DNA of 64,000 nt from Methanocalculus taiwanensis (GTDB lineage: Archaea; Halobacteriota; Methanomicrobia; Methanomicrobiales; Methanocorpusculaceae). Below, piece by piece: positions 1-64,000 of this stretch. A program made the position numbers and the translations under genes. Position 1 is the first letter of the stretch. Each line of letters opens with the position of its first letter. Under the pieces are notes generated by a model. It was not told the origin of the DNA and made no database searches. It saw only the letters and a list, made by a program, of their open reading frames with translations. The stretch spans positions 1 to 64,000 of the forward strand of contig NZ_VOTZ01000002.1 in assembly GCF_024372745.1 (NCBI RefSeq), given 5' to 3'.

Positions 1-162
1 GAGGGTGTCATCACCATTCTTTGGATGGATGAAACACTCAGTCAAATAATCAGCATGATTCTCTTATGGATGCGGTGAATTCAAGGAGAGGAATAGGATT
101 ATGCTTGGTTAATGTGACATTGTAGAGTTACTCACTGTTCATATCGTCTACATACGATAAAA

Positions 163-200
163 TCTCATTTTTTTATCGTTTATAAACGATAAGAATGAGA
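163..200. promoter_or_regulatory. palindromic operator or hairpin upstream of the ATPase gene
   Basis: Bases 173-192 form a perfect 20-base palindrome, TTATCGTTTATAAACGATAA. Outer arms TCTCATT (163-169) and AATGAGA (194-200) extend it with a two-base offset, and a further half-site ATACGATAA lies at 152-160. It ends 17 bases before the TTG start of the ATPase gene, so it could be a repressor operator or, in RNA, a hairpin in the leader. The palindrome is seen directly; its role is inferred. Confidence 0.6.
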
Positions 201-216
201 ACCCGGATGACAACGA

Positions 217-1545
217 TTGATCATGGATACGGTGGCGAAACTGAAAGCTGCTATTATCGAGTGGCAGGAGAGGGATCTTCCGAAGCTGTATCCCCGGCAA
301 TGCAGCATACAGCTTGATCTCCCTCTTATCAATGATATCATTGGCGTGAGGCGATGCGGCAAGACATATTTCATGTTTCAACAGATCGAAGAGCTGATCA
401 ATAACGGTGTTCCAAAATCCCAAATCCTCTATCTCGATATCGATGATGATAGATTACAGCCGCTGAATGGAGATGAACTCGACAGATTAATCGATACCTT
501 CAGGGAACTCTATCCGCTGCAAAATGATGAGAGATTGTACTTCTTCCTGGATAAAATACATAATTGTCCCGGATGGGAACAGGGAATAAAAGGTGTCTAT
601 GACCGGAAGAAAAACCTCAAGATCATTATAAGCGGATCAAATGCATCACTTCTCTCTGAAGAGGTTGCTAGCCGCCTCACCGGGAGGCATCTTACAACCA
701 GAATGTATCCTTTCAGTTTCAGGGAATATGTTGATCACTATGAAATTGCGATGGATCTCAACACTCTGCCTTATTCAGAGAAGAAGATAGAGATTAAGAG
801 GCTTTTTCACGAATATCTCACTCGTGGCGGATTTCCGGAGGTGATTCTCTATCCCTCAGCAGATGAAACTGTACTTCTACAGTCTTACTTTGATGATATC
901 ATCTTCCGGGATATCGTAACCCGGCATGGAGTGAGAAATCCTGCTCTATTCAAGGAACTGGCTATCTTCTGTATTTCCAATGTGGCAAAGCCTCATACAT
1001 ATAATTCGCTCAGAAAGCTCTTCTCCGGATTTCAGACGATCAGTACAGATGCAATTATACGCTATCTCTCCTATCTTGAGGAGGCATTTCTGCTCTTTTC
1101 TATCAGGCACTATGATGACATGCTCAAGAAACAGGTGAATAAACCAAGAAAACTCTATTGTGTCAATCCCGGAATGATGAATGCAGTCTCTTTCCGCTTC
1201 TCTGAGGATATCGGGCGGCTGTTTGAGAATCTGGTCTTCATCCAGCTATACCGGACAGGCCATGATATCTATTACTGGCAGGATGATAGAGGGCTTGAAG
1301 TGGATTTCGTTCTGAAAACCGGTCTTAAAATATTTGAATTAATCCAGGTTTTAATCGATCTCTCTGATCCATTGACACGGGAAAGGGAGATTAAGGGTCT
1401 TCTCTCAGCAATAAACCATTTTGGGGTGACTGAAGGTCTTATCCTGACCCGGGATCTGTTTGATGAGGAGGAACAATCTGGTAAAACAATCCGCTACCTA
1501 CCTCTTTGGTACTGGCTGCTTACAGAGGAAAAACCGGTGGCATGA
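217..1545 (+). CDS. AAA ATPase with C-terminal DUF4143 domain
   Basis: This is a 442-residue protein of the ATP-binding AAA_14/DUF4143 family, common in methanogen genomes; the family's cellular role is not established. The P-loop GVRRCGKT is at residues 43-50. The Walker B region reads YFFLDKIHNCPGW (about 108-120), with Lys113 where the family normally has Glu. A sensor-like ISGSNASLL stretch and the family motif SRLTGRH follow. The C-terminal third (about 330-410) carries the nuclease-like DUF4143 fold with a YWQDDRGLEVDFV motif. The start is either TTG at 217 or ATG at 223; no clear Shine-Dalgarno site decides it. The gene stands alone, converges on the next gene, and has a striking palindrome in front. 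Family assignment is firm; activity is uncertain because of the Lys113 change. Confidence 0.88.
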   Translation: MIMDTVAKLKAAIIEWQERDLPKLYPRQCSIQLDLPLINDIIGVRRCGKTYFMFQQIEELINNGVPKSQILYLDIDDDRLQPLNGDELDRLIDTFRELYPLQNDERLYFFLDKIHNCPGWEQGIKGVYDRKKNLKIIISGSNASLLSEEVASRLTGRHLTTRMYPFSFREYVDHYEIAMDLNTLPYSEKKIEIKRLFHEYLTRGGFPEVILYPSADETVLLQSYFDDIIFRDIVTRHGVRNPALFKELAIFCISNVAKPHTYNSLRKLFSGFQTISTDAIIRYLSYLEEAFLLFSIRHYDDMLKKQVNKPRKLYCVNPGMMNAVSFRFSEDIGRLFENLVFIQLYRTGHDIYYWQDDRGLEVDFVLKTGLKIFELIQVLIDLSDPLTREREIKGLLSAINHFGVTEGLILTRDLFDEEEQSGKTIRYLPLWYWLLTEEKPVA

Positions 1546-1636
1546 ATTCGCCGGATATCTGAACCCTCTCAACATCCACCAGGGGGGTGATAGGGAATGC
1601 ACTCCTCCACCATCCCTCACTGCACAGGAATCGGAT

Positions 1637-3232
1637 TTAACCCTGCCTTCTCATTGCCGCCTCGGCTTTTTGTGCCTTTTTCTCACTGCCTGCTGCCCTG
1701 TATGCCAGGATAAGGATCGGGTAGGGGTCAACCCCGATACGCTTCTTTTTCAGAAGCTTCTCACAGATTTCAACTGCCTTCTTTGGAGATTCAGTTTGGA
1801 GATAGATCCTTGCCAGGAAGAGTTCAGCCTCGTCCGGCTCCATCTCACCTTGATGTATGTGCGCTTCTGCCCGCTTATAATTCCTGTCCTGAACAAAGAG
1901 GTAAGACTCGATGAGCGCCAGTGCCTGCTTACACTTATGTTCCATAAACACAGTTTTCTGGTCGAAAACTTCGTCCATCCGGTCAAGATCGAGACCCAGT
2001 TCAATGAAGGTTCCGCTCATATTGAGATACTTGCCATCACTGATATGATCCCTGAGAAAGGAGAAGAAGAGTTCAATGTCCCCCAGTTCGATCACTTCTT
2101 CGGGGCTCAGTGCAAGTATCTCATCAGGTACCCTCTCCTCCAGCTCTTCTAAAGAGGTGTCTTCGTCATCAGGTTCATCTTTATAATAATCTTCGAGCAG
2201 GTCAGCTCTCTTCCTGAAATATTCGGTTTGATATTCTTGGGGTAGATCCTGTAATCTCTCAGCAGGAATCTGGCGAATAATCCAATCTGCAATGATAAGG
2301 ACACTGGGGTTTGTACTCTGCATGACTCTCTCAAAATCATCAAGGAACCCCTCTTCATGCAGGATTGGATCATCGGCCCGGTTGAGGAGGTGAATTAAGG
2401 CTATCGCCTCCTCCCCGGTTGTAACCGCCTCCTCTCGCAGTAATTCGATATACTCCACAAATACCTCATCTAATCGCTCCTCACTGTCTGCAAGAAAGCC
2501 ATCAATTATCTCGACACTCCCAAAAGCAGCAGCAATCACAACACAGAGAGGATCTTTTATCTCCGCATCTTCAGTATCGGATATGAAGAGCATGATCAAT
2601 GAGAGGAGATTTTTGAGATACGATGGTATGGCCTCGGAAAAACTGACGAGTTCTACCTCCAGATTATCAGGGATTCCTGCTCGAAGAAGGTATCTGATAC
2701 CTTCGATCTGCTCCCGGAATGACAGATTGTGGAATACTGAATATCTATAGGAATGATCCAGAATATCGTCTGTTCCGGAAGGTGGACGAAACAATGTTTC
2801 CTCCAGCAGACTATGCCATAGCTCTTCTGCCCTCTCATCATCTTTCATGAGAGTAAAACCAAGGAAGGCATATAGCCGTCGCATTAACTGTGGGTCGTCA
2901 TGCCGTTTCGTGAGCTCTGCCAATAATCTTCGATCATCCTTTTCATTCCATGGACGAAAGAGGAATGCCTTTCGCATCATGCAGAGGGAGGATTCACTAA
3001 AAAAGTAATCATCAATCAATGTGCTGTACGCTGATATGCGATCCCCAATGGACTCATAGAGTGATGACAGGGCAAGGGTCACTTCACGGCAATCGGGGTA
3101 CTCTTCAAAGGTTTCAGCGATGATCCCGATTAATCTGTTCTTCTCTTCTAAGGTGAGATGATCATTGGTGAGATCAAACGCCGGACCATAATAGTGAAAA
3201 TGATTGGGATCGCTGAAGAAGGATCTGTTCAT
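1637..3232 (-). CDS. helical-repeat (TPR-like) protein of unknown function
   Basis: A 531-residue, strongly acidic, mostly helical protein without a signal peptide or membrane segment, so probably cytoplasmic. The C-terminal 90 residues look like tetratricopeptide repeats (for example EAELFLARIYLQTESPKKA), and the N-terminal part has similar helix pairs, which suggests a protein-protein scaffold. I recognise no catalytic motif. It starts with ATG at 3232 and has no obvious ribosome binding site. It converges on the ATPase gene with a 91-base gap and is divergent from the marker-14 gene. No neighbour suggests a specific partner. Confidence 0.75.
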   Translation of the reverse strand: MNRSFFSDPNHFHYYGPAFDLTNDHLTLEEKNRLIGIIAETFEEYPDCREVTLALSSLYESIGDRISAYSTLIDDYFFSESSLCMMRKAFLFRPWNEKDDRRLLAELTKRHDDPQLMRRLYAFLGFTLMKDDERAEELWHSLLEETLFRPPSGTDDILDHSYRYSVFHNLSFREQIEGIRYLLRAGIPDNLEVELVSFSEAIPSYLKNLLSLIMLFISDTEDAEIKDPLCVVIAAAFGSVEIIDGFLADSEERLDEVFVEYIELLREEAVTTGEEAIALIHLLNRADDPILHEEGFLDDFERVMQSTNPSVLIIADWIIRQIPAERLQDLPQEYQTEYFRKRADLLEDYYKDEPDDEDTSLEELEERVPDEILALSPEEVIELGDIELFFSFLRDHISDGKYLNMSGTFIELGLDLDRMDEVFDQKTVFMEHKCKQALALIESYLFVQDRNYKRAEAHIHQGEMEPDEAELFLARIYLQTESPKKAVEICEKLLKKKRIGVDPYPILILAYRAAGSEKKAQKAEAAMRRQG

Positions 3233-3454
3233 GCTCAGATTGTATGGGTTTCATGGATTTGCAAATATCTCAGGATATCTCCCATCGATCAACATTAGGA
3301 TTGGCGTAACTATCGCGCATTCCTCCTGATATGGAGAGGGGCTTCATGCGATTATTTTGGCTACATGCCTCAATATTAGCATAATAGGCTTTATTCTTTT
3401 CATATGATAAGAAAAGATCTTATACTAGTCTGGCATCATCACTTTTATTGGATC

Positions 3455-3462
3455 AGGAGGTG
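3455..3462 (+). promoter_or_regulatory. ribosome binding site that fixes the TTG start of the marker 14 gene
   Basis: AGGAGGTG at 3455-3462 is a near-perfect Shine-Dalgarno sequence seven bases before TTG at 3470. It argues against starts further upstream in the same open frame. Confidence 0.75.
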
Positions 3463-3469
3463 TGTTACC

Positions 3470-4951
3470 TTGCTCTCAAAGAGTGTAAAACCCCATATTG
3501 TCCAGGATATCGCCGTCCCACAGATCATTAGGTTGGGGGGGATTTCTATCCCCGAATATCGTGAAGAGGCATATCATATTGTATTATCGATTGACCTTGG
3601 CAATACGACGACAGCCTGTGTAATTGTTGGAACAAATCTTGCATCAGGATTGACATATATCATAGACAAGAAGGTCTGGATGATCCATTCCATCCGACCC
3701 CCGAAAAAAGGGGAGGAGATATTTGGCAAATCTCTCGATGGCACTATCCTTTCGAGAAATGCCGTGGAGGAGCATATCCGTGATATTATTAAAGCAACCC
3801 TGAAGGAAAGCAAGATAGATCCATCGAAAGATCTGGATTATCTGGTTCATACGACCGGACTGGTGGGCCAATGGGAATCTGATAAGCATATCAATTCATA
3901 TCTTGGATGCCTGAGCAAGGGGTGCATGGATGCGGGCATTCCTCCCTCGAAGATGCGCCCTCCTATGTCGAAGGATAAACTCCCCTCTGATGACTCGCAA
4001 TTCAGCCTGATGGACAGGGTGATGTATGACGGTGCCGTTGCCGGGACAATACCTGCGACCGGGCTCTCCGGCAGGGTAATGATTGCAAACGATATGGAGG
4101 GCGATCTCTCGCTTGCCGGAATAAAACAAGGTGCCCTATCCACTCCTGTCGATTTCAGAAACCCTTGTGTTGGTATTGATTTTGGAACGATCATTGATGG
4201 AAGATTCACCGAGGCGGTGCCGAAAGGGCGTGACGATCCTTATGCCCGGACCACCGGGTGCATTATTGGTCTTGGAGGTGCGATCGCAGACGCACTGACA
4301 AGAGGTACAGGGGAGGTTGATCCAATCATTGGAACCGCCCGTGAATTCTTCGGGGACAATATCATCTCCGGCTATTTCTCGAAGAAGGAGTCAAAGAGAA
4401 TCAGGAACTATGTCGATTCGGTCCATGAACTGATCAAAGTTGAAGAGGTGGCCCATAACCATACACATGTTGGTCTTGTTCCAATAGATCCCTCTATCGC
4501 AGAGAATATGAAGATCAAAATATTCGGTGTGGATGCGGGAGAGAACTTCAACGGGCACGATGCATTGATGGAAATCGGCATGGAGGTCTTTAGGAAGGAA
4601 GGTCGAAAAGGATTCACCGAACTGGTGGATCGCGTGATGTCGAGGACGGCCCTCCGCCTGATCAGGGTGGCTGCAGAAAAGAAGGTATTCACCGGGGATA
4701 TGGCGATCGGTTTTTCGGGTAGGGCGATCATGTCCGGGAGAAAACCCGAATATGTCCTCGAAGGGGTGATTAATAGCGAACAGTATCGTGATCCAGTAGA
4801 TCGAATGGTTTTTGTATCGAGTGCGCTTCCCCGTGGTGCGGCACTCATGGCACGCTGCATGAGTGGTTTGGGCAACCCAAAAAAGCCGATTGGAGGCTGC
4901 AGGGGCGAGGCATGCATTCTTGGGAGAAGAAAAAGGTTCCAGAATATGTAA
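3470..4951 (+). CDS. methanogenesis marker protein 14
   Basis: A 493-residue protein matching the methanogenesis marker 14 family, which is conserved in methanogens but of unproven function. Near residue 40 it has SIDLGNTTTACVIVG, a phosphate-loop like that of the actin/Hsp70/sugar-kinase (ASKHA) fold, and later CVGIDFGT, GCIIGLGGAIAD and FSGRAIMSG glycine-rich loops. The C-terminus holds GGCRGEACILG with two cysteines. This resembles ATP-dependent reductive activators of corrinoid enzymes, so a role in activating a methanogenesis enzyme is an inference. The TTG start at 3470 is supported by an ideal Shine-Dalgarno sequence; an in-frame extension to 3404 is not. It is monocistronic and not near other methanogenesis genes here. 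Confidence 0.88.
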   Translation: MLSKSVKPHIVQDIAVPQIIRLGGISIPEYREEAYHIVLSIDLGNTTTACVIVGTNLASGLTYIIDKKVWMIHSIRPPKKGEEIFGKSLDGTILSRNAVEEHIRDIIKATLKESKIDPSKDLDYLVHTTGLVGQWESDKHINSYLGCLSKGCMDAGIPPSKMRPPMSKDKLPSDDSQFSLMDRVMYDGAVAGTIPATGLSGRVMIANDMEGDLSLAGIKQGALSTPVDFRNPCVGIDFGTIIDGRFTEAVPKGRDDPYARTTGCIIGLGGAIADALTRGTGEVDPIIGTAREFFGDNIISGYFSKKESKRIRNYVDSVHELIKVEEVAHNHTHVGLVPIDPSIAENMKIKIFGVDAGENFNGHDALMEIGMEVFRKEGRKGFTELVDRVMSRTALRLIRVAAEKKVFTGDMAIGFSGRAIMSGRKPEYVLEGVINSEQYRDPVDRMVFVSSALPRGAALMARCMSGLGNPKKPIGGCRGEACILGRRKRFQNM

Positions 4952-5043
4952 GAAAATCCATAAATCCCCTCAAATAAAAGGAAGCCATATTCAACAATAT
5001 TTTCTTAACCATATAGAAATTACGAATTTGACATGAGGTGTCA

Positions 5044-8000
5044 TCAGATTACATACAATATGAAATACAGTAATATCCAGGGGATAAATAGCCCCGCCCA
5101 GATAATGGCGTTCCATTTCTTGATACTCTTACCATCCATGGGCCTACAAGGGATCATGGAAAATAAACCTTCGATCATATTTGCAATAAACCCAAGCCTC
5201 CCTATCATCAGCCATATGCCTCCTACTGGGATCATGAATAGAAAGACCGTTCCGAGCAGGATATTAACGCCAGGTCCGGCTAGCATTGTCAGCCCCTTTT
5301 CCGTTTCAGTGTGGGACTCATTTTCCATGACTTTCATATGGAGTGGCTGGCCGAAGACGTTTCCGAAGAAGACGCCAGTGACGATGCTGGCAATCGTTCC
5401 TGCGGGATAGATGCGGATGGCTGATTCGATAGCATATTTCCTGGCAATCATCATATGCGCGAGTTCATGGGCAACAAGGGCGATTCCAACGATCAGGAGA
5501 TAGATAAGAATCAGCATAGGATCTAAACCGATTCTATCGGCAAACATGAACGCAGCGGCATAAATGATCGCACCGGATAGAATGACTATCAGATTATTCC
5601 TTGTCATCCCAGGTATAAGGCGGCCACCTGCTTTCTTTGATCCAGGCTGTTCGAAGGTATTTCTCTCGCCGTAAAGTTCTAGCGCCTCCTCCCCAATGAA
5701 TTCTGAGACAATGTTGCCCAGTCTCTTAAGGAATGATGAGAACCATCCTGAACCAAAACTACTGCCTGCACCACCTCCTCCCCCTGAAAAGAAACCCGCG
5801 AGAGACGCTGCGCCCGCACTCGCCATTACACCAGTTGCAACCGCGGCGACGGGAGCCACATCGTGTGGTATAATGCTATCTGCCGGCACTGGAATGTGGA
5901 TGTGTAAGGGGGCGCCAGAAGAGTCTCTGCCCCCGCTTCTGAGGCTTGACTTCAGTTTGTTTATAGATGATGAGATATCTTCCGAAAATGATTCTGTCAT
6001 ATCGATAACGGGAGCTTCCGTAGGTACTTCGGGTGGAATCTCTGCTTTTTCTTCTGATAGAATCTCCTGAGGTACGTCAGCTGGTTCCTCAGGGGGTGTT
6101 TCAACAGGAGTTTCCGGAGCAGCTGGCTGAACTGGTGGGGTAGCAGGTGCCGGAACTGATCCACCACCATTTGATGGTGGTGCCGGTGCAGGCATCATGT
6201 TCGTGACCGCCTGCCCGGTGAATGTCGCAAGGATCCCACCATCTCCTGCCGTCACATCACCAGCTGTATAATTAATGGTTATTACGTTTCCATAGGCAAT
6301 AGCAGTACCATTGCACGTCAGGACGAACTTTTTTGTATCGGCATCAGGAACTGCTATAGAGAAGGTCTGATCACTCCCTCCGTTGATCTGGTACGCGAAC
6401 TGGCCATGCTTCCCGGCAGGATCAGCCATCGCCTTACTAAATGTAACGGTGATTTGCGATCCGGCGGTGTTTGTTGTAGCGGAACTAACGGTTGGTAGTG
6501 ATGGAGTTACATTGATGTAATCAACCTTTTCTGTTGTATTACTGCCACCGGCGTTTGTTGCGGTCAGGTTTACCGTGTAGAGGCCAGAAGCGGCATAGGT
6601 GTGTACCGGGTTCCGGGTGGTGTTTGTTGTTCCGTCACCGAAATGCCAGAGCCAGGAGGTCGGTTCAGCGGTCGAAGAATCGGTGAACGTGACCTGGAGG
6701 GGTGCGGTGCCTTCGGTCGGGGTACCGGTGAAGTTTGCCACAGGCGGGGAAGGGGGAGCTTTGGAAACGTTGATGAACGTTGTCTGGGTTGATATATTGA
6801 ATCCTCCGGAATTACTCGCATTGAGTACGATTGAGAAGTTTCCTGTTCCAAAAACATGTTCTGGATTATGCTTCTCGCTGAAATACTGTGGAGTATTGTC
6901 TCCGGTTACATTGATAAATGACCAGTTCCATGCGGTAGGATTATTGGTCGATGTATCATTAAACTGGACAGCAAGCGGTGGATTCCCTTCTGTGATGTTC
7001 ACGGTGAAGCTGGCAACAGGTATCTGTGCAGGCATCATGTTCATGACCGCCTGCCCGGTGAATGTCGCAAGTATCCCACCATCTCCTGCCGTCACATCAC
7101 CGGCTGTATAATTAATGGTTATTGCATTTCCATAGGCAATGGTGGTGCCGTTGCATGTCAGGACGATCTTTCGTGTATCAGCATCAAGAACTGCTGCTGA
7201 GAAGGTCTGATCACCCCCTCCGTTGATCTGGTACGCGAACTGACTGTTCTTTCCGGCAGGGTCAGCCATCACCTTGCTGAATGTGACGATGATCTCTGTT
7301 CCGGCAGTGTTTGTCGTCGCATTGGTAACAATTGGTGCCACAAGTCCTGTTACTGTGACATAATCTGTTTTTCTTGTACAATTATACCCCACGGTATTGA
7401 ATGCCTGCAACGCCACTGAGTAGGTACCTGTTGTATTATATATATGGGATGGATTCTGTAAAGATGACCCTGCAGGTTGCATTCGCCAGACATCGTTCTT
7501 TCGTACACTATCAAAACCCCCCATGATGACGATACTCCCATCTGGCATTGCGACTCCAGAGTGGCAATGTCGTGCCATCCAGTCTGCACCCGCATTTACC
7601 TGAATCCATGTAACGCCATTATCCGTTGATCGCCAAATATCATTCAGGGAATTGCCCTGGCTGTCCATACCTCCCATAATGACTATGCTTCTGTCTGGCA
7701 TCTCAATACAGCTGAAATACTCCCTCCCCAACCATTCGGCAGCTGCGGTCTGTTCAATCCACGTGACTCCGTTATCAGTTGATCTCCAGACATCGTTCCT
7801 TTTTAAGCCATCATAACCCCCTAAAATCACAATGCTATCGTCCTTCAGTACAACACATGAGTGGCCGAGCCTTTCAGTCCATTCAGCACCTGCGGTCTGT
7901 TGAATCCACGTAACCCCGTTATCGGTTGATCTCCAGACATCATGTAAAGTCCCACCGTCATAACCACCCAGTATCACAATACTATTGTCAGTTAGTATTA

Positions 8001-8580
8001 CGCTGCTATGGCCACTTCTCGCCGTCCATCCAGAAGCGGCTGTCTGCTGTGTCCATGTAACGCCCTTGTCGTTTGACATCCAGACGTCATTCTTAAGGCT
8101 CCCATCGTCCCCGCCCATCAGGAGGATACTGCCGTTTGGCATCACAACGCTGCTATGAACATATCTCGCCGTCCATCCGGCAGCAGCTGTCTGTTGTGTC
8201 CATGTAGCACCATTATCGTTGGAAATCCAGACGTCATTCGTATAACCGAGATCATCCTCACCACCCATGATGACAAGGCTCCCGTCTGGCAGCACTGTGA
8301 CGGTATGACCGTTTCGCGCCGACCACCCGGCACTATTATTCACATTCGTCCACGCCCCAGAATAATCCTCATCGCCAAAGAACCACGCCCATCCTGTGGG
8401 TGTGTTTGCAGACAGATCGGTAAATGTGACGGTAAGGGGTGTAGCGCCTGTTGTGGGCGTACCTGTGAAGTCTGCGAGCGGAGCAAGTGCAGACACCGGA
8501 TACATAAAGAACACTATCAAAAATAGAATTAACAGGATACGCATCGGCCTGCATGCAGTGTATGCACGCACCCCAACCAT
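5044..8580 (-). CDS. PKD/kelch surface protein fused to a site-2-type membrane metalloprotease
   Basis: A 1178-residue envelope protein. Residues 14-32 are a signal peptide or anchor. A PKD domain begins at about 34 (PLADFTGTP...WFFGD) but is interrupted after residue 73 by six kelch repeats of about 51 residues (74-373, each with IVILGG-type strands and NDVWRS), and finishes at 375-412 (NPSHIYNTTGTYSV). Two near-identical SwmB/Big-like modules (about 420-513 and 700-793) flank two further PKD domains (520-606 and 613-692). A Pro/Glu-rich linker (800-860) and a Gly-rich stretch lead to a polytopic M50/S2P domain (about 996-1178) with HELAH (1038-1042), AGPGVN (1101-1106) and PCRPMDG (1144-1150), that is, all expected zinc-site motifs. 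A GGAGG site nine bases upstream supports the ATG at 8580. Substrate unknown; it may sense or shed surface material. Confidence 0.88.
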   Translation of the reverse strand: MVGVRAYTACRPMRILLILFLIVFFMYPVSALAPLADFTGTPTTGATPLTVTFTDLSANTPTGWAWFFGDEDYSGAWTNVNNSAGWSARNGHTVTVLPDGSLVIMGGEDDLGYTNDVWISNDNGATWTQQTAAAGWTARYVHSSVVMPNGSILLMGGDDGSLKNDVWMSNDKGVTWTQQTAASGWTARSGHSSVILTDNSIVILGGYDGGTLHDVWRSTDNGVTWIQQTAGAEWTERLGHSCVVLKDDSIVILGGYDGLKRNDVWRSTDNGVTWIEQTAAAEWLGREYFSCIEMPDRSIVIMGGMDSQGNSLNDIWRSTDNGVTWIQVNAGADWMARHCHSGVAMPDGSIVIMGGFDSVRKNDVWRMQPAGSSLQNPSHIYNTTGTYSVALQAFNTVGYNCTRKTDYVTVTGLVAPIVTNATTNTAGTEIIVTFSKVMADPAGKNSQFAYQINGGGDQTFSAAVLDADTRKIVLTCNGTTIAYGNAITINYTAGDVTAGDGGILATFTGQAVMNMMPAQIPVASFTVNITEGNPPLAVQFNDTSTNNPTAWNWSFINVTGDNTPQYFSEKHNPEHVFGTGNFSIVLNASNSGGFNISTQTTFINVSKAPPSPPVANFTGTPTEGTAPLQVTFTDSSTAEPTSWLWHFGDGTTNTTRNPVHTYAASGLYTVNLTATNAGGSNTTEKVDYINVTPSLPTVSSATTNTAGSQITVTFSKAMADPAGKHGQFAYQINGGSDQTFSIAVPDADTKKFVLTCNGTAIAYGNVITINYTAGDVTAGDGGILATFTGQAVTNMMPAPAPPSNGGGSVPAPATPPVQPAAPETPVETPPEEPADVPQEILSEEKAEIPPEVPTEAPVIDMTESFSEDISSSINKLKSSLRSGGRDSSGAPLHIHIPVPADSIIPHDVAPVAAVATGVMASAGAASLAGFFSGGGGGAGSSFGSGWFSSFLKRLGNIVSEFIGEEALELYGERNTFEQPGSKKAGGRLIPGMTRNNLIVILSGAIIYAAAFMFADRIGLDPMLILIYLLIVGIALVAHELAHMMIARKYAIESAIRIYPAGTIASIVTGVFFGNVFGQPLHMKVMENESHTETEKGLTMLAGPGVNILLGTVFLFMIPVGGIWLMIGRLGFIANMIEGLFSMIPCRPMDGKSIKKWNAIIWAGLFIPWILLYFILYVI
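6187..6480 (-). repeat. direct repeat copy encoding a Big-like module (C-terminal copy)
   Basis: About 294 bases that recur at 7027-7320, exactly 840 bases (280 codons) away, with few differences. It encodes residues about 700-797 of the PKD/kelch protease protein. The two encoded modules differ at roughly one residue in six, which indicates a fairly recent internal duplication or gene conversion. Confidence 0.9.
7027..7320 (-). repeat. direct repeat copy encoding a Big-like module (N-terminal copy)
   Basis: Partner of the copy at 6187-6480, in the same orientation and frame. It encodes residues about 420-517 and follows the kelch-containing PKD domain, whereas the other copy follows a plain PKD domain. 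Confidence 0.9.
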
Positions 8581-8632
8581 GAGATAAACCCTCCGCTTCG
8601 CCTAACTAATATCACTTCCTTATATTTAATCA

Positions 8633-8658
8633 AAGTATATATAATTTTTTATGACTTT
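8633..8658 (-). promoter_or_regulatory. probable TATA promoter of the PKD/kelch protease gene
   Basis: On the minus strand TTATATATAC (8635-8644) is preceded by an A-rich stretch ending CATAAAAAA, the arrangement of an archaeal BRE plus TATA box. A start of transcription about 25 bases downstream (near 8610) would give a leader of about 30 bases containing the GGAGG site. The rest of the 291-base gap (8581-8871) holds no gene I can support. Confidence 0.5.
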
Positions 8659-8871
8659 TTTTGGATGAGAGGGCATCAAAAGAATATACCAGGTGATTTC
8701 ATGAATTTGTTGGATTCGCATTGATAACTGTGGAAAAAATAGATACCCGAGGCATCACTCTCGTCACTACCAATTCTCAGATTCGATCTGTTATCAACAA
8801 AAAAAGAAGATAGGATACTACATTGGAATTAATACACCATGTTTATAGGCCAGAAAGAGGTTGTCGTATCA

Positions 8872-11800
8872 CTATTTCTCTTCCCGCCACCCTTTCTCCG
8901 GCACACTGATCACAAACCTCGCACCCTCGCCATAGACTCCATTCTCAGAGATGGTGATGCCGGTGATACCAAGGATCTCCCTGATGAAGAAGAGACCAAG
9001 CCCGGTATTCTTACCAAAGCCACGCTCAAAGATCTTCTCCTTCTCATCATCCCTGATCCCAATACCATCATCCTCCCAGATGATCAGTATTGGTCGTGAG
9101 TTTCTGTCGGAATCCCCTAGGATGCCATCATCTTTCTTGTCCAGCTGGCAGGAGACTCTGACTCGTGTGACGTCCAATGCATATCGCTCGGTATTCTCCA
9201 TTAAATTCGCAAAAACCTTTGGAAGGAGTGGATCTGCAAAGATCGAGATCTCACTGGTTTCATTGATAATCGGTATCCTTGAAGAACCAATCTGCCCAAT
9301 CACATGCGAGAGCTTCTGCCAGTCTGGTGCAGCAATTCCGAGGTTCTGATATTCTCTGGTGAACGCAATCTGCCTCTGGATTCGTAGAGCCGCCATCTCA
9401 ATCTTCTGTAGATATCCGGAGAGCTTTGGTTCATCTGTGATGTCTTCGGCAAGGGAGAGGTAGCCATTTAGAACCGTCAGCTGATTTGCGATATCATGCC
9501 GGGTAATACCGGTCATCAGGTTTAGTTTCCTGTTTGCATCGGCAATGGCTGCGGCACTTCTGGCAAGCTCTTCGTCTGCTTTTTTTGTGGCTGTGATGTC
9601 ACGGGCGATCCCTTCAATTGATACTATCTCACCTTTATCATCATAGATGGGGACATTCCGCTGCTCCACCCAGATGATCTCACCATCTTTTCGGATATAC
9701 CTGAGAACCGGATACATCATCCCTTTGTTTTCACCAGTGAGGTCCGGGAGCTGATCATCCGGGTGGATAACCCGCCTGCCAAGATCGGGATCTGCATAGA
9801 ACTCCTCAGGTGAATATCCGGTGACAGTTTCCATTGCCGGGTTTGCATAGACAAAATGCGGTTCTGGGAGAAGATCAATTCTATAGATGATATCCCCGGC
9901 ATTCTCGGCAAGCCGGCGGAACCGTTCTTCACTCTCACGAAGTGCCTGCTCGGTCTGCTTCTGATCAAGGATGCCAAAAGCGAGATTGCCAAGCGTAATG
10001 AGGGCATCCGCATCATCTTTTGTGTAAGGATCCTGTTTATTGGCAACAGCAAGGATTGCAGAGATCCGGTCCCCGTCAAATATCGGAACCGTGAGGAACC
10101 GCTGAATGGTAACATGTCCATCCGGACAGCCACGTTTCATCGGATGATCCAAACCATAATCATTGATGATCACTGATCTCCGGTTTCGGACAACTTCACC
10201 AAGGAGTCCGGTTTCTCCTATTATAAATACCCCGGGTGGCCTTGGCATCCTGCATGCATCCATAACTTCCTCGGACCAGGCATGGATTGTCAGTTGCGAT
10301 TCATCTCCATCAAGTAAACCGATGAAGGAATACTGGCTCTCTGTCATCTCCCGGATCCCTTCAAGGGCATAGTCCAGAACATCCTGTTTTGTCTCCTCAC
10401 TCTTCTGGTAGAGATCGAGAAGACTGCGTGTCCGCTTGAGGTGAATCTTAATATCCTGCTCGGCTGCCTTCCGATCTGTGATATCTGTCAGAACACCATG
10501 TACCCCAACCACCTTCCCATCCTTAATCATTGGCTGTGCGGCAGTCCTCATCCAGACAAAATGTCCGTCCTTTGCGATCACGCGGTATTCAGAGACCTTT
10601 CCCCTGCCAGAGACAGTCTTCCTGAATTCTTCTTCCCTGCCCTCTCGATCTTCAGGATGCACAAATTCGAGGAAAGATTTCCCGATCACCTCTTCCGCCA
10701 CGTAACCTCCCAGCGCCTCGGTATTTGGAGTCACATAGGTCACTTTACCCTCCAAATCCAATGTATAGATGATCTCAGTCAGGTTCTCGACGAGGGCACG
10801 GTATTTTCTTTCACTCTCAATCAGGGCATCTTCTGCCAGTTTTATATCAGTGATATCCGTGAGGAGGCCGTGGATACTTCTTATTGTATCTCTCTCCTTT
10901 ACCGGCCGTGCCTTCAGTTTCATCCAGAGATCTCTCCCTTTCTGATTTCTGACTGGAACTTCTGTCACGATCTCTTCTCCGGAGAGGATCTGGTTAATAA
11001 ATTGCATAACTTCCCCCTTCACTTCGGGAGCTGCAAAATCTGTTAAATGCTTTCCTTTTGCCTCATACACCGGAATACCAATGACTTTTTGTACATTTGG
11101 AGAGAGATATGTGACAATGCCCTCAGGATTTAAGGTGAATATGATATCATCAAGATTTTCTACAATTGTCTTGTATTTCTCGGTATTTTCACGTACTTTG
11201 GCTTTCTCCTCAAGCAATCCGCTGATGTCCCTGACAAAGGCAAGGATGTATGCCTTCTCCATAACCACAACACGGGTAAGGAATACTTCGACATCGAAGA
11301 CGGAATTCTCCGTTGGCCTCCGTGCCTGCCAGGAGAATAGTTGATCCTGCCCGGATATGACCTCCTTCCACTTCTCCTTGATATCATCCACATTGGAAGC
11401 AGGACCCGTATAATCACGGAGAGTAAATGTAAGCGCCTCTTCCCGGCCAAGGCGGTACATCCTGAGCATGGTTTCATTCACATCAAGGAGCTTGTCCTCA
11501 AGATCATGGATGAAGATCGCCTCAATTGAATGATCCATTAAGGTGCGGAAGAGATCCCGGGAATCCCGGAGTCGGTTTTCAGTTGCAATCAAATCATCAA
11601 GCTGCGAACGCATCTCCTCTTCAGCTGCCGCAAGCTCTTCGTTCTTCCTTCTCAGCTCATCCTCGGCTCTCCTCCTGTTGATGGCAAACTCAAGTTTTTT
11701 TGCAAGTTCTGCAAACTGCGATTTGGGATCCCCACCCTTCTGGAGGTAAAAATCTGCACCTTCATTAAGCGCCTCGATTACGACATCCTCCCTTCCCTTT

Positions 11801-12060
11801 CCGGTGAAAATAATAAAAGGGATGGGACTGCCGGCAGCACGGATAGCTTTCAAGAGTTCAATCCCATTCATTTGCGGCATCTGGTAATCTGATATGACAG
11901 CATCATAGGATCTATTTAATATATGGTTGAGCCCCTCCTCCGGCTCTGTCTCTATATCTACAATGAACTCACCAGTCTGTTCAAGAAAGAGCTTCCCAAG
12001 ATCGAGGAGTGCTCTCTCATCATCAATATAGAGGACAGAGGGGGGAGAAGAGCCAGCCAT
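8872..12060 (-). CDS. hybrid sensor histidine kinase: receiver, four PAS, GAF, kinase core
   Basis: A 1062-residue soluble signalling protein with no membrane segment. The N-terminal receiver domain (1-125) has the acid pair Asp13/Asp14 and phosphoacceptor Asp58 (ISDYQMPQMNG). A short coiled linker (130-165) leads to PAS domains at about 167-285, 295-410 and 420-535, a GAF domain at about 550-700, and a fourth PAS at 710-828. The kinase core has the H-box TRHDIANQL (His855), N-box (NLMENTERYA, about 952-961), G1 EDDGIGI and a GKNTGLGL G2 loop. The TRHDI-N-QL type of H-box is typical of methanogen kinases. The N-terminal receiver fused to a kinase suggests it takes part in a phosphorelay. Ligands are unknown, and no separate response regulator lies next to it. 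Confidence 0.93.
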   Translation of the reverse strand: MAGSSPPSVLYIDDERALLDLGKLFLEQTGEFIVDIETEPEEGLNHILNRSYDAVISDYQMPQMNGIELLKAIRAAGSPIPFIIFTGKGREDVVIEALNEGADFYLQKGGDPKSQFAELAKKLEFAINRRRAEDELRRKNEELAAAEEEMRSQLDDLIATENRLRDSRDLFRTLMDHSIEAIFIHDLEDKLLDVNETMLRMYRLGREEALTFTLRDYTGPASNVDDIKEKWKEVISGQDQLFSWQARRPTENSVFDVEVFLTRVVVMEKAYILAFVRDISGLLEEKAKVRENTEKYKTIVENLDDIIFTLNPEGIVTYLSPNVQKVIGIPVYEAKGKHLTDFAAPEVKGEVMQFINQILSGEEIVTEVPVRNQKGRDLWMKLKARPVKERDTIRSIHGLLTDITDIKLAEDALIESERKYRALVENLTEIIYTLDLEGKVTYVTPNTEALGGYVAEEVIGKSFLEFVHPEDREGREEEFRKTVSGRGKVSEYRVIAKDGHFVWMRTAAQPMIKDGKVVGVHGVLTDITDRKAAEQDIKIHLKRTRSLLDLYQKSEETKQDVLDYALEGIREMTESQYSFIGLLDGDESQLTIHAWSEEVMDACRMPRPPGVFIIGETGLLGEVVRNRRSVIINDYGLDHPMKRGCPDGHVTIQRFLTVPIFDGDRISAILAVANKQDPYTKDDADALITLGNLAFGILDQKQTEQALRESEERFRRLAENAGDIIYRIDLLPEPHFVYANPAMETVTGYSPEEFYADPDLGRRVIHPDDQLPDLTGENKGMMYPVLRYIRKDGEIIWVEQRNVPIYDDKGEIVSIEGIARDITATKKADEELARSAAAIADANRKLNLMTGITRHDIANQLTVLNGYLSLAEDITDEPKLSGYLQKIEMAALRIQRQIAFTREYQNLGIAAPDWQKLSHVIGQIGSSRIPIINETSEISIFADPLLPKVFANLMENTERYALDVTRVRVSCQLDKKDDGILGDSDRNSRPILIIWEDDGIGIRDDEKEKIFERGFGKNTGLGLFFIREILGITGITISENGVYGEGARFVISVPEKGWREEK

Positions 12061-12151
12061 TGTTTGTTTATATAATCTGCTCGTTGATTATCCTTGTGGA
12101 TAGGGTAGAATGAGTATGGAGCATAAAAAAAGGGGAAGGAGGAAAAGGATG

Positions 12152-13069
12152 TCACTCAGCAGAATAGATCTTCCATGCCTCGTCTACCGTTGCACCTTCG
12201 ACTGTGATCGCATAAATTGCTTCAGTAAACCTGACCGCTGCAGCAAGCCCTTTCTGATGGATGTTCCTACCTGTGGCATTTCCTGAGGCGCCGCCGGTAT
12301 GGATCTGATCATAGAGCTCTTGTATGAATTTCTTTTCATCGATTGATGAGCCGCCGGCACAGACAACCTTTGTCCTCCCTGCTGCAAGCACTGCCTCTTT
12401 CAGGAGTTCAGAGGATGGTGTCCCTTCCTTTTTGGGGGCATTCACCTTGACATAATCCGCACCGAGTGCTGCGGCAACCCCTGCGGCACCGGCGATCAGG
12501 TGCGGATCTTTCTCATCCTTTACTGCTGCTCCGCGTGGATAAATCCAGAGCACAACAAGCATGCCGTTTTTGTGCGCATCCAGGATCACCTGCTGCGCCT
12601 CACGCATCATCTCGCTCTCATATTCTGACCCGATATAGATCGTATAGCCAACCGCTGCGATTGCAAGCCCTGTCCTGTCACGGAGATCAACAACATCCTG
12701 CACAGAGACAAGAAGCGGGCTATATGGGTCCTTCTGCTGGGTCTTGACAAGATGTGTCTTCGAATTGAGTTTTACAAGGTATGGAATGTCCGGAAAATCC
12801 ATTCCATATCGGACTACAAGCCCGTATTGTGTTGCAAAGACCCCGACTTTTCCCTCGGATGCGATCCTGAACAGATGGAGGGGGCTTGAATCATCTTCAT
12901 GAATCCCATCTCCAAAGAAATCATCATTAAGGTGTTCAACTTTCTGATCTCCGGCAAAGAGCATCAGGCGTCCTGTACCACGGGTTACCCTCTGGTAGTT
13001 CGCGATGAAGGTATCAACTGCCGCAAACGGTACATCAAGTGGAATCGAGAAGACATCTTCTGCAGTCAT
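12152..13069 (-). CDS. class I (DeoC/FbaB-type) aldolase
   Basis: A 305-residue TIM-barrel aldolase of the archaeal class I fructose-bisphosphate aldolase superfamily. AGDQKVEHLN near residue 40 is the conserved strand-1 motif, and ADYVKVNAPKKEG near 205 contains the likely Schiff-base lysine (VKV). GGSSIDEKKF and GNATGRNIHQK form the phosphate-binding end of the barrel. Known members cleave or form fructose 1,6-bisphosphate, or make the 3-dehydroquinate precursor in methanogens; this one cannot be assigned between them from sequence alone. It starts with ATG at 13069. It stands between the kinase gene and the Hsp20 gene on the same strand with gaps of 91 and 176 bases, so it is probably separately transcribed. 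Confidence 0.8.
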   Translation of the reverse strand: MTAEDVFSIPLDVPFAAVDTFIANYQRVTRGTGRLMLFAGDQKVEHLNDDFFGDGIHEDDSSPLHLFRIASEGKVGVFATQYGLVVRYGMDFPDIPYLVKLNSKTHLVKTQQKDPYSPLLVSVQDVVDLRDRTGLAIAAVGYTIYIGSEYESEMMREAQQVILDAHKNGMLVVLWIYPRGAAVKDEKDPHLIAGAAGVAAALGADYVKVNAPKKEGTPSSELLKEAVLAAGRTKVVCAGGSSIDEKKFIQELYDQIHTGGASGNATGRNIHQKGLAAAVRFTEAIYAITVEGATVDEAWKIYSAE

Positions 13070-13245
13070 ACCCAGAATATCATCCCATGCCTGATTAATG
13101 GTTGCGGAAGGTTATCGAAGGCATTCATCTGGCCAGGACATGGGCATTTAATGAAAATACGAATCTATCATCGGCATATGCCCTAAAAAACGAAAGATGT
13201 GGGGGATTGCAATAAGCAGGATAACGTGTAATCCTGCGCATTCCT

Positions 13246-13692
13246 TTATTCAATATGAATAATCTCGTGCCCTTTGTCTGTATCTTTCCGGCAGGTGATC
13301 TCCAGAACCCCGTTGATACAGCTCATCCTGATATTATCGGGATCAACCTGTGGGAGGTCGACCACTGCAATCGGTGACCTCCTTTCATGCGAGACAATAT
13401 GAAGCCGCCCGCTTTCAAAGAAGATCCTGATCTCGTCTGGATCATATCCTGAGACATCGGTTGCGATGATCAGGTCATCATTGATCTCATAGATCTCGAC
13501 TGCGTGTTCCTCTTCCTCCGATGGCATCTCGGCGATGTTCACAGGGGCGCCATTAATCACCACGCGGAATCCCATGACTCGTGGGTATGTGCCGTCGAAA
13601 TCCATGGATTCTGCCATGATCTTCCGGACGGCATCGATCAGCTCCCTGTATGCATCTGATGGTTGGTCATTCATCTTTTGTGTCACACTCAT
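13246..13692 (-). CDS. Hsp20/alpha-crystallin family small heat-shock protein
   Basis: A 148-residue protein. The C-terminal 80 residues form an alpha-crystallin-like domain: DDLIIATDVSGYDPDEIRI, RLHIVSHERR, VDLPQVDPDNIRMS and GVLEITCRK match the alternating strands of small heat-shock proteins, although the terminal I-X-I motif is only loosely present (IIHIE). The N-terminal part is helical and acidic. The ATG at 13692 follows the CDC48 stop codon with no gap, so the two are translated as one unit. The pairing suggests a shared role in handling unfolded proteins: small heat-shock holdase plus unfoldase. Confidence 0.82.
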   Translation of the reverse strand: MSVTQKMNDQPSDAYRELIDAVRKIMAESMDFDGTYPRVMGFRVVINGAPVNIAEMPSEEEEHAVEIYEINDDLIIATDVSGYDPDEIRIFFESGRLHIVSHERRSPIAVVDLPQVDPDNIRMSCINGVLEITCRKDTDKGHEIIHIE

Positions 13693-16083
13693 CTATTCTG
13701 CTATCAGCTTTTCCAGTTCTTCTGTTTGTTGTTTGATCACATCAAACTGTTTCTTTCCTGATGTCACCTTATCGCGGAGCTTCACTGCGGCATCGGCTAC
13801 TTCCTCACCTTTCTCCTGGAGATGCGCACGCTTTGCCACATTCAGTGCTTTTTCAAGGATCCTCCTCTGTTCTTCATTATAGAGGAACTCCCATGACTGC
13901 CGCTCGGCTGACTCAATTGCATCGCTGTCGAGCGAGGGCTTGACCCGTTCCTGGGCACGCCTGACATGCTCCTTTGTGACACGGATATTAGCCATTGCAT
14001 CTTTCATCTCAATCTCGCTCCTGCCACCCATCTTTGCGATGAAATCACGAATGGCATAGAGCTTTGCTTCACGAACAAGGGCTTCGATATCAGCCCCGAC
14101 AAAACCTTTCGTCTCTGCAACAAGGATATCCAGATCGATATCTTTGGCGAGCACACCCTCCTCGTCCCTGAGATATACCATAAAGATCTGCTTTCGGCCC
14201 TCGTCATCTGGTGGCGGGACAAAGATATGGCGCTCAAGCCGCCCTGGACGCATCAGGGCTGTATCCATCATATCAGGCCTGTTTGTGGCGCCGATCACAA
14301 CCACATCCTTCAGCTCTTCCAGACCATCGAGCTCAGTTAAGATCTGGCTGACGACACTCTCGGTCACATGTGATGATCCGGTATAGCTGCCCCGTCGAGG
14401 AACTAGTGCATCAACCTCATCGAAGAAGATGATCGAAGGCGATGCCTGCCGTGCCTTTCTGAAGATCTCCCTGACACCTTTCTCGGATTCGCCAACCCAT
14501 TTAGAGAGGAGTTCAGGCCCTTTAATCGAGATGAAGTTGCATTCGCTCTCGTTTGCCACTGCTTTGGCAAGCATCGTCTTTCCGGTGCCAGGCGGTCCGA
14601 AGAGGAGTATTCCCTTGGGTGGTTTTGTAGTCAGCCTCTGGAATATATCCGGGAATTTCAGCGGCCATTCCACTGCTTCACGGAGCTCCTCTTTTACATC
14701 CTCAAGCCCGCCGACATCGCTCCAGTGGATATCAGGCACCTCGACCAGCACCTCACGCATTGCACTTGGCTCAACATGTTTCAGGGCTTCATCAAAGTCC
14801 TCACGGACCACCTTTAGTTCATCAAGGAGTTCGGTCGGGATATCCTCGTCAACATTAATTCTAGGGATGATCTTCCTGAGTGCATGCATAGCCGCTTCCT
14901 TGACAAGCAGGGAGAGATCCGCGCCAACGAAACCATGGGTGATATCGGCAAAATGAGAGAGCTCGACATCCTCTGCGAGCGGAACGCCGCGGCTGTGAAT
15001 CTGGAGGACCTCAAGTCTTCCCTTCTTATCGGGAATTCCGATCTCGATCTCGCGATCGAACCGTCCACCTCGCCGAAGAGCAGGATCAATTGCATCTGGA
15101 AGGTTTGTGGCGGCAATGACGATCACCTGCCCGCGGCTTTTGAGGCCATCCATCAGGGCAAGTAGCTGGGCGACAACCCGCCGTTCCACCTCCCCTTTCG
15201 TATCCTCACGTTTTGGTGCGATCGAATCTATCTCGTCGATGAAGATGATTGTGGGCGAGTTCTCCTGTGCTTCATCAAAGACCTCGCGGAGTTTCCCTTC
15301 GGATTCTCCATAGTACTTGCTCATGATCTCAGGGCCCGAAAGGGTAATGAAATGTGCATCCACCTCGCTTGCCACCGCCCGGGCAATGAGTGTCTTCCCG
15401 GTTCCGGGCGGACCATACAGCAGCACTCCTTTTGGCGGTTCGATTCCGAGCCGCTCAAAAAGTTCAGGATGCCGCAGCGGAAGCTCGATCATCTCACGGA
15501 CAAGCTGAAGCTCACGTCCAAGTCCGCCAATATCCTCATAATGGATGTCAGAAAAGCCTTCTTTTCCTTTTTCTCCTTCATAGGGAGTTTCTTTCAGCTC
15601 GATCTCAGTATCTTCGGTAACAATGGCAATGCCCTTTGGACTCACTTTTGAGATGACAAAGGTGAGCGGATTTCCAAGCACATTTACCCGGACCGTCTGG
15701 CCTGCGGAGACAGATCTGCCATGAAGCATCCTTTTCAGGTATTGTTCCCCGCCAACAAGCCGGATCGGCTGGGTCGGCTGTATTACAACCTTTGTTGCAT
15801 ATCCTGCATCCAGCTTCTTAATCCTGACCTTATCATCTATCCCGGCACCAGCATTGCTCCTGACATTCCCGTCGATCCTGATGACGGCCCGCCCTGTATC
15901 CTCGGGAAAGCCGGGCCAGACGATGGCTGCGGCTTTTTTCCTGCCCGATATTTCAATCACATCACCTGATACCAGGTTAAGCTGTTTCATTACATCGATT
16001 GAGAGGCGGGCCATACCCCTACCTGCATCCCCGTGTGCAGCCTCTTTTACAACAAGATCCATGTAGTCCTTATCAGTTGTCAT
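13693..16083 (-). CDS. CDC48/VAT family AAA+ ATPase
   Basis: A 796-residue hexameric unfoldase that extracts or unfolds proteins, often for the proteasome. It has an N-terminal double-psi-barrel substrate domain (first 185 residues), then two AAA+ modules, each with GPPGTGKT (about residues 225 and 500), Walker B IIFIDEID or IIFFDEVD, and an arginine-finger region. A short C-terminal coiled coil ends in [10 protein letters not shown] chose ATG at 16083 ([12 protein letters not shown]), where AGAGGT lies about ten bases upstream; the open frame runs 23 codons further but crosses the promoter. Hsp20 follows directly. Length and motifs are normal for the family. Confidence 0.95.
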
Positions 16084-16120
16084 AGTGAATACCTCTGATT
16101 TACCATACGTTAGTGTACAT

Positions 16121-16138
16121 AAGTATTTATACTTTTCC
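16121..16138 (-). promoter_or_regulatory. TATA/BRE promoter of the CDC48-Hsp20 operon
   Basis: Minus strand reads GGAAAAGTATAAATAC: purine-rich BRE (16132-16138) directly followed by a TATA box, itself within the palindrome GTATAAATAC look-alike at 16121-16134. Transcription would start near 16100, 15-20 bases before the ATG at 16083, leaving room for the AGAGGT ribosome site. Confidence 0.65.
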
Positions 16139-16331
16139 AATACCTGATTCAATCGTCAAACATATATGGCTCTGATTGATTGGTAATGCCCTTCGGAAAG
16201 AAAAAGATTCTGCTGCTCAAAAAAATGAGTCATTGTGTGGGAAAACATCCTTGTGTTCCGACTATCTTGTAAGGATGTAGTACCGGTTGCTGTGGCACTT
16301 AATCTATAAAAAAGAAGGGTATGGAATTATC

Positions 16332-17609
16332 TTAGAAATTGAAGTGCTTGCTTACGATCTTCAATGCACAGAAGTCACCGCACATTGTGCATGCATCTGT
16401 GTCTGCAGGGGATCTGCTGTCACGGATATGCCGTGCCCGCTCCGGATTCATTGCCACAGCAAACTGCCGTTCCCAGTCGAGATCGCGGCGTGCATGCCCC
16501 ATCTCCAGATCGAGCTCCCGGGTCTTCTTCAGTTTTACCATATCACCCGCATGTGCCGCAATCCGGGATGAGATAACGCCTTCATAGACTTCTTCAGGTG
16601 TTGGAAGCGCAAGATGTTCTGCGGGTGTCACATAGCAGATAAAATCTGCACCGGCAGCCGAGGAGGCTGCGGCCCCGATTGCTGCTACACGGTCATCATA
16701 TCCCGGGGCAATATCGGTCACAAGTGGTCCGAGCATATAGAAGGGCTTGTTATTTGTGACCCGTTTCTGGAGCTGGACATTGGTTGCAATCTCATCAAGC
16801 GGAATGTGACCGGGTCCCTCAACGATCGTCTGGACACCAAAGGCATTTGCCTTGTCTGCAAGTTCCGCGTTAATCAGAAGTTCCTGGATCTGGGCGCGGT
16901 CTGTGGCGTCATGGACAGCACCTGCACGCATACCGTTTCCAAAGGAGAGCGTAACCTCGTGTTCCTTCATGATCTCTAACAGATAGTCGAAACGGCGATA
17001 TAAGGGATTCTCCATCTCATTGTGAAGCATCCAGGCGGTCATGAAGGCGCCTCCGCGGGATACAAGTCCGCCATGGCGTCCCTGATTCTGGAGCCGCTTC
17101 ATTGTCTCCCAGTTGATCCCGGTGTGAATTGCCATGAAGTTTGTTCCAAGCTTTGCCTGATCCTCGGTTGCCTTGAAGAGGTCATCTTCATCCATATGAA
17201 CAACAGCACCTTTAGTCCGTGCTGCTTCGATGAATGCCTGATACAATGGAACTGATCCAACGGAGAGGGTTGTTTTTTCGATGACCCGCCTTCGGATCTC
17301 AAGGAAGTCTCCGCCGGTTGAAAGCTCCATGAGCGTGTCGGCTCCTGCAAGCTCTGCCTGACGTGCTTTCTCGATCTCCTCCTCAATATCAACGATATCA
17401 GATGATGTTCCAATTGAGGCATTCACTTTCGTCCTGAGTCCCTGGCCAATCCCGCAGATCTTTATATCGCGGTATGGGCTGATCGGGATGGTGATATGGC
17501 CACCGGCAACTCCACGCCGGATGAAGTCTTCTGTTACGCCTTCTGCTTTTGCAACGATCCTCATCTCATCTGTGATGATGCCGCGTCTGGCATCTTCAAG
17601 TAAAGTCAT
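16332..17609 (-). CDS. thiC: phosphomethylpyrimidine synthase (thiamine pyrimidine branch)
   Basis: A 425-residue radical SAM enzyme that converts aminoimidazole ribotide to hydroxymethylpyrimidine phosphate, the first step of the thiamine pyrimidine branch. Conserved stretches include [52 protein letters not shown] and [14 protein letters not shown]. The C-terminal cluster motif reads CTMCGDFC, that is, CX2CX3C, one residue shorter than the bacterial CX2CX4C. The ATG at 17609 begins [10 protein letters not shown]; 26 upstream in-frame codons (from 17687) are AT-rich leader. It is single, divergent from the radical SAM gene. No TPP riboswitch is recognisable upstream; the leader seems very short. 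Confidence 0.95.
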
Positions 17610-17639
17610 AAGGATTATGGTGATGAAATACCAGATAAA

Positions 17640-17652
17640 ACCTTTTATTTCC
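17640..17652 (-). promoter_or_regulatory. possible promoter of thiC
   Basis: On the minus strand GGAAATAAAAGG (about 17640-17652) looks like a BRE plus TATA box. It sits about 31-43 bases before the ATG at 17609, which would give an mRNA with a leader of only a few bases. This also leaves no room for a riboswitch. Confidence 0.4.
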
Positions 17653-17766
17653 AAAAATGAGAGCAAAATTACTTTATTTCTTAACAATCAATATTGTTTT
17701 ATCTAACTCGCATTAAATTGTTTATGCCGGTGAACATACCTTAAAGCAAATTCAGAGCATATACAG

Positions 17767-18513
17767 TTGAATGGCTGTGATTATGTGCAGGTGAATTATG
17801 GTGGTTTTATTCCAATCAGCACAGTAGACTGGCCAGGCCGTGCTGTCTGCACGCTCTTTCTCCGTGGATGTCCCGTCAGGTGTGACTACTGCCATAACGT
17901 ACATCTGCAGAATGGCAAGGATTATCGCCCGCTTGACTGGGTATTTGAGCAGATACAATCGTCACGTATCGCAGTATCTGCTGTTGTCTTCTCTGGCGGT
18001 GAGCCGACACAACAGGGGGAAGCACTCTGTGAACTTGCACGGCGATCCAAGAAAGAGGGGTTTCTTGTCGGCCTCCATACAAACGGTGTTTTTCCTGCGG
18101 CAATACAAAAACTCCTTGATGAACGCCTGGTAGATCATCTGGCACTTGATATCAAGGCGAAATGGAACCGGTATGATAACCTTCTCCGGGAGCGGTTTTC
18201 TGCCTCTGTTAAAGAAACACTCAATATCTGCAGAAACGCATATCTTAGGGGAGAACTTCCGGAATTCCAGGTTGTAGTCACGCTGTTTAGGGGCTATGAG
18301 GATGAGGTCAAATATATATCGCGTGACACGGAGGGGCTTGAATTTGTACTCCAGCAGGGAGTCTTTGGAATGGTCCCTCCTCTCTCCTCAGATGAACTGA
18401 AGGCAATTGCAGACTGCCTGTTTCGTCCGGTTATTATCAGGACACGTGAAGATGGAGAATTTCAGTATGAAGGTACTAGGATTGGTCGGGCTTCCGGCGA
18501 GCGGCAAGGGTGA
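17767..18513 (+). CDS. radical SAM protein, anaerobic ribonucleotide reductase activase-like (NrdG-type)
   Basis: A 248-residue radical SAM protein. The 4Fe-4S motif is CPVRCDYC (CX3CX2C), preceded by the family-typical STVDWPGRAVCTLFLRGC; a GGEPT motif and HTNGV strand follow. This is the arrangement of archaeal proteins annotated as anaerobic ribonucleoside-triphosphate reductase activating protein, which form a glycyl radical on NrdD; no nrdD is in the window, so the substrate is open. The start is uncertain: TTG at 17767, or GTG at 17785 or 17791. The 3' end overlaps the next gene by 47 bases, so it leads a plus-strand operon that may run to 25 kb. Confidence 0.85.
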   Translation: MNGCDYVQVNYGGFIPISTVDWPGRAVCTLFLRGCPVRCDYCHNVHLQNGKDYRPLDWVFEQIQSSRIAVSAVVFSGGEPTQQGEALCELARRSKKEGFLVGLHTNGVFPAAIQKLLDERLVDHLALDIKAKWNRYDNLLRERFSASVKETLNICRNAYLRGELPEFQVVVTLFRGYEDEVKYISRDTEGLEFVLQQGVFGMVPPLSSDELKAIADCLFRPVIIRTREDGEFQYEGTRIGRASGERQG

Positions 18514-19015
18514 GTGCTCAGCGGTTGCAGCAGAGCTCGGCGTACCTGTAATTGTGATGGGGGATATTATCCGTAACTATGCAGAGAGCGAAGGGCTTCC
18601 GCATACGGATCAGCATCTTGGTTCAATCGCCCGGCGGCTCCGTGAAGAGCGGGGAATGGCCGCACTTGCAGAACTGACAGTTCCGGCTGTCAGTGCATTA
18701 CAGGCTCCTGTTGCCATTATCGATGGCATCAGGGGCGATGCTGAGGTAGAGCTGTTTCGAAGGGTTTTTTCGGACTTTATGCTCATTGCCATCGATTGCC
18801 CGTTTTCGATGCGCCTTGCACGTCTCCGGGCACGGAAGAGGTCAGACGATATGGTGCATGAGGATGATCTTAGATCCCGTGATGAGCGGGAGTGCGGTTT
18901 TGGGCTGAAAAACGCAATGGATGGTGCGGACATCCATATAGAAAACACTGGGTCGCTCGAAGCCTTCCGGGATGAGATCAGGTGCATCCTGAAAACCATT
19001 GGTGGTGTTCGATGA
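18467..19015 (+). CDS. UPF0200 family P-loop nucleotide kinase-like protein
   Basis: A 182-residue P-loop protein of the archaeal UPF0200 family, related to adenylate and dephospho-CoA kinases. The P-loop GLPASGKG lies at residues 8-15, followed by VIVMGDIIR, a nucleoside-binding motif, the strand VAIIDGIRGDAEV and an Arg-rich lid segment RLARLRARKR. Substrate unknown. The ATG at 18467 has GGAG nine bases upstream and lies inside the previous gene (47-base overlap), so the two are translationally coupled. The stop overlaps the next start (ATGA). Confidence 0.85.
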   Translation: MKVLGLVGLPASGKGECSAVAAELGVPVIVMGDIIRNYAESEGLPHTDQHLGSIARRLREERGMAALAELTVPAVSALQAPVAIIDGIRGDAEVELFRRVFSDFMLIAIDCPFSMRLARLRARKRSDDMVHEDDLRSRDERECGFGLKNAMDGADIHIENTGSLEAFRDEIRCILKTIGGVR

Positions 19016-19782
19016 TTGCCGGGTACTATTTCTCATCATCATCAAAGGTCTGGGAAGATCCGGAATGGATCCTGGGGATAGAAGAGCTTGGGTATGATGG
19101 CTGGGAGATCTCAGCAGATGGTAATTATCGTCTTGACGACCCTAAAAAAAGGGCACGTATTGACGAGGTACTCAGCAGTACTACTCTGGATATTACGGTT
19201 CATGCACCCTATGGCGATCTGAACCTCGCTTCGATCAACTATCCGATCTGGCGTGAATCCATACGGCAGATCTGCCTCTGTATCGAACATGCCGCAGATC
19301 TCACTGACAGGGTCACACTCCATCCGGGGTATCTCTCTCCCCTCTCCAAACTTGATCCAGGACGTGCATGGGCGCTCCAGAAAGAGGCACTTGGCGAGAT
19401 TGGTGCTGTTGCAGTAGATTGTGGTGTGCTTGCATGCCTTGAGAACATGATTTCGATAAAGGAATTCCTCTGCCGCGATCCCGGTGAGCTGTTTGGGATG
19501 ATTGACGGGATCGAAGGCATTGGTGTCACAATAGATATCGGGCATGCAAATACCACCAGTACAATCGATGAATTTTTGCACCATCTCCCTGCAGCCAATC
19601 ATCTTCATATTCATGATAATCATGGAAGAACAGACGAGCATCTGGCTCTGATGAAAGGCACTGTGAACTGGAAGAAAGTCTCACGTGCAATTCTCGATAC
19701 ATATACCGGCATCGTCGTCGTGGAAGGGCGGAATCTGAAAGAAGCAGAAGAGAGCCTTACAGTTATCAGGGGGTGGCAGTAA
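19012..19782 (+). CDS. sugar phosphate isomerase/epimerase-like TIM-barrel protein
   Basis: A 256-residue member of the AP endonuclease 2 / xylose isomerase-like TIM-barrel family. Metal-ligand positions are visible: TLHPGY, CLENM, VTIDIGHANTT, HLHIHDNHGRTDEH and a terminal VVVEGRN strand. Members isomerise or epimerise sugars or cleave abasic DNA; the substrate is not assignable. The ATG at 19012 forms an ATGA overlap with the preceding stop. A second member of this family lies at 42329-43036, also next to a radical SAM gene. Confidence 0.85.
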   Translation: MIAGYYFSSSSKVWEDPEWILGIEELGYDGWEISADGNYRLDDPKKRARIDEVLSSTTLDITVHAPYGDLNLASINYPIWRESIRQICLCIEHAADLTDRVTLHPGYLSPLSKLDPGRAWALQKEALGEIGAVAVDCGVLACLENMISIKEFLCRDPGELFGMIDGIEGIGVTIDIGHANTTSTIDEFLHHLPAANHLHIHDNHGRTDEHLALMKGTVNWKKVSRAILDTYTGIVVVEGRNLKEAEESLTVIRGWQ

Positions 19783-20714
19783 TCGCCGGAGAAACATTGC
19801 ATGTTCATTTCCTTGGTACTGCCGGTGCCCTTCCAACACCCCAGAGGAACCCCTCATGCATTATGGTCAGGAGGGGATCGGATACACTTCTATTCGACTG
19901 CGGAGAAGGGGCACAACAGCAGATGATGCGTGTTAGGACCGGTTTCACCGTCGATGCTATCTTTATCTCCCACTGGCATGCAGATCATTACCTTGGAATA
20001 TTCGGACTTCTTGAAACGATGGGGTTCAATGGGCGGCGAGATCCGATCAGGCTCTATGGCCCGCGCCGCATCTATGAGATGGTCTCGATCATCAGGCAGC
20101 TAAACCCGGGCATTTCTTTTCCAATCGAAGCCGCTGAGCTACGGGATGGCGAGGCGATTCTCTTTGACGGGTACCGGGTAATCCCATTTGCCACCCGTCA
20201 TGGTTGTGAGAGCTATGGCTTTATTCTGGAAGAGGATCAACGCCCCGGCCGGTTTGATCGCGAGGAGGCGATCTCTCTTGGAGTGCCCCCGGGCCCGTTC
20301 TTTGGCCGCCTCCAGCGCGGCGATTCCATCTCCATACTCGTTGATGGAGAAGAGATGACAATCACCCCCGATCAGGTGATGGGACCTGCGCGTCCCGGTA
20401 GAAAATTAGTATATACCGGAGATACGCGTCCATTGAGAATATGGCCTGATGCAGCATATCGTGCCGATCTGCTCATCCATGATGCAACATTTGATGATGC
20501 TGAATCTGCACGTGCGGATGAGGTCTTTCACTCTACTGCCGGAATGGCTGGCTTAGCTGCACGGGATACCGGTGCAGAGCGGCTTGCACTTGTGCATATC
20601 AGTTCACGATATACCCAGACAGCAACCCATATACAGGATGCAAAAAGACATTATCAAGGCGAAATTCTTTTTCCAAATGACTGTACAATGATTGAGATAC
20701 CATTTAAGGACTGA
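19773..20714 (+). CDS. rnz: ribonuclease Z (tRNA 3' processing endonuclease)
   Basis: A 313-residue metallo-beta-lactamase-fold nuclease that removes 3' trailers from pre-tRNA, which matters here because the tRNA genes in the window lack encoded CCA. Key motifs: FLGTAGALPTPQRNPS at the start, zinc motif SHWHADH, an exosite-like segment GPFFGRLQRGD, YTGDTRP, HDATFDD, HSTAGMAG and a final HISSRY histidine. The GTG start at 19773 overlaps the upstream gene by ten bases. Length is normal for the short RNase Z form. Confidence 0.94.
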   Translation: MAVIAGETLHVHFLGTAGALPTPQRNPSCIMVRRGSDTLLFDCGEGAQQQMMRVRTGFTVDAIFISHWHADHYLGIFGLLETMGFNGRRDPIRLYGPRRIYEMVSIIRQLNPGISFPIEAAELRDGEAILFDGYRVIPFATRHGCESYGFILEEDQRPGRFDREEAISLGVPPGPFFGRLQRGDSISILVDGEEMTITPDQVMGPARPGRKLVYTGDTRPLRIWPDAAYRADLLIHDATFDDAESARADEVFHSTAGMAGLAARDTGAERLALVHISSRYTQTATHIQDAKRHYQGEILFPNDCTMIEIPFKD

Positions 20715-20736
20715 TGTACCATGGAGGGAGGACCTG

Positions 20737-21942
20737 ATGAACCAAACGATAGAGGAAGTCGCCCGCCGTTACCGCGACTTCCTGACCGGGTTTATCGCCC
20801 TCGTTATAAGCGCCCTCCTTGCGTCAGTCGCGGGCATCTATCTTGGTTCTGTTAATGAACTGCTGATACTGATACCCGGGCTTATGATCCTTGTCCCTTC
20901 ATCCATCAATATGAGAGGGGCAATAGCCGGCATACTCTCTTCACGGCTTGCATCCTCAATGCATCTTGGGGCATTTGATATCAACTATTCGAGGGGCTCG
21001 GTTCTTGGGGACAATCTTCGGGCAACCTTTATTCTAACTGTACTGATCGCCGCAATTGTCGGCATTATCGGATACGTCATCGGCATTTCAGCAGACCTTG
21101 AGATCATCTCGGTTCAGGAGATGATCCTGATATCGGTTATCTCAGGATCAATTGCCGGACTTATTGTTACATTAATCACCCTGATTGTATCACTGGGCAC
21201 CTACCGCTATGGACTGGATCTCGATATTGTCGGTGCCCCGACTGTCACGACGGCAGGGGATGTGATCACCCTTCCTCTCCTCGTTATATCTGCCGTGATC
21301 ATCGTGAATCTCCCACCATCCATGCAATACGTACTCTTTTTTGTGGTACTACTGCTCGTCGCTGTTGCTCTCTTTGGGATAGTGAGGGGGACTGTGATGA
21401 TTCGGTCTATCGTCAGGGAAGGCCTGCCCCTCCTCGCTCCACTCTGCATTCTTGGAACAATTACAGGTGTCATCTATACGGAGGGGCTTGAGGAGCTCGT
21501 TGCCACTGCTGCGCTATTAATTATAATCCCGCCATTTATGAACGGTTGTGGAGCAATTGGAGGTATCATCTGTTCAAAACTTGCTACCGGAATGCATATG
21601 GGAGAGATCGAACCAACAATAATCCCTGGACGGGAGGTCCTTTCTGGTTTCCTGACTAACTATATTTATGCACTAATCATCCTTCCAATAATGGCAGGGA
21701 TTGCGCATGCTGCAGCAGTCCTGATGCATCTTGATACTCCCGGCATAATGATGATGACCCTCATCACCACCCTGTCCGGGCTTATTGTAGTGACTGGCCT
21801 GAATCTTCTTGCATATCTGACGGCCAGCGTATCATTCTCCCTTGGCTATGATCCTGATAACTTTGGAATCCCTGTTGTCACCAGCAGTATCGATCTGATC
21901 GGAGCAAGTGTTCTTATCCTTGTCATCTACCTGCTACTATAG
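20737..21942 (+). CDS. MgtE/SLC41-like divalent cation transporter with two MgtE domains
   Basis: A 401-residue membrane protein built of two homologous halves of about 200 residues with about five membrane helices each. Signature loops are LVPSSINMRGAIAGILSSR in the first half and PPFMNGCGAIGGIICSK in the second, each followed by a MHLG or MHMG motif. It lacks the cytosolic N and CBS domains that gate bacterial MgtE, so it resembles eukaryotic SLC41 and archaeal transporters of Mg2+ or similar ions. The ATG at 20737 has GGAGG a few bases upstream; 15 earlier in-frame codons overlap RNase Z. The next gene starts one base before its end and may supply the regulatory part. Confidence 0.88.
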   Translation: MNQTIEEVARRYRDFLTGFIALVISALLASVAGIYLGSVNELLILIPGLMILVPSSINMRGAIAGILSSRLASSMHLGAFDINYSRGSVLGDNLRATFILTVLIAAIVGIIGYVIGISADLEIISVQEMILISVISGSIAGLIVTLITLIVSLGTYRYGLDLDIVGAPTVTTAGDVITLPLLVISAVIIVNLPPSMQYVLFFVVLLLVAVALFGIVRGTVMIRSIVREGLPLLAPLCILGTITGVIYTEGLEELVATAALLIIIPPFMNGCGAIGGIICSKLATGMHMGEIEPTIIPGREVLSGFLTNYIYALIILPIMAGIAHAAAVLMHLDTPGIMMMTLITTLSGLIVVTGLNLLAYLTASVSFSLGYDPDNFGIPVVTSSIDLIGASVLILVIYLLL

Positions 21943-23165
21943 TGATAAGTAGTGAAAGACAAAGTAGTAATGAAGTTATGTTCGATCTTGATCGTCAACC
22001 CGTCAACTTCAAGAATGTCCTCATTGAGATGAAGGATGTCTCAGAGTTAATGGTAGATCTGGCTTATTCTGCGATCCTCTTTGAGAGCAAGGAAATTGCA
22101 AATGAAGTTGTCAACCTGGAAGAGACAATGAACCTCCTCCTCTACCAGGCTCGTATCACAAGTATTCTCGGAGCCCGTAGATTGGAAGAGGCCGAGTCAA
22201 TGAGCGGTCTGCTTCAGATAGCCGAGGGTGCCGAGCGGATCTCAAATGCTGCATCTGAGATAGCAATGGTGCTTTTAAAGGATATCCGTATACCGGCTAA
22301 GATGCGGCTTGCACTTCCGGAGGCTGAAGAAGTGACAATCCGTGCTGAAATTGAGCCGGGATGCGATCTTGATGGCGTCATAATCGGAGATATCCGTCTT
22401 CAGAGCACTACAGGTATGCGGATTATCGCTATCAGGCGTGGCCGTTTCTGGACATATGATCCAGATAAAGAGACCTCTCTTAAGAAGGGCGATATTATCC
22501 TTGCAAAGGGTCCAGAAGATGGTATTGGTCCATTATACCGGTTATTAGGCGTTCCTGAGCCTTCAGAGGAGGAGGAGATTGAGCAGGCGCTTGATGATCT
22601 CGATCGGGCCGTTCTCCTGATAGTCGAGATGAAGAATATCAGTGAACTTGCAGTTGGCCTTGCATACACCGCCCTCCTCTTTGATAGCAGGGATATCGCC
22701 GAGGAGGTTGTCTGGCTCAATGAGCGTATGGATTCCATGCGCCTTCAGCTCGAACTCTGGGTGCTGGAGGCTGCAAAGCGGGTGGAGCACGTGGAATATC
22801 TCCGGGGGCTTCTTCATATGTCCGCCTTTGCTGATGCAATCTGTAGTTCAGCCTTCTCAATTGTCGACGTTATCATGCGTGATATTGAGATTCCCCCCAT
22901 ATTCCAGAAGATCATCCGCGAGTCTGACGAGATAATCTCCCGGATCGAAGTGAAAGAGGGATCATTCCTCTCAGGCAAGACCCTGAAGGAGGCGTCACTT
23001 GGAGCTGTGACCGGGATGGTTGTTCTGGCAATCAAGCGGGGAGATAAGTGGATCTATCGTCCAAAGAAGCATGTCCGCCTATATGAAGGTGACTATATCA
23101 TAGCAAAGGGCCGCCGCGATGGAGAGTGCCGGTTGCTGGCACTTTGTAAGCCGGAAGATGAGTAA
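21942..23165 (+). CDS. PhoU-like / TrkA-C regulatory protein, internally duplicated
   Basis: A 407-residue soluble protein made of two PhoU-like helical bundles, each followed by a TrkA-C (RCK-C) ligand domain. The first pair covers about 20-215 and the second 215-405; parallels include IEMKDVSELMVDLAYSAILF versus VEMKNISELAVGLAYTALLF and GDIILAKGPEDG versus GDYIIAKGRRDG. No pore or Rossmann RCK-N domain is present. Proteins of this type regulate ion channels or transporters. The GTG start at 21942 overlaps the MgtE-like stop by one base; ATG at 21978 is an alternative. Its twofold repeat matches the two halves of that transporter, so it is probably its gating subunit (inference). Confidence 0.85.
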   Translation: MISSERQSSNEVMFDLDRQPVNFKNVLIEMKDVSELMVDLAYSAILFESKEIANEVVNLEETMNLLLYQARITSILGARRLEEAESMSGLLQIAEGAERISNAASEIAMVLLKDIRIPAKMRLALPEAEEVTIRAEIEPGCDLDGVIIGDIRLQSTTGMRIIAIRRGRFWTYDPDKETSLKKGDIILAKGPEDGIGPLYRLLGVPEPSEEEEIEQALDDLDRAVLLIVEMKNISELAVGLAYTALLFDSRDIAEEVVWLNERMDSMRLQLELWVLEAAKRVEHVEYLRGLLHMSAFADAICSSAFSIVDVIMRDIEIPPIFQKIIRESDEIISRIEVKEGSFLSGKTLKEASLGAVTGMVVLAIKRGDKWIYRPKKHVRLYEGDYIIAKGRRDGECRLLALCKPEDE

Positions 23166-23188
23166 TACTCAATATTGGAGTTAAAACA

Positions 23189-25030
23189 ATGAGCAGTTCA
23201 ACAGAAGTGGTTTTAAAACTTGGCCCGGGTTGCGAGGTTGAGGATGTACAGGAAGGAAATATCTATCTTGGGAAAGTCCAGGGGTTTGCCAACTTTGGCA
23301 CCTTTGTTCAGCTGAATAATTCAGTAAAAGGGCTAATCCATAAGAGCAATGCCCTGACACAGCACAGGGAGCGAACAGACATTCTCGTGATGGTTGCACA
23401 GGTCCGCCCAAATGGTAATATTGATCTCCGTGAAGTTCTCCTTGATAACTATAGTACAAGAATGGTGAACAGGGCGGTTAGAACCACACATCTCTCTGAT
23501 ATCGGAGATAAAATTGGCAGGCGGGTTACCGTTGAAGGTGAGCTGGGACAGGTGAAACAGACGAGTGGCCCGACAATATTCACCATCATTGACGAAACCG
23601 GGGTTGAAAATGCTGCCGCCTTTATTGAGGCAGGTGTTCGTGCATACCCTGAGGCAAATACTGGCGATATTGTCCAGATCTCCGGAGAGGTGATGAAGAG
23701 AAATAATCAGCTTCAGATCGAAGTGTCAGCTCTCCATCGACTTGATGGGCAGGAGGCAGCAGATGTGCGGGAACGGATTGAAGCGGCACTTGAGCAGAGG
23801 GCTGAACCAGCTGATCTTCCCTTCCTTGTGGAGAGCGAGGTCCTGACAAAACTCAGGCCTGAGATGAGAAAGCTGGCAAAGATCGTCAGGCGGGCTGTCT
23901 TTACCCAGCAACCGATTATTCTCAGGCACCATGCAGATGCTGATGGTATTTCTGCTGCTGTGGCAGTTGAGACTGCTGTCGTTACCCTGATTCGCGAACA
24001 TGCATCAGATGCCGACTCCGATTATTATCTTTTCAAACGTTCCCCTTCAAAGGCTCCCTTCTATGAGATAGAGGATATTACCCGTGATCTGGATTTCATG
24101 CTTAAGGACAGTGTCCGGTTTGGGCAGAAGTTCCCGCTCATCTTCTTAATGGACAATGGCTCAACAGAAGAGGATATGCCGGCATACAAGCTTGCCCGTG
24201 TTTATGATCTCGATCTCATTGTCGCCGACCACCACCATCCTGATGCTATTGTGGATCAGTTCCTAAAAGCCCATGTTAATCCCTACCATGTTGATGGTGA
24301 TTTCGGGATAACTGCAGGGATGATCGGGACAGAACTTGCCAGGATGATTAACCCGTCTGTTGAAGAGAGGATTCGCCATCTGCCTGCCATAGCCGGAGTC
24401 GGGGATCGAAGCGACTCCCTCGAACTGCCTCAGTATCTCAATCTTGTTGCAGATGAGTACCCTCTTGAAGAATGTAAAAAAATTGCACTGGCACTTGATT
24501 ATGAGCAGTTCTGGCTCCGGTTTAATGATGGCCGTGAGATCGTTAAAGACATTCTCAACCTGAACAATAATCCTCTTCGACACAAAAAGCTGGTCGATCT
24601 CCTTGTTGAAGAGGCAGAAACTGCAATTGCAGAACAGGTAAAGACATTAATGCCGCATGTTGAACGCCGGACTCTTCCATCAGGTGCACACCTCTTCCTG
24701 GCCGATGTTGAGATGTACGCACATCGGTTCACCTTCCCACCCCCGGGAAAGACATCCGGGGAGATCCACGATCGTCTCTGTAATGAACATATGGGAGAAC
24801 CGGTTGTCACACTCGGTGTCGGTCCTGACTTTGTTGTGCTCCGTTCACGTGGAGTGATGATGAATATCCCTCAGATGGTCAGGGAGCTCCGTGATGAAAT
24901 CTCAGGAGGCGGCGTCAATGGCGGCGGACATCTTGTTGTTGGTAGCATCAAATTCGTTGAAGGGATGAGGGATGTGGTTATTGAGAAGCTTCTTGAAAAG
25001 ATTGGTACAGCCGCAGTTGTTAAAACTTGA
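23189..25030 (+). CDS. archaeal RecJ-like DHH phosphoesterase with S1/OB domains
   Basis: A 613-residue nuclease-like protein. Residues about 18-80 form an S1 RNA-binding domain (GNIYLGKVQGFANFGTFVQ) and 105-185 an OB-fold. The DHH core has HHADADGISAA (motif I), FLMDNGSTEED (II), VADHHHPD (III) and GVGDRSDS (IV). The DHHA1 domain ends with GGGHLVVGS. Archaeal relatives act as single-strand exonucleases (the GINS-associated GAN type or RNA 5'-3' exonuclease types); the S1 domain leaves RNA a possible substrate. A 23-base gap separates it from the PhoU/TrkA gene, so it may belong to the same operon. Confidence 0.9.
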   Translation: MSSSTEVVLKLGPGCEVEDVQEGNIYLGKVQGFANFGTFVQLNNSVKGLIHKSNALTQHRERTDILVMVAQVRPNGNIDLREVLLDNYSTRMVNRAVRTTHLSDIGDKIGRRVTVEGELGQVKQTSGPTIFTIIDETGVENAAAFIEAGVRAYPEANTGDIVQISGEVMKRNNQLQIEVSALHRLDGQEAADVRERIEAALEQRAEPADLPFLVESEVLTKLRPEMRKLAKIVRRAVFTQQPIILRHHADADGISAAVAVETAVVTLIREHASDADSDYYLFKRSPSKAPFYEIEDITRDLDFMLKDSVRFGQKFPLIFLMDNGSTEEDMPAYKLARVYDLDLIVADHHHPDAIVDQFLKAHVNPYHVDGDFGITAGMIGTELARMINPSVEERIRHLPAIAGVGDRSDSLELPQYLNLVADEYPLEECKKIALALDYEQFWLRFNDGREIVKDILNLNNNPLRHKKLVDLLVEEAETAIAEQVKTLMPHVERRTLPSGAHLFLADVEMYAHRFTFPPPGKTSGEIHDRLCNEHMGEPVVTLGVGPDFVVLRSRGVMMNIPQMVRELRDEISGGGVNGGGHLVVGSIKFVEGMRDVVIEKLLEKIGTAAVVKT

Positions 25031-25101
25031 TTATTTGTATGTATTGAACCATAAATGATTTATATTATGATAACCCAAAACTATCACCAGAGGTTAGCCA
25101 G

Positions 25102-25353
25102 ATGACTGTACCAGATAGCATTCGTGACAGGTATAACGAAACCCAGGACAGGATTCTGAAATATCTGCGTGGGGGACTGCAGATAGGCAGGCATTTCTTC
25201 AAGTCGAAGTATATTGCCCGGGATCTTGGCCTCTCCTCCAAAGAGGTCGGAACAAACCTTGCCATTCTCTCAGAGATCTGTGATGATCTTGAGATCAAGC
25301 GCTGGAGCTATTCAAACAGCACGACATGGATGGTAACGGCAAAAGCCATATAA
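25102..25353 (+). CDS. small winged-helix protein, DUF7123-like
   Basis: An 83-residue basic protein resembling the archaeal DUF7123 family. IARDLGLSSKEVGTNLAIL is a helix-turn-helix-like segment in which a recognition helix would follow SSKEVG, and the rest fits a winged helix. A DNA-binding role is an inference. GAGGT seven bases before the ATG at 25102 supports the start. It follows the RecJ-like gene by 71 bases. Confidence 0.75.
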   Translation: MTVPDSIRDRYNETQDRILKYLRGGLQIGRHFFKSKYIARDLGLSSKEVGTNLAILSEICDDLEIKRWSYSNSTTWMVTAKAI

Positions 25354-25382
25354 TTATTACACTTTAACTCCCTTTTTTTAGT

Positions 25383-25562
25383 ATGTCAAGTAAGATAGTA
25401 GAGATAACCGAGACTATCGAGTTTGTCGCTCATATTGATGAGGATAAAGATTGCCTGATGTCGCAGGATCCACCAGAATCTCTCTGGTTCAATATCGATG
25501 TTCCAAAAGGTCATGGATTACAGGCCGGAGATCGTATCAAAGTGACAATTGAAAAGGTCTGA
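25383..25562 (+). CDS. small acidic protein of unknown function (59 aa)
   Basis: Reading from ATG at 25383 to TGA at 25560-25562 gives a 59-residue acidic protein beginning MSSKIVEITETIEFVAHIDE and ending VTIEKV. It is mostly beta-strand-like, with LQAGDRIKVTIEKV resembling the last strands of a small OB or beta-barrel fold. It has no membrane segment. It starts 29 bases after the winged-helix gene on the same strand and converges on the next gene. I see no strong ribosome site, but codon use matches its neighbours. Function unknown. Confidence 0.6.
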   Translation: MSSKIVEITETIEFVAHIDEDKDCLMSQDPPESLWFNIDVPKGHGLQAGDRIKVTIEKV

Positions 25563-25574
25563 AAACCCTTAATT

Positions 25575-26255
25575 TCAGAGATATTCTTTCGGCACTTCAA
25601 GCGTAAGTGTATAGTAATCGATATTTTTTGCTGAGATTATCAGATACATCTCTTTTTCACTTGAAAGTACGATACTTCTCATGCTTCCTCTTCCGGTTAC
25701 TTCTCCTCCATCAAGGAGTGCCCCGGTCTGTGCGTCACAGAGTATATAACGAAAGACTGCCTGACCTGGGAACCTGTCTGCGGTTACTTCTGTCTTTATA
25801 CGCCAGTAAGGAGTTTTTGGAACCCTGAAAATGGTTGATACTCCGCCTCTCCTCTGTTCAAGTATACCGACAGGTATCCATTCGATCCCGGTTATACCTT
25901 CATAGTGCTGGGTAGTATGCGGAGCCATCCCAAAAAGGGGGAAGACCTCATATCGGTCACCATCTATGATCCGATAGGTCACCCCTTTGAATGTGTCAGA
26001 TTCAGGCATATACATTCGCGGATAGCCAAACGGGTTCTCTACCAGCTGGATGGTGAATACCGGATAAGAAAAAGGTTGTTCTTCTTTTTCAAATGGCATA
26101 AGATAGAGGATTTCAGACAGCCCGCCTCTGCCATTTGGTGCTCCACCTTCCTGGCTGATCCAGGGTATATTCATTGATGGCTGCTGTACTACAAGGCTGA
26201 TGATCAACACAACTGCAATAGCAGCGACAACTATGATCAAATCGGATCTGCCCAT
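25575..26255 (-). CDS. membrane-anchored extracellular protein of unknown function
   Basis: A 226-residue protein from ATG at 26255 (MGRSDLIIVVAAIAVVL). Residues about 6-25 form one N-terminal membrane anchor; the rest is expected outside the cell. The anchor shares the identical 15-residue string IAVVLIISLVVQQPS with the transglutaminase-like protein at 32043, although the outer parts differ. The C-terminal half looks like beta-sandwich sequence (KTEVTADRFPGQAVFRYILC, EKEMYLIISAKNIDYY). No catalytic motif is recognised. No Shine-Dalgarno site is visible. It converges on the small 59-residue gene with a 12-base gap. Confidence 0.75.
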   Translation of the reverse strand: MGRSDLIIVVAAIAVVLIISLVVQQPSMNIPWISQEGGAPNGRGGLSEILYLMPFEKEEQPFSYPVFTIQLVENPFGYPRMYMPESDTFKGVTYRIIDGDRYEVFPLFGMAPHTTQHYEGITGIEWIPVGILEQRRGGVSTIFRVPKTPYWRIKTEVTADRFPGQAVFRYILCDAQTGALLDGGEVTGRGSMRSIVLSSEKEMYLIISAKNIDYYTLTLEVPKEYL

Positions 26256-26379
26256 AATTCTACTGTGGTGAGGATTTAATAAAATGTGTTGATGCAAAGA
26301 GACTAATCATAGCCTATGTATATCCCGTTTCTTGCAGAGAGGGAAAGATTCTTTTATGTCTATGGTATAATCAGATGCT

Positions 26380-26634
26380 ATGGATATCCCGATGCTCAGG
26401 ACATGGGCAATATTTTACCTGATATCGTTTGTTGTCCTGCTCTTCGCCCTCTTTCTGTCCACCCAGGGTGTCCTCCTCTGGGTAAGCCTGTTTCTTGTTT
26501 TTATATTGATAGGAGTGAATCTCTTTACACTTTCACTGGAGATTAAAAGAAGAGGTATGAAGAAGGAAAGGTTACAAAAACTCTCGAAAATTGATGATCC
26601 CGAGTATCTCCTCGATCAGAAGAAACTCTGGTGA
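26380..26634 (+). CDS. small two-helix membrane protein
   Basis: An 84-residue protein with two hydrophobic helices (about 8-29 and 31-52) and a basic cytoplasmic tail (EIKRRGMKKERLQKLSK). I recognise no family. It starts with ATG at 26380, divergent from the anchored protein and ending six bases before the convergent cheR-like gene. Confidence 0.6.
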   Translation: MDIPMLRTWAIFYLISFVVLLFALFLSTQGVLLWVSLFLVFILIGVNLFTLSLEIKRRGMKKERLQKLSKIDDPEYLLDQKKLW

Positions 26635-26640
26635 TGGCAG

Positions 26641-27441
26641 TTATTTGATATCGTTTTTAATAAGTATCTTCTGAAGAGCATTGTAATGGGAAAAGAGCCC
26701 TTCTACCTCACGCCCCAGGTATTCGGTCTTGCCCATGACATAGAATCCGCCGCTGTTTAATGCACTATGGATGGTTCTGGCAAGATCATTCTTCTGCCCT
26801 TCGGTGAAGTAGATGGTGACATTCCGGCAGGTAACAATATCCACGTATCTGGCTGCGGGAATGCCGCTCATCAGATCATGTTTTCGGAAATGAATCATAT
26901 CTTTTAAGTGTTGTTTGACCCGGTACCTGCCGTCGGGGAGCTCATCAAAATGCCTGCGTATTATTGCAGTATTCAGCTTCTCTACGGCTTTGCTCTCATA
27001 AATTCCATCTTTTGCTTTCTGAAGGATATTTTCATCAATATCGGTTGCATAAATTGTACTGGAGATACCGCTTTTTCGGGTCGTTAGTTCTGAGATGATC
27101 ATCGCCAGCGAATAGGGTTCTTCGCCCGAAGAGCAACCGGCGCACCATATCCTGATGCGATTATGCTCCGAGATGAACTTTGGGATAAGTTCTTTCCTGA
27201 GAATTTCAAAGACCTCGGCATCCCGGAAGAATTCTGTGACATTTATAGTGAGGGCATTCCGGAGGAGTTCCCATTCAGCAGGATGGTTATTCAGATACCG
27301 GGTATATTCTTCATAATTGCCAGATCCGGTCGTTCGCATCCTTGAGAGGAGCCTCCGTTTGATATATTCTTCTTTATATTGTGAACACCGGACTTTGAGG
27401 GTTTTTTCTATGAGAGCCTTAAGCTGTTTGAGATCATCCAT
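26641..27441 (-). CDS. cheR: CheR-type glutamate methyltransferase
   Basis: A 266-residue S-adenosylmethionine-dependent enzyme that methylates glutamates on chemoreceptors. The N-terminal helical domain (1-70) has the receptor-facing basic residues EEYIKRRLLSRM; NVTEFFRDAEVF and the SAM loop RIWCAGCSSGEEPYSL follow, then ATDIDENIL and CRNVTIYF. No other chemotaxis gene is near it, so it may act with components elsewhere or in a different signalling system. ATG at 27441. Confidence 0.93.
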   Translation of the reverse strand: MDDLKQLKALIEKTLKVRCSQYKEEYIKRRLLSRMRTTGSGNYEEYTRYLNNHPAEWELLRNALTINVTEFFRDAEVFEILRKELIPKFISEHNRIRIWCAGCSSGEEPYSLAMIISELTTRKSGISSTIYATDIDENILQKAKDGIYESKAVEKLNTAIIRRHFDELPDGRYRVKQHLKDMIHFRKHDLMSGIPAARYVDIVTCRNVTIYFTEGQKNDLARTIHSALNSGGFYVMGKTEYLGREVEGLFSHYNALQKILIKNDIK

Positions 27442-27582
27442 ACTTGCTATCTAATAAACATTGTTTCAAACGGATATATAGGTGCTCTTAAATCATAATT
27501 CTCTACAGGGCAAACGTATTTTGAGAAATCCGGGATTATTGTATCGGAATCTTTATCTTTTATCCTCTGCTATGTTCACATA

Positions 27583-27933
27583 ATGAAAACCATCGGTTAC
27601 CTTCTCGGTGGGATAGTGATACTGTGCCTGTTGTCAACAGGATGTATGACCACAGGTATCGGAGATATCACCTATGAAGAGTCGGCTTTTTTGATCCGAA
27701 TCGATGATGCGGCACTGGACGAGATCCTGGTGCAGATTCTCATTTATGAGGTAAGTGGACTTCATCAGGAGGAAGAACAACTAATCATCAAGACTATTGA
27801 GCTGATACCTGGAGATAATGTCATTACACTATCTGCCCCTCTCCCTGATGGAAACTATAAAGCACATATTACGCTCTTCTCAGATGGAAAAAGGGTTGCT
27901 GGAAGGATATTGGATTTTCACATAAATGAATGA
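27583..27933 (+). CDS. lipoprotein of unknown function
   Basis: A 116-residue protein with a signal peptide and lipobox (LLSTGC, Cys at residue 21), so probably lipid-anchored outside the membrane. The remainder looks like one immunoglobulin-like beta-sandwich (IELIPGDNVITLSAPLPDG, YKAHITLFSDGKRV). The adenine deaminase start overlaps its stop (ATGA), which implies joint transcription without suggesting a shared function. Confidence 0.75.
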   Translation: MKTIGYLLGGIVILCLLSTGCMTTGIGDITYEESAFLIRIDDAALDEILVQILIYEVSGLHQEEEQLIIKTIELIPGDNVITLSAPLPDGNYKAHITLFSDGKRVAGRILDFHINE

Positions 27934-29579
27934 TTATGACTCCCGATTCATGCTTTGCTGATACCATTATAGAGAATGCCTTAATCTACAATCCATTCGC
28001 CTGTGATTGGATCGAGGATTCTCTTGCTATTAAGGATGGATGTATCCTTGGATTTGGTCCGGAATACCGGGGAGATCGGGTACTTGATCTGAAAGGATCG
28101 CGTATCATCCCGGGACTTATCGATGCCCATCTCCATATCGAAAGCTCCCTTCTCACACCTGCTGAATATGGAAGGCTGATTTTATCACATGGGACCACCA
28201 CGGCTATTGCAGATCCTCATGAGATTGCAAATGTCGCAGGAATAGCCGGTATCCGGGCGATGATGAATGATGCAGGGAGGACACCCCTTGACATCTTCTT
28301 TATGCTCCCCTCGTGCGTTCCTGCAACACCCATGGATTGTGCCGGTGCCACCCTTACAGCAGGCGATCTGATGGATCTTATTGGGGATCCAAATGTTCTG
28401 GGCCTTGGAGAGATGATGAACGTCCCTGGCGTCCTTCTAAATGACCCTGATGTTGTTGCCAAACTTCAGCTCTGCAAAATTGTTGACGGGCATGCGCCGA
28501 TGCTTTCAGGTGCCGCCCTCGATCACTATATCAGATCGGGCATCCAGAGCGATCATGAGTGTATAACGCTCAAAGAAGCAGAGGAAAAGCTCAGAAAAGG
28601 GATGTATATCTTTATGAGAGAGGGTGCTGCCGCACGAAACCTTCGGGATCTTTCCCCGCTTGCGAACTGCCGGACAGCACCCAGGTGTGCATTTGCTACC
28701 GATGACCGACATGCGGATATGCTTAATACTGCGGGATCCATCGATGACTGTATCAGTATTGCCATTGAATCAGGTATCCCGCTAGAAATAGCTCTCAGAA
28801 TGGCAACTCTTACTCCGGCAGAGCGGTTTGGCCTGCATGACCGTGGCGCACTATCTCCCGGTCGGATAGCAGATTTTATCGTTCTTGAAGACTCCTCACT
28901 TTTTTCTGTGAAGAGATTTTTTAAGAATGGAATTGAGATCACTCATCTCCCCTATTCTCCGCCAGCTCCTCTTGTAACAACCTTCAATTGCCGCCTTCCG
29001 CAAAAAGAAGATCTGGCTATAAAAGGAATTGGGCCTGCACGTGTGATCGGAATCATTCCCGGGCAGATCATGACCTGCGAGGAGATTCACGATCTGATCG
29101 GACATGATCTTCCCAATACCAGATCCGATATTCTAAAAGCCGTAGTCTGCGATCGCTACCATGCAAGCGGCTTTGGGCTTGGTCTCGTCCGCGGCTTCGG
29201 ACTTACTGATGGAGCGCTTGCTGTCAGCGTTTCACATGACTCGCATAATATCATAGCAATCGGTGCTGATGATTCCGATCTTATTTGCGCAATTCATACA
29301 GTTGCAGAACAAAATGGTGCTATGGTTGTTGTTTCAGGTGGTACAAAGACCATCCTTCCACTCCCCTGGGGAGGGATTATGTCAGATCGGCCATATCCTG
29401 AGGTTGTAGATGCTCTTGAGCAACTGGATCAGCATACCCGCTTACTTGGCGCAATAGAAAATCCTTTCATGTACCTCTCGTTCCTTGCTTTAACCGTTAT
29501 TCCAAAGCTAAGGCTTACCGAGCGGGGCCTCTTTGATAATACCTCATTTAATTATACGGATTTGTTTGTACAGGAATAG
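27930..29579 (+). CDS. ade: adenine deaminase
   Basis: A 549-residue amidohydrolase that converts adenine to hypoxanthine in purine salvage. The metal motif DAHLHIESS, HGTTTAIADPHEIANV, VDGHAP, FATDDRHADML and PGRIADFIVL are those of the bacterial/archaeal Ade family, followed by the family-specific C-terminal domain (HNIIAIGADDSDL, VVSGGTKTILPLPWGG). The ATG at 27930 overlaps the lipoprotein stop by four bases; a second ATG two codons later is possible. Confidence 0.95.
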   Translation: MIMTPDSCFADTIIENALIYNPFACDWIEDSLAIKDGCILGFGPEYRGDRVLDLKGSRIIPGLIDAHLHIESSLLTPAEYGRLILSHGTTTAIADPHEIANVAGIAGIRAMMNDAGRTPLDIFFMLPSCVPATPMDCAGATLTAGDLMDLIGDPNVLGLGEMMNVPGVLLNDPDVVAKLQLCKIVDGHAPMLSGAALDHYIRSGIQSDHECITLKEAEEKLRKGMYIFMREGAAARNLRDLSPLANCRTAPRCAFATDDRHADMLNTAGSIDDCISIAIESGIPLEIALRMATLTPAERFGLHDRGALSPGRIADFIVLEDSSLFSVKRFFKNGIEITHLPYSPPAPLVTTFNCRLPQKEDLAIKGIGPARVIGIIPGQIMTCEEIHDLIGHDLPNTRSDILKAVVCDRYHASGFGLGLVRGFGLTDGALAVSVSHDSHNIIAIGADDSDLICAIHTVAEQNGAMVVVSGGTKTILPLPWGGIMSDRPYPEVVDALEQLDQHTRLLGAIENPFMYLSFLALTVIPKLRLTERGLFDNTSFNYTDLFVQE

Positions 29580-29651
29580 TTGTGGAGTTGTATTACACAA
29601 CTCTTATCTATATGTATTGTTTATCATTTCAACAGAACGGAGTTATCAATT

Positions 29652-30056
29652 ATGGCAATTATTGATGAGAAACTCAAAGAGGCAATTGCTGCCGTGGGCA
29701 TCCTTCCCCTGGCTACCGCATCAAAGGATGGTATTCCAAATGTCGCACCTATGGGAAGCGTCTGGATTATTGATGAGAAGACAATCTGGATTGGCGATAA
29801 TTTCATGAAGAAAACGCTTCAGAATGTCCTTGAGAATCCTCATGCTGCTCTTTATGTCTGGAGCCGTGAGATCGGTGGATGCACTCAGCTCAAATGTGAT
29901 GTCATAGTCGAAAAGAGTGGGGAAAATGTAGAGAAGATGCGGGCGATGCTTCATGAAAACAAGCCCAACCTCTCTGGAAAGTCCCTTCTTATCCTCACTG
30001 TTACTGAGATTTATGACTGTGCCCCGGGACCGAATGCCGGAGCACTTAAACAGTAA
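29652..30056 (+). CDS. pyridoxamine 5'-phosphate oxidase-like flavin protein
   Basis: A 134-residue split-barrel protein of the PNPOx-like family (GILPLATASKDGIPNVAPMG, then KTLQNVLENPHAALYVW), which binds FMN or F420. Such short archaeal members are uncharacterised reductases, so the PNPOx name describes the fold only. The ATG at 29652 has CGGAG nine bases upstream; 24 earlier codons in the frame are excluded. It ends one base from the argG stop on the other strand. Confidence 0.85.
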   Translation: MAIIDEKLKEAIAAVGILPLATASKDGIPNVAPMGSVWIIDEKTIWIGDNFMKKTLQNVLENPHAALYVWSREIGGCTQLKCDVIVEKSGENVEKMRAMLHENKPNLSGKSLLILTVTEIYDCAPGPNAGALKQ

Positions 30057-30057
30057 C

Positions 30058-31236
30058 CTATTTTTTTGGGATCATTCGTGCCTGAAGGCCGAAGAAGACC
30101 GAGTATCCCACAGCATGTGCCTGATCAAGGGTTGTACTGTCAAATGAGACGAGATCATCAGAGTAGATCGCATCTGGAGATGAACGCCCGAGTATACGGA
30201 TATTGCCTTTGAAAAGTTCAAGATCGACAATCCCATTCACACGAATCTGGGTTGTGTCAATAAAGGCATTCAGTGCGTGATAGAGTGGCTCGTGGACAAG
30301 GCCCATATATGCAAGTTCCGACCATTTCTCATCGACTGAGACCTTAAATGCAAGTTCCTGCCGCGTCAGACAGAGGCGTTCGAGATCCTTGTGTGCTGCT
30401 AAAATCACAGTGGCTGCCGGATGCTCATAGTTCTCCCGTGCTTTCAGGCCGAGGATACGGTCTTCCACCATGTCGTTCCTGCCGATCCCATGCCTGCCAG
30501 CGATCACGTTCATTTTCCTGATAAGAGATATGCCGTCCATTGCTTCGCCGTTGATTGCAACCGGCACTCCTTCTGCAAACTCAATTGTGATCGCCTCAGG
30601 AGTATCGGGGGCATCACGGGGATTTGTTGTCCAATGGTAGATTTCATCCGGGGGATGGTATGCCGGATCTTCAAGCCGTCCTCCTTCGATGCTCCGGCTC
30701 CAGATATTCTCATCAATACTCCATGGCTTATCTTTCACAACAGGTACCGGGATATTATGCTCTTTGGCATAGTCAATCTCCCATTCACGGGTGAGGTTCA
30801 TCTCCCGCATCGGGGCAATGATCTCATATCCATGCAGCCTGAAGATGAAATCAAACCTGAGCTGATCGTTTCCTTTCCCTGTGCAGCCATGGGCGACAGC
30901 AAGCGCCCCTTCTTTCCTGGCAATCGCCACCGTCTCCTCGGCAATCAGTGGGCGTGCAAGGGATGTTCCCATCGGATAGCCTTCATAAGAGCCATTTGCC
31001 TTGATTGCCGGGAAAATATGGTTCTTAACAAACTTTTCAGTTGCATCGATGGTATAGTGGCGATCAGCAATCAGCTCGCCTTTGTCTGTTGCCATCTTCA
31101 CTTCATCTTCCGGTTGGCCGACATCTACTGCGACGGTAACGACACGATCATATCCATACCGCTCCTTTAACAAAGGAACGCAGATGGACGTGTCAAGACC
31201 CCCGGAAAAGGATAATACTACAGTTTTCTCTGACAT
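30058..31236 (-). CDS. argG: argininosuccinate synthase
   Basis: A 392-residue enzyme that condenses citrulline and aspartate, using ATP, in arginine synthesis. The PP-loop SFSGGLDTS at residues 8-16 binds [33 protein letters not shown] and [14 protein letters not shown] are family signatures. The start is ATG at 31236 ([13 protein letters not shown]); 30 in-frame upstream codons lie over the divergent lipoprotein leader. carA and carB, which supply carbamoyl phosphate for the same pathway, lie about 2 kb away. Confidence 0.96.
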
Positions 31237-31364
31237 GGTAACACATTGATCCTTTCCAGTATAGTAATCTTTCAAAAGCAATGAGCCTTCTTCTTCGGAA
31301 CCCCGGCAGGCATACTGTTCTGCCACAAAAGCTTTCTTTACATTCGATCACTACTACTAATCAA

Positions 31365-31967
31365 ATGACTGTAGCCACTCACAAGATTGGAGCAATTCTT
31401 CTATTGACGCTTGCAGCAGTACTTGTCTCAGGGTGCACTTTCGGTACAACGCCGCTCGATGAGATACAAAAGCATGTAACTCTGGCAAATGACGCACTTG
31501 AGGAGCTCAGCATTATTGGGGGACAGACAAGTACTTACACTCTGGAAGATGAACTCTTCCTGATCGATCAGATCTTTTATGAAATGGAGGAGATCCCGGA
31601 AGAGAATGAGGAGATGATGGCACGGTATGCTGCATACCGCATCTGGACAGATGCTCTCCGATCAGCCAGCTCAATCATTGGTCGTGATTACCAATCCTAT
31701 ACCGCACATCTGAAGAGGGCAGCCCAGCATTATGATTCATTTAACTATATCGGGTGGAGGCAGGAGCTTGACGAAGCTGGAAATGTTATAACAACGATGG
31801 AGAGGAATGCCCTTTCTGCCGCCTACAGCCTTGATGAGATCCCTGATGGGATATTGTCTACCAAAGAGCAGACAGAACTTCTGAGGACGCGGGCTGCGAT
31901 CATGAAGATATACCAGGAGTTGCCAGTACTCAGAAACGAACTCTCTTCAGCGATTCAGGCAACCTAA
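31365..31967 (+). CDS. lipoprotein with a helical outer domain
   Basis: A 200-residue protein. After MTVATHK comes a signal peptide ending in the lipobox LVSGC (Cys at about 24). The mature part is almost all alpha-helical, acidic, with heptad-like stretches (LANDALEELS, EEMMARYAAYRIW). No family is recognised. ATG at 31365; the longer frame from 31281 overlaps the argG leader and lacks a proper signal start. It lies 75 bases before the next anchored protein on the same strand. Confidence 0.72.
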   Translation: MTVATHKIGAILLLTLAAVLVSGCTFGTTPLDEIQKHVTLANDALEELSIIGGQTSTYTLEDELFLIDQIFYEMEEIPEENEEMMARYAAYRIWTDALRSASSIIGRDYQSYTAHLKRAAQHYDSFNYIGWRQELDEAGNVITTMERNALSAAYSLDEIPDGILSTKEQTELLRTRAAIMKIYQELPVLRNELSSAIQAT

Positions 31968-32042
31968 ATATAATCTTTACTGACCATCTTTCGATCACTA
32001 TCTTAATCGCAACTCATTTACCTTTAGCATCAGAATACCTGT

Positions 32043-33362
32043 ATGCTCAAGGATGAGATTGTTATCGTTATTGCTGGCATAGCAGTGGTTCTGATCATCA
32101 GTCTTGTCGTACAGCAGCCATCACTTCCCTGGCAAATGAAATCGGAGGAAAATGGTGTAATCCCAACGGATATATACTACGAAACTCCTGGCACTCCAGG
32201 TTATGTGACACAACCCCCTGGCCAGCCCACCTGGGTTGTCAGCCAGCTGCCGGTTGATGATGAAACTCCTCCTTATAGTCCGAAGGAATCTATCCAGCTA
32301 AAAACCCGTGATACCGCCGAGACGTATCGCTGGTATTCAGGAGGTTCATACTATACCTGGACAATCCAGATTCCGGCAAGCCGATATAACTATTTTGCCA
32401 TTTTGCCTCGTGATAAGCCGGGTCCGGAAGATTATGTCATGTCAGATCGGGGAAGAGCAGAACTCCATCTGATTATTGAAGATTTTATCTCACTTGCAGC
32501 GTCACGGAAACTGAATGAAAACCAGAGGCGCGATCTCATCATCTCATTTGTACAATCTCTTCCCAATAACCACTGGGGGGCGGTGAGGGATTATGATGAT
32601 TATCCAAAGTATCCATTGCAGACTCTCTATGATGGCGGTGGTGACAGCCAGGATACAACCATTTTACTTGCTTCACTCCTCAATCTTCTGAATTATCAGG
32701 CATCACTCTTTGAGACACCGCGCCATTATGCAGTTCTCCTCCCATTGACTGAAGCGGATAAAGCAAATAATCTGGTCTATGTGTATCAGAAGGATGCGAA
32801 TACTATTCTAAAAGGAAATTATCTGGATGAGGATAACAATATCCGCGATTATTATCAGAACAGGCCGGATGTTATCAAGAGCAGCTATGTATATATCGAA
32901 TCAAATATCCCGGGTTATCCGATCGGGACACTCCCCGCTCAGTTCAGGAGTGTCTTCGTACAAAGCCTCTACGATGTTAATTACCACCCAATGCGGCCTA
33001 TCGAGGGTGCTGCTATACTTAATCCTATCAGAACCCCTGATGCCGATCTACGTTTCAATGCCCGCCTGATACATTATGACCAGCTATATGCCTATTACCA
33101 GATCTATTGTACAATTACAAGCACCGGAACCGGGATTGCCCGAGATCTCAACGTTGCGATGACCGCTCGTCCGGCACACAGGACTGATACGTCATGGATA
33201 TTCAGCTACCCTGTACCAGTTCCGGCAATCCCGGAAGGCGAGACCCGCTTTATCGAAGGTACCGTGCAGATACCACGAAATTCGGTGGCTGAGATTGAAT
33301 GTATACTAAGCGGACCCGGCATCACCCCGAAAGAGCGGGTGAGTGAGACATTTTCAAGCTGA
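32043..33362 (+). CDS. membrane-anchored transglutaminase-like protein with Cys-to-Ser change
   Basis: A 439-residue protein with one N-terminal membrane anchor (residues 5-25) containing the string IAVVLIISLVVQQPS found also in the gene at 25575. A linker rich in Pro/Thr/Gln leads to a transglutaminase-like domain (about 135-290): YPLQTLYDGGGDSQDTTILL is followed by the histidine region PRHYAVLLP. The usual GDCxD nucleophile is Ser202 (codon AGC at 32646-32648). The C-terminal 100 residues look like a beta-sandwich. It may be a non-catalytic binder, or use serine. ATG at 32043, with no Shine-Dalgarno site. Confidence 0.8.
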   Translation: MLKDEIVIVIAGIAVVLIISLVVQQPSLPWQMKSEENGVIPTDIYYETPGTPGYVTQPPGQPTWVVSQLPVDDETPPYSPKESIQLKTRDTAETYRWYSGGSYYTWTIQIPASRYNYFAILPRDKPGPEDYVMSDRGRAELHLIIEDFISLAASRKLNENQRRDLIISFVQSLPNNHWGAVRDYDDYPKYPLQTLYDGGGDSQDTTILLASLLNLLNYQASLFETPRHYAVLLPLTEADKANNLVYVYQKDANTILKGNYLDEDNNIRDYYQNRPDVIKSSYVYIESNIPGYPIGTLPAQFRSVFVQSLYDVNYHPMRPIEGAAILNPIRTPDADLRFNARLIHYDQLYAYYQIYCTITSTGTGIARDLNVAMTARPAHRTDTSWIFSYPVPVPAIPEGETRFIEGTVQIPRNSVAEIECILSGPGITPKERVSETFSS

Positions 33363-33394
33363 TAGAAAAAAGAATGTAGGCAGATTTGCCCTTT

Positions 33395-36300
33395 CTATCG
33401 AAGATAGAATCCAAGCGGTTCAATGGTTGTTTCATTCTTTTTATATGCCTCAATTGCCATTGCTGCAGCATCGGCTGCGGGTATAGTTGTGATGTAGGGA
33501 ATCCCATAATCAACAGCAATACGCATGATCTGATAATGATCCTGGCGTGAACTTTTATCTGAAGGGGTATTGATGATCAGCTGGATCTCACCTCTCCGCA
33601 TCATATCAATGGCATTTGGCGATCCTTCCTGCACTTTCCGGACAAGGTTCATTCTGATGCCGGCCTGAGTGAGGAACTGGACTGTGCCTGAAGTGCCGTA
33701 GAGTTCAAGCCCGAGATCCTGTAGCTTTTGTGCAATTGGTATACTGACCTCCTTCTGGTCATCATTAACAGAGATGAAGACCCGGCCCTGGAGGGGAAGT
33801 GTATTCTCTGCAGCAAGGCTTGCTTTGAAGAAGGCACGGCCAAAGTCATAATCAATCCCCATTACCTCTCCGGTACTCTTCATCTCCGGGCCAAGTACCG
33901 CATCAACGCCCGGAAGTTTATTGAAGGGGAGAAGAACCTCTTTTACTGCCACATGACGGATTTCTCGTTCTGCAATCCCGATCTCATTTATCGTTTCCCC
34001 GAGCATGATTCGTGCAGCGATCTTGGCAAGTGGAATGCCGGTTGCCTTTGAGACGAATGGTACCGTTCTGCTTGCACGCGGATTGGCTTCAAGAACATAG
34101 ATCTTGTTATTCTGTATCGCATACTGAATATTGATGAGACCGACTACTCCAAGGCCAAGGGCGAGTTTCCGTGTGTATTCCCTGACTGTGGCAATTGTTT
34201 CTGTATCGAGCGACTGTGTCGGAATGACACAGGCCGAATCTCCGGAATGAACGCCTGCCTCTTCGATATGCTCCATTATCCCGCCGATAAGCACATCGTT
34301 TCCATCACAGACTGCATCAACATCGAGTTCGACGGCATCCTGGAGGAATCGGTCAATTAAAACAGGATGCTGCCTGCTGACACGCACCGCCTCCTTGATG
34401 TAGGTTTTCAGCTCGATATCATCATGCACAAGCTCCATTGCCCGTCCTCCAAGGACATATGAGGGGCGTACCAGAACCGGATAGCCGATCCTGTTTGCGA
34501 TAGAAAACGCCTCCTCTTCAGAATAGGCAGATCCATTTGCCGGGCTTGGGATCTGTAGCTTCTCAAGGAGGATACTGAACCGGTCACGATCTTCTGCAAT
34601 ATCCATTGCATCAGGGCTGGTTCCAAGTATGCGGGTGGAAAGGCCCAGCCGTTTGATCTCCTCATGAATTGGAATGGTGAGGTTAACTGAGTTCTGCCCG
34701 CCAAACTGAACCATCACACCAAAATAGTTATCTTTCCTGAGAATGTTCATCACATCCTCAAGCTGCATCGGCTCAAAGAAGAGCCGGTCAGAGGTGTCGA
34801 AATCTGTTGATACAGTTTCAGGATTGTTATTGACGACATGCACTTCAACACCGCGTTCCCGGAGTGCTACAATGGCATGGACTGTACAATAATCAAACTC
34901 TATCCCCTGCCCAATCCTGATAGGGCCTGAACCAAGGATCAGGATTTTCTTCGTATCATTCCGTGTGAGTTCACATCCGGTCTCCCATGTAGAATAATAA
35001 TATGGGGTGCTTGCCGGGAATTCCGCTGCACATGTATCGACCATCTTATAGGTAGGATCCCCGCATATTGCCTCAATCTCAGGGATAGTTTTTCCGGTGA
35101 ATCCTGAGAGCTCGGTATTTGAAAAGCCATAGATTTTGGCCTGCTGTAATTCTTTGTCCGTTGATACAGGAGTGAGGGACTGTTCAATCTGAACAATATG
35201 CCTGATCTTTTCAAGGAAGAAGGGTTCAATTGCGGTGAGTGCGTGTATCTCATCAATTGAGAGGCCGATCCTGAATGCATCGAAGAGTGCCGCGAACCGC
35301 TCATCGGTCGGGCGTTGGAGGATCATGCGGATCTCGTCGGGGTTGGTGTGTGAAATGATATCGGTATCAATCGAACGGAGTGCTTTTTTAAAGCTCTCCT
35401 CAAGTGTGCGCCCTATTGCCATAACCTCCCCGGTGCTCTTCATTGCTGTTGTGAGTGATCGGTCTGCGGTCTTGAATTTATCAAATGGCCAGCGCGGAAC
35501 CTTGACTACCACATAATCGATCGATGGCTCAAATGATGCAGGCGTACATCCTGTGACGGTATTTATGATCTCATCCAGCCTCATGCCGATTGCAATCTTT
35601 GCGGTTACACGTGCGATCGGGTAACCGGTTGCCTTGGATGCGAGGGCAGATGAACGCGATACCCGGGGATTTACCTCGATAACCCGATAATCTCCATCTT
35701 TAAAGGCAAACTGGACATTACAGCCGCCCTGTACCCCAAGGGCCCTGATGATCTTGATCGACGCTGTCCTGAGCATCTGGTACTCATCGTCACGGAGTGT
35801 CAGGATGGGTGCGACAACAACGCTCTCTCCGGTATGGACGCCCATCGGATCGACATTCTCCATACCACAGATGATGATGCAGGTATCTGCGGCATCGCGC
35901 ATCACCTCAAATTCGATCTCATTCCATCCTTTGACACTCTCTTCAACAAGTACCTGCCGTATTCTGGAACGGGATAACCCCATCTCAACGATCCGTCGAA
36001 GTTCCTCTTCATTGGTTGCAACGCCCCCGCCAGAGCCACCAAGCGTATAGGCAGGACGGATGATGGCAGGGAGCCCCACAACGTTGAGCGCTTCATCTAT
36101 CTGGCTGAGATCTGTCAGGATCATCGATTTTGGCACAGGCTCGTTGATCCGGTTCATGAGGTCGCGGAACTTCTCCCGGTCTTCACCCATGTAAATGGCA
36201 TCGAGCGGGGTTCCGAGGATCTCAACACCTTCAAGTGCCCCAATCTCTGCAAGCTCGGCGGTAAGGTTCAACCCTGTCTGTCCGCCAAGACCGCTTAATA

Positions 36301-36556
36301 TTCCGTCAGGCTTCTCCTTCTGGATGATCTTTGCTATAATATCAGCTTTCAATGGTTCTACATAGACGACATCCGCTGTCTCCGGATCTGTCTGAATTGT
36401 TGCAGGATTGGAGTTGACCAGGACAACCGAGAGCCCTTCTTCCCGAAGTGCCCTGCATGCCTGTGTTCCAGAAAAATCGAACTCAGCTGCCTGACCGATC
36501 TGGATAGGGCCTGATCCGATCAGCAGCACTTTGTGAATATGAGGTAATTTAGGCAT
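33395..36556 (-). CDS. carB: carbamoyl-phosphate synthase, large subunit
   Basis: A 1053-residue synthetase that makes carbamoyl phosphate from bicarbonate, ammonia and two ATP for pyrimidines and arginine. Two homologous ATP-grasp halves are visible (LLIGSGPIQIGQAAEFD at the start, LILGSGPIRIGQGIEFD near residue 545; each with EVNPRVSRSSALASKATG or EANPRASRTVPFVSKATG), then the C-terminal MGS-like allosteric domain (from about 925). The ATG at 36556 overlaps the carA end by eight bases. Length is normal. Confidence 0.97.
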   Translation of the reverse strand: MPKLPHIHKVLLIGSGPIQIGQAAEFDFSGTQACRALREEGLSVVLVNSNPATIQTDPETADVVYVEPLKADIIAKIIQKEKPDGILSGLGGQTGLNLTAELAEIGALEGVEILGTPLDAIYMGEDREKFRDLMNRINEPVPKSMILTDLSQIDEALNVVGLPAIIRPAYTLGGSGGGVATNEEELRRIVEMGLSRSRIRQVLVEESVKGWNEIEFEVMRDAADTCIIICGMENVDPMGVHTGESVVVAPILTLRDDEYQMLRTASIKIIRALGVQGGCNVQFAFKDGDYRVIEVNPRVSRSSALASKATGYPIARVTAKIAIGMRLDEIINTVTGCTPASFEPSIDYVVVKVPRWPFDKFKTADRSLTTAMKSTGEVMAIGRTLEESFKKALRSIDTDIISHTNPDEIRMILQRPTDERFAALFDAFRIGLSIDEIHALTAIEPFFLEKIRHIVQIEQSLTPVSTDKELQQAKIYGFSNTELSGFTGKTIPEIEAICGDPTYKMVDTCAAEFPASTPYYYSTWETGCELTRNDTKKILILGSGPIRIGQGIEFDYCTVHAIVALRERGVEVHVVNNNPETVSTDFDTSDRLFFEPMQLEDVMNILRKDNYFGVMVQFGGQNSVNLTIPIHEEIKRLGLSTRILGTSPDAMDIAEDRDRFSILLEKLQIPSPANGSAYSEEEAFSIANRIGYPVLVRPSYVLGGRAMELVHDDIELKTYIKEAVRVSRQHPVLIDRFLQDAVELDVDAVCDGNDVLIGGIMEHIEEAGVHSGDSACVIPTQSLDTETIATVREYTRKLALGLGVVGLINIQYAIQNNKIYVLEANPRASRTVPFVSKATGIPLAKIAARIMLGETINEIGIAEREIRHVAVKEVLLPFNKLPGVDAVLGPEMKSTGEVMGIDYDFGRAFFKASLAAENTLPLQGRVFISVNDDQKEVSIPIAQKLQDLGLELYGTSGTVQFLTQAGIRMNLVRKVQEGSPNAIDMMRRGEIQLIINTPSDKSSRQDHYQIMRIAVDYGIPYITTIPAADAAAMAIEAYKKNETTIEPLGFYLR

Positions 36557-37610
36557 CCGGAATGCTCCTGTAGATCATATCAAAGATTGGTTTTTCCGTA
36601 TCGTGAGGGCCGCCATGGGCTTCCGGATGGAACTGTACGCAGAAGATGTTTAAATGGCGGTCAATGAACCCTTCAAGGGTGTTGTCATTGACATTTGTGT
36701 AGCTCACTTCGCACCCCTCCGGGAGTGAGTCGCCATCCACTACATACCCATGATTCTGTGTTGTGATGGATATTGATCCATCACTGCATCGGACCGGCTG
36801 ATTTGATCCCCTGTGCCCGAATTTCAGCTTGTGGGTCTCTCCTCCGAGTGCAAGCGCAAGGATCTGGTTGCCCATGCAGATGCCGAAGATTGGGATCTCC
36901 CCGATATATGATTTGACCGTGTCAATTGCATTGGTTGCCCTTTTGGGATCACCCGGCCCGTTGCTGATAAAGAGTGCCTGGGGCCTGCAGGCATCAATCT
37001 CCTCCCGTGTAGCAGTATAGGGGAAGATATATACATCTGCATCCCGCCGCCGGAGGCTGACGACAATATTCTTCTTCACTCCAAGATCCAGGATTGCGAT
37101 CCTTTTTCCCCGTCCACGGACATGATAGGGATCTGTGCATGTGACTGATTGAATGAGATCCATCTCAGAGATCTGCGGCGCATTTCTGGCCTTCTCAACT
37201 GCATACTCCCCATTATCGTCGCCGACAATGAGTGCTGACCTGAGTGTTCCATGAAGACGAGTGTTGATCGTCAACATCCGTGTGTCGATACCTGATAATC
37301 CATGCAACCCTCGATCTTCAAAAAATGTAATGAGAGAGGGGTTATGTTTGGGTGATCTGCATACCTCATGGGTGATGCATCCACGTGCATGGACGAGAGG
37401 GTTCTGAAAGTTTTTGAAGTCAACACCATAATTGCCGATGAGCGGATATGTGAACATGAGGAGCTGTCCCGCGTAGCTGGGATCGGTCAGCGCCTCCATA
37501 TATCCGGCCATCTGCGTGGTAAAGACCAGTTCTCCTGTGCTTTCCCCTTCAGCACCAAAACCATCTCCTACAAAAAAGGTTCCGTCTTCAAGCCCCAAAA
37601 CCGCCTTCAT
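36549..37610 (-). CDS. carA: carbamoyl-phosphate synthase, small (glutaminase) subunit
   Basis: A 353-residue class I glutamine amidotransferase that delivers ammonia to CarB. The N-terminal CPSase small-chain domain contains VFTTQMAGYMEALTDPSYAGQ, and the GATase domain has FGICMGNQIL (nucleophile Cys) and the catalytic HPEAHGGPHDT. ATG at 37610. It leads the carA-carB operon; the 165 bases upstream contain a hairpin that may end the secFD transcript. Confidence 0.97.
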   Translation of the reverse strand: MKAVLGLEDGTFFVGDGFGAEGESTGELVFTTQMAGYMEALTDPSYAGQLLMFTYPLIGNYGVDFKNFQNPLVHARGCITHEVCRSPKHNPSLITFFEDRGLHGLSGIDTRMLTINTRLHGTLRSALIVGDDNGEYAVEKARNAPQISEMDLIQSVTCTDPYHVRGRGKRIAILDLGVKKNIVVSLRRRDADVYIFPYTATREEIDACRPQALFISNGPGDPKRATNAIDTVKSYIGEIPIFGICMGNQILALALGGETHKLKFGHRGSNQPVRCSDGSISITTQNHGYVVDGDSLPEGCEVSYTNVNDNTLEGFIDRHLNIFCVQFHPEAHGGPHDTEKPIFDMIYRSIPDA

Positions 37611-37726
37611 GAATGACCATAATCATTCTGTTTCTATTATTATTAACAGTGAGGGCAGATTCTTTTATTGAAAATACGATTCTTATCCCATTCTTATTGA
37701 TATATGAAAAATAGAGAGTATTTTGT

Positions 37727-37752
37727 ATAAACGGCATATAAAAGCCGTTTAT
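37727..37752 (-). terminator. inverted repeat between secD and carA
   Basis: ATAAACGGC (37727-37735) and GCCGTTTAT (37744-37752) form a perfect nine-base stem with an eight-base AT-rich loop. Placed 24 bases after the secD stop and 117 before the carA start, it could end the secFD message or act as an operator for carA. No long T-tract follows, so the terminator call is tentative. Confidence 0.45.
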
Positions 37753-37775
37753 TTTTATGCGCGATCAAAAAAGGG

Positions 37776-39257
37776 TTATCGGGAGAGGATCGCCATGATG
37801 ATCTTTCCATATGCCGGCCGTGTGATCACAACGCCAATCAATACCCCGAGTATGGTGATAATTGCAAATCCACGAAGTGATGAGAGATCCATCACGGCAA
37901 GTGGGAGCATGGCAATGATCATGGTCGAAGCAGCAACGACGATAATCCCAAGCGCCCTTGAAAGCCGCTTCAGATAGACATTTGGCGAAGGCACTTTTCC
38001 TTCATGCAGCACTTCATCGGTGATGACGACTAGCTGATCGATGCTTGTACCGAGGACGGCGATTAGACCTGCTATTGCTGCGAGGTCGAGCTGGGTGAAG
38101 TATCGTGCTATTCCAAGGAGGATGATGATCTCGGAGGTATTAATCAGGAGCATCGGAATAACGATACTTGGCTCACGGTACCGGTAGTAGACAACCAGTC
38201 CCACAGTGAGGAGGGCGATGATGCCTGCGATGATGCTCATCGTCTTGAAATGTTCTCCAAGGGCTGCTGAGACCGATCCTGATCCGGCGATTGTGACATC
38301 TACAGGGAGTGCGCCTGCACGTAGGTGAATCTCCAGGATCATCGCCCTGTTCAGAGCATCATCCCCGACACCTGTTGAAGCGACAAGGTTTCTGACCTCC
38401 TCAACCTTCAGCCGTGCTGCAAGATCGGCGGATAGCGGTGCACTGTACACGACCTCATCGTCGAGGAGCATCATCAGTTCATGATCCGTGGGCCTGTCTG
38501 TTGCACCGGTCCTGATGGCAGATTCCCGTAATGCACGTGCGCCATCATCGCTGATGGTGAAAGGGACACCCCAGTTATTGCTCCCGATTGGATGCTGTGC
38601 CGGGTTGCCGACACTTGTGATGGCATCACCATAGAGGACATGCTCTGTCTCATTCCCGGTGGTCTGTATCCTGATATCGAACCTCCCCTGTTGTCCGACA
38701 ATCTCCTGTGCCGTGGTCATGTCAACACCGGCAAGCTCCACGCGGATGTACCGTGAGGCGCCACCGAATGTGGTGAGGGTGTTCACCTTGGCATCGCGTG
38801 TGCCAAGGCGGTTGATCTTCTCTTCCAGAATACGCTTGACTGTCTCTGCAGTTTCAGTTCCGACGCCGATCTCATATCTGGTGATTGTTGCGCCATATTG
38901 TGCGAATGCCTGTTCCAGCTCTTCCCGGGTGAATGGTTTCCGTATTTCGATGGTGTTTGTATCAACGAGCGAAACCTCGGCATCCAGATCTTCAGAGAGC
39001 CCGATGAGGAGTTCCTCAACAGAGCCTGTGGTCTCAAAGGTGACAAGTTCAGCTTTGTATTCGAGCTGTATCCATGAACCGCCTTCAAGGTCAAGTCCAA
39101 GCTGGACATTGCCCTGGATGCCTTTGTCAAAGGCAGGTGGAAGGAGATAAATTGAGACGACTGAGAGGATAACTGCAGCTATTAACACAAGAATACGCCA
39201 GTCTTTCATCAAAGGATGGGTTTCATCCTTTCTCATCTTCTCACTTCCTTTCCTCAT
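37776..39257 (-). CDS. secD: protein-export membrane protein SecD
   Basis: A 493-residue membrane protein that with SecF assists protein export after the Sec translocon. One helix near the N-terminus is followed by a large outer P1 domain (GLDLEGGSWIQLEY, LGTRDAKVNTL, FDIRIQTTG) and about five C-terminal helices with DQLVVITDEV and GFAIITILGVLIGVVITRP. Start: ATG at 39257 overlaps the secF stop (ATGA) behind GAGGTGA; a second ATG at 39236 follows a near-copy of the same sequence, so either could be used. Confidence 0.93.
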   Translation of the reverse strand: MRKGSEKMRKDETHPLMKDWRILVLIAAVILSVVSIYLLPPAFDKGIQGNVQLGLDLEGGSWIQLEYKAELVTFETTGSVEELLIGLSEDLDAEVSLVDTNTIEIRKPFTREELEQAFAQYGATITRYEIGVGTETAETVKRILEEKINRLGTRDAKVNTLTTFGGASRYIRVELAGVDMTTAQEIVGQQGRFDIRIQTTGNETEHVLYGDAITSVGNPAQHPIGSNNWGVPFTISDDGARALRESAIRTGATDRPTDHELMMLLDDEVVYSAPLSADLAARLKVEEVRNLVASTGVGDDALNRAMILEIHLRAGALPVDVTIAGSGSVSAALGEHFKTMSIIAGIIALLTVGLVVYYRYREPSIVIPMLLINTSEIIILLGIARYFTQLDLAAIAGLIAVLGTSIDQLVVITDEVLHEGKVPSPNVYLKRLSRALGIIVVAASTMIIAMLPLAVMDLSSLRGFAIITILGVLIGVVITRPAYGKIIMAILSR

Positions 39258-39265
39258 CTTCTCAC
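39225..39265 (-). repeat. duplicated ribosome site and start region of secD
   Basis: On the minus strand GTGAGAAGATGAGGAAAGGA is followed 21 bases later by GTGAGAAGATGAG-AAAGGA (one base fewer), so the Shine-Dalgarno region and ATG occur twice in frame (ATG at 39257 and 39236). The protein begins with either MRKGSEK or MRKDETHP. Confidence 0.7.
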
Positions 39266-40126
39266 CTCTTTTGCAGCTCTTCCACTCTGAACATACCATT
39301 TGAGCAGACCTGCATTGAACATCCAGGTATTTATCAGGTCAACAATCAGCCCGATTAAGAGAACGGTTGCGATCTGCAGGATTATCTCGATTCCGCCGAT
39401 CCATGAGACGATAAGGAGCGCCAGAACCGCAGAGAGGGTAGTGGTTGTCATGATGAACCCTGTCCTGAATGCATTCGACAGTTTATCTTCCAGCTTCCCC
39501 TGCCTCTTCAGGATGCGTGTTGTGAGCAGGATGTCGCTATCCACCGAGTAGCCGATGAGCATCAGGAGTGCGGCTGTTGTCCCAAGTGAAAGGGGTAGGC
39601 CGATTATGTCCATGATAGCCGCAGTGATGAGAATGTCGGCGAATGCGGCAAAGACGACTGCAATGGATGGAATAACAGTTCTAAAGGCAATAAAGACGAT
39701 GACTGACATCCCGATAAATGAGATGAGGAGGGCAAAAAGTGCCTGCTGCTGGAGTGTCTCACCGAATGATTCGCCGATCTGATCCACTTTTGCATCAGGA
39801 TAACGGGCTCCGATATCCTGTGAGAGCAATCGGAACTGGTCATCCGACATAGGCCCGAATCGGAGATAGTTCCCGCGGTTCAATCCTTCCCCGATGCTGA
39901 TCAGAGGGTAGCTTGCAAAATAGCTCTCAAGTTGTTCAGGTGTATCATCAGTAATTATCGTTACCGCGGTTCCCCCGGCAAAATCGATCCCAAGACTAAC
40001 AGGAGCACCGGTAAACATGAAATTGACCCCAATTATCATGAGCCCGATAACAAAGATGGCTAGTGGAATCGCCATCATCTGCTGCGGGGGATATTTATTT
40101 ACAAGATCGTACAGGTCAAACGCCAT
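39254..40126 (-). CDS. secF: protein-export membrane protein SecF
   Basis: A 290-residue protein with six predicted helices, partner of SecD. The signatures SLGIDFAGGTAVTI in the outer domain, VVFAAFADILITAA, YSVDSDILLTTR and TGFIMTTTTL are conserved. The ATG at 40126 (MAFDLYDLVNKYP) starts the protein; upstream codons of the frame run into the tRNA-Arg gene and are excluded. secF precedes secD with a four-base overlap, the usual archaeal order. Confidence 0.94.
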   Translation of the reverse strand: MAFDLYDLVNKYPPQQMMAIPLAIFVIGLMIIGVNFMFTGAPVSLGIDFAGGTAVTIITDDTPEQLESYFASYPLISIGEGLNRGNYLRFGPMSDDQFRLLSQDIGARYPDAKVDQIGESFGETLQQQALFALLISFIGMSVIVFIAFRTVIPSIAVVFAAFADILITAAIMDIIGLPLSLGTTAALLMLIGYSVDSDILLTTRILKRQGKLEDKLSNAFRTGFIMTTTTLSAVLALLIVSWIGGIEIILQIATVLLIGLIVDLINTWMFNAGLLKWYVQSGRAAKEVRR

Positions 40127-40210
40127 ATAGGATAAATTTACGATCTGATCGTTTAAAATGATGGCTGTAGAACATTGCCATCGTATTTTTTTATCTGATG
40201 AAAAAAACGA

Positions 40211-40282
40211 CGTCCCGGCCGGGACTTGAACCCGGGTCAAAAGCTCCGGAGGCTTCTAGGATGTCCACTACCCTACCGAGAC
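40211..40282 (-). tRNA. tRNA-Arg (anticodon CCG)
   Basis: 72 nucleotides. The acceptor strands GTCTCGG and CCGGGAC pair; the T-arm is CCGGG-TTCAAGT-CCCGG; the anticodon arm GAAGC-CTCCGGA-GCTTT puts CCG at positions 34-36. Discriminator G, no encoded CCA. The gene is followed on the minus strand by a run of seven T, a likely terminator. It differs at only four positions from tRNA-Arg(GCG) at 61682. Confidence 0.95.
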
Positions 40283-40352
40283 AATTGCTGCAAGAGCCCG
40301 ATTGTGGGATTTGCGTCTAGATAGATCTGTGTAAAAACAGATAAGGATATCG

Positions 40353-41372
40353 TTATCTGTGATACTGGTGCCAGATTTTACAGGCACCTTCATGTGAAAC
40401 CATACATGGGCCAACCGGGGAGCGGGGTGTGCATGCAGTTCCAAAGAGCGGACAGTCGGTTGGTTCGGCAAGGCCGCGGAGGAGCTGATCGCAGATGCAG
40501 GCTGAGCGCTTCTCTATGTGAGGAATTGTCTTATTGAATCTCTTGAGCGCATCGTACTTTTCAAATTCCCGTTTTAATTCAAGGCCTGAGCCGGGGATGA
40601 CCGGGAAGCCCCGCCATTCGATGTCGCAGGGGGTAAATACGTCATACATAAGGGCTTTTGCCTTGGTGTTTCCTTCTCTGGTGACAGCCCTTGGGTAGGC
40701 ATTCTCCACCGTTGCTTCACCATTGTTGATCTGTTTTATGAGCATATACAGGCCAAGCAGGAGATCTTCTGCTTCAAAACCTGCAACAACCTGAGGGACC
40801 GGGAACTGCTCGTATTCATCATATCCCATCACAGCGCAGACATGGCCCGGCAGGATGAAACCATTGAGGTCTGCTTCCCCCTGATCAAGGAGCCACTGCA
40901 TCGCCGGGGGGACGACACGGTGGCAGGAGAGGATGCTGAAATTTTCAGGCGGGTTCTGGAGGATGGTTGCTGCAACGGTTGGAACTGTTGTCTCAAAACC
41001 AACAGAGATGAAGACAACCTCTTTGTCGGTGTTCTTTGCGATTTCAACTGCCTTGTGAATGCCCTGGACGATCCGGATGTCGCCGTCTGCTGATTCGAGG
41101 GAGCCTTTTGATCCCGGGACCCGGAGGAGGTCACCATAGGTGGTGATGATCTTTCCTTCTGCTGCAAGATCCATTGCACAGTCGATCTCGCCGGCAGGCG
41201 TGATGCAGACGGGGCAGCCGGGCCCCATAACAATCTTTAATTCTTTGGGGAGGACACTGCGTATTCCGTGTTTTGCGATTGCTGCTTCATGCGTGCCGCA
41301 GACATGCATGATCCTGAGGTTTGATCTGATCTCCTCGTGTATTGCTTTGATGATATCCTTTCCAACCGCCAT
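40353..41372 (-). CDS. hypD: hydrogenase maturation factor HypD
   Basis: A 339-residue iron-sulfur scaffold protein on which the Fe(CN)2CO group of NiFe hydrogenases is assembled with HypC. Conserved: MHVCGTHE, MGPGCPVCITP, SVGFETTVP, LPGHVCAVMGY, and the C-terminal cluster site CICDQLLRGLAEPTDCPLF with later GTAC, GPC and GAC cysteines. Methanogens need it for their hydrogenases. No other hyp gene lies in the window. ATG at 41372; a 70-base gap separates it from tRNA-Arg. Confidence 0.96.
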   Translation of the reverse strand: MAVGKDIIKAIHEEIRSNLRIMHVCGTHEAAIAKHGIRSVLPKELKIVMGPGCPVCITPAGEIDCAMDLAAEGKIITTYGDLLRVPGSKGSLESADGDIRIVQGIHKAVEIAKNTDKEVVFISVGFETTVPTVAATILQNPPENFSILSCHRVVPPAMQWLLDQGEADLNGFILPGHVCAVMGYDEYEQFPVPQVVAGFEAEDLLLGLYMLIKQINNGEATVENAYPRAVTREGNTKAKALMYDVFTPCDIEWRGFPVIPGSGLELKREFEKYDALKRFNKTIPHIEKRSACICDQLLRGLAEPTDCPLFGTACTPRSPVGPCMVSHEGACKIWHQYHR

Positions 41373-41455
41373 ATCAATTCTCTACTAATAGTGTATCCTG
41401 CCAGCCAGAAAAGGTTATATGATCAAGGCAGGGTTGGAATCTGATCAGCTCTGCT

Positions 41456-42181
41456 TCAGATGATTGTGGTATTTGCAAACTCTTCGGTGAAGAAATACAG
41501 TATCCTCTTCTTCTCATCTTCTGTGAGAGGGGATACCCAGGGTTCTGCTCCGGGGCGGCTGAGCGAATTGATATGAATTTGATCGGGGTTGATCCGGACT
41601 GCTGCATCCCGCAGGAGGTGGAGTTCCCCTTCTGTTGTATTTATGCCCGCAATGAAGAATATCTCAAGCCAGATCTCTCCTTTAAATTCTGTTCTGAGTT
41701 TGACCAGCCCCTCGATCATCTGTTCTGTGGTGATGCCGGTGATTGGCCGGTTAATCATTCTGAGTTGGGAATCGCTGACCGCATCAAGGGAGGGGAGGAT
41801 GAGGTCGGCTGTGTGGATCTCCTTCCTGACTTCCGGGTCTGAGAGGAGGGTGCTGTTTGTGAGAACAGCCCTTTTGTATTCAGGATGGTGTTTTCGGAGA
41901 TACTCAAGGATGGTGCTGATTCCCGAGTGGAGGGTAGGCTCACCGGTTCCGCCGAGGGTGATATGATCGATATCTCTCTTTCTTCTGAGGTAGTGATCGA
42001 GTTCCTGCTGGATTCTGCCCACGGGTGCATACTCACCCCGTTTCTCTGTGAGGCAGGTTGTTTTCCCGCACTCACAGTAAACGCAGTTAAAAGAACAGAT
42101 ATTGCCGGGGACGAGGTCGATGCCGAGCGATCTCCCGAGGCGGCGGGAGCGGACCGGGCCGAAGAGATATTTGTATTCCAT
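41456..42181 (-). CDS. radical SAM protein of unknown substrate
   Basis: A 241-residue radical SAM protein, beginning YLFGPVRSRRLGRSLGIDL, a signature of a group of short archaeal and bacterial radical SAM proteins with unassigned substrates. The cluster motif is CSFNCVYC (CX3CX2C), followed by extra cysteines CECGKTTC and HITLGGTGEPTLH. No twitch or SPASM domain is evident. ATG at 42181; divergent from the TIM-barrel gene. It is 83 bases upstream of hypD on the same strand. Confidence 0.88.
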   Translation of the reverse strand: MEYKYLFGPVRSRRLGRSLGIDLVPGNICSFNCVYCECGKTTCLTEKRGEYAPVGRIQQELDHYLRRKRDIDHITLGGTGEPTLHSGISTILEYLRKHHPEYKRAVLTNSTLLSDPEVRKEIHTADLILPSLDAVSDSQLRMINRPITGITTEQMIEGLVKLRTEFKGEIWLEIFFIAGINTTEGELHLLRDAAVRINPDQIHINSLSRPGAEPWVSPLTEDEKKRILYFFTEEFANTTII

Positions 42182-42328
42182 CTTCTTTGATCTGTATGTT
42201 CTGATGAGGGATACGTCTTTTTAGCGGGTGGAGCTCTGGTATTGGCGGCGGTATGTTCATCTGAAACACGATGTGGGGCTCATGATTCGGATCAGATCTT
42301 TTATCGTCTGATCCTGCCGATTGAGTGT

Positions 42329-43036
42329 ATGTTTGCAGTCTCAACCTATTGCCTTCATCGTGAGCCGCTCGGAACAGCCCTTGAGAAGCTTGCTTCAATC
42401 TCCGGTTCTGTTGAGGTGATGGATGATGGCCTTCATTACATTGATACTCCTGAGATACTTCTCTCCTATTCCTTCTCGTATTCGATTCATGCGCCATCAC
42501 GCGGAGTGAATATCGCCTCCCTTCTTGAGCCGATCAGAAAGGCGAGTGTCCAGGTAACAGACGAATGCTTTGCAATTGCCGCTGAGGTTAATGCCCCGGT
42601 GATCGTCCATCCCGGTTATTTTACCTGGGTAGAGGAGCGGGAGATGGCTGAGCGGCAGATGCTGAAATCCATAGCCGAGCTATGCTCGCTTGCAGACGAT
42701 CGTGGCGTCCGGCTGACTATAGAGAATATGGGAAACTGGGATTATTTCTTCCTCAGGAGGCCGGATGAGCTCCCGCTCATCGACGGGGCAGGCTTCACCC
42801 TCGATATTGGCCATGCACACCTGAATGGCTGCCTGCCCGAGTTTCTCATCCACCCCTTCGATCATATCCATGTCCATGACAATGATGGGACAACTGATTC
42901 GCACGGGGCTGTTGGGATCGGCACCATCTCGTTTCCACCGGTAATGGCGGCGATTATAAGGGAGAGGGTTACCCCGGTTATTGAGGTGGAGACGCTTGAA
43001 GGAGTGATGGAGAGCGTGCGGGCGCTTGGGCTGTGA
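42329..43036 (+). CDS. sugar phosphate isomerase/epimerase-like TIM-barrel protein (second copy of family)
   Basis: A 235-residue AP endonuclease 2-type TIM barrel, related to the protein at 19012. Metal-site motifs VIVHPGYF, TIENMGNW, TLDIGHAHLNG, HIHVHDNDGTTDSHGAVGIG and the last strand PVIEVETLEG are visible. ATG at 42329 (MFAVSTYCLHREP) begins the first barrel strand; the frame continues upstream without a good start. Substrate unknown. Confidence 0.85.
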   Translation: MFAVSTYCLHREPLGTALEKLASISGSVEVMDDGLHYIDTPEILLSYSFSYSIHAPSRGVNIASLLEPIRKASVQVTDECFAIAAEVNAPVIVHPGYFTWVEEREMAERQMLKSIAELCSLADDRGVRLTIENMGNWDYFFLRRPDELPLIDGAGFTLDIGHAHLNGCLPEFLIHPFDHIHVHDNDGTTDSHGAVGIGTISFPPVMAAIIRERVTPVIEVETLEGVMESVRALGL

Positions 43037-43101
43037 GCGGTTGCCATGCCAATCGCTCTCTTCATACGTATTAACTAATTATTGGATGATGTCTGGCTCT
43101 C

Positions 43102-43296
43102 GTGCGTGCGAAGGCCAGAAGAATACTCAATGAATATATAAAGATGAGTGCCGGATTTCTTCGTACTATGGGATTCATTCCGGAAGGTATTAAAACAGCG
43201 CTGGCTTACGATATAATGCAACTTTTCATGAATTTGGAGGTTGCTGCCGGATTCACGGGCTCAGATCTCCGGAATGCGGGCAGATTAATCTGGTAG
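43102..43296 (+). CDS. doubtful small ORF (64 aa)
   Basis: A GTG-started frame of 64 codons just before tRNA-Thr. Codon choice is not unreasonable and the product would be a mixed helical peptide (MSAGFLRTMGFIPEGIKTAL), but there is no ribosome site, no recognised family, and the frame ends inside the tRNA promoter region. An internal ATG at 43144 is an alternative. If it is not a gene, 43037-43330 (294 bases) is empty apart from the tRNA promoter. Confidence 0.25.
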   Translation: MRAKARRILNEYIKMSAGFLRTMGFIPEGIKTALAYDIMQLFMNLEVAAGFTGSDLRNAGRLIW

Positions 43297-43330
43297 CATA
43301 TATCAGCTAACATATAATCAGAATATGTTC

Positions 43331-43402
43331 GCCTCGGTGGCATAGCGGTATCGCGCTTCCTTGGTAAGGAAGAGGTCGCGGGTTCGATTCCCGCCCGAGG
43401 CT
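43331..43402 (+). tRNA. tRNA-Thr (anticodon GGT)
   Basis: 72 nucleotides. Acceptor strands GCCTCGG and CCGAGGC pair fully; anticodon arm CTTCC-TTGGTAA-GGAAG gives GGT; T-arm GCGGG-TTCGATT-CCCGC. Discriminator T, no encoded CCA. AT-rich CATATAT and TATAAT stretches at 43297-43318 are candidate promoter elements. Two decayed copies of its 3' half follow. Confidence 0.96.
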
Positions 43403-43590
43403 TAATTTGGGCTTCATTTCTATTTTTAAGATAATTAAGGCGTTTTTGAAAATCTTGATAATTTCCATTCACACTAAGAAGTCGCAGGTTCAATTTTCGC
43501 ATGATGCTTAAAATCGTTTCAATTCTATTTTTACGATATTTAAAGTGTTTTTGAAAATCCCGATCGCTTCCTGGTACAGGAAGCGCTCTT
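43355..43590 (+). repeat. tandem repeat of the tRNA-Thr 3' half plus spacer, decayed copies
   Basis: Unit 1 is the real tRNA from its anticodon arm (43355) plus about 57 bases of spacer. Unit 2 repeats it 106 bases later: GTCGCAGGTTCAATT at 43481 matches GTCGCGGGTTCGATT at 43375, and the spacer strings CTATTTTTA and GTTTTTGAAAATC recur. Unit 3 begins at about 43566, 105 bases on, with GCTTCCTGGTACAGGAAGC, a mutated anticodon arm, and then fades. Copies 2 and 3 cannot fold into tRNAs. Seen directly; origin by duplication or repeated integration is inferred. Confidence 0.8.
43463..43508 (+). pseudogene. tRNA-Thr 3'-half remnant
   Basis: 46 bases of exactly the same length as the tRNA-Thr segment 43357-43402, with T-loop and 3' acceptor end still recognisable (GTCGCAGGTTCAATT, ending GATGCT). 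The T-stem and anticodon stem no longer pair, so it is a dead partial copy. Confidence 0.7.
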
Positions 43591-43642
43591 TAGGGATTGT
43601 GGTACCTACAGTCGCATTGTTGAAGAATAGTATCAATAACCT

Positions 43643-43867
43643 TCAACCATCCTCCTCCAGCCCTTCAAGGTGAAACGCAATCGCCTCACGCATCTGTTCT
43701 TCTGCCTCTTGACGGGTTTTTCCCGTTGCTATACAACCAGGGAGATCCGGGGAGTATGCAGAGAAGTTTGTTTCAGACTCCTCTATGATAATCAGATATT
43801 TTCGCGAGTTCCCACTATCTCGGCCGCTCATCTCTAACCATCCCAACTCATTTTCATCCATCCCCAT
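43643..43867 (-). CDS. HicB-like antitoxin, apparently without a HicA partner
   Basis: A 74-residue protein whose last 50 residues match the HicB antitoxin fold: KYLIIIEESETNFSAYSPDLPGC, then ATGKTRQEAEEQMREAI and HLEGLEEDG. HicB normally binds and neutralises the mRNA nuclease HicA and can repress its operon. No HicA-like gene is next to it; downstream lies the tRNA remnant array. ATG at 43867 has GAGGAGG just upstream; ATG 43861 and 43831 and TTG 43897 are other in-frame starts. The N-terminal extension comes from GGATGG-type DNA repeats. It follows the alpha/beta hydrolase gene on the same strand. Confidence 0.75.
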   Translation of the reverse strand: MGMDENELGWLEMSGRDSGNSRKYLIIIEESETNFSAYSPDLPGCIATGKTRQEAEEQMREAIAFHLEGLEEDG

Positions 43868-43889
43868 CCATCCCTCCTCATCCCCCCAC

Positions 43890-44741
43890 TCACTCAATAA
43901 ATTCCTCGATCATCCCGGCAATCCTCATCGGCTCGCAGAAGATCATCCCGTGTGCCTGCCCTTTCAGTATATGCAGCGTGGCATCCGGTATGGCTGCGGC
44001 CAGGATTTTGGCATTCTCCGGAGGGATGACAATATCCTGATCGCCTGTTATGATAAGGGTCTTCGATCTGATCGTATGAAGCTCCGGGCAGACTCCTTCC
44101 CACAGGGCCATCGCATCAAACTGCTCCTTCACTGCATGGGGGTCAGCCACTTCCCCATAATCCACAAACCATGTCAGGGGATCGGGGTGTTCACAGCGGT
44201 ATGATTCCGTGAGGAGAATTCGTCCGGCACGCTCAAGAAAAGCTTCAGGAGTTGAGAGCTCTTTTGCCATCTCTTCTGTGACCCATTCCTCGGCCGGAAC
44301 TCTCAACACTCCGCCGCAGTCGGCATTCAAAAGCACAAGGCGGTCGACTGAATCAGGATATAGAATGGCATATTCAAGTGCGATCATCCCGCCCATCGAA
44401 TATCCAACGAGATGCACAGGCCTCTCTTGTTTTCCATCATCTTCTTTCTCTTCTTCCTCCCTCTCTTCTCTCTCCCTTTCCCCGCCTGAAAGCTGAGTTA
44501 TTATTTCATGAAGATCCCGTGCTGCCTGGGGAATTGTAAACTCAATCGCCGGATTCCGTTCACCGGATACTCCGCGGTGGTTGTAGAGGATCACCCTGTG
44601 CGATCTCGCAAGGTGCGATACCAGCCGGGACGGCCACTCATCAAGGGTCATCCCATACCCAAGCACAAACACTATAGTAGAGCCATCCCCATGAACTGCA
44701 TACCGGAGGGAGATGCCATCGGGCATCATGATCACTGGCAT
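43890..44741 (-). CDS. alpha/beta hydrolase with a charged insert
   Basis: A 283-residue alpha/beta-hydrolase of the proline iminopeptidase/esterase-like group, substrate unknown. FVLGYGMTLDEWP is the oxyanion-hole region, GYSMGG the nucleophile elbow, GDQDIVIP carries the acid and GQAHGM the histidine, so the triad is complete. Just before the nucleophile strand there is an insert of about 23 mostly Glu, Arg and Lys residues (DNA 44418-44486), which is unusual. The start is ATG at 44741 or 44726 (MPDGISLRYAVHG); the frame from 44789 is less likely. Confidence 0.85.
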   Translation of the reverse strand: MPVIMMPDGISLRYAVHGDGSTIVFVLGYGMTLDEWPSRLVSHLARSHRVILYNHRGVSGERNPAIEFTIPQAARDLHEIITQLSGGEREREEREEEEKEDDGKQERPVHLVGYSMGGMIALEYAILYPDSVDRLVLLNADCGGVLRVPAEEWVTEEMAKELSTPEAFLERAGRILLTESYRCEHPDPLTWFVDYGEVADPHAVKEQFDAMALWEGVCPELHTIRSKTLIITGDQDIVIPPENAKILAAAIPDATLHILKGQAHGMIFCEPMRIAGMIEEFIE

Positions 44742-44923
44742 ACCCTTCAGATGGATATAATACGTGATGAGACTTTCTGAATTTGGCAAAAATATACATG
44801 ACGACGTCTGTCAGATATACCCTGGATTAGAAAGGAACTATCTCCGGACTCTATCCATAACAACATGCCAGATGCCAGTTCCCATACATGAATTTATCAA
44901 CCCTTCCGCCCACAACCCCTCTC

Positions 44924-45622
44924 ATGCAGAAACCATCGCCACGAATCCTGATCATCGCTCTTATGATTTTCCTGTGTGCCGGGATTCTCATTCTCCCCGC
45001 TCTCATTGGAGCAGATAGCAGAACTGGCAGAAGCGATCCACAAACCCTTGCCGCCGTTGAGATCAGATCATATCAGGGATTGGATCTCTCATCAGTCAAT
45101 GACTTCCGTGAGAACTCAATTCTTGGACCAAGATATGTCGATATCTCCCGGTACCGGCTGATTATCACAGGGCTTGTTGCAGAAGAGACTGTCCTGACAT
45201 ATGATGAGATCCTTCTCAAATACCCGCACTATTCAAAAGTCGTCACGCTGTACTGTGTTGAAGGATGGGACGCCACCATCCTCTGGGAAGGCGTTCTGGT
45301 CAGGGATCTGATTAATGACGCAGGAGCAGACCCCCGTGCAAATACTGTCATATTCCGGGCAGATGACGGATACACCACATCACTTCCGTTGGAATATATC
45401 ATGGATAAGGACATCCTGATGGCATACCGGATGAACAATGTCACGCTCCCTGCTGAGAGGGGATACCCGTTTCAGCTCGTTGCCGAGGACAAATGGGGCT
45501 ATAAATGGATCAAATGGATCGAAACAATTGAGCTTTCAGATGATCCCTCCTACCGCGGATACTGGGAGCAGCGTGGGTATTCAGATAGTGCCGATACCTC
45601 TGAAAGTTTCTATAACCGGTAA
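44924..45622 (+). CDS. molybdopterin-dependent oxidoreductase (sulfite oxidase/MsrP-like)
   Basis: A 232-residue protein with an N-terminal membrane anchor or signal (LIIALMIFLCAGILILPALI) and a sulfite-oxidase-type molybdopterin domain. RLIITGLVAEETVLTYDEIL precedes VTLYCVEGWDATILWEGV, in which Cys is the molybdenum ligand; LPAERGYPFQLVAEDKWGYKWIKWIE is the second family motif. Short, single-domain members resemble the periplasmic methionine sulfoxide reductase MsrP. ATG at 44924. A small haem-type membrane protein gene converges on it and may be its electron donor; the moaA gene near 58 kb makes its cofactor precursor. Confidence 0.88.
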   Translation: MQKPSPRILIIALMIFLCAGILILPALIGADSRTGRSDPQTLAAVEIRSYQGLDLSSVNDFRENSILGPRYVDISRYRLIITGLVAEETVLTYDEILLKYPHYSKVVTLYCVEGWDATILWEGVLVRDLINDAGADPRANTVIFRADDGYTTSLPLEYIMDKDILMAYRMNNVTLPAERGYPFQLVAEDKWGYKWIKWIETIELSDDPSYRGYWEQRGYSDSADTSESFYNR

Positions 45623-45642
45623 TCTGAGCCGAAAAATCACAG

Positions 45643-45912
45643 CTATTCATCATTTTTTCCTGCAAGCATCTTTCTGGTAGTCGAGAAGATCCATGCCCGG
45701 TTCATATACAGGTGCAGGGCAACCATGAACCCGAGAAGAAAACCTCCCCAGTCATGGATATCACTCATCAACGCAATTGGCATTACCAGATCTGTAAGAC
45801 CAAGTGTCCTCATCAGGAGTGTCCATTTGAACAGCCCCGTCACAAACGTAACAAAAAACAGAACTGCCATTCCAAAATCGACACACCACCGGATCAACTG
45901 CATATCAGCCAT
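45643..45912 (-). CDS. DUF4405-like small membrane protein, possible haem-binding partner
   Basis: An 89-residue protein with three hydrophobic segments. IHDWGGFLLGFMVALHLYMNRAWI contains two histidines spaced as in the DUF4405/cytochrome b561-like family, which bind haem. Convergent with the molybdopterin oxidoreductase gene (20-base gap), it is a plausible membrane electron-transfer partner, analogous to MsrQ for MsrP; this is an inference. ATG at 45912. Confidence 0.7.
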   Translation of the reverse strand: MADMQLIRWCVDFGMAVLFFVTFVTGLFKWTLLMRTLGLTDLVMPIALMSDIHDWGGFLLGFMVALHLYMNRAWIFSTTRKMLAGKNDE

Positions 45913-46097
45913 AACCTGAACCCTTGATGCACAATATGCAGTCAGAGAAGATGGATGTTACCACAAAAATGGACTGAAACATTCGCAGTTATAAGGATAG
46001 CATCTGAATGTATTCTCGAAGGTCTCTTCTCAGCACAAGGGATTGAAATACAATAGCGGAAAGTTCTTTTCATAAAGAAAGGTAACTAACCCCTGCT

Positions 46098-47324
46098 GTG
46101 ATTGTAACCATGTATGACTCCCCGCTCCTGAAAACAACACTCGGCTCCCTCACCCTTGAGAACCCCTTTATTCTCTCATCAGGCCCCCCGACATCGACTG
46201 GAAAGATGATCCGGCGCGGTTTGAAGGCTGGATGGGGGGGTGCTGTCATCAAAACGATCACCCCCGACGATATGCCGATTCGGGATGTATCTCCCCGTTT
46301 TACTACCTGGAAAGGCGAATGCAATGAACTCTTCGGATTTGAAAATATCGAACTGCTCAGCAAGCACAGCCTCTCATACTGGATAGAGGAGATCCGGGCT
46401 ATCAAATCTGAATATCCCGATCAGATCCTGATCGCAAGCATCATGGGGTCTCCTGATCCTGCCACATGGCAGGATCTCGCAGAAGATGTACAGAATGCCG
46501 GATGCGATGCGATCGAACTGAATGTATCCTGCCCCCATGGTATGCCTGAAGCGGGTGTCGGCTCAGTCATAGGGCAGAACCCCCGTATGGTTCAGGATCT
46601 TACACAGATGGTGATAAAAGTCGCAGATGTTCCTGTCTATGTCAAACTGACCCCTAATATCACAGATATAAGCCCTGTCGCCCTCGCTGCTGCACTTGGC
46701 AAAGCAGATGGCATATCCGCAATCAATACGGTTGGCTGCATGTTTGGATTAGATATCGAGACCTTTGAACCTCTTCCAAATGTAGATGGTTATTCAACCT
46801 ATGGCGGGTATTCAGGCCCGGCAATCAGGCCTATCGGCCTTAAAATGGTTTCGCAGATCGCAAAAACCGTTCCTCTTCCAATCATGGGAATCGGCGGGAT
46901 CAGCAGGTGGCAGGATGCTGTTGAATATCTTCTTCTTGGTGCCTCAGCCCTTCAGGTGTGTACCGCTGTCATGTGGAATGGCTATGGTATCGTCAGGAGG
47001 ATGAAGAAAGGACTCGCCAGTTATCTTGAAAGGAAAGAATATTCTTCTCCCGATGAACTCAGGGGACTGAGCCTGGAGAGGCTGACCAGCCACCAGTCGC
47101 TAGATCGTAAAATCCGTATCCATCCGGTTATCAGCAATCCCGGATCCTGTATCCGGTGCGGCCGTTGCGTCGTCGCCTGCCGTGATGGAGGATACCAGGC
47201 GCTTGAACTGAAAAATGATGGCATTACAATTAACACTGATTTCTGCGATGGCTGTGGCCTCTGTATCCAGATATGCAGTACCGGAACGCTTAAACAGAAG
47301 TCTTATCTGGTTGTTTCAGACTGA
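46098..47324 (+). CDS. PreA-like dihydroorotate/dihydropyrimidine dehydrogenase with 2[4Fe-4S] domain
   Basis: A 408-residue flavoprotein: an FMN-binding dihydroorotate dehydrogenase-type barrel (LENPFILSSGPPTSTGKM, ELNVSCPHGMPEAGVGS, VKLTPNITD, GIGGISRWQDAVEYLLLGA) followed by a C-terminal ferredoxin with CIRCGRCVVAC and CDGCGLCIQIC. This is the architecture of PreA, the catalytic subunit of dihydropyrimidine dehydrogenase; no PreT-like partner is adjacent. It might reduce uracil/thymine or another substrate. GTG at 46098 or ATG at 46110 is the start. Confidence 0.9.
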   Translation: MIVTMYDSPLLKTTLGSLTLENPFILSSGPPTSTGKMIRRGLKAGWGGAVIKTITPDDMPIRDVSPRFTTWKGECNELFGFENIELLSKHSLSYWIEEIRAIKSEYPDQILIASIMGSPDPATWQDLAEDVQNAGCDAIELNVSCPHGMPEAGVGSVIGQNPRMVQDLTQMVIKVADVPVYVKLTPNITDISPVALAAALGKADGISAINTVGCMFGLDIETFEPLPNVDGYSTYGGYSGPAIRPIGLKMVSQIAKTVPLPIMGIGGISRWQDAVEYLLLGASALQVCTAVMWNGYGIVRRMKKGLASYLERKEYSSPDELRGLSLERLTSHQSLDRKIRIHPVISNPGSCIRCGRCVVACRDGGYQALELKNDGITINTDFCDGCGLCIQICSTGTLKQKSYLVVSD

Positions 47325-48023
47325 ACTATCCAGGAGAGTCTCATAAATCATCGTTATGTACCGGGCTGAGAAGACTGCCAGAACAGGAGTAAAGATGGTC
47401 AACAGAGCCCACCCGATATCCGGCACCTGAAGAAGCAGATACTCAATCAAACCGATAATGATTGCAAGGATGAAGAGGGCGAGGATATAATTCAACCGTC
47501 CGATCTCCCCGATTATCTTCTGGATATCAAAGAACCTGAATGCCTCTCTCATCAGGCCGGTACGTGAGAATCGGATGAGGGCTATTGGCAGATTGATCCC
47601 GATCAGGAAGGTATACACGATGATAGCAAGCCCGGTTACAAAACCAAAGGCAAAGAGTACCTCCTCAGGCACAATGCCTGTTCCGGATACAATCGTCGAA
47701 AGGGCATCTTCATCCCCAAAGATAAGCGTTATTAGAAGGGGTGCAGCAATTATGGCGATAGGTACCGTATAGATCAGCTTGATTATGAAGAGTTTCAGGC
47801 CGTCAAAAAAGAGGGCGCCAAAGACCGGCTCATTCTCGATGAATTCATAGGGATTATCTGACTTAGATGGCATTTTCCCCCGGTATATTTCAACCAGATA
47901 GCCGAGAAAAAGCGGATAAAGGAGATACTTTGAGATGATAAAGAGGATCCACCTGCTCCGCTTTCCAAGGAATGCATCCTTTGTATAGAGAAAGGAATTG
48001 ATAAGCAGCCGGTCAAAATCCAC
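47316..48023 (-). CDS. DUF4013 family membrane protein
   Basis: A 235-residue polytopic membrane protein with about five helices (LFIIKLIYTVPIAIIAAPLL, FGFVTGLAIIVYTFLIGINL, YILALFILAIIIGLIEYLLL, WALLTIFTPVLAVF). The opening segment and GYLVEIYRG resemble DUF4013, an archaeal family of unknown role. ATG at 48023. Its 3' end overlaps the PreA-like gene tail to tail by nine bases. Confidence 0.75.
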   Translation of the reverse strand: MDFDRLLINSFLYTKDAFLGKRSRWILFIISKYLLYPLFLGYLVEIYRGKMPSKSDNPYEFIENEPVFGALFFDGLKLFIIKLIYTVPIAIIAAPLLITLIFGDEDALSTIVSGTGIVPEEVLFAFGFVTGLAIIVYTFLIGINLPIALIRFSRTGLMREAFRFFDIQKIIGEIGRLNYILALFILAIIIGLIEYLLLQVPDIGWALLTIFTPVLAVFSARYITMIYETLLDSSV

Positions 48024-48102
48024 AAGAGTCCCTGATTAATTACGGTACCTCAACACAGATTAAACCGATGAAAAGATTAGATGCTGTTCTCCAGTGCTTC
48101 GT

Positions 48103-48672
48103 TCATCTCATCCTCTTCATTTCATCAATCTCCCTATAGAGTTGATGTACTTCTCTTCTCTCTGTCTCAATCTCGCAAAAGCCAAAACCAACGACGATCA
48201 CCATCACCGAAACCAGGAACAATGTCAAAAGAGCGATATAAATCATATACATCACCTCATCACTCATCGTCTTCAGATTCTGGGAAAGGGATTTCATATC
48301 ATCAGCCGTGTCAATCAGATCGGCTCCTGTTGCGTTCAGCTCGACACCAACCCGATACATCCGCTCTCCAGCATCAATGAGCGGATCTCCTGCCTGGACG
48401 AGCGGTACAAGGTTCATAAGAACTCCCGCTTCACGAATCGATATCCCCATCTGTTCAAATGAGGGAGCAGCTTCCTGTACCGTCTCACCCATCGAACGCG
48501 TGGAGATCTCGTGGCGTTTAAGGATTGAGCTGACATCCTCCTGGGCTTTCCGTGCATCAGATGCAACGCCGAGTGCCAGGCTGTACCCTGAGATGATGAT
48601 ACCGATGATCCCAAGGATAATGAGGATCGCCCCTATTCCTTTCAATCTTCTCAAAAGACATTTCCCTCCCAT
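48103..48672 (-). CDS. two-helix membrane protein with coiled-coil outer domain
   Basis: A 189-residue protein: a helix at about 11-31 (IGAILIILGIIGIIISGYSL), a long helical segment with heptad spacing that may be outside the cell (35-130), a second helix (about 139-165) and a charged tail (EIETERREVHQLYREIDEM). Such a shape resembles sensor or structural coiled-coil proteins; no family recognised. ATG at 48672; the TTG at 48693 is a weaker option. It follows a separate gene on the same strand. Confidence 0.65.
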   Translation of the reverse strand: MGGKCLLRRLKGIGAILIILGIIGIIISGYSLALGVASDARKAQEDVSSILKRHEISTRSMGETVQEAAPSFEQMGISIREAGVLMNLVPLVQAGDPLIDAGERMYRVGVELNATGADLIDTADDMKSLSQNLKTMSDEVMYMIYIALLTLFLVSVMVIVVGFGFCEIETERREVHQLYREIDEMKRMR

Positions 48673-48783
48673 AAATAAGGCTATATTAATCAAAAAAGGT
48701 CATCTCTGCTCATAAACGTATCGTGTACTAAAACCGGATACCAGCCCACATATTCATCACGTTCGACGCTAACACCACTTATT

Positions 48784-50247
48784 ATGCATTTCCAGAAACC
48801 TCCTGATCTAAAAAAGATCGCTGACAAGGCAATGGAGCGGTATGGCTTCAGGCCAACATTTCCAGAGCCGGTTCTCCGGGAAGTAAATACTATACAAGAC
48901 GGCATATCCCCGCAATATAAGGGGAGTGCACGGGATCTTTGTTCTCTCCTCTGGATCTCAATAGATAACCATGACACCATGGATATCGATCAGATCCAGT
49001 TCTGCGAAAAGAAACCTGATAACAGAATACTGGTAAAGATCGCTATTGCCGATGTCGATTGCCGTGTGCCAAAGGGATCTGCAACCGATCGGTATGCAGC
49101 AACACATGGGACCTCTATTTACACCGGGGTCGTCACCTACCCGATGCTCCCTGTCCGGCTCTCTGAAGATATCTCCTCTCTCCACCCGGATCGTGACAGG
49201 ATGGCAATGGTCATTGAATATATGGTTCTTCAGAATGGATCCATTCAACCCGGTGATATCTATCCCTCAATCGTCCGCAATAAAGCAAAACTTGTCTATG
49301 AGACCGTAGGGGAATGGCTTGATTCCGGGGGGGATTTCCCCTATGAACACCTGGAGATTCCCGGGCTCTCCGAACAACTCCTCCTTCAGCATGAAGCAGC
49401 ACAACGTATGAAAGAAGCACGATCAAGGCAGGGATTCCTTGATCTTGAGACAATTGAGGCATCCCCGATTATGGAGGAGGGTATGGTTAAAGGTCTTGTT
49501 GTACAACAGGAGAGCCCTGCCCACTCCCTCATTGAGGAGTTCATGATTTCCGCAAACAGGACACTGGTGACCTGCCTGAGGGATGCATCATTCCCGATGA
49601 TACAGCGTATTGTGAGAACTCCAAAGAACTGGGACGGGATTGTTGAAGAGGCAGCAGCACGCCACGCAAGACTCCCGGCAGATCCAGATGTGCAGGCTCT
49701 TGCTGCCTTCCTCCTCGATCAGAAGAGAAGAGATCCCGAGACATTTCCTGATCTATCACTGACGGTCGTCAAACTCATGGGACCAGGCGAATATGTGGCA
49801 ATTGCACCCGGAGATGATTCAGTCGGACATTTTGCTCTCGCTGTAACAGATTACACCCATGGAACCGCGCCTAACAGGCGATATGCCGATATCATCATCC
49901 AGAGGCTGATTAAGGCGGCAATTCAAAAGAAATCTCCTCCTTATGAAGACGATGAACTTACAAGAATCGCCACTAATCTCTCTGCATCTGAAAAGGCTGC
50001 AAAGAAGGTCGAGCGTTTCATGAGAAAAGCAGCTGGAGCCGTCCTTCTCATGGACAGGATAGGAGAGACATTCAACGGGCTGGTGACAGGCGCTTCAGAG
50101 AAAGGAACCTATGCCAGGATCATCAATCCCCCTGTTGAAGGAAGAATTGTACGGAACGAAGGAAGGCTGAAGGTTGGACAGAAGGTGAATGTCCGCCTGC
50201 TGAAGACCGATCCTGAGAATGGTTTCATTGACTTTGAGAAAATCTGA
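48784..50247 (+). CDS. RNB-domain exoribonuclease (RNase II/R family)
   Basis: A 487-residue RNase II/R-type protein consisting of the RNB catalytic domain and a C-terminal S1-like segment (TFNGLVTGASEKGTYARI), without the N-terminal cold-shock domains of bacterial enzymes. The catalytic motif reads ISIDNHDTMDIDQIQF: three of the four canonical aspartates remain and the fourth is Gln. HGTSIYTGVVTYPMLP, HDRMAMVIEYMVL-like strands and TDYTHGTAPNRRYADIIIQR (with the conserved Arg) are present. Archaeal relatives are 3'-5' exonucleases in halophiles and some methanogens. ATG at 48784. Confidence 0.88.
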   Translation: MHFQKPPDLKKIADKAMERYGFRPTFPEPVLREVNTIQDGISPQYKGSARDLCSLLWISIDNHDTMDIDQIQFCEKKPDNRILVKIAIADVDCRVPKGSATDRYAATHGTSIYTGVVTYPMLPVRLSEDISSLHPDRDRMAMVIEYMVLQNGSIQPGDIYPSIVRNKAKLVYETVGEWLDSGGDFPYEHLEIPGLSEQLLLQHEAAQRMKEARSRQGFLDLETIEASPIMEEGMVKGLVVQQESPAHSLIEEFMISANRTLVTCLRDASFPMIQRIVRTPKNWDGIVEEAAARHARLPADPDVQALAAFLLDQKRRDPETFPDLSLTVVKLMGPGEYVAIAPGDDSVGHFALAVTDYTHGTAPNRRYADIIIQRLIKAAIQKKSPPYEDDELTRIATNLSASEKAAKKVERFMRKAAGAVLLMDRIGETFNGLVTGASEKGTYARIINPPVEGRIVRNEGRLKVGQKVNVRLLKTDPENGFIDFEKI

Positions 50248-50296
50248 CGTTAATGGATTTTTATCTCTTCAGCCGTTTTAGATCTCAAGCAGATGC

Positions 50297-50758
50297 TTAT
50301 AATTGTGACGGGGTGTCAAAATACCCGATTCCATCATTCATCTGCTGAAGCAGGTAAAATTTCCTGGCGGACTGGGGTGTCTGTATAGTAACTTCAGGTA
50401 TTCTTACAAGGAATGTGTGCTGAGGGAACCAGTATGATCTGTCTCCATAATCAAATGAAGCGGAATCGACATGAAGTATTGCCCGGTTAAGGTCTGCATA
50501 TTGAATTGACGCGTCCTCAAAGTTCATGGAGCGCAATATCTTGTATCGGAGGTCGTGATTACCAAGAAGCATAACCAGTACCTGCACTCCTGTATCAACT
50601 GTGTAATCCACCGTCACAACAGCCTTTGTTCCATCGAGAGTGATATTAACTGACTCGAAGTTGATATAGCTATAACGGTTGTCTGGCTCTTCAGCTGCAA
50701 CAGGCATACAGCATAGGGCGATTAAAAGGAGAGACGCAATGATTATGCCTGTTTTCAT
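50297..50758 (-). CDS. secreted protein of unknown function
   Basis: A 153-residue protein with a clear signal peptide (MKTGIIIASLLLIALCC... cleaved after VAA) and no lipobox cysteine at the right place. The remainder alternates beta-strand sequence (VNITLDGTKAVVTVDYTV, HTFLVRIPEVTI), an immunoglobulin-like fold at best. No family recognised. ATG at 50758, 67 bases downstream of the alba gene on the same strand. Confidence 0.7.
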   Translation of the reverse strand: MKTGIIIASLLLIALCCMPVAAEEPDNRYSYINFESVNITLDGTKAVVTVDYTVDTGVQVLVMLLGNHDLRYKILRSMNFEDASIQYADLNRAILHVDSASFDYGDRSYWFPQHTFLVRIPEVTIQTPQSARKFYLLQQMNDGIGYFDTPSQL

Positions 50759-50825
50759 TGGATATTATCTGTCGTATATAATTATAGTGTTTCTGGTCGG
50801 ATACCGCGAAAAAAATAGGATATCA

Positions 50826-51098
50826 TTATATTTTTGTAAGGATGATTTCGATGCTTGAGACATTTGTTCTGCCTGTGTCAGTCTCAATCTCCTCGGTCGA
50901 TGTGCAGATATCTTTCTTTCCCACACCTTCAAGAAAACGGTTCAAAGAAATCTCAGCAGTGTCGACTGCACGCGAGATTGCCTTTCCGCGAGCCTTGATT
51001 GCTACCATGTCCGCGCCATTATTGAATTGTGTAACCACTGCCAGTACATAATTCATGACCGGCTTGTTTCCAACGAATACTGTGTTGTCTGTCTGCAT
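50826..51098 (-). CDS. albA: DNA/RNA-binding protein Alba
   Basis: A 90-residue chromatin protein. [19 protein letters not shown] and [19 protein letters not shown], with the acetylatable-type lysine, are typical of Alba, which binds DNA and RNA as dimers. The ATG at 51098 follows GAGGGA by four bases; TTG at 51110 inside asd is excluded. It starts eight bases after the asd stop, so it is in the same operon. Confidence 0.94.
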
Positions 51099-51106
51099 AT
51101 GATCCC

Positions 51107-52123
51107 TCAAATATATCCCTTTGTTTTCAACAGCTCGGCATTGAGTACTGAAGAGCCGGCAGCCCCCCTGATGGTATTATGCCCCATAGCAGTATACCTG
51201 ATACCTTCCCGGATTCTGCCTACTGAGACGGTCATGCCACCACCCCTGTTCCGATCAAGGCGTGTCTGCGGGCGGTCAGGCTCTTCAAAGATATGGAGGG
51301 TCTCCTCAGGCTGGGTTGGAAGCCCTGAGAATGGAGCTCTCCACTCTGCATATGCCTTCTTTGCTTCATTGAGATCGCACCCTGCCTTAACCCAGACAGA
51401 AAGCATATGGCCATCAATAACCGGTACTCTGTTACAGCTCGCACTAATCGAAAAGTCCGCCTGCTCGATCTCAGCACCATTAAATGAACCCAGGATCTTC
51501 CTTGGCTCGCTCTCCATCTTCTCTTCTTCGGATCCAATATATGGAATGACATTATCGCATATCGCCATTCCGGGAATTCCATCAAATCCTGCACCGGATA
51601 TCGCCTGGAGCGTTGCAACGGTGACGCTTTCAATCTGTTTTGGGAGAAGGGGGACAAGTGAAGATGAGAGCATTATAGTCGAACAGTTTGGATTTGTTAC
51701 AATACATCCATCACGTCCGCTGTCATGCTGAAGTTCAATCATGCCGATATGATCAGGATTGATCTCGGCAATCAGCAGAGGTACATCCGGATCCATCCTG
51801 TGGGAGGAGGCATTGCTGCAGACGATAACGCCTGCCTCGGCAATCTCAGCCTCCAGTGTTCCTGCAATATCAGCAGGAAGCGCTGAGAAGACGATATCCA
51901 GATCTTTCACAGCCTCAACAGTTGTAGGGCTGACGATACGATCTGCTACAGCCTCCGGAAACGGGGCATCCAGCCTCCAGTTAACGATTCGTCCATAGGG
52001 CTTACCAGCACTCCGTTCTGACGCTGTGAGTGTTGTAAGTTGAAACCATGGATGATTCGCAAGTAACTGGACGAAACGCTGACCGACAGCACCTGTAGCA
52101 CCAAGCACTCCAACATTTATCAT
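51107..52123 (-). CDS. asd: aspartate-semialdehyde dehydrogenase
   Basis: A 338-residue enzyme that reduces aspartyl phosphate to the semialdehyde, the branch point for lysine, threonine and methionine. [18 protein letters not shown] is the NADP-binding fold, [15 protein letters not shown] contains the catalytic Cys, and [15 protein letters not shown] the catalytic His. It belongs to the archaeal/fungal-type ASADH branch. ATG at 52123. The dapA-dapB genes upstream on the same strand use its product. Confidence 0.95.
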
Positions 52124-52209
52124 GGGTTATTGAGAAGTAAGGGTTAGAAGATATATAAGGGTTAGAGTTTTAATCCGGCTCAAACCCGATCTGTTCAAGA
52201 AAAAAAGGC

Positions 52210-52383
52210 TTATTCCATGTGAATGGCTTCAGAGGGGCATTCATCCACACAGGTTTCACAATCTACGCAGGTGTCTGCATCGACAACAGCCTTTCCATCA
52301 TCCATTGAGATCGCTGCTGTAGGGCAGATATCAACACATGTTTCACAACCTGTACATTTCTCCTTATCAATAACGGCTACCAA
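52210..52383 (-). CDS. 2[4Fe-4S] ferredoxin
   Basis: A 57-residue ferredoxin with two CX2CX2CX3C motifs: CTGCETCVDIC and CVDCETCVDEC, each followed by Pro. It carries low-potential electrons, abundant in methanogens. The start is TTG at 52383 behind GGAGG seven bases upstream. It sits between asd and dapB on the same strand, with 86- and 64-base gaps; the reductases of the pathway use NADPH, so a direct role in lysine synthesis is not evident. Confidence 0.93.
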   Translation of the reverse strand: MVAVIDKEKCTGCETCVDICPTAAISMDDGKAVVDADTCVDCETCVDECPSEAIHME

Positions 52384-52447
52384 TAGGATTCCTCCATTAT
52401 TTAATGTTAAAAATGATGAGAAATAGGTTTCGATATCAGCACGTAGA

Positions 52448-53206
52448 TCAGAGGCCGAGAACCTCTTTCATCGTGTACATGCCCGGGGGCTGGTTCGGCA
52501 CCCATTTTGCCGCCCTGATCGCGCCGCGTGCAAAAACCGAACGATCATATGCGCGGTGTGAAAGTTCGATTGTTTCAAAGTTCCCGGAGAAGAGCACTGA
52601 ATGATCCCCGACAATATCACCGCCCCGGATAACATGAACGCCTATCTCATTTCCACGCTCAGTCATGCCCTCGCGGCCATATAATTTCTCGCGTGCCCCC
52701 ATCTCCTCATCGAGGATTGATAGGATGGTTTTTGCAGTTCCACTTGGGGCATCTTTCTTGTACCTGTGATGAGCCTCAATCACTTCACAGTCATAATCGG
52801 GAAGGAGTATTGCTGCCTGCCGGATCAGCTGCCAGAATATATTCACACCGACACTAAAATTCGTCGTCTTGACAATTGGTACAATACCCTCAGTCGCCTT
52901 TCTGATCCGCTGCTCCTCCTCTTCGGAAAAACCGGTTGTACCAACGACAAGTGCGACCCCGGCAGATGCAGCCACTTCAATATTGTTTACTGATGCACTT
53001 GCTATTGTAAAATCGATAAGGCAGTCGGGTTTGTTCTCAGTGAGATACTGTTTAATCTGACCTGCCTCAACAACCGGCTTTCCAAGCACTTCGCCTGAGC
53101 GGACATCGATCCCGCCAATAAAATTGAGGTTTTGATCTTCATCAACCATCTTACCGATGATTGTACCCATACGGCCAAGTGCCCCGCATATTGCAACATT
53201 AATCAT
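52448..53206 (-). CDS. dapB: 4-hydroxy-tetrahydrodipicolinate reductase
   Basis: A 252-residue NAD(P)H-dependent reductase, second step of the diaminopimelate pathway. CGALGRMGTIIGKM binds the nucleotide, VVGTTGF and the signature EAHHRYKKDAPSGTA (catalytic His and Lys) are clear. ATG at 53206 overlaps the dapA end by eight bases. Confidence 0.96.
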   Translation of the reverse strand: MINVAICGALGRMGTIIGKMVDEDQNLNFIGGIDVRSGEVLGKPVVEAGQIKQYLTENKPDCLIDFTIASASVNNIEVAASAGVALVVGTTGFSEEEEQRIRKATEGIVPIVKTTNFSVGVNIFWQLIRQAAILLPDYDCEVIEAHHRYKKDAPSGTAKTILSILDEEMGAREKLYGREGMTERGNEIGVHVIRGGDIVGDHSVLFSGNFETIELSHRAYDRSVFARGAIRAAKWVPNQPPGMYTMKEVLGL

Positions 53207-54086
53207 AATGACTCAAAATCTCCTTCAATACAGATTCTTTCTGCAAATCCAGCTCTGTAAGTGGCAGCCTGAGCGGTCCTGCTGCTCCACCCCTCAATTC
53301 AACACCTTTCTTCACAGGAATCGGGTTTGTATCAATGAACATCCCCCTGAAGAGCGGGGAGAGCTCATAATGGATCTGCTGTGCCCTCACAAACGATCCG
53401 GTCCTGCATGCATCATAGAGGCTCCCCATTCTGGAAGGCTCAAGATTTGCAGCAACAGAGATAACACCTGTTCCACCAAGCGAGATGATTGGGAGTGTCA
53501 TATTATCATCCCCGGAGAGTACTGAGAAGGGAATGTCCCTCTCCAGCTCACGTGTTGCCTCAATAATCTGGGATATCTGGCTGATATCTCCGCTTGCTTC
53601 TTTTACACCGATGATATCCGGGTTCTGAGCAAGCTCAACGATCAGGTCGGGCGTGAGGTTCTGTCCGGTGCGTGATGGCACATTATATACGATAATTGGA
53701 ATCCCACAATCCGCAAGAAGAGTGTAGTGCTTGATCAGCCCTGCGCGGTTTGGCTTGTTGTAATAGGGGCTGATCACCAGGGCAGCATCCGCACCAATTT
53801 TCTTTGCGGCTTTTGTGAGTGTCAATGCTTCTTCAGTGTTATTCGAACCGGTTCCAGCGATGACTGGGATCCTGCTACCAACGGCTGAGACAACCTCTTC
53901 GATGATCTCTTCATGTTCCGCAAAATTTAATGTTGCTGACTCCCCGGTCGAACCACAGGGGACAATTCCATCGATTCCCTCAGAGAGGAGATATTCGATG
54001 TTTGAACGAAGTCCGTTGATATCAACGGGCATCGTTTCTGTTCTTTGAAAAGGAGTGATGATGGCGGGTATTATTCCATGAATCAT
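53199..54086 (-). CDS. dapA: 4-hydroxy-tetrahydrodipicolinate synthase
   Basis: A 295-residue TIM-barrel aldolase that condenses pyruvate with aspartate semialdehyde. GSTGESATLNFAEH is the family signature, VISPYYNKPNRAGL contains the catalytic Tyr, GVKEASGD the Schiff-base lysine. ATG at 54086, eight bases after S17e. The order S17e-dapA-dapB-ferredoxin-asd-alba on one strand suggests a single transcript. Confidence 0.96.
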   Translation of the reverse strand: MIHGIIPAIITPFQRTETMPVDINGLRSNIEYLLSEGIDGIVPCGSTGESATLNFAEHEEIIEEVVSAVGSRIPVIAGTGSNNTEEALTLTKAAKKIGADAALVISPYYNKPNRAGLIKHYTLLADCGIPIIVYNVPSRTGQNLTPDLIVELAQNPDIIGVKEASGDISQISQIIEATRELERDIPFSVLSGDDNMTLPIISLGGTGVISVAANLEPSRMGSLYDACRTGSFVRAQQIHYELSPLFRGMFIDTNPIPVKKGVELRGGAAGPLRLPLTELDLQKESVLKEILSHYD

Positions 54087-54094
54087 ACGGTAGC

Positions 54095-54286
54095 TTATCT
54101 ACGTCTTCTGGTATTTACTTTTCTGGTAATGTATCCCGCCACACGGTTTCGAACACACTTGCTCTCGATCGTGGTCAGGTTTGATACGGCCTGCTTATTC
54201 TCATCAAATTCATTAGAGAAGTAATTGCCATGCTTTTCCAGAAGCCCTGTTCCGATTGATTTGATGTAATTTGGTTTGATTCCCAT
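54095..54286 (-). CDS. rps17e: 30S ribosomal protein S17e
   Basis: A 63-residue basic ribosomal protein found in archaea and eukaryotes (MGIKPNYIKSIGTGLLEKHG, later VRNRVAGYITRKV). The ATG at 54286 follows GAGGACG; the 21 earlier codons of the frame are in the ThiN gene. It leads the lysine genes. Confidence 0.96.
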   Translation of the reverse strand: MGIKPNYIKSIGTGLLEKHGNYFSNEFDENKQAVSNLTTIESKCVRNRVAGYITRKVNTRRRR

Positions 54287-54296
54287 TATATCGTCC

Positions 54297-54851
54297 TCAA
54301 ATTTCCATATTAGTAATGCGCGATGACAACATAATGATTGTGTTTGCAACCGAGAGCGGATCCGGCCCGAGGATTCTGATCATGGGCTCTTTTCCAATAG
54401 CCCCGCGATCGAGGATCATGTCAGGCACCTCCTCTCTACAACAGGATGCCACCCCCCAATCCATCGTTTGTATGCCCGGGGGTTCCTTCTCACGGTCAAA
54501 CCAGCAGATATTATAACTCAACATATCAAGAAGCGCGGCCAGATCTTCTGAAAACCTGATATTTGCAGCAGATCGGATCTCGGGATCAAACCTCATGGCT
54601 GTCAGGACGATCCGGGCCACATGATCGCTTCCCCCAAATGTACATTCTCCAACAGGATGGACAGCACCCCGGAGTGATACGATCCTCCCCTCAACCGCTG
54701 CGACATCCAGTGGAGTTTTGGCACTTTTTCGGGCATACACAATATTGCTTCCAACCTCGGGGATGAGACGGGGATCCATTTTATCCTGAAGCTCCAAAAC
54801 TGCATACCGGAGCGAATCAAGGATCTCAGTCTTTTCATCTGTTGCAGTCAT
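54297..54851 (-). CDS. stand-alone ThiN-domain protein (thiamine-phosphate synthase family)
   Basis: A 184-residue protein of the ThiN family. PRLIPEVGSNIVYA, DVAAVEGRIVSLRG and VARIVLTAMRFDPEIRSAANIRF are family signatures. ThiN in archaea joins the thiamine pyrimidine and thiazole phosphates, usually fused to ThiD or to a helix-turn-helix as regulator ThiR. Here it is alone, with neither partner domain, so it could be the synthase itself or a ligand-sensing relic. ATG at 54851 has GGAGG ten bases upstream; it lies four bases after the HD-domain gene stop. Confidence 0.8.
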   Translation of the reverse strand: MTATDEKTEILDSLRYAVLELQDKMDPRLIPEVGSNIVYARKSAKTPLDVAAVEGRIVSLRGAVHPVGECTFGGSDHVARIVLTAMRFDPEIRSAANIRFSEDLAALLDMLSYNICWFDREKEPPGIQTMDWGVASCCREEVPDMILDRGAIGKEPMIRILGPDPLSVANTIIMLSSRITNMEI

Positions 54852-54855
54852 ATTC

Positions 54856-55392
54856 TTATCGCCTCCAGATGGATGCAACACCCTCGATACCCGCTACAAT
54901 GAAGAGATCGAGATCCATCATCGGCTCTATAGCCCGTATCCTGTCGCGGTCACATCCTGCTGCAAATCCCTTATCTTTCATCTTCTTTTTCACGGTTTTT
55001 ACCGTAACATCTCCAATAGCACCGCCTTTTACAAGCGCACATGCGATGATAAGGCCGGATATGCTGTCGGCTGCCTGAAGAGCGCAATCGAGAGGTGTTG
55101 TATAGCCAGAGAAGAGATGATGATTATGTTTTCTGACAGCATCAGCGATCTCATCTGAGACACCTGCTGCAAGAAGTATAGCTTCACCTTCTATTCCATG
55201 CCGGTTCATATCTCCGGACACCTCCTCAAAATCTATGTCATGCAGGATTCCAATTGTCTCCCAGAGATCGGGATCACCACCAAGGTGGGGAGCAGCAGCA
55301 CGCATAATCGCACCGGTAGCTACACAATGCTCGATTAATGTCTCGGATCTGACATGCTCTTTTAGAAACCCGAGGGGATCGTCTGGTATCAT
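54856..55392 (-). CDS. HD-domain phosphohydrolase
   Basis: A 178-residue HD-superfamily protein. EHCVATGAIMRAAA supplies the first His, ILHDIDFEE the HD pair, and ALQAADSISGLI the last Asp, so the metal site is complete. GDVTVKTVKKKMKDKGFAAG in the last third is typical of the uncharacterised short HDIG archaeal group. Substrate unknown. ATG at 55392 (MIPDDPLGFLKEH); the frame to 55491 is upstream leader. Confidence 0.85.
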   Translation of the reverse strand: MIPDDPLGFLKEHVRSETLIEHCVATGAIMRAAAPHLGGDPDLWETIGILHDIDFEEVSGDMNRHGIEGEAILLAAGVSDEIADAVRKHNHHLFSGYTTPLDCALQAADSISGLIIACALVKGGAIGDVTVKTVKKKMKDKGFAAGCDRDRIRAIEPMMDLDLFIVAGIEGVASIWRR

Positions 55393-55485
55393 ACAGTATG
55401 GATATGCCCGATAAGAGATAGATTCTATGGTTGAGCTTATGAATGTGAGAAAAGCATTAAACCTCTTTCCTTCCAGAATATCTGT

Positions 55486-55662
55486 ATGCAAAAGTGGCTC
55501 ATGGACATTGCCATAGGGATTACAAGCCTTGTTATATTCCTTGTTCTTCTCATCGGACTGCCTGCGGTTATGGATCCGGGATACGCATTTCTTCTCGCAC
55601 TGTTTATCTTCATATTTATGCTTATTGGAGCCGGTTACACAGTTATAGAGAAAGCGATATGA
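55486..55662 (+). CDS. small two-helix membrane protein (58 aa)
   Basis: Reading ATG at 55486 to TGA at 55660-55662 gives a 58-residue hydrophobic protein with two membrane helices (IGITSLVIFLVLLIGLPAV and YAFLLALFIFIFMLIGAGY) joined by MDPG. No family recognised. It is divergent from the HD-domain gene, with about 93 bases between the two starts, and converges on priL. No ribosome site is visible, so it may be leaderless. Confidence 0.6.
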   Translation: MQKWLMDIAIGITSLVIFLVLLIGLPAVMDPGYAFLLALFIFIFMLIGAGYTVIEKAI

Positions 55663-55714
55663 ACATATTATGCATATTTGGGTGTTTGCTCAGGCAGAAT
55701 TAGCGCAGTGGAAC

Positions 55715-56758
55715 TCACATGCCCTTATGTATCTCATCTCCGGACGGCTTTTTGACCGTCTTTGAACTTCCCTTCTTTTCTTTCCGGTAATAGGAAAGCG
55801 GATGGCTGATCAATTTACATTTTGCGTTCTTACCAAAACAGATGCCATGCGTCATCATCGTCGCGCAGGATGGTGTGGTATAGCCATCGTTTCCCTGGCT
55901 GATGATATGATTTACCTGATAGGATGTTACATCAATATTAAAGTCGCTACCCTGTGAGAAGATGCCAATGATCCCTGTTGTTTCCATGCCGATTGTATGG
56001 AGGAATGTTGTCAATGCGAACCTGCCTGAATGAGTGAGATATTTACCGGAAACTGCGGCATCATAGAGTGACTGTATGCATGGAGGAAACCGCGACTCTT
56101 CGACTTCCCCATATTCTTCAACAGTTCGTTCGGCGAAGATCTTCTGCACCTCCGATATGCTTTCAGAGAAGGTTTCGCAAATCGTTTCCGGGAGATCCAG
56201 CGGTAGTTGTTCAAGGAGGAGGATTCGTATCCGTTCGCGAAGGAGAAGATTCTCTTCCTCTCCGCTCAGCGTAACCATGCCATGTATGAGATCCCTGTTG
56301 ACGAGCCTGAAACTCTCTTCACGGAGTGTCTGTGTGATTTCGATGTAGCGGACAAATGACATCTCCTTTCCTGATAGGGGCATATCAAGCTCCCTGAAAA
56401 TATGGCGCCGAATATTCTCGTTCTCTTCAATTGCCTGAAGAAAATATAAAGCACGTTCGGCCTCATATCTGGCAAGGGAGCCATTAGCTGATCGGTTATG
56501 AATGCATGAGACAAGCACCCGTGCAAGACCATAACTTATGATATCAAGAAACGGATCCTCGCTATCCATCCAGGTCTGTCCTTTCTTATAGAGGGCAGCC
56601 TCACGTATCCGTTCAATGGCAGCCTGAAGATATAGTCTGCTCTCAGGAGTTCGGGTGATGGTGGCAAGTGATAATCCGCGTGACGCGATCACTTCCTGCG
56701 CTTCTTTTAAAAAAGGGTAATGGGCAAGATCCTGCAGTTCAAGCCTTATCTTCATCAA
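55715..56758 (-). CDS. priL: DNA primase large subunit
   Basis: A 347-residue subunit that regulates the PriS catalytic subunit and initiates RNA/DNA primers. Four cysteines of the 4Fe-4S domain are visible: FPPCIQSL, PSCATMM, HGICFG and AKCKLI. FLHTIGM and DVTSYQVNHI are conserved in the C-terminal domain. Its start (ATG 56758 or 56755) overlaps the pcn stop, so primase and sliding clamp are translated together. Confidence 0.93.
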   Translation of the reverse strand: MMKIRLELQDLAHYPFLKEAQEVIASRGLSLATITRTPESRLYLQAAIERIREAALYKKGQTWMDSEDPFLDIISYGLARVLVSCIHNRSANGSLARYEAERALYFLQAIEENENIRRHIFRELDMPLSGKEMSFVRYIEITQTLREESFRLVNRDLIHGMVTLSGEEENLLLRERIRILLLEQLPLDLPETICETFSESISEVQKIFAERTVEEYGEVEESRFPPCIQSLYDAAVSGKYLTHSGRFALTTFLHTIGMETTGIIGIFSQGSDFNIDVTSYQVNHIISQGNDGYTTPSCATMMTHGICFGKNAKCKLISHPLSYYRKEKKGSSKTVKKPSGDEIHKGM

Positions 56759-57501
56759 TCTGCCTCAATACGGGGCGCAAGGAGATAGGTGACACGCCCG
56801 CTGTCCTGGGCGATGGTAAAGAGGAACTGGACAGGATGATCAATCCCAAGCTGAATCTCAATAAGATTGGATCGTCCGATCACCTTCCCCATATCTTTCA
56901 GATAATCAAGTGAGAAGAGCGAACGAGCTTCGGCAACCTGAACAAACTCAATCTCATCTTTTCCAAGTTCGAGTTTGATGTTGTCAGTATCGCCTTCTGC
57001 AATCATTGTAAATGCGGGCTTTGTTGGATCTATTTTAAATGCGATCTTATCTGAGACTACAGAAGCAGCTTTTATTGCATTGTTGAGGACTTCTCCAGTG
57101 ACCTTTACCACTGCCGGCAGGTTCAGGGTGGGCGGGTTTGGATCTTTTCGGATCGTTTTTGTATCAAGAAGTGATATCGAATAACGATAGCTTTTAAAGC
57201 TGACAGAGAGCTTCCTTCCTTCAGCATCCAATTCAAGATCGATTGGATCGTTCTTTCCAACCATCCCGAGGATATTCTTCATCTTTGCAATATCGAGCCC
57301 TATCTCAGTCTGCGTTGCACTGTATGTCTGAAATGCGGCTGCATCCAGTTCAAGTGAGATCATGGCGACATTTGAGGTGTCGACTGCCCGGGTAGCAATT
57401 CCGCTTTCACTTACGTGGAGGCGGCATTCTCCAACAAGGGCAGATATGGCGTCGATCAACTCTCTGAAGGTATCTGCATCAATAGTTGCTTTTAACATCA
57501 C
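56755..57501 (-). CDS. pcn: DNA polymerase sliding clamp (PCNA)
   Basis: A 248-residue clamp subunit; three form the ring that holds polymerase on DNA. Two similar halves, the linker (about 120-130) and motifs LVGECRLHVSESGIATRAVD, MKNILGMV and a terminal YLLAPRIE are typical. ATG at 57501 or 57498. The gene is divergent from rlmE, with an AT-rich TATA-like sequence (minus AATATAATTATCC at 57537-57549) about 40 bases upstream. Confidence 0.96.
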   Translation of the reverse strand: MMLKATIDADTFRELIDAISALVGECRLHVSESGIATRAVDTSNVAMISLELDAAAFQTYSATQTEIGLDIAKMKNILGMVGKNDPIDLELDAEGRKLSVSFKSYRYSISLLDTKTIRKDPNPPTLNLPAVVKVTGEVLNNAIKAASVVSDKIAFKIDPTKPAFTMIAEGDTDNIKLELGKDEIEFVQVAEARSLFSLDYLKDMGKVIGRSNLIEIQLGIDHPVQFLFTIAQDSGRVTYLLAPRIEAD

Positions 57502-57536
57502 AAACCCCTTAACTTACTGTTACGAACTAAATACGG

Positions 57537-57551
57537 ATAATTATATTGTTC
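57537..57551 (-). promoter_or_regulatory. probable promoter of the pcn-priL operon
   Basis: Minus-strand CAATATAATTATCC resembles an archaeal TATA box, 36-50 bases before the pcn start, so transcription near 57515 would leave a short leader. The gap 57502-57624 serves both pcn and rlmE. Confidence 0.45.
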
Positions 57552-57624
57552 TAATATCAACATGTCCAATGATAAATGATTTGTTTCTGCACCATCGGCA
57601 TGAAATTCTTAGGAGAAGAGAGAT

Positions 57625-58230
57625 ATGGGTTCACAATGGTCACGAGATCCGACGTATACCAGTGCAATAGGTGAAGGGTACCGGTCCCGTGCTTCATATA
57701 AATTGCTTGATATCCAGGCAAAATTTGAGATCATACGGCCAACAGATTCGGTGGTAGATCTCGGATCGGCACCGGGATCCTGGCTACAGGTATTGAGAAA
57801 TCTCACCGAAGGGGTAATTGTCGGGGTTGATCTCTCGCCAATTGCACCTCTTCAGGGAGTCACTACAATAACAGGCGACTTCACGAACCCGCTTATACTC
57901 GCGCAAGTCAAAAGGATTATCGATCCTGTAAGTATTGTCACCTGCGATGCCTCACCAAAACTATCCGGAAAAAAGAGCTACGATCAGGCGCGCATAATCG
58001 ATCTGAATGAAGAAGCGCTTCGTTTTGCCAAAGCCATCCTGAAACAGGGAGGAAATTTTATTGTAAAAACTTTCCAGGGGGAACTGTTCAATGATTTTCT
58101 CGCAGATGTAAGGGCGAATTTCTATTCAGTCCGTGTATATCGTACAAAAGCCACCCGGAAAGGCAGTACTGAGACCTATATAATTGCGAAGAACTATATA
58201 CATGCACGAAATGAACCAGGCACTGATTGA
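57625..58230 (+). CDS. rlmE: 23S rRNA (uridine-2'-O) methyltransferase
   Basis: A 201-residue RrmJ/FtsJ-type enzyme that methylates a ribosomal uridine. SAM-binding VVDLGSAPGSWLQVL, and the K-D-K-E catalytic set in YRSRASYKLL, VTCDASPKLSG, FIVKTFQGE and GSTETYIIAKN are present. AGGAG lies about nine bases before ATG at 57625. moaA starts inside its last codons (29-base overlap), so they are coupled. Confidence 0.95.
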   Translation: MGSQWSRDPTYTSAIGEGYRSRASYKLLDIQAKFEIIRPTDSVVDLGSAPGSWLQVLRNLTEGVIVGVDLSPIAPLQGVTTITGDFTNPLILAQVKRIIDPVSIVTCDASPKLSGKKSYDQARIIDLNEEALRFAKAILKQGGNFIVKTFQGELFNDFLADVRANFYSVRVYRTKATRKGSTETYIIAKNYIHARNEPGTD

Positions 58231-59095
58231 TCCATTCGGGCGTCAGATAACAAATGTGAGGATCTCCCTGACACCCGCCTGTAATCTCAACTGTATCTAT
58301 TGCCATGCAGAAGGTGAAGAGCATCCAAAGAACCAGTTGAGTACTGACGAGATTAAAACAATTATACATGCATTCTCCCGCTATCCGATACGGAGCATGA
58401 AATTCACAGGGGGCGAACCCACACTGCGAGATGATCTGACAGAAATTATCAGATCAGTTCCATCACATATCGAGTCTTCAATGACAACGAACGGGACGCT
58501 TCTTGAGGATATTGCTCATGACCTGAAGGATGCAGGGTTATCACGTGTAAATATCAGCCTTGATACACTCAGGCAGGATAGGTATAAGCAGATTACAGGA
58601 AAAGATCTCCTGGGGGATGTGCTTGCCGGTATTGACGCTGCCCTTGATGCAGGCCTAACTCCAGTCAAATTAAATATGGTCCTTCTAAAAGGCATCAATG
58701 ATGATGAGATCCCTGATTTCTTCCAGTTTGTTCGGGGGAACCGGGATCTAGTACTTCAGATTATTGAATTGATGGAATTTAATGACTGCACCTCCCATGC
58801 AGATGTGGATAATCTCGAGAAGAAGATCGCTTCGCAGTCGACGGAGATACTGACACGAAGGATGCATCACAGAAAAAAATATTGTGTCGACGGTGCCGAA
58901 GTTGAGGTGGTGCGCCCATTGCATAATACAGAATTCTGTGCGCATTGTAACCGCATCAGGGTCACTTCAGATGGTAAGCTCAAGCCATGCCTTCTCAGGA
59001 GAGATAATGAGGTCGATGTCAGGGGAAAAAGCGGCGAAGAGCTGGATGCGTTGATCCATAAGGCAGTTCAACAGCGTAGACCTTTTAATCAGTAA
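58202..59095 (+). CDS. moaA: GTP 3',8-cyclase (molybdopterin cofactor synthesis)
   Basis: A 297-residue radical SAM enzyme that starts molybdopterin synthesis. The first cluster CNLNCIYC and the second FCAHCNRIRVTSDGKLKPC (CX2CX13C), plus KFTGGEPTLR, MTTNGTLL, VNISLDTL and GINDDEI, are all present. ATG at 58202 overlaps the rlmE end; ATG at 58211 is an alternative. It serves molybdenum/tungsten enzymes such as formylmethanofuran dehydrogenase and the molybdopterin oxidoreductase near 45 kb. Confidence 0.95.
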   Translation: MHEMNQALIDPFGRQITNVRISLTPACNLNCIYCHAEGEEHPKNQLSTDEIKTIIHAFSRYPIRSMKFTGGEPTLRDDLTEIIRSVPSHIESSMTTNGTLLEDIAHDLKDAGLSRVNISLDTLRQDRYKQITGKDLLGDVLAGIDAALDAGLTPVKLNMVLLKGINDDEIPDFFQFVRGNRDLVLQIIELMEFNDCTSHADVDNLEKKIASQSTEILTRRMHHRKKYCVDGAEVEVVRPLHNTEFCAHCNRIRVTSDGKLKPCLLRRDNEVDVRGKSGEELDALIHKAVQQRRPFNQ

Positions 59096-59224
59096 CAGAA
59101 CCCCTCCATATGAGGTTGTCACAATCCTTTCTTGTAGCAACCTTCCCCCGATACCATCCTTCATCGAATCATATCATCTGCAGCCACAGTAATCCTTTTT
59201 TCTCACCCCTTCATATATTCCCAT

Positions 59225-59737
59225 ATGATGATGGAGAAAAATGAATATGTTCGTGAACTAGAGTATCTCTATTCAAAATCTCTTGTTCTTGAATCTGTAT
59301 CAGAATTCCACCCGGTATTGTGGTTTCACTGGATTGATGCCGTTGCTCATATAGATTATACGCTGAGCATTGCCGGATATAGTTACGAATCCCCGAGATC
59401 CATCATGGCTGGAGAATATATGCGGTGGAGAATTGACGAGGAGAAGAAAGGGGATCGTCCGCTCTTCCGTCCATTTGTGAACTGGCTGAGAGAGAACAAT
59501 CCGGAAACCTATGGAAAACTTCCACTTATCTGGCAGGGCATTTACTCTGATTCTGATCCAGCCCAGTACAGGAGTTTTCGGATTGTGCTCGATCCGGCAT
59601 CAACAAAACCGATTCCGGCACACGTGTACCACAGCATGATCGAGGATCTCTTCCAGAAGGATCTTATAAAGAGCATATACAAAGGAGCCTCGCTGGCATC
59701 GCTCTTTGAAGCATTCAAACAGAATCAGACAATATAG
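59225..59737 (+). CDS. protein of unknown function (170 aa)
   Basis: A 170-residue soluble protein rich in aromatic residues (HPVLWFHWIDAVAHIDYTLS, GEYMRWRIDEEKKGD, YRSFRIVLDPASTKPIPAH). No recognised motif, signal or membrane segment. It ends nine bases before the M20 peptidase gene, so both are probably cotranscribed. Start ATG at 59225 with two following Met codons. Confidence 0.68.
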   Translation: MMMEKNEYVRELEYLYSKSLVLESVSEFHPVLWFHWIDAVAHIDYTLSIAGYSYESPRSIMAGEYMRWRIDEEKKGDRPLFRPFVNWLRENNPETYGKLPLIWQGIYSDSDPAQYRSFRIVLDPASTKPIPAHVYHSMIEDLFQKDLIKSIYKGASLASLFEAFKQNQTI

Positions 59738-59746
59738 GATGCCATT

Positions 59747-60925
59747 ATGGATCCGGTTCGGATATGTTCGGAGCTTATCAGGATAAACAGTGAGAACCCC
59801 CCGGGGATCACCTCAGACGTCATTGAATACCTCAGCAATCTCCTCAGTTCACTTGGCATCGCCACAGATACAATTGAGAATGCCCCGGGCCATTGCAATC
59901 TCATAACACGGAGACAGGGAGATCCCCTTCTCCTCTGCGGGCATGTCGATGTGGTTCCAGCCCTTGATGAGGGTTGGACACATCCGCCTTATTCCGGCTT
60001 TGTCGATGACACCTTTGTCTGGGGCAGGGGCAGCACCGACATGAAGGGAGGCTGTGCCGCAATAATTGCAGCAATTGGAGAACTCATAGATACTGGCCAT
60101 GAACCCGCCGTCTCCCTTGCCTTTGTCTGCGACGAGGAGGTAGGAGGTCCTCACGGCATACATCACCTCCTTGAAAAAGAACTGATCCTCCCCTCAGACT
60201 GTATAATTGCCGAGCCAACTCCGGCAATAGCTCCATGTATCGGACAGAAAGGGCTGTATCGCTTTAGTATGACCTTCAACGGCACTCCAGGACATAGCTC
60301 GTTGTATCCTGCAATTGGGACAAGTGCAGTGATGGAGGCTCTGAAGTTCCTTGGCTTTTTGAAATCTCTCCACGAACGTGAATTTCCGATAGATCCGGCT
60401 ATGGCAGGTATTATCGATCATTCAGAGAGAGTCCTTGAGACGATCTTCCAGATACCCAATCTTCGATCCGTTCTCACCAGGATTATGTATAATCCCGGGA
60501 TCATATCAGGTGGGGAAAAAGCCAATATCGTTGCCCAGAAATGCGTTCTTGAAGTCGATCTTCGACTGCCTTTTGGATGTGACGCCCATGAGCTCCAGAG
60601 AGAGATCCAATCATTGGTGCCTGATGTCAACATTCAACCTTCAAGTGTCTGGAACCCATCACTAACTCCGCCTGATGCGGGTATTGTACATCGAATCTGT
60701 AATCAGATTGGCAGAACATATGGAATAACAACTGAGCCGATCGTCCAGTGGGCTGCCAGTGATGCACGGGAGCTCCGAAAGAAAGGTTTCGATGTGGTTG
60801 AATATGGGCCAGGAGATATCAGGACGCTGCATGCCATTGATGAGCGGGTCCGGCATGAAGATCTCAGAAAAGCAGTGGAGGTGTATTCCGGGGTTATACT
60901 CTCTTACGATGAGGGTCATCACTGA
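59747..60925 (+). CDS. M20 family metallopeptidase (DapE/ArgE-like)
   Basis: A 392-residue zinc amidohydrolase. LLCGHVDVVPALDEGWTHPP has the first metal ligands, GRGSTDMKGGCAA the bridging Asp, CDEEVGG the catalytic Glu pair, and DIRTLHAIDERV the last His; a lid domain sits between. Annotation as succinyl-diaminopimelate desuccinylase is tempting because dapA/dapB/asd lie nearby, but methanogens usually use DapL and the M20 family has many substrates, so only the family is sure. Confidence 0.9.
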   Translation: MDPVRICSELIRINSENPPGITSDVIEYLSNLLSSLGIATDTIENAPGHCNLITRRQGDPLLLCGHVDVVPALDEGWTHPPYSGFVDDTFVWGRGSTDMKGGCAAIIAAIGELIDTGHEPAVSLAFVCDEEVGGPHGIHHLLEKELILPSDCIIAEPTPAIAPCIGQKGLYRFSMTFNGTPGHSSLYPAIGTSAVMEALKFLGFLKSLHEREFPIDPAMAGIIDHSERVLETIFQIPNLRSVLTRIMYNPGIISGGEKANIVAQKCVLEVDLRLPFGCDAHELQREIQSLVPDVNIQPSSVWNPSLTPPDAGIVHRICNQIGRTYGITTEPIVQWAASDARELRKKGFDVVEYGPGDIRTLHAIDERVRHEDLRKAVEVYSGVILSYDEGHH

Positions 60926-60970
60926 TTCAACCATCTTCTCTTATATACTTTAAGTGGCAACTGATGAACC

Positions 60971-61630
60971 ATGAGCCTGGGGAATGGGAAGTATCTGTTT
61001 ATTGCATTCCTCCTCCTTGTTCTCGCGGGAGGGTGTACTGCCCCCCCACAGACAATGGTGGAGAACCCGGAATCCACGCCAGAACTGATGCAGCCAACGG
61101 CACCACCCACAGCGACGCCTGCTGCTGTCCTTGATCCATCATATGTCATACCAGCAACTCCCTATGCAACAGGGACATCCAGGCCTCAGGGCGAGCCAAC
61201 GCCTGCAAGTGCCACCGCACAGCCGGAAACCGTCGGTTACAAGACGATCTATTCTGAAACGATTCATCCTCAGTTTACTGAAACCGCGATGATCGTCGAG
61301 GTGACACAGGCACCACTCATCATTACCGCTACAATCACTCCTGAAACTGTAACTCGTTCAGTTGTGAGCCAATATGGATCAAAAGATTTTTCAGTCGTTT
61401 ATACAAGACCCTCAGACCTCGCATGGTTTGAATGTACTGTCCGAAATGCCGGAACAGGAGAGATCATCGTGCAGGACGGATATGGCCGTGGCTATACTCA
61501 GAATACCAATCTGGCAATCACGATACGGAGAACAGGCGTGTATCATATCACCTTTGGAGGGAATTTTGTGAGAGCAGAGGTCAGGATGCAACTCCCCGAG
61601 ACTGGAATTTTGACAGAGCCCATTAACTAA
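60971..61630 (+). CDS. lipoprotein with Pro/Thr-rich linker
   Basis: A 219-residue lipoprotein: signal peptide with lipobox LAGGC (Cys 22), a long Pro/Thr/Ala-rich linker (to about 95) that probably spans the cell envelope, and a C-terminal beta domain (about 140-210; FECTVRNAGTGEIIVQDGYG). ATG at 60971. No family recognised. Confidence 0.72.
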   Translation: MSLGNGKYLFIAFLLLVLAGGCTAPPQTMVENPESTPELMQPTAPPTATPAAVLDPSYVIPATPYATGTSRPQGEPTPASATAQPETVGYKTIYSETIHPQFTETAMIVEVTQAPLIITATITPETVTRSVVSQYGSKDFSVVYTRPSDLAWFECTVRNAGTGEIIVQDGYGRGYTQNTNLAITIRRTGVYHITFGGNFVRAEVRMQLPETGILTEPIN

Positions 61631-61681
61631 TCAATATCTTTTTATCAGAACATCACGTATAGAGTAGAGCACCTTTGCAGG

Positions 61682-61753
61682 GTCCCGGTAGGGTAGTGGA
61701 TATCCTAGAAGCCTGCGGAGCTTTTGACCCGGGTTCAAGTCCCGGCCGGGGCG
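61682..61753 (+). tRNA. tRNA-Arg (anticodon GCG)
   Basis: 72 nucleotides. Acceptor GTCCCGG pairs with CCGGGGC; anticodon arm GAAGC-CTGCGGA-GCTTT gives GCG; T-arm CCGGG-TTCAAGT-CCCGG. No encoded CCA. A five-T run follows at 61761-61765. It differs from the CCG isoacceptor at 40211 at four positions, one of them the first anticodon base. Confidence 0.95.
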
Positions 61754-61865
61754 TTTCATCTTTTTGTTAAAATTCAAGGATCGAATCGTTTTCGTATTTT
61801 TTCCATGCCCCACCGGGATACCTTCATCTATTTTCCAGCATATACAGAACATCAGGTGAAAAACG

Positions 61866-62561
61866 ATGAAATACGAGATTCGGTACAAACCATCCTTCTC
61901 ACTCCTGGTGGTAACTTTAAGTCCCGGTGAGAAGATCACAGCAGAAGCCGGTGCGATGACGTATATGCATCCCTCGATTACTGTATCGACAAGAAAACGC
62001 GAGAAGAGCCTCCTCGGGTCGATCGGGCTCTCGCTTCTTGGGGGGCAGAGCTTCTTTGTTACAGATTATACAGCCGGAAACGAACCCGCCGAGGCCGCAT
62101 TCAGTGCAGCTCCGCTTGGTGATGTGGACACCCTCCAGATAGCACCCGGAAAGGGCTATATCGTCCAGAAGTCATCGTATCTTGCCGCAACTGAAGGAGT
62201 TGACCTGAACATGAAGTGGGAGGGCTTCACAAAAGGCCTCTTCGGGCAGGGGCTGTTGATGATAAAGGTCTCGGGAGAGGGGACGCTCTTCATTAATACG
62301 TTTGGAGCAATCGATAAACATGTCCTAAAAGATGGTGAAAAGATGGTCGTTGATAACTTCCATCTTGTTGCCTTCAGCGACACCTGCCAGTACCGTGTAA
62401 CGAAGTTCGGAGGTTTAAAAGAGACTCTTCTCTCAGGTGAAGGTCTGGTCACAGAGATTACAGGGCCTGGAGAGATCTATATCCAGACAAAGAATGTCCG
62501 TGAACTTGCAGAGATGATCTGGTCGATCATTGAGCCAAGGGTGCAGGCTAAATCCAGGTAA
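61866..62561 (+). CDS. TIGR00266/AIM24 family protein
   Basis: A 231-residue beta-rich protein matching the TIGR00266 (AIM24-like) family: RYKPSFSLLVVTLSPGEKI, EAGAMTYM, SLLGGQSFFVTDYTAG, GEGTLFINTFGA and GEKMVVDNFHLVAFSD are conserved. Function is unknown; mitochondrial AIM24 affects membrane complexes. ATG at 61866, 112 bases after tRNA-Arg. The following 216 bases to lysS hold no gene I can support, only AT-rich promoter-like sequence. Confidence 0.9.
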   Translation: MKYEIRYKPSFSLLVVTLSPGEKITAEAGAMTYMHPSITVSTRKREKSLLGSIGLSLLGGQSFFVTDYTAGNEPAEAAFSAAPLGDVDTLQIAPGKGYIVQKSSYLAATEGVDLNMKWEGFTKGLFGQGLLMIKVSGEGTLFINTFGAIDKHVLKDGEKMVVDNFHLVAFSDTCQYRVTKFGGLKETLLSGEGLVTEITGPGEIYIQTKNVRELAEMIWSIIEPRVQAKSR

Positions 62562-62777
62562 TCTTTTTAATTGAAAATGTATGGAAACAACCATCATTTT
62601 CATCTTATATGCCTGTTGCCCTCGATGGCATCACAGATGTTTTTTCGTGAGGATGAAGCCCACCCTCACACCTTAATACTTCTCCCTGCGATTATATTTG
62701 GTTAACAGGATTTTGATGAATTGCAATTTTCGCAAAGAAATCATATCCAGAAACACTCTCACAGAGGGAGATAATGA

Positions 62778-64000
62778 ATGAATGAGACGCCCGGCCTGAA
62801 TTTTGATGAACAGAAAGTGGATAAACTCAAGGAACTGCAGGAGAGCGGGATTTTAGTCTATCCCTGGGAATATGCAAGAATAGATCATGCAGCTGAGATA
62901 AAAGACAGATTCTCAGAAATCTCGCATGAAAAAAGTGAAGAGGCAGTATCTGTTGCAGGCAGGCTCTATACCAAGCGATCACATGGGAAGACTGTCTTTG
63001 CCGATCTTGGAGATGAAAGCGGAAGGATTCAGCTTTATATCCGGAAAAATGATCTTGGCGATGATGCGTTTTCCTTCTTTGCAAAAAATATAGATGTCGG
63101 GGACATCGTCGGTGTCAGAGGACATATCTTCAGGACAAAGGTTGGCGAGATCAGTATCTGGGTTGATGAGATCACTCTTCTCTCCAAGGCAATCTGTCCA
63201 CTTCCTGAAAAGTACCATGGTCTGACAAATGTTGAGACGAGATACCGCCAACGATACCTCGATCTCATCATAAACGATGAGGCGCGATCAATTTTTAAAA
63301 CCCGGAGCAGAATCATCAGCAAGCTCAGATCAGATCTCTCCGGGAACGGGTTTATGGAATTTGAGACTCCAACTATCCAGCCGATTTATGGAGGTGCAAA
63401 TGCCCGGCCATTCACGACATACCACAACTATCTCGATCAGAAACTCTACCTCAGAATTGCTCCGGAACTCTACCTGAAGCGCCTGATTGTCGGGGGCTTT
63501 GAGAAAGTCTTTGAGATTGCCAAAAACTTCAGGAACGAGGACATCGATACCCATCACAACCCTGAGTTCTCGATGGTTGAGATCTATTCGGCATATGCAG
63601 ACTATAACGATATGATGAGTCTCACCGAGGAGCTCATTTCCGGCATCATACAGGATGCAGCCGGGACATCTGAAGTGGAATTTGATGGAAAGATGATAGG
63701 CTATTCCAGGCCCTGGAGACGGATATCCATGGAAAAGGCAGTACTTGATGCAGCCGGCATTGATATCCATGCCCAATCAGTTGAAGAGCTCAGGAAGCTT
63801 GCAGAGAAGGAGAGAATCGATGGCTGGGATAAAGCCGGTTCACCTGGTGAATTCCTTGTCCTCTTCTTTGAACATTTTGTCGAACCGACGCTTATCCAGC
63901 CGACATTCATCTATGACTTCCCGATCGAGAACTCTCCACTCGCAAAAAAGCACAGGTCAAAGCCGGGCTATACGGAACGGTTTGAACTCTTCGTTGCCGG
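62778..64000 (+). CDS. lysS: lysyl-tRNA synthetase, class II (partial, runs off the window)
   Basis: Only the first about 407 codons are in the window. The N-terminal OB-fold anticodon domain (VAGRLYTKRSHGKTVFADLG) leads to the class II catalytic domain: motif 1 region, GGANARPFTTYHNYLDQKLYLRI, motif 2 FRNEDIDTHHNPEFSMVE and a later SPLAKKHRSKPG. It attaches lysine to tRNA-Lys. The ATG at 62778 follows GGGAGAT; an overlapping ATG at 62774 hits a stop at once. Euryarchaea often carry class I LysRS, but methanogens have either or both. Confidence 0.94.
   Translation, partial: MNETPGLNFDEQKVDKLKELQESGILVYPWEYARIDHAAEIKDRFSEISHEKSEEAVSVAGRLYTKRSHGKTVFADLGDESGRIQLYIRKNDLGDDAFSFFAKNIDVGDIVGVRGHIFRTKVGEISIWVDEITLLSKAICPLPEKYHGLTNVETRYRQRYLDLIINDEARSIFKTRSRIISKLRSDLSGNGFMEFETPTIQPIYGGANARPFTTYHNYLDQKLYLRIAPELYLKRLIVGGFEKVFEIAKNFRNEDIDTHHNPEFSMVEIYSAYADYNDMMSLTEELISGIIQDAAGTSEVEFDGKMIGYSRPWRRISMEKAVLDAAGIDIHAQSVEELRKLAEKERIDGWDKAGSPGEFLVLFFEHFVEPTLIQPTFIYDFPIENSPLAKKHRSKPGYTERFELFVA

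Follow-up and report, generated by a model that had tools for sequence, protein, structure and literature searches.

A surface protein of Methanocalculus taiwanensis that combines a kelch propeller inside a PKD domain with an S2P-like membrane module of altered catalytic set

The gene and its locus

The window, i.e. the whole stretch of 64,000 nucleotides of Methanocalculus taiwanensis DNA that was analysed, contains on its reverse strand a single intact ORF for a protein of 1178 amino acids (Table 1). Pfam places its kelch and PKD domains far above the cut-off and gives a weak match to the M50 peptidases. The first-pass annotation had described a kelch-in-PKD ectodomain and an S2P-type membrane part in one chain, and this single-chain architecture is real. 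The two Ig-like domains share 86% DNA identity across 300 nt (6179-6478 and 7019-7318), and they appear to be the product of a recent internal duplication or conversion.

Table 1. Features of the S2P-tailed surface protein gene and of its locus (positions in the window; res, residues of the 1178-aa protein)
Feature	Position	Strand	Basis or remark
Whole ORF, S2P-tailed surface protein, 1178 aa	5044..8580	-	
Signal peptide, res 1-32	8485..8580	-	hydrophobic 15-33, ends VSALA; predicted cleavage site
PKD domain, first half, res 34-71	8368..8481	-	PKD_4 profile 4-43 alone, 6-85 when joined
Six-repeat kelch propeller in PKD FGD loop, res 74-373	7462..8361	-	Pfam, AF2, Foldseek; repeats D2-D4
PKD domain, second half, res 374-411	7348..7461	-	PKD_4 profile
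Ig-like (SWM_repeat/Big_5-like) domain 1	7033..7338	-	22.6-22.9 bits, slightly below cut-off
PKD domain 2	6763..7026	-	Pfam PKD_4 in several stretches
PKD domain 3, res 612-692	6505..6747	-	Pfam
Ig-like domain 2	6193..6498	-	DNA repeat D1
Linker rich in Pro/Glu, with conserved [LV]P...IP stretch before TM-a	5866..6189	-	
TM-a, Gly/Ala-rich helix, res 906-932	5785..5865	-	conserved across S2P-tail family
TM-a-to-core linker, res 933-993	5602..5784	-	predicted cytosolic; net positive on family average
S2P-like core, res 994-1178	5047..5601	-	Pfam, module HMM, AF2, Foldseek
HELAH zinc-site motif, res 1038-1042	5455..5469	-	motif
GPGVN, res 1102-1106	5263..5277	-	motif
SMIPCRPMDG, res 1141-1150	5131..5160	-	Asp1149 ligand kept; Ser1141 in place of Asn
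Second, divergent Mmp14 (TIGR03285/DUF2114) paralogue	3404..4951	+	convergent neighbour of the surface protein gene, same insertion
5.6-kb segment with only the S2P-tail gene and the Mmp14 paralogue	3262..8876	.	missing at this site in G004 (same genus)

Upstream of the gene and on the same strand lies a PAS/response-regulator histidine kinase gene (8872-12060). In the same-genus genome G004, an orthologue of 83% identity identifies the empty site, and the flanks of the gene pair are joined there by 127 bp; thus, the two genes represent either a 5.6-kb insertion here or a loss in G004. Neither terminal repeats nor a transposase were seen at the insertion, and base composition was uninformative as a mark of foreign DNA (GC 0.498 for the gene, 0.481 for the window). 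A viral origin was dismissed, as no relative was found in the viral contigs scanned with the kelch-PKD part and with the S2P tail.

The kelch-in-PKD unit

When the two PKD halves (residues 33-70 and 374-413) are joined and the kelch insert is left out, they match PKD_4 with 47.7 bits over positions 6-85 of the 85-position profile, which exceeds the cut-off of 27 bits and assigns them to the PKD domains. Scored separately, they reach 15.8 and 28.9 bits, and the two matches adjoin at profile positions 43/48, which places the kelch insert in the hairpin of the PKD FGD loop. In the AF2 model of the protein, which had an alignment of only two sequences, the PKD halves have pLDDT values below 45 and the propeller values of about 65-89. 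The kelch repeats score 107 bits in Pfam, and a Foldseek search with the modelled propeller returned the kelch domain of LZTR1 as the top PDB match (E 9e-20), the best hits all being kelch domains. Repeats and propeller fold are both present, and the insert belongs to the kelch beta-propellers. At the sequence level, the proposed nesting of a kelch propeller inside a PKD domain is borne out by the joined PKD match together with the kelch score.

A search of Methanomicrobiales detected the unit as full-length or partial copies in 68 of the 232 genomes of the order, with up to eight per protein. Because full-length copies occur across the order, the unit is not a chance product, and its frequency also rules out that it is unique to the window. 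The kelch-in-PKD part is an ordinary, common building block in this order. In the surface proteins of Methanomicrobiales that carry it, the composite unit is shared at about 45-60% identity and often stands in tandem. Those examined end in a dockerin-like region or in a single TM tail. Further copies in the same genome include one in a protein of 2166 aa, whose end is dockerin-like, and one in a protein of 475 aa, whose tail is a single TM helix. In contrast, an S2P ending was seen only in the window protein and in Methanoregula copies (G171/L150). The nearest kin of the window's unit are Methanoregula-group and not same-genus copies, a placement that is weakly supported. Blade number varies: the unit at L150 (4988-5998) has five repeats, one fewer than the window copy.

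The S2P-like module and its family

The C-terminal core was modelled by AF2 with pLDDT values of about 80-97 (alignment of 23 sequences), and the top PDB matches of this model are MjS2P (3b4r; the best) and SpoIVFB, with probability 1.00 and E-values of 0.008 to 0.07. The predicted fold of the core is that of an S2P. In Pfam, the S2P part scores 25.5 bits against PF02163, below the gathering score of 27.2, and the relative L223 passes with 38.6 bits. The module shares with the site-2 proteases of MEROPS family M50 the fold, the HExxH helix, GPxxN and PxxPxDG. It differs from them by its position C-terminal to a big exported ectodomain, by the lack of a conserved Asn and by an extra weak helix, TM-a, which with about 60 further residues stands before the core. 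HELAH falls within the second core helix (1021-1048), a predicted TM helix, which agrees with the earlier placement of this site within the membrane. In S2Ps, HExxH is expected at the inner end of its helix. By the parity of signal peptide and TM-a, the core of the window protein would start inside and HELAH would lie at the inner helix end; the topology as a whole is predicted in this way.

With an HMM of the module, a family was defined by scores above 120 bits for a module that takes in TM-a and forms the very C-terminus behind an exported ectodomain, and the window protein falls within it. The search returned 57 distinct ectodomain-fused proteins (120-370 bits), the minimum size of the family and some of them cut by contig ends, whereas the stand-alone S2Ps used for comparison (about 200-250 aa) reached at most 117 bits. 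In the tree, the two groups stand on opposite sides of a branch marked 100*. Members occur in five of the six sampled families of the order, mostly in Methanoregula, as well as in two families outside it, and often there are several per genome; a genome outside the order (G266) has two S2P-tail genes in tandem (L230, 4665-5978 and 6139-7461). Among the eight genomes of the window's genus, only this one has a member. The ectodomains are swapped and include kelch-in-PKD units, PKD arrays, PEGA, NosD-type beta-helices, Calx-beta and a propeller-like repeat with PKD. The tails are best described as a separate family of Halobacteriota surface-protein C-termini, in which the S2P fold and mostly also the metal site are kept and the catalytic set is altered. 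One relative from Methanoregula fen_47 (L118/L150) has the window's domain combination minus one kelch repeat. Because its S2P part belongs to a different subclade from that of the window, the combination of kelch-in-PKD and S2P probably arose twice.

Weak matches to NF041501 (NCBIfam, FGLLP motif-containing membrane protein) recur over the PxxPxDG region and once cover most of the module. All are far under the cut-off of 150 bits, and this entry is a weak relative only. A review of archaeal membrane proteases (PMC9263693) describes Haloferax S2Ps that bear CBS and PDZ domains, with no mention of PKD.

HELAH (1038), GPGVN (1102) and PMDG (1147) are all present in the window protein. HExxH and NPDG are motifs of M50 peptidases that are jointly needed (PMC6131628). 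In the window protein, HELAH provides both His and the Glu, a state kept by only about a third of the family, and Asp1149 provides the third ligand of the NPDG motif. In the same segment, the Asn of NxxPxxPxDG, which is probably essential in S2Ps, as its conservation in 44 of 44 stand-alone enzymes suggests, is found in just one of the 57 family members, and the window protein has Ser1141. An earlier description of the site as intact is therefore right for HELAH, GPGVN and the ligand Asp on an S2P fold, but it fails at this Asn. When six columns are scored (both His and the Glu of HExxH, one Asn each from GPxxN and NxxPxxPxDG, and the Asp ligand), the complete set is present in 43 of 44 stand-alone S2Ps and in none of the 57 family members. 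The window site (H-E-H-N-S-D) has one substitution and is the nearest to canonical in the whole family. Different from the M50 site-2 proteases, the family mostly has HDxxH, and the commonest site state is H-D-H-S-S-D (31 members). The same genome also encodes stand-alone S2Ps with canonical motifs.

In the 32 HDxxH members, five tested columns (H, D, H, S and the ligand D) are invariant. In the 11 genomes that hold both, mean pairwise identity is 76% for the HD module, 70% for the stand-alone canonical S2P and 52% for the ectodomain. Conservation of the HD module thus matches that of active S2Ps, so the module is functional and under strong constraint. It is constrained as a working part would be, while its cutting residues have changed. 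In a beta-helix subgroup and a few other members the site is wholly lost; the NosD-like L125, L128, L228 and L229 lack HExxH (PK..Q or PR..Q) and its His and retain the module.

Linked genes and possible functions

In the Methanoregula clade of PKD-array HD members, the upstream DNA was visible for 20 members, and 18 of these are preceded by MscS and/or MscL genes in the same orientation, with varying outer neighbours. Examples are L140, L146, L148, L149, L153, L209-L212, L217, L218, L241 and L242, among others. In the window's own subclade, the member in genome G110 has an adjacent, convergent MscS gene. Neither MscS nor MscL was found among the genes neighbouring the window gene, which has the Mmp14 paralogue as its convergent neighbour. 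The genus orthologue of Mmp14 lies elsewhere in the genome (contig G000:C33) and is 47% identical to the window copy. Pfam assigns the paralogue to DUF2114 only and no PDB sequence match was obtained, while its motifs (DLGNTTT, GIDFGT) make it look like an ASKHA-type nucleotide-binding protein. An Mmp14 paralogue also stands beside an S2P-tail gene in G037, where the two run in the same direction and are separated by 12 bp. G127 very probably has such a pair too, in divergent orientation; there the surface gene leaves its contig within TM-a and a second contig begins with a matching S2P tail. The Mmp14 copies beside S2P-tail genes in these two genomes and in the window's own genome (G000) fall into two paralogue clades. 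Extra Mmp14 copies similar to that of the window (G127, G134, G202, G205, G131) form one clade, and some extra copies adjoin secreted-protein genes, for example that of a subtilase in G202. A single general partner for the whole family was rejected, since the linkage to MscS/MscL occurs in a single clade and in one further, convergent case, and that to Mmp14 only in the clade of the window. PAS histidine kinases are found near many members, including that of the window, and were too common to be counted as a link.

We consider that the signal peptide would export a kelch-in-PKD binding head on a stalk of Ig-like and PKD domains, that the Gly/Ala-rich TM-a would cross to the cytosol and that the S2P-fold module would end the chain in the membrane. 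There, the module may act as a membrane-embedded, metal-binding, pseudoprotease-like unit that retains the ectodomain and interacts with a partner in the membrane or in the cytosol, to which it possibly relays ectodomain binding or tension, with cutting absent, weak or altered. This reading of a metal-binding and probably non-cleaving or altered module that binds a partner or relays tension has, in our judgement, about an even chance of being correct; metal binding, partner binding and the lack of efficient proteolysis are its conjectural parts. Two points speak against it: the window protein is a single substitution away from canonical and so could still cut, and the MscS/MscL linkage belongs to another subclade than that of the window gene. 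Functional proteins with an intramembrane-protease fold and altered catalytic residues likewise exist among the iRhoms (of the rhomboid type; PMC3149277) and in EGY3 of plants, an S2P pseudoprotease that has a stabilising function (PMC10978774). Unlike the S2P-tail family, they are not tails of modular surface proteins, and EGY3 lost the zinc motif, whereas most S2P-tail members keep the ligands.

The first-pass annotation had suggested an active receptor-protease in one chain, in which contact on the outside could control cleavage in the membrane and thereby shedding or signalling. The substrate would be TM-a, cut in cis, or a different TM protein, cut in trans. In favour of this, HELAH, GPGVN and Asp1149 are present, TM-a is conserved and Gly/Ala-rich like many intramembrane-protease substrates, and the topology parity fits. 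However, the NxxP Asn is lost, most of the family is HDxxH, and no substrate or operon partner from the known pathways of regulated proteolysis is linked. The full catalytic set occurs in no family member, and the conserved Asn is missing from the window protein; cleavage or shedding under the control of contact is therefore not the leading explanation, and we regard it as rather unlikely.

It is improbable that the module is a mere relict helical bundle that passively holds surface proteins in the membrane. The free exchange of ectodomains and the complete loss of the site in the beta-helix subgroup and a few others would fit such an anchor, but both His, the substituted Asp, the Ser and the ligand Asp do not vary in any HD member, conservation of the module equals that of the canonical enzyme, and a single TM helix would serve equally, as it does in kelch-PKD relatives. 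Improbable, too, is a new catalytic variant in which HDxxH, or HExxH with Ser, still cuts by a shifted mechanism or on a narrow substrate range, as the replacement of Glu by Asp usually deprives HExxH enzymes of most activity, even though the coordinated changes (Glu to Asp and twice Asn to Ser), the retained ligands and the strong constraint would suit it.

The reading of a partner-binding, metal-binding module can be extended to the family, albeit tentatively and with considerable doubt. In this extension, the proteins would form a class of receptors that is widespread in archaea. Their standard membrane half would be an S2P re-tooled by changes of the catalytic Glu and Asn but with its metal site kept; it would serve surface proteins with exchangeable outer parts and pass ectodomain binding or tension to a genetically linked partner: MscS/MscL in Methanoregula and the duplicated Mmp14-type protein in the window lineage. 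If this is true, archaea would own a class of intramembrane pseudoproteases or altered S2Ps as membrane ends of surface proteins, and their conserved metal site, HDxxH, would be open to direct test. It would also tie archaeal surface proteins to mechanosensitive channels and provide a first functional lead for the duplicated Mmp14-type protein.
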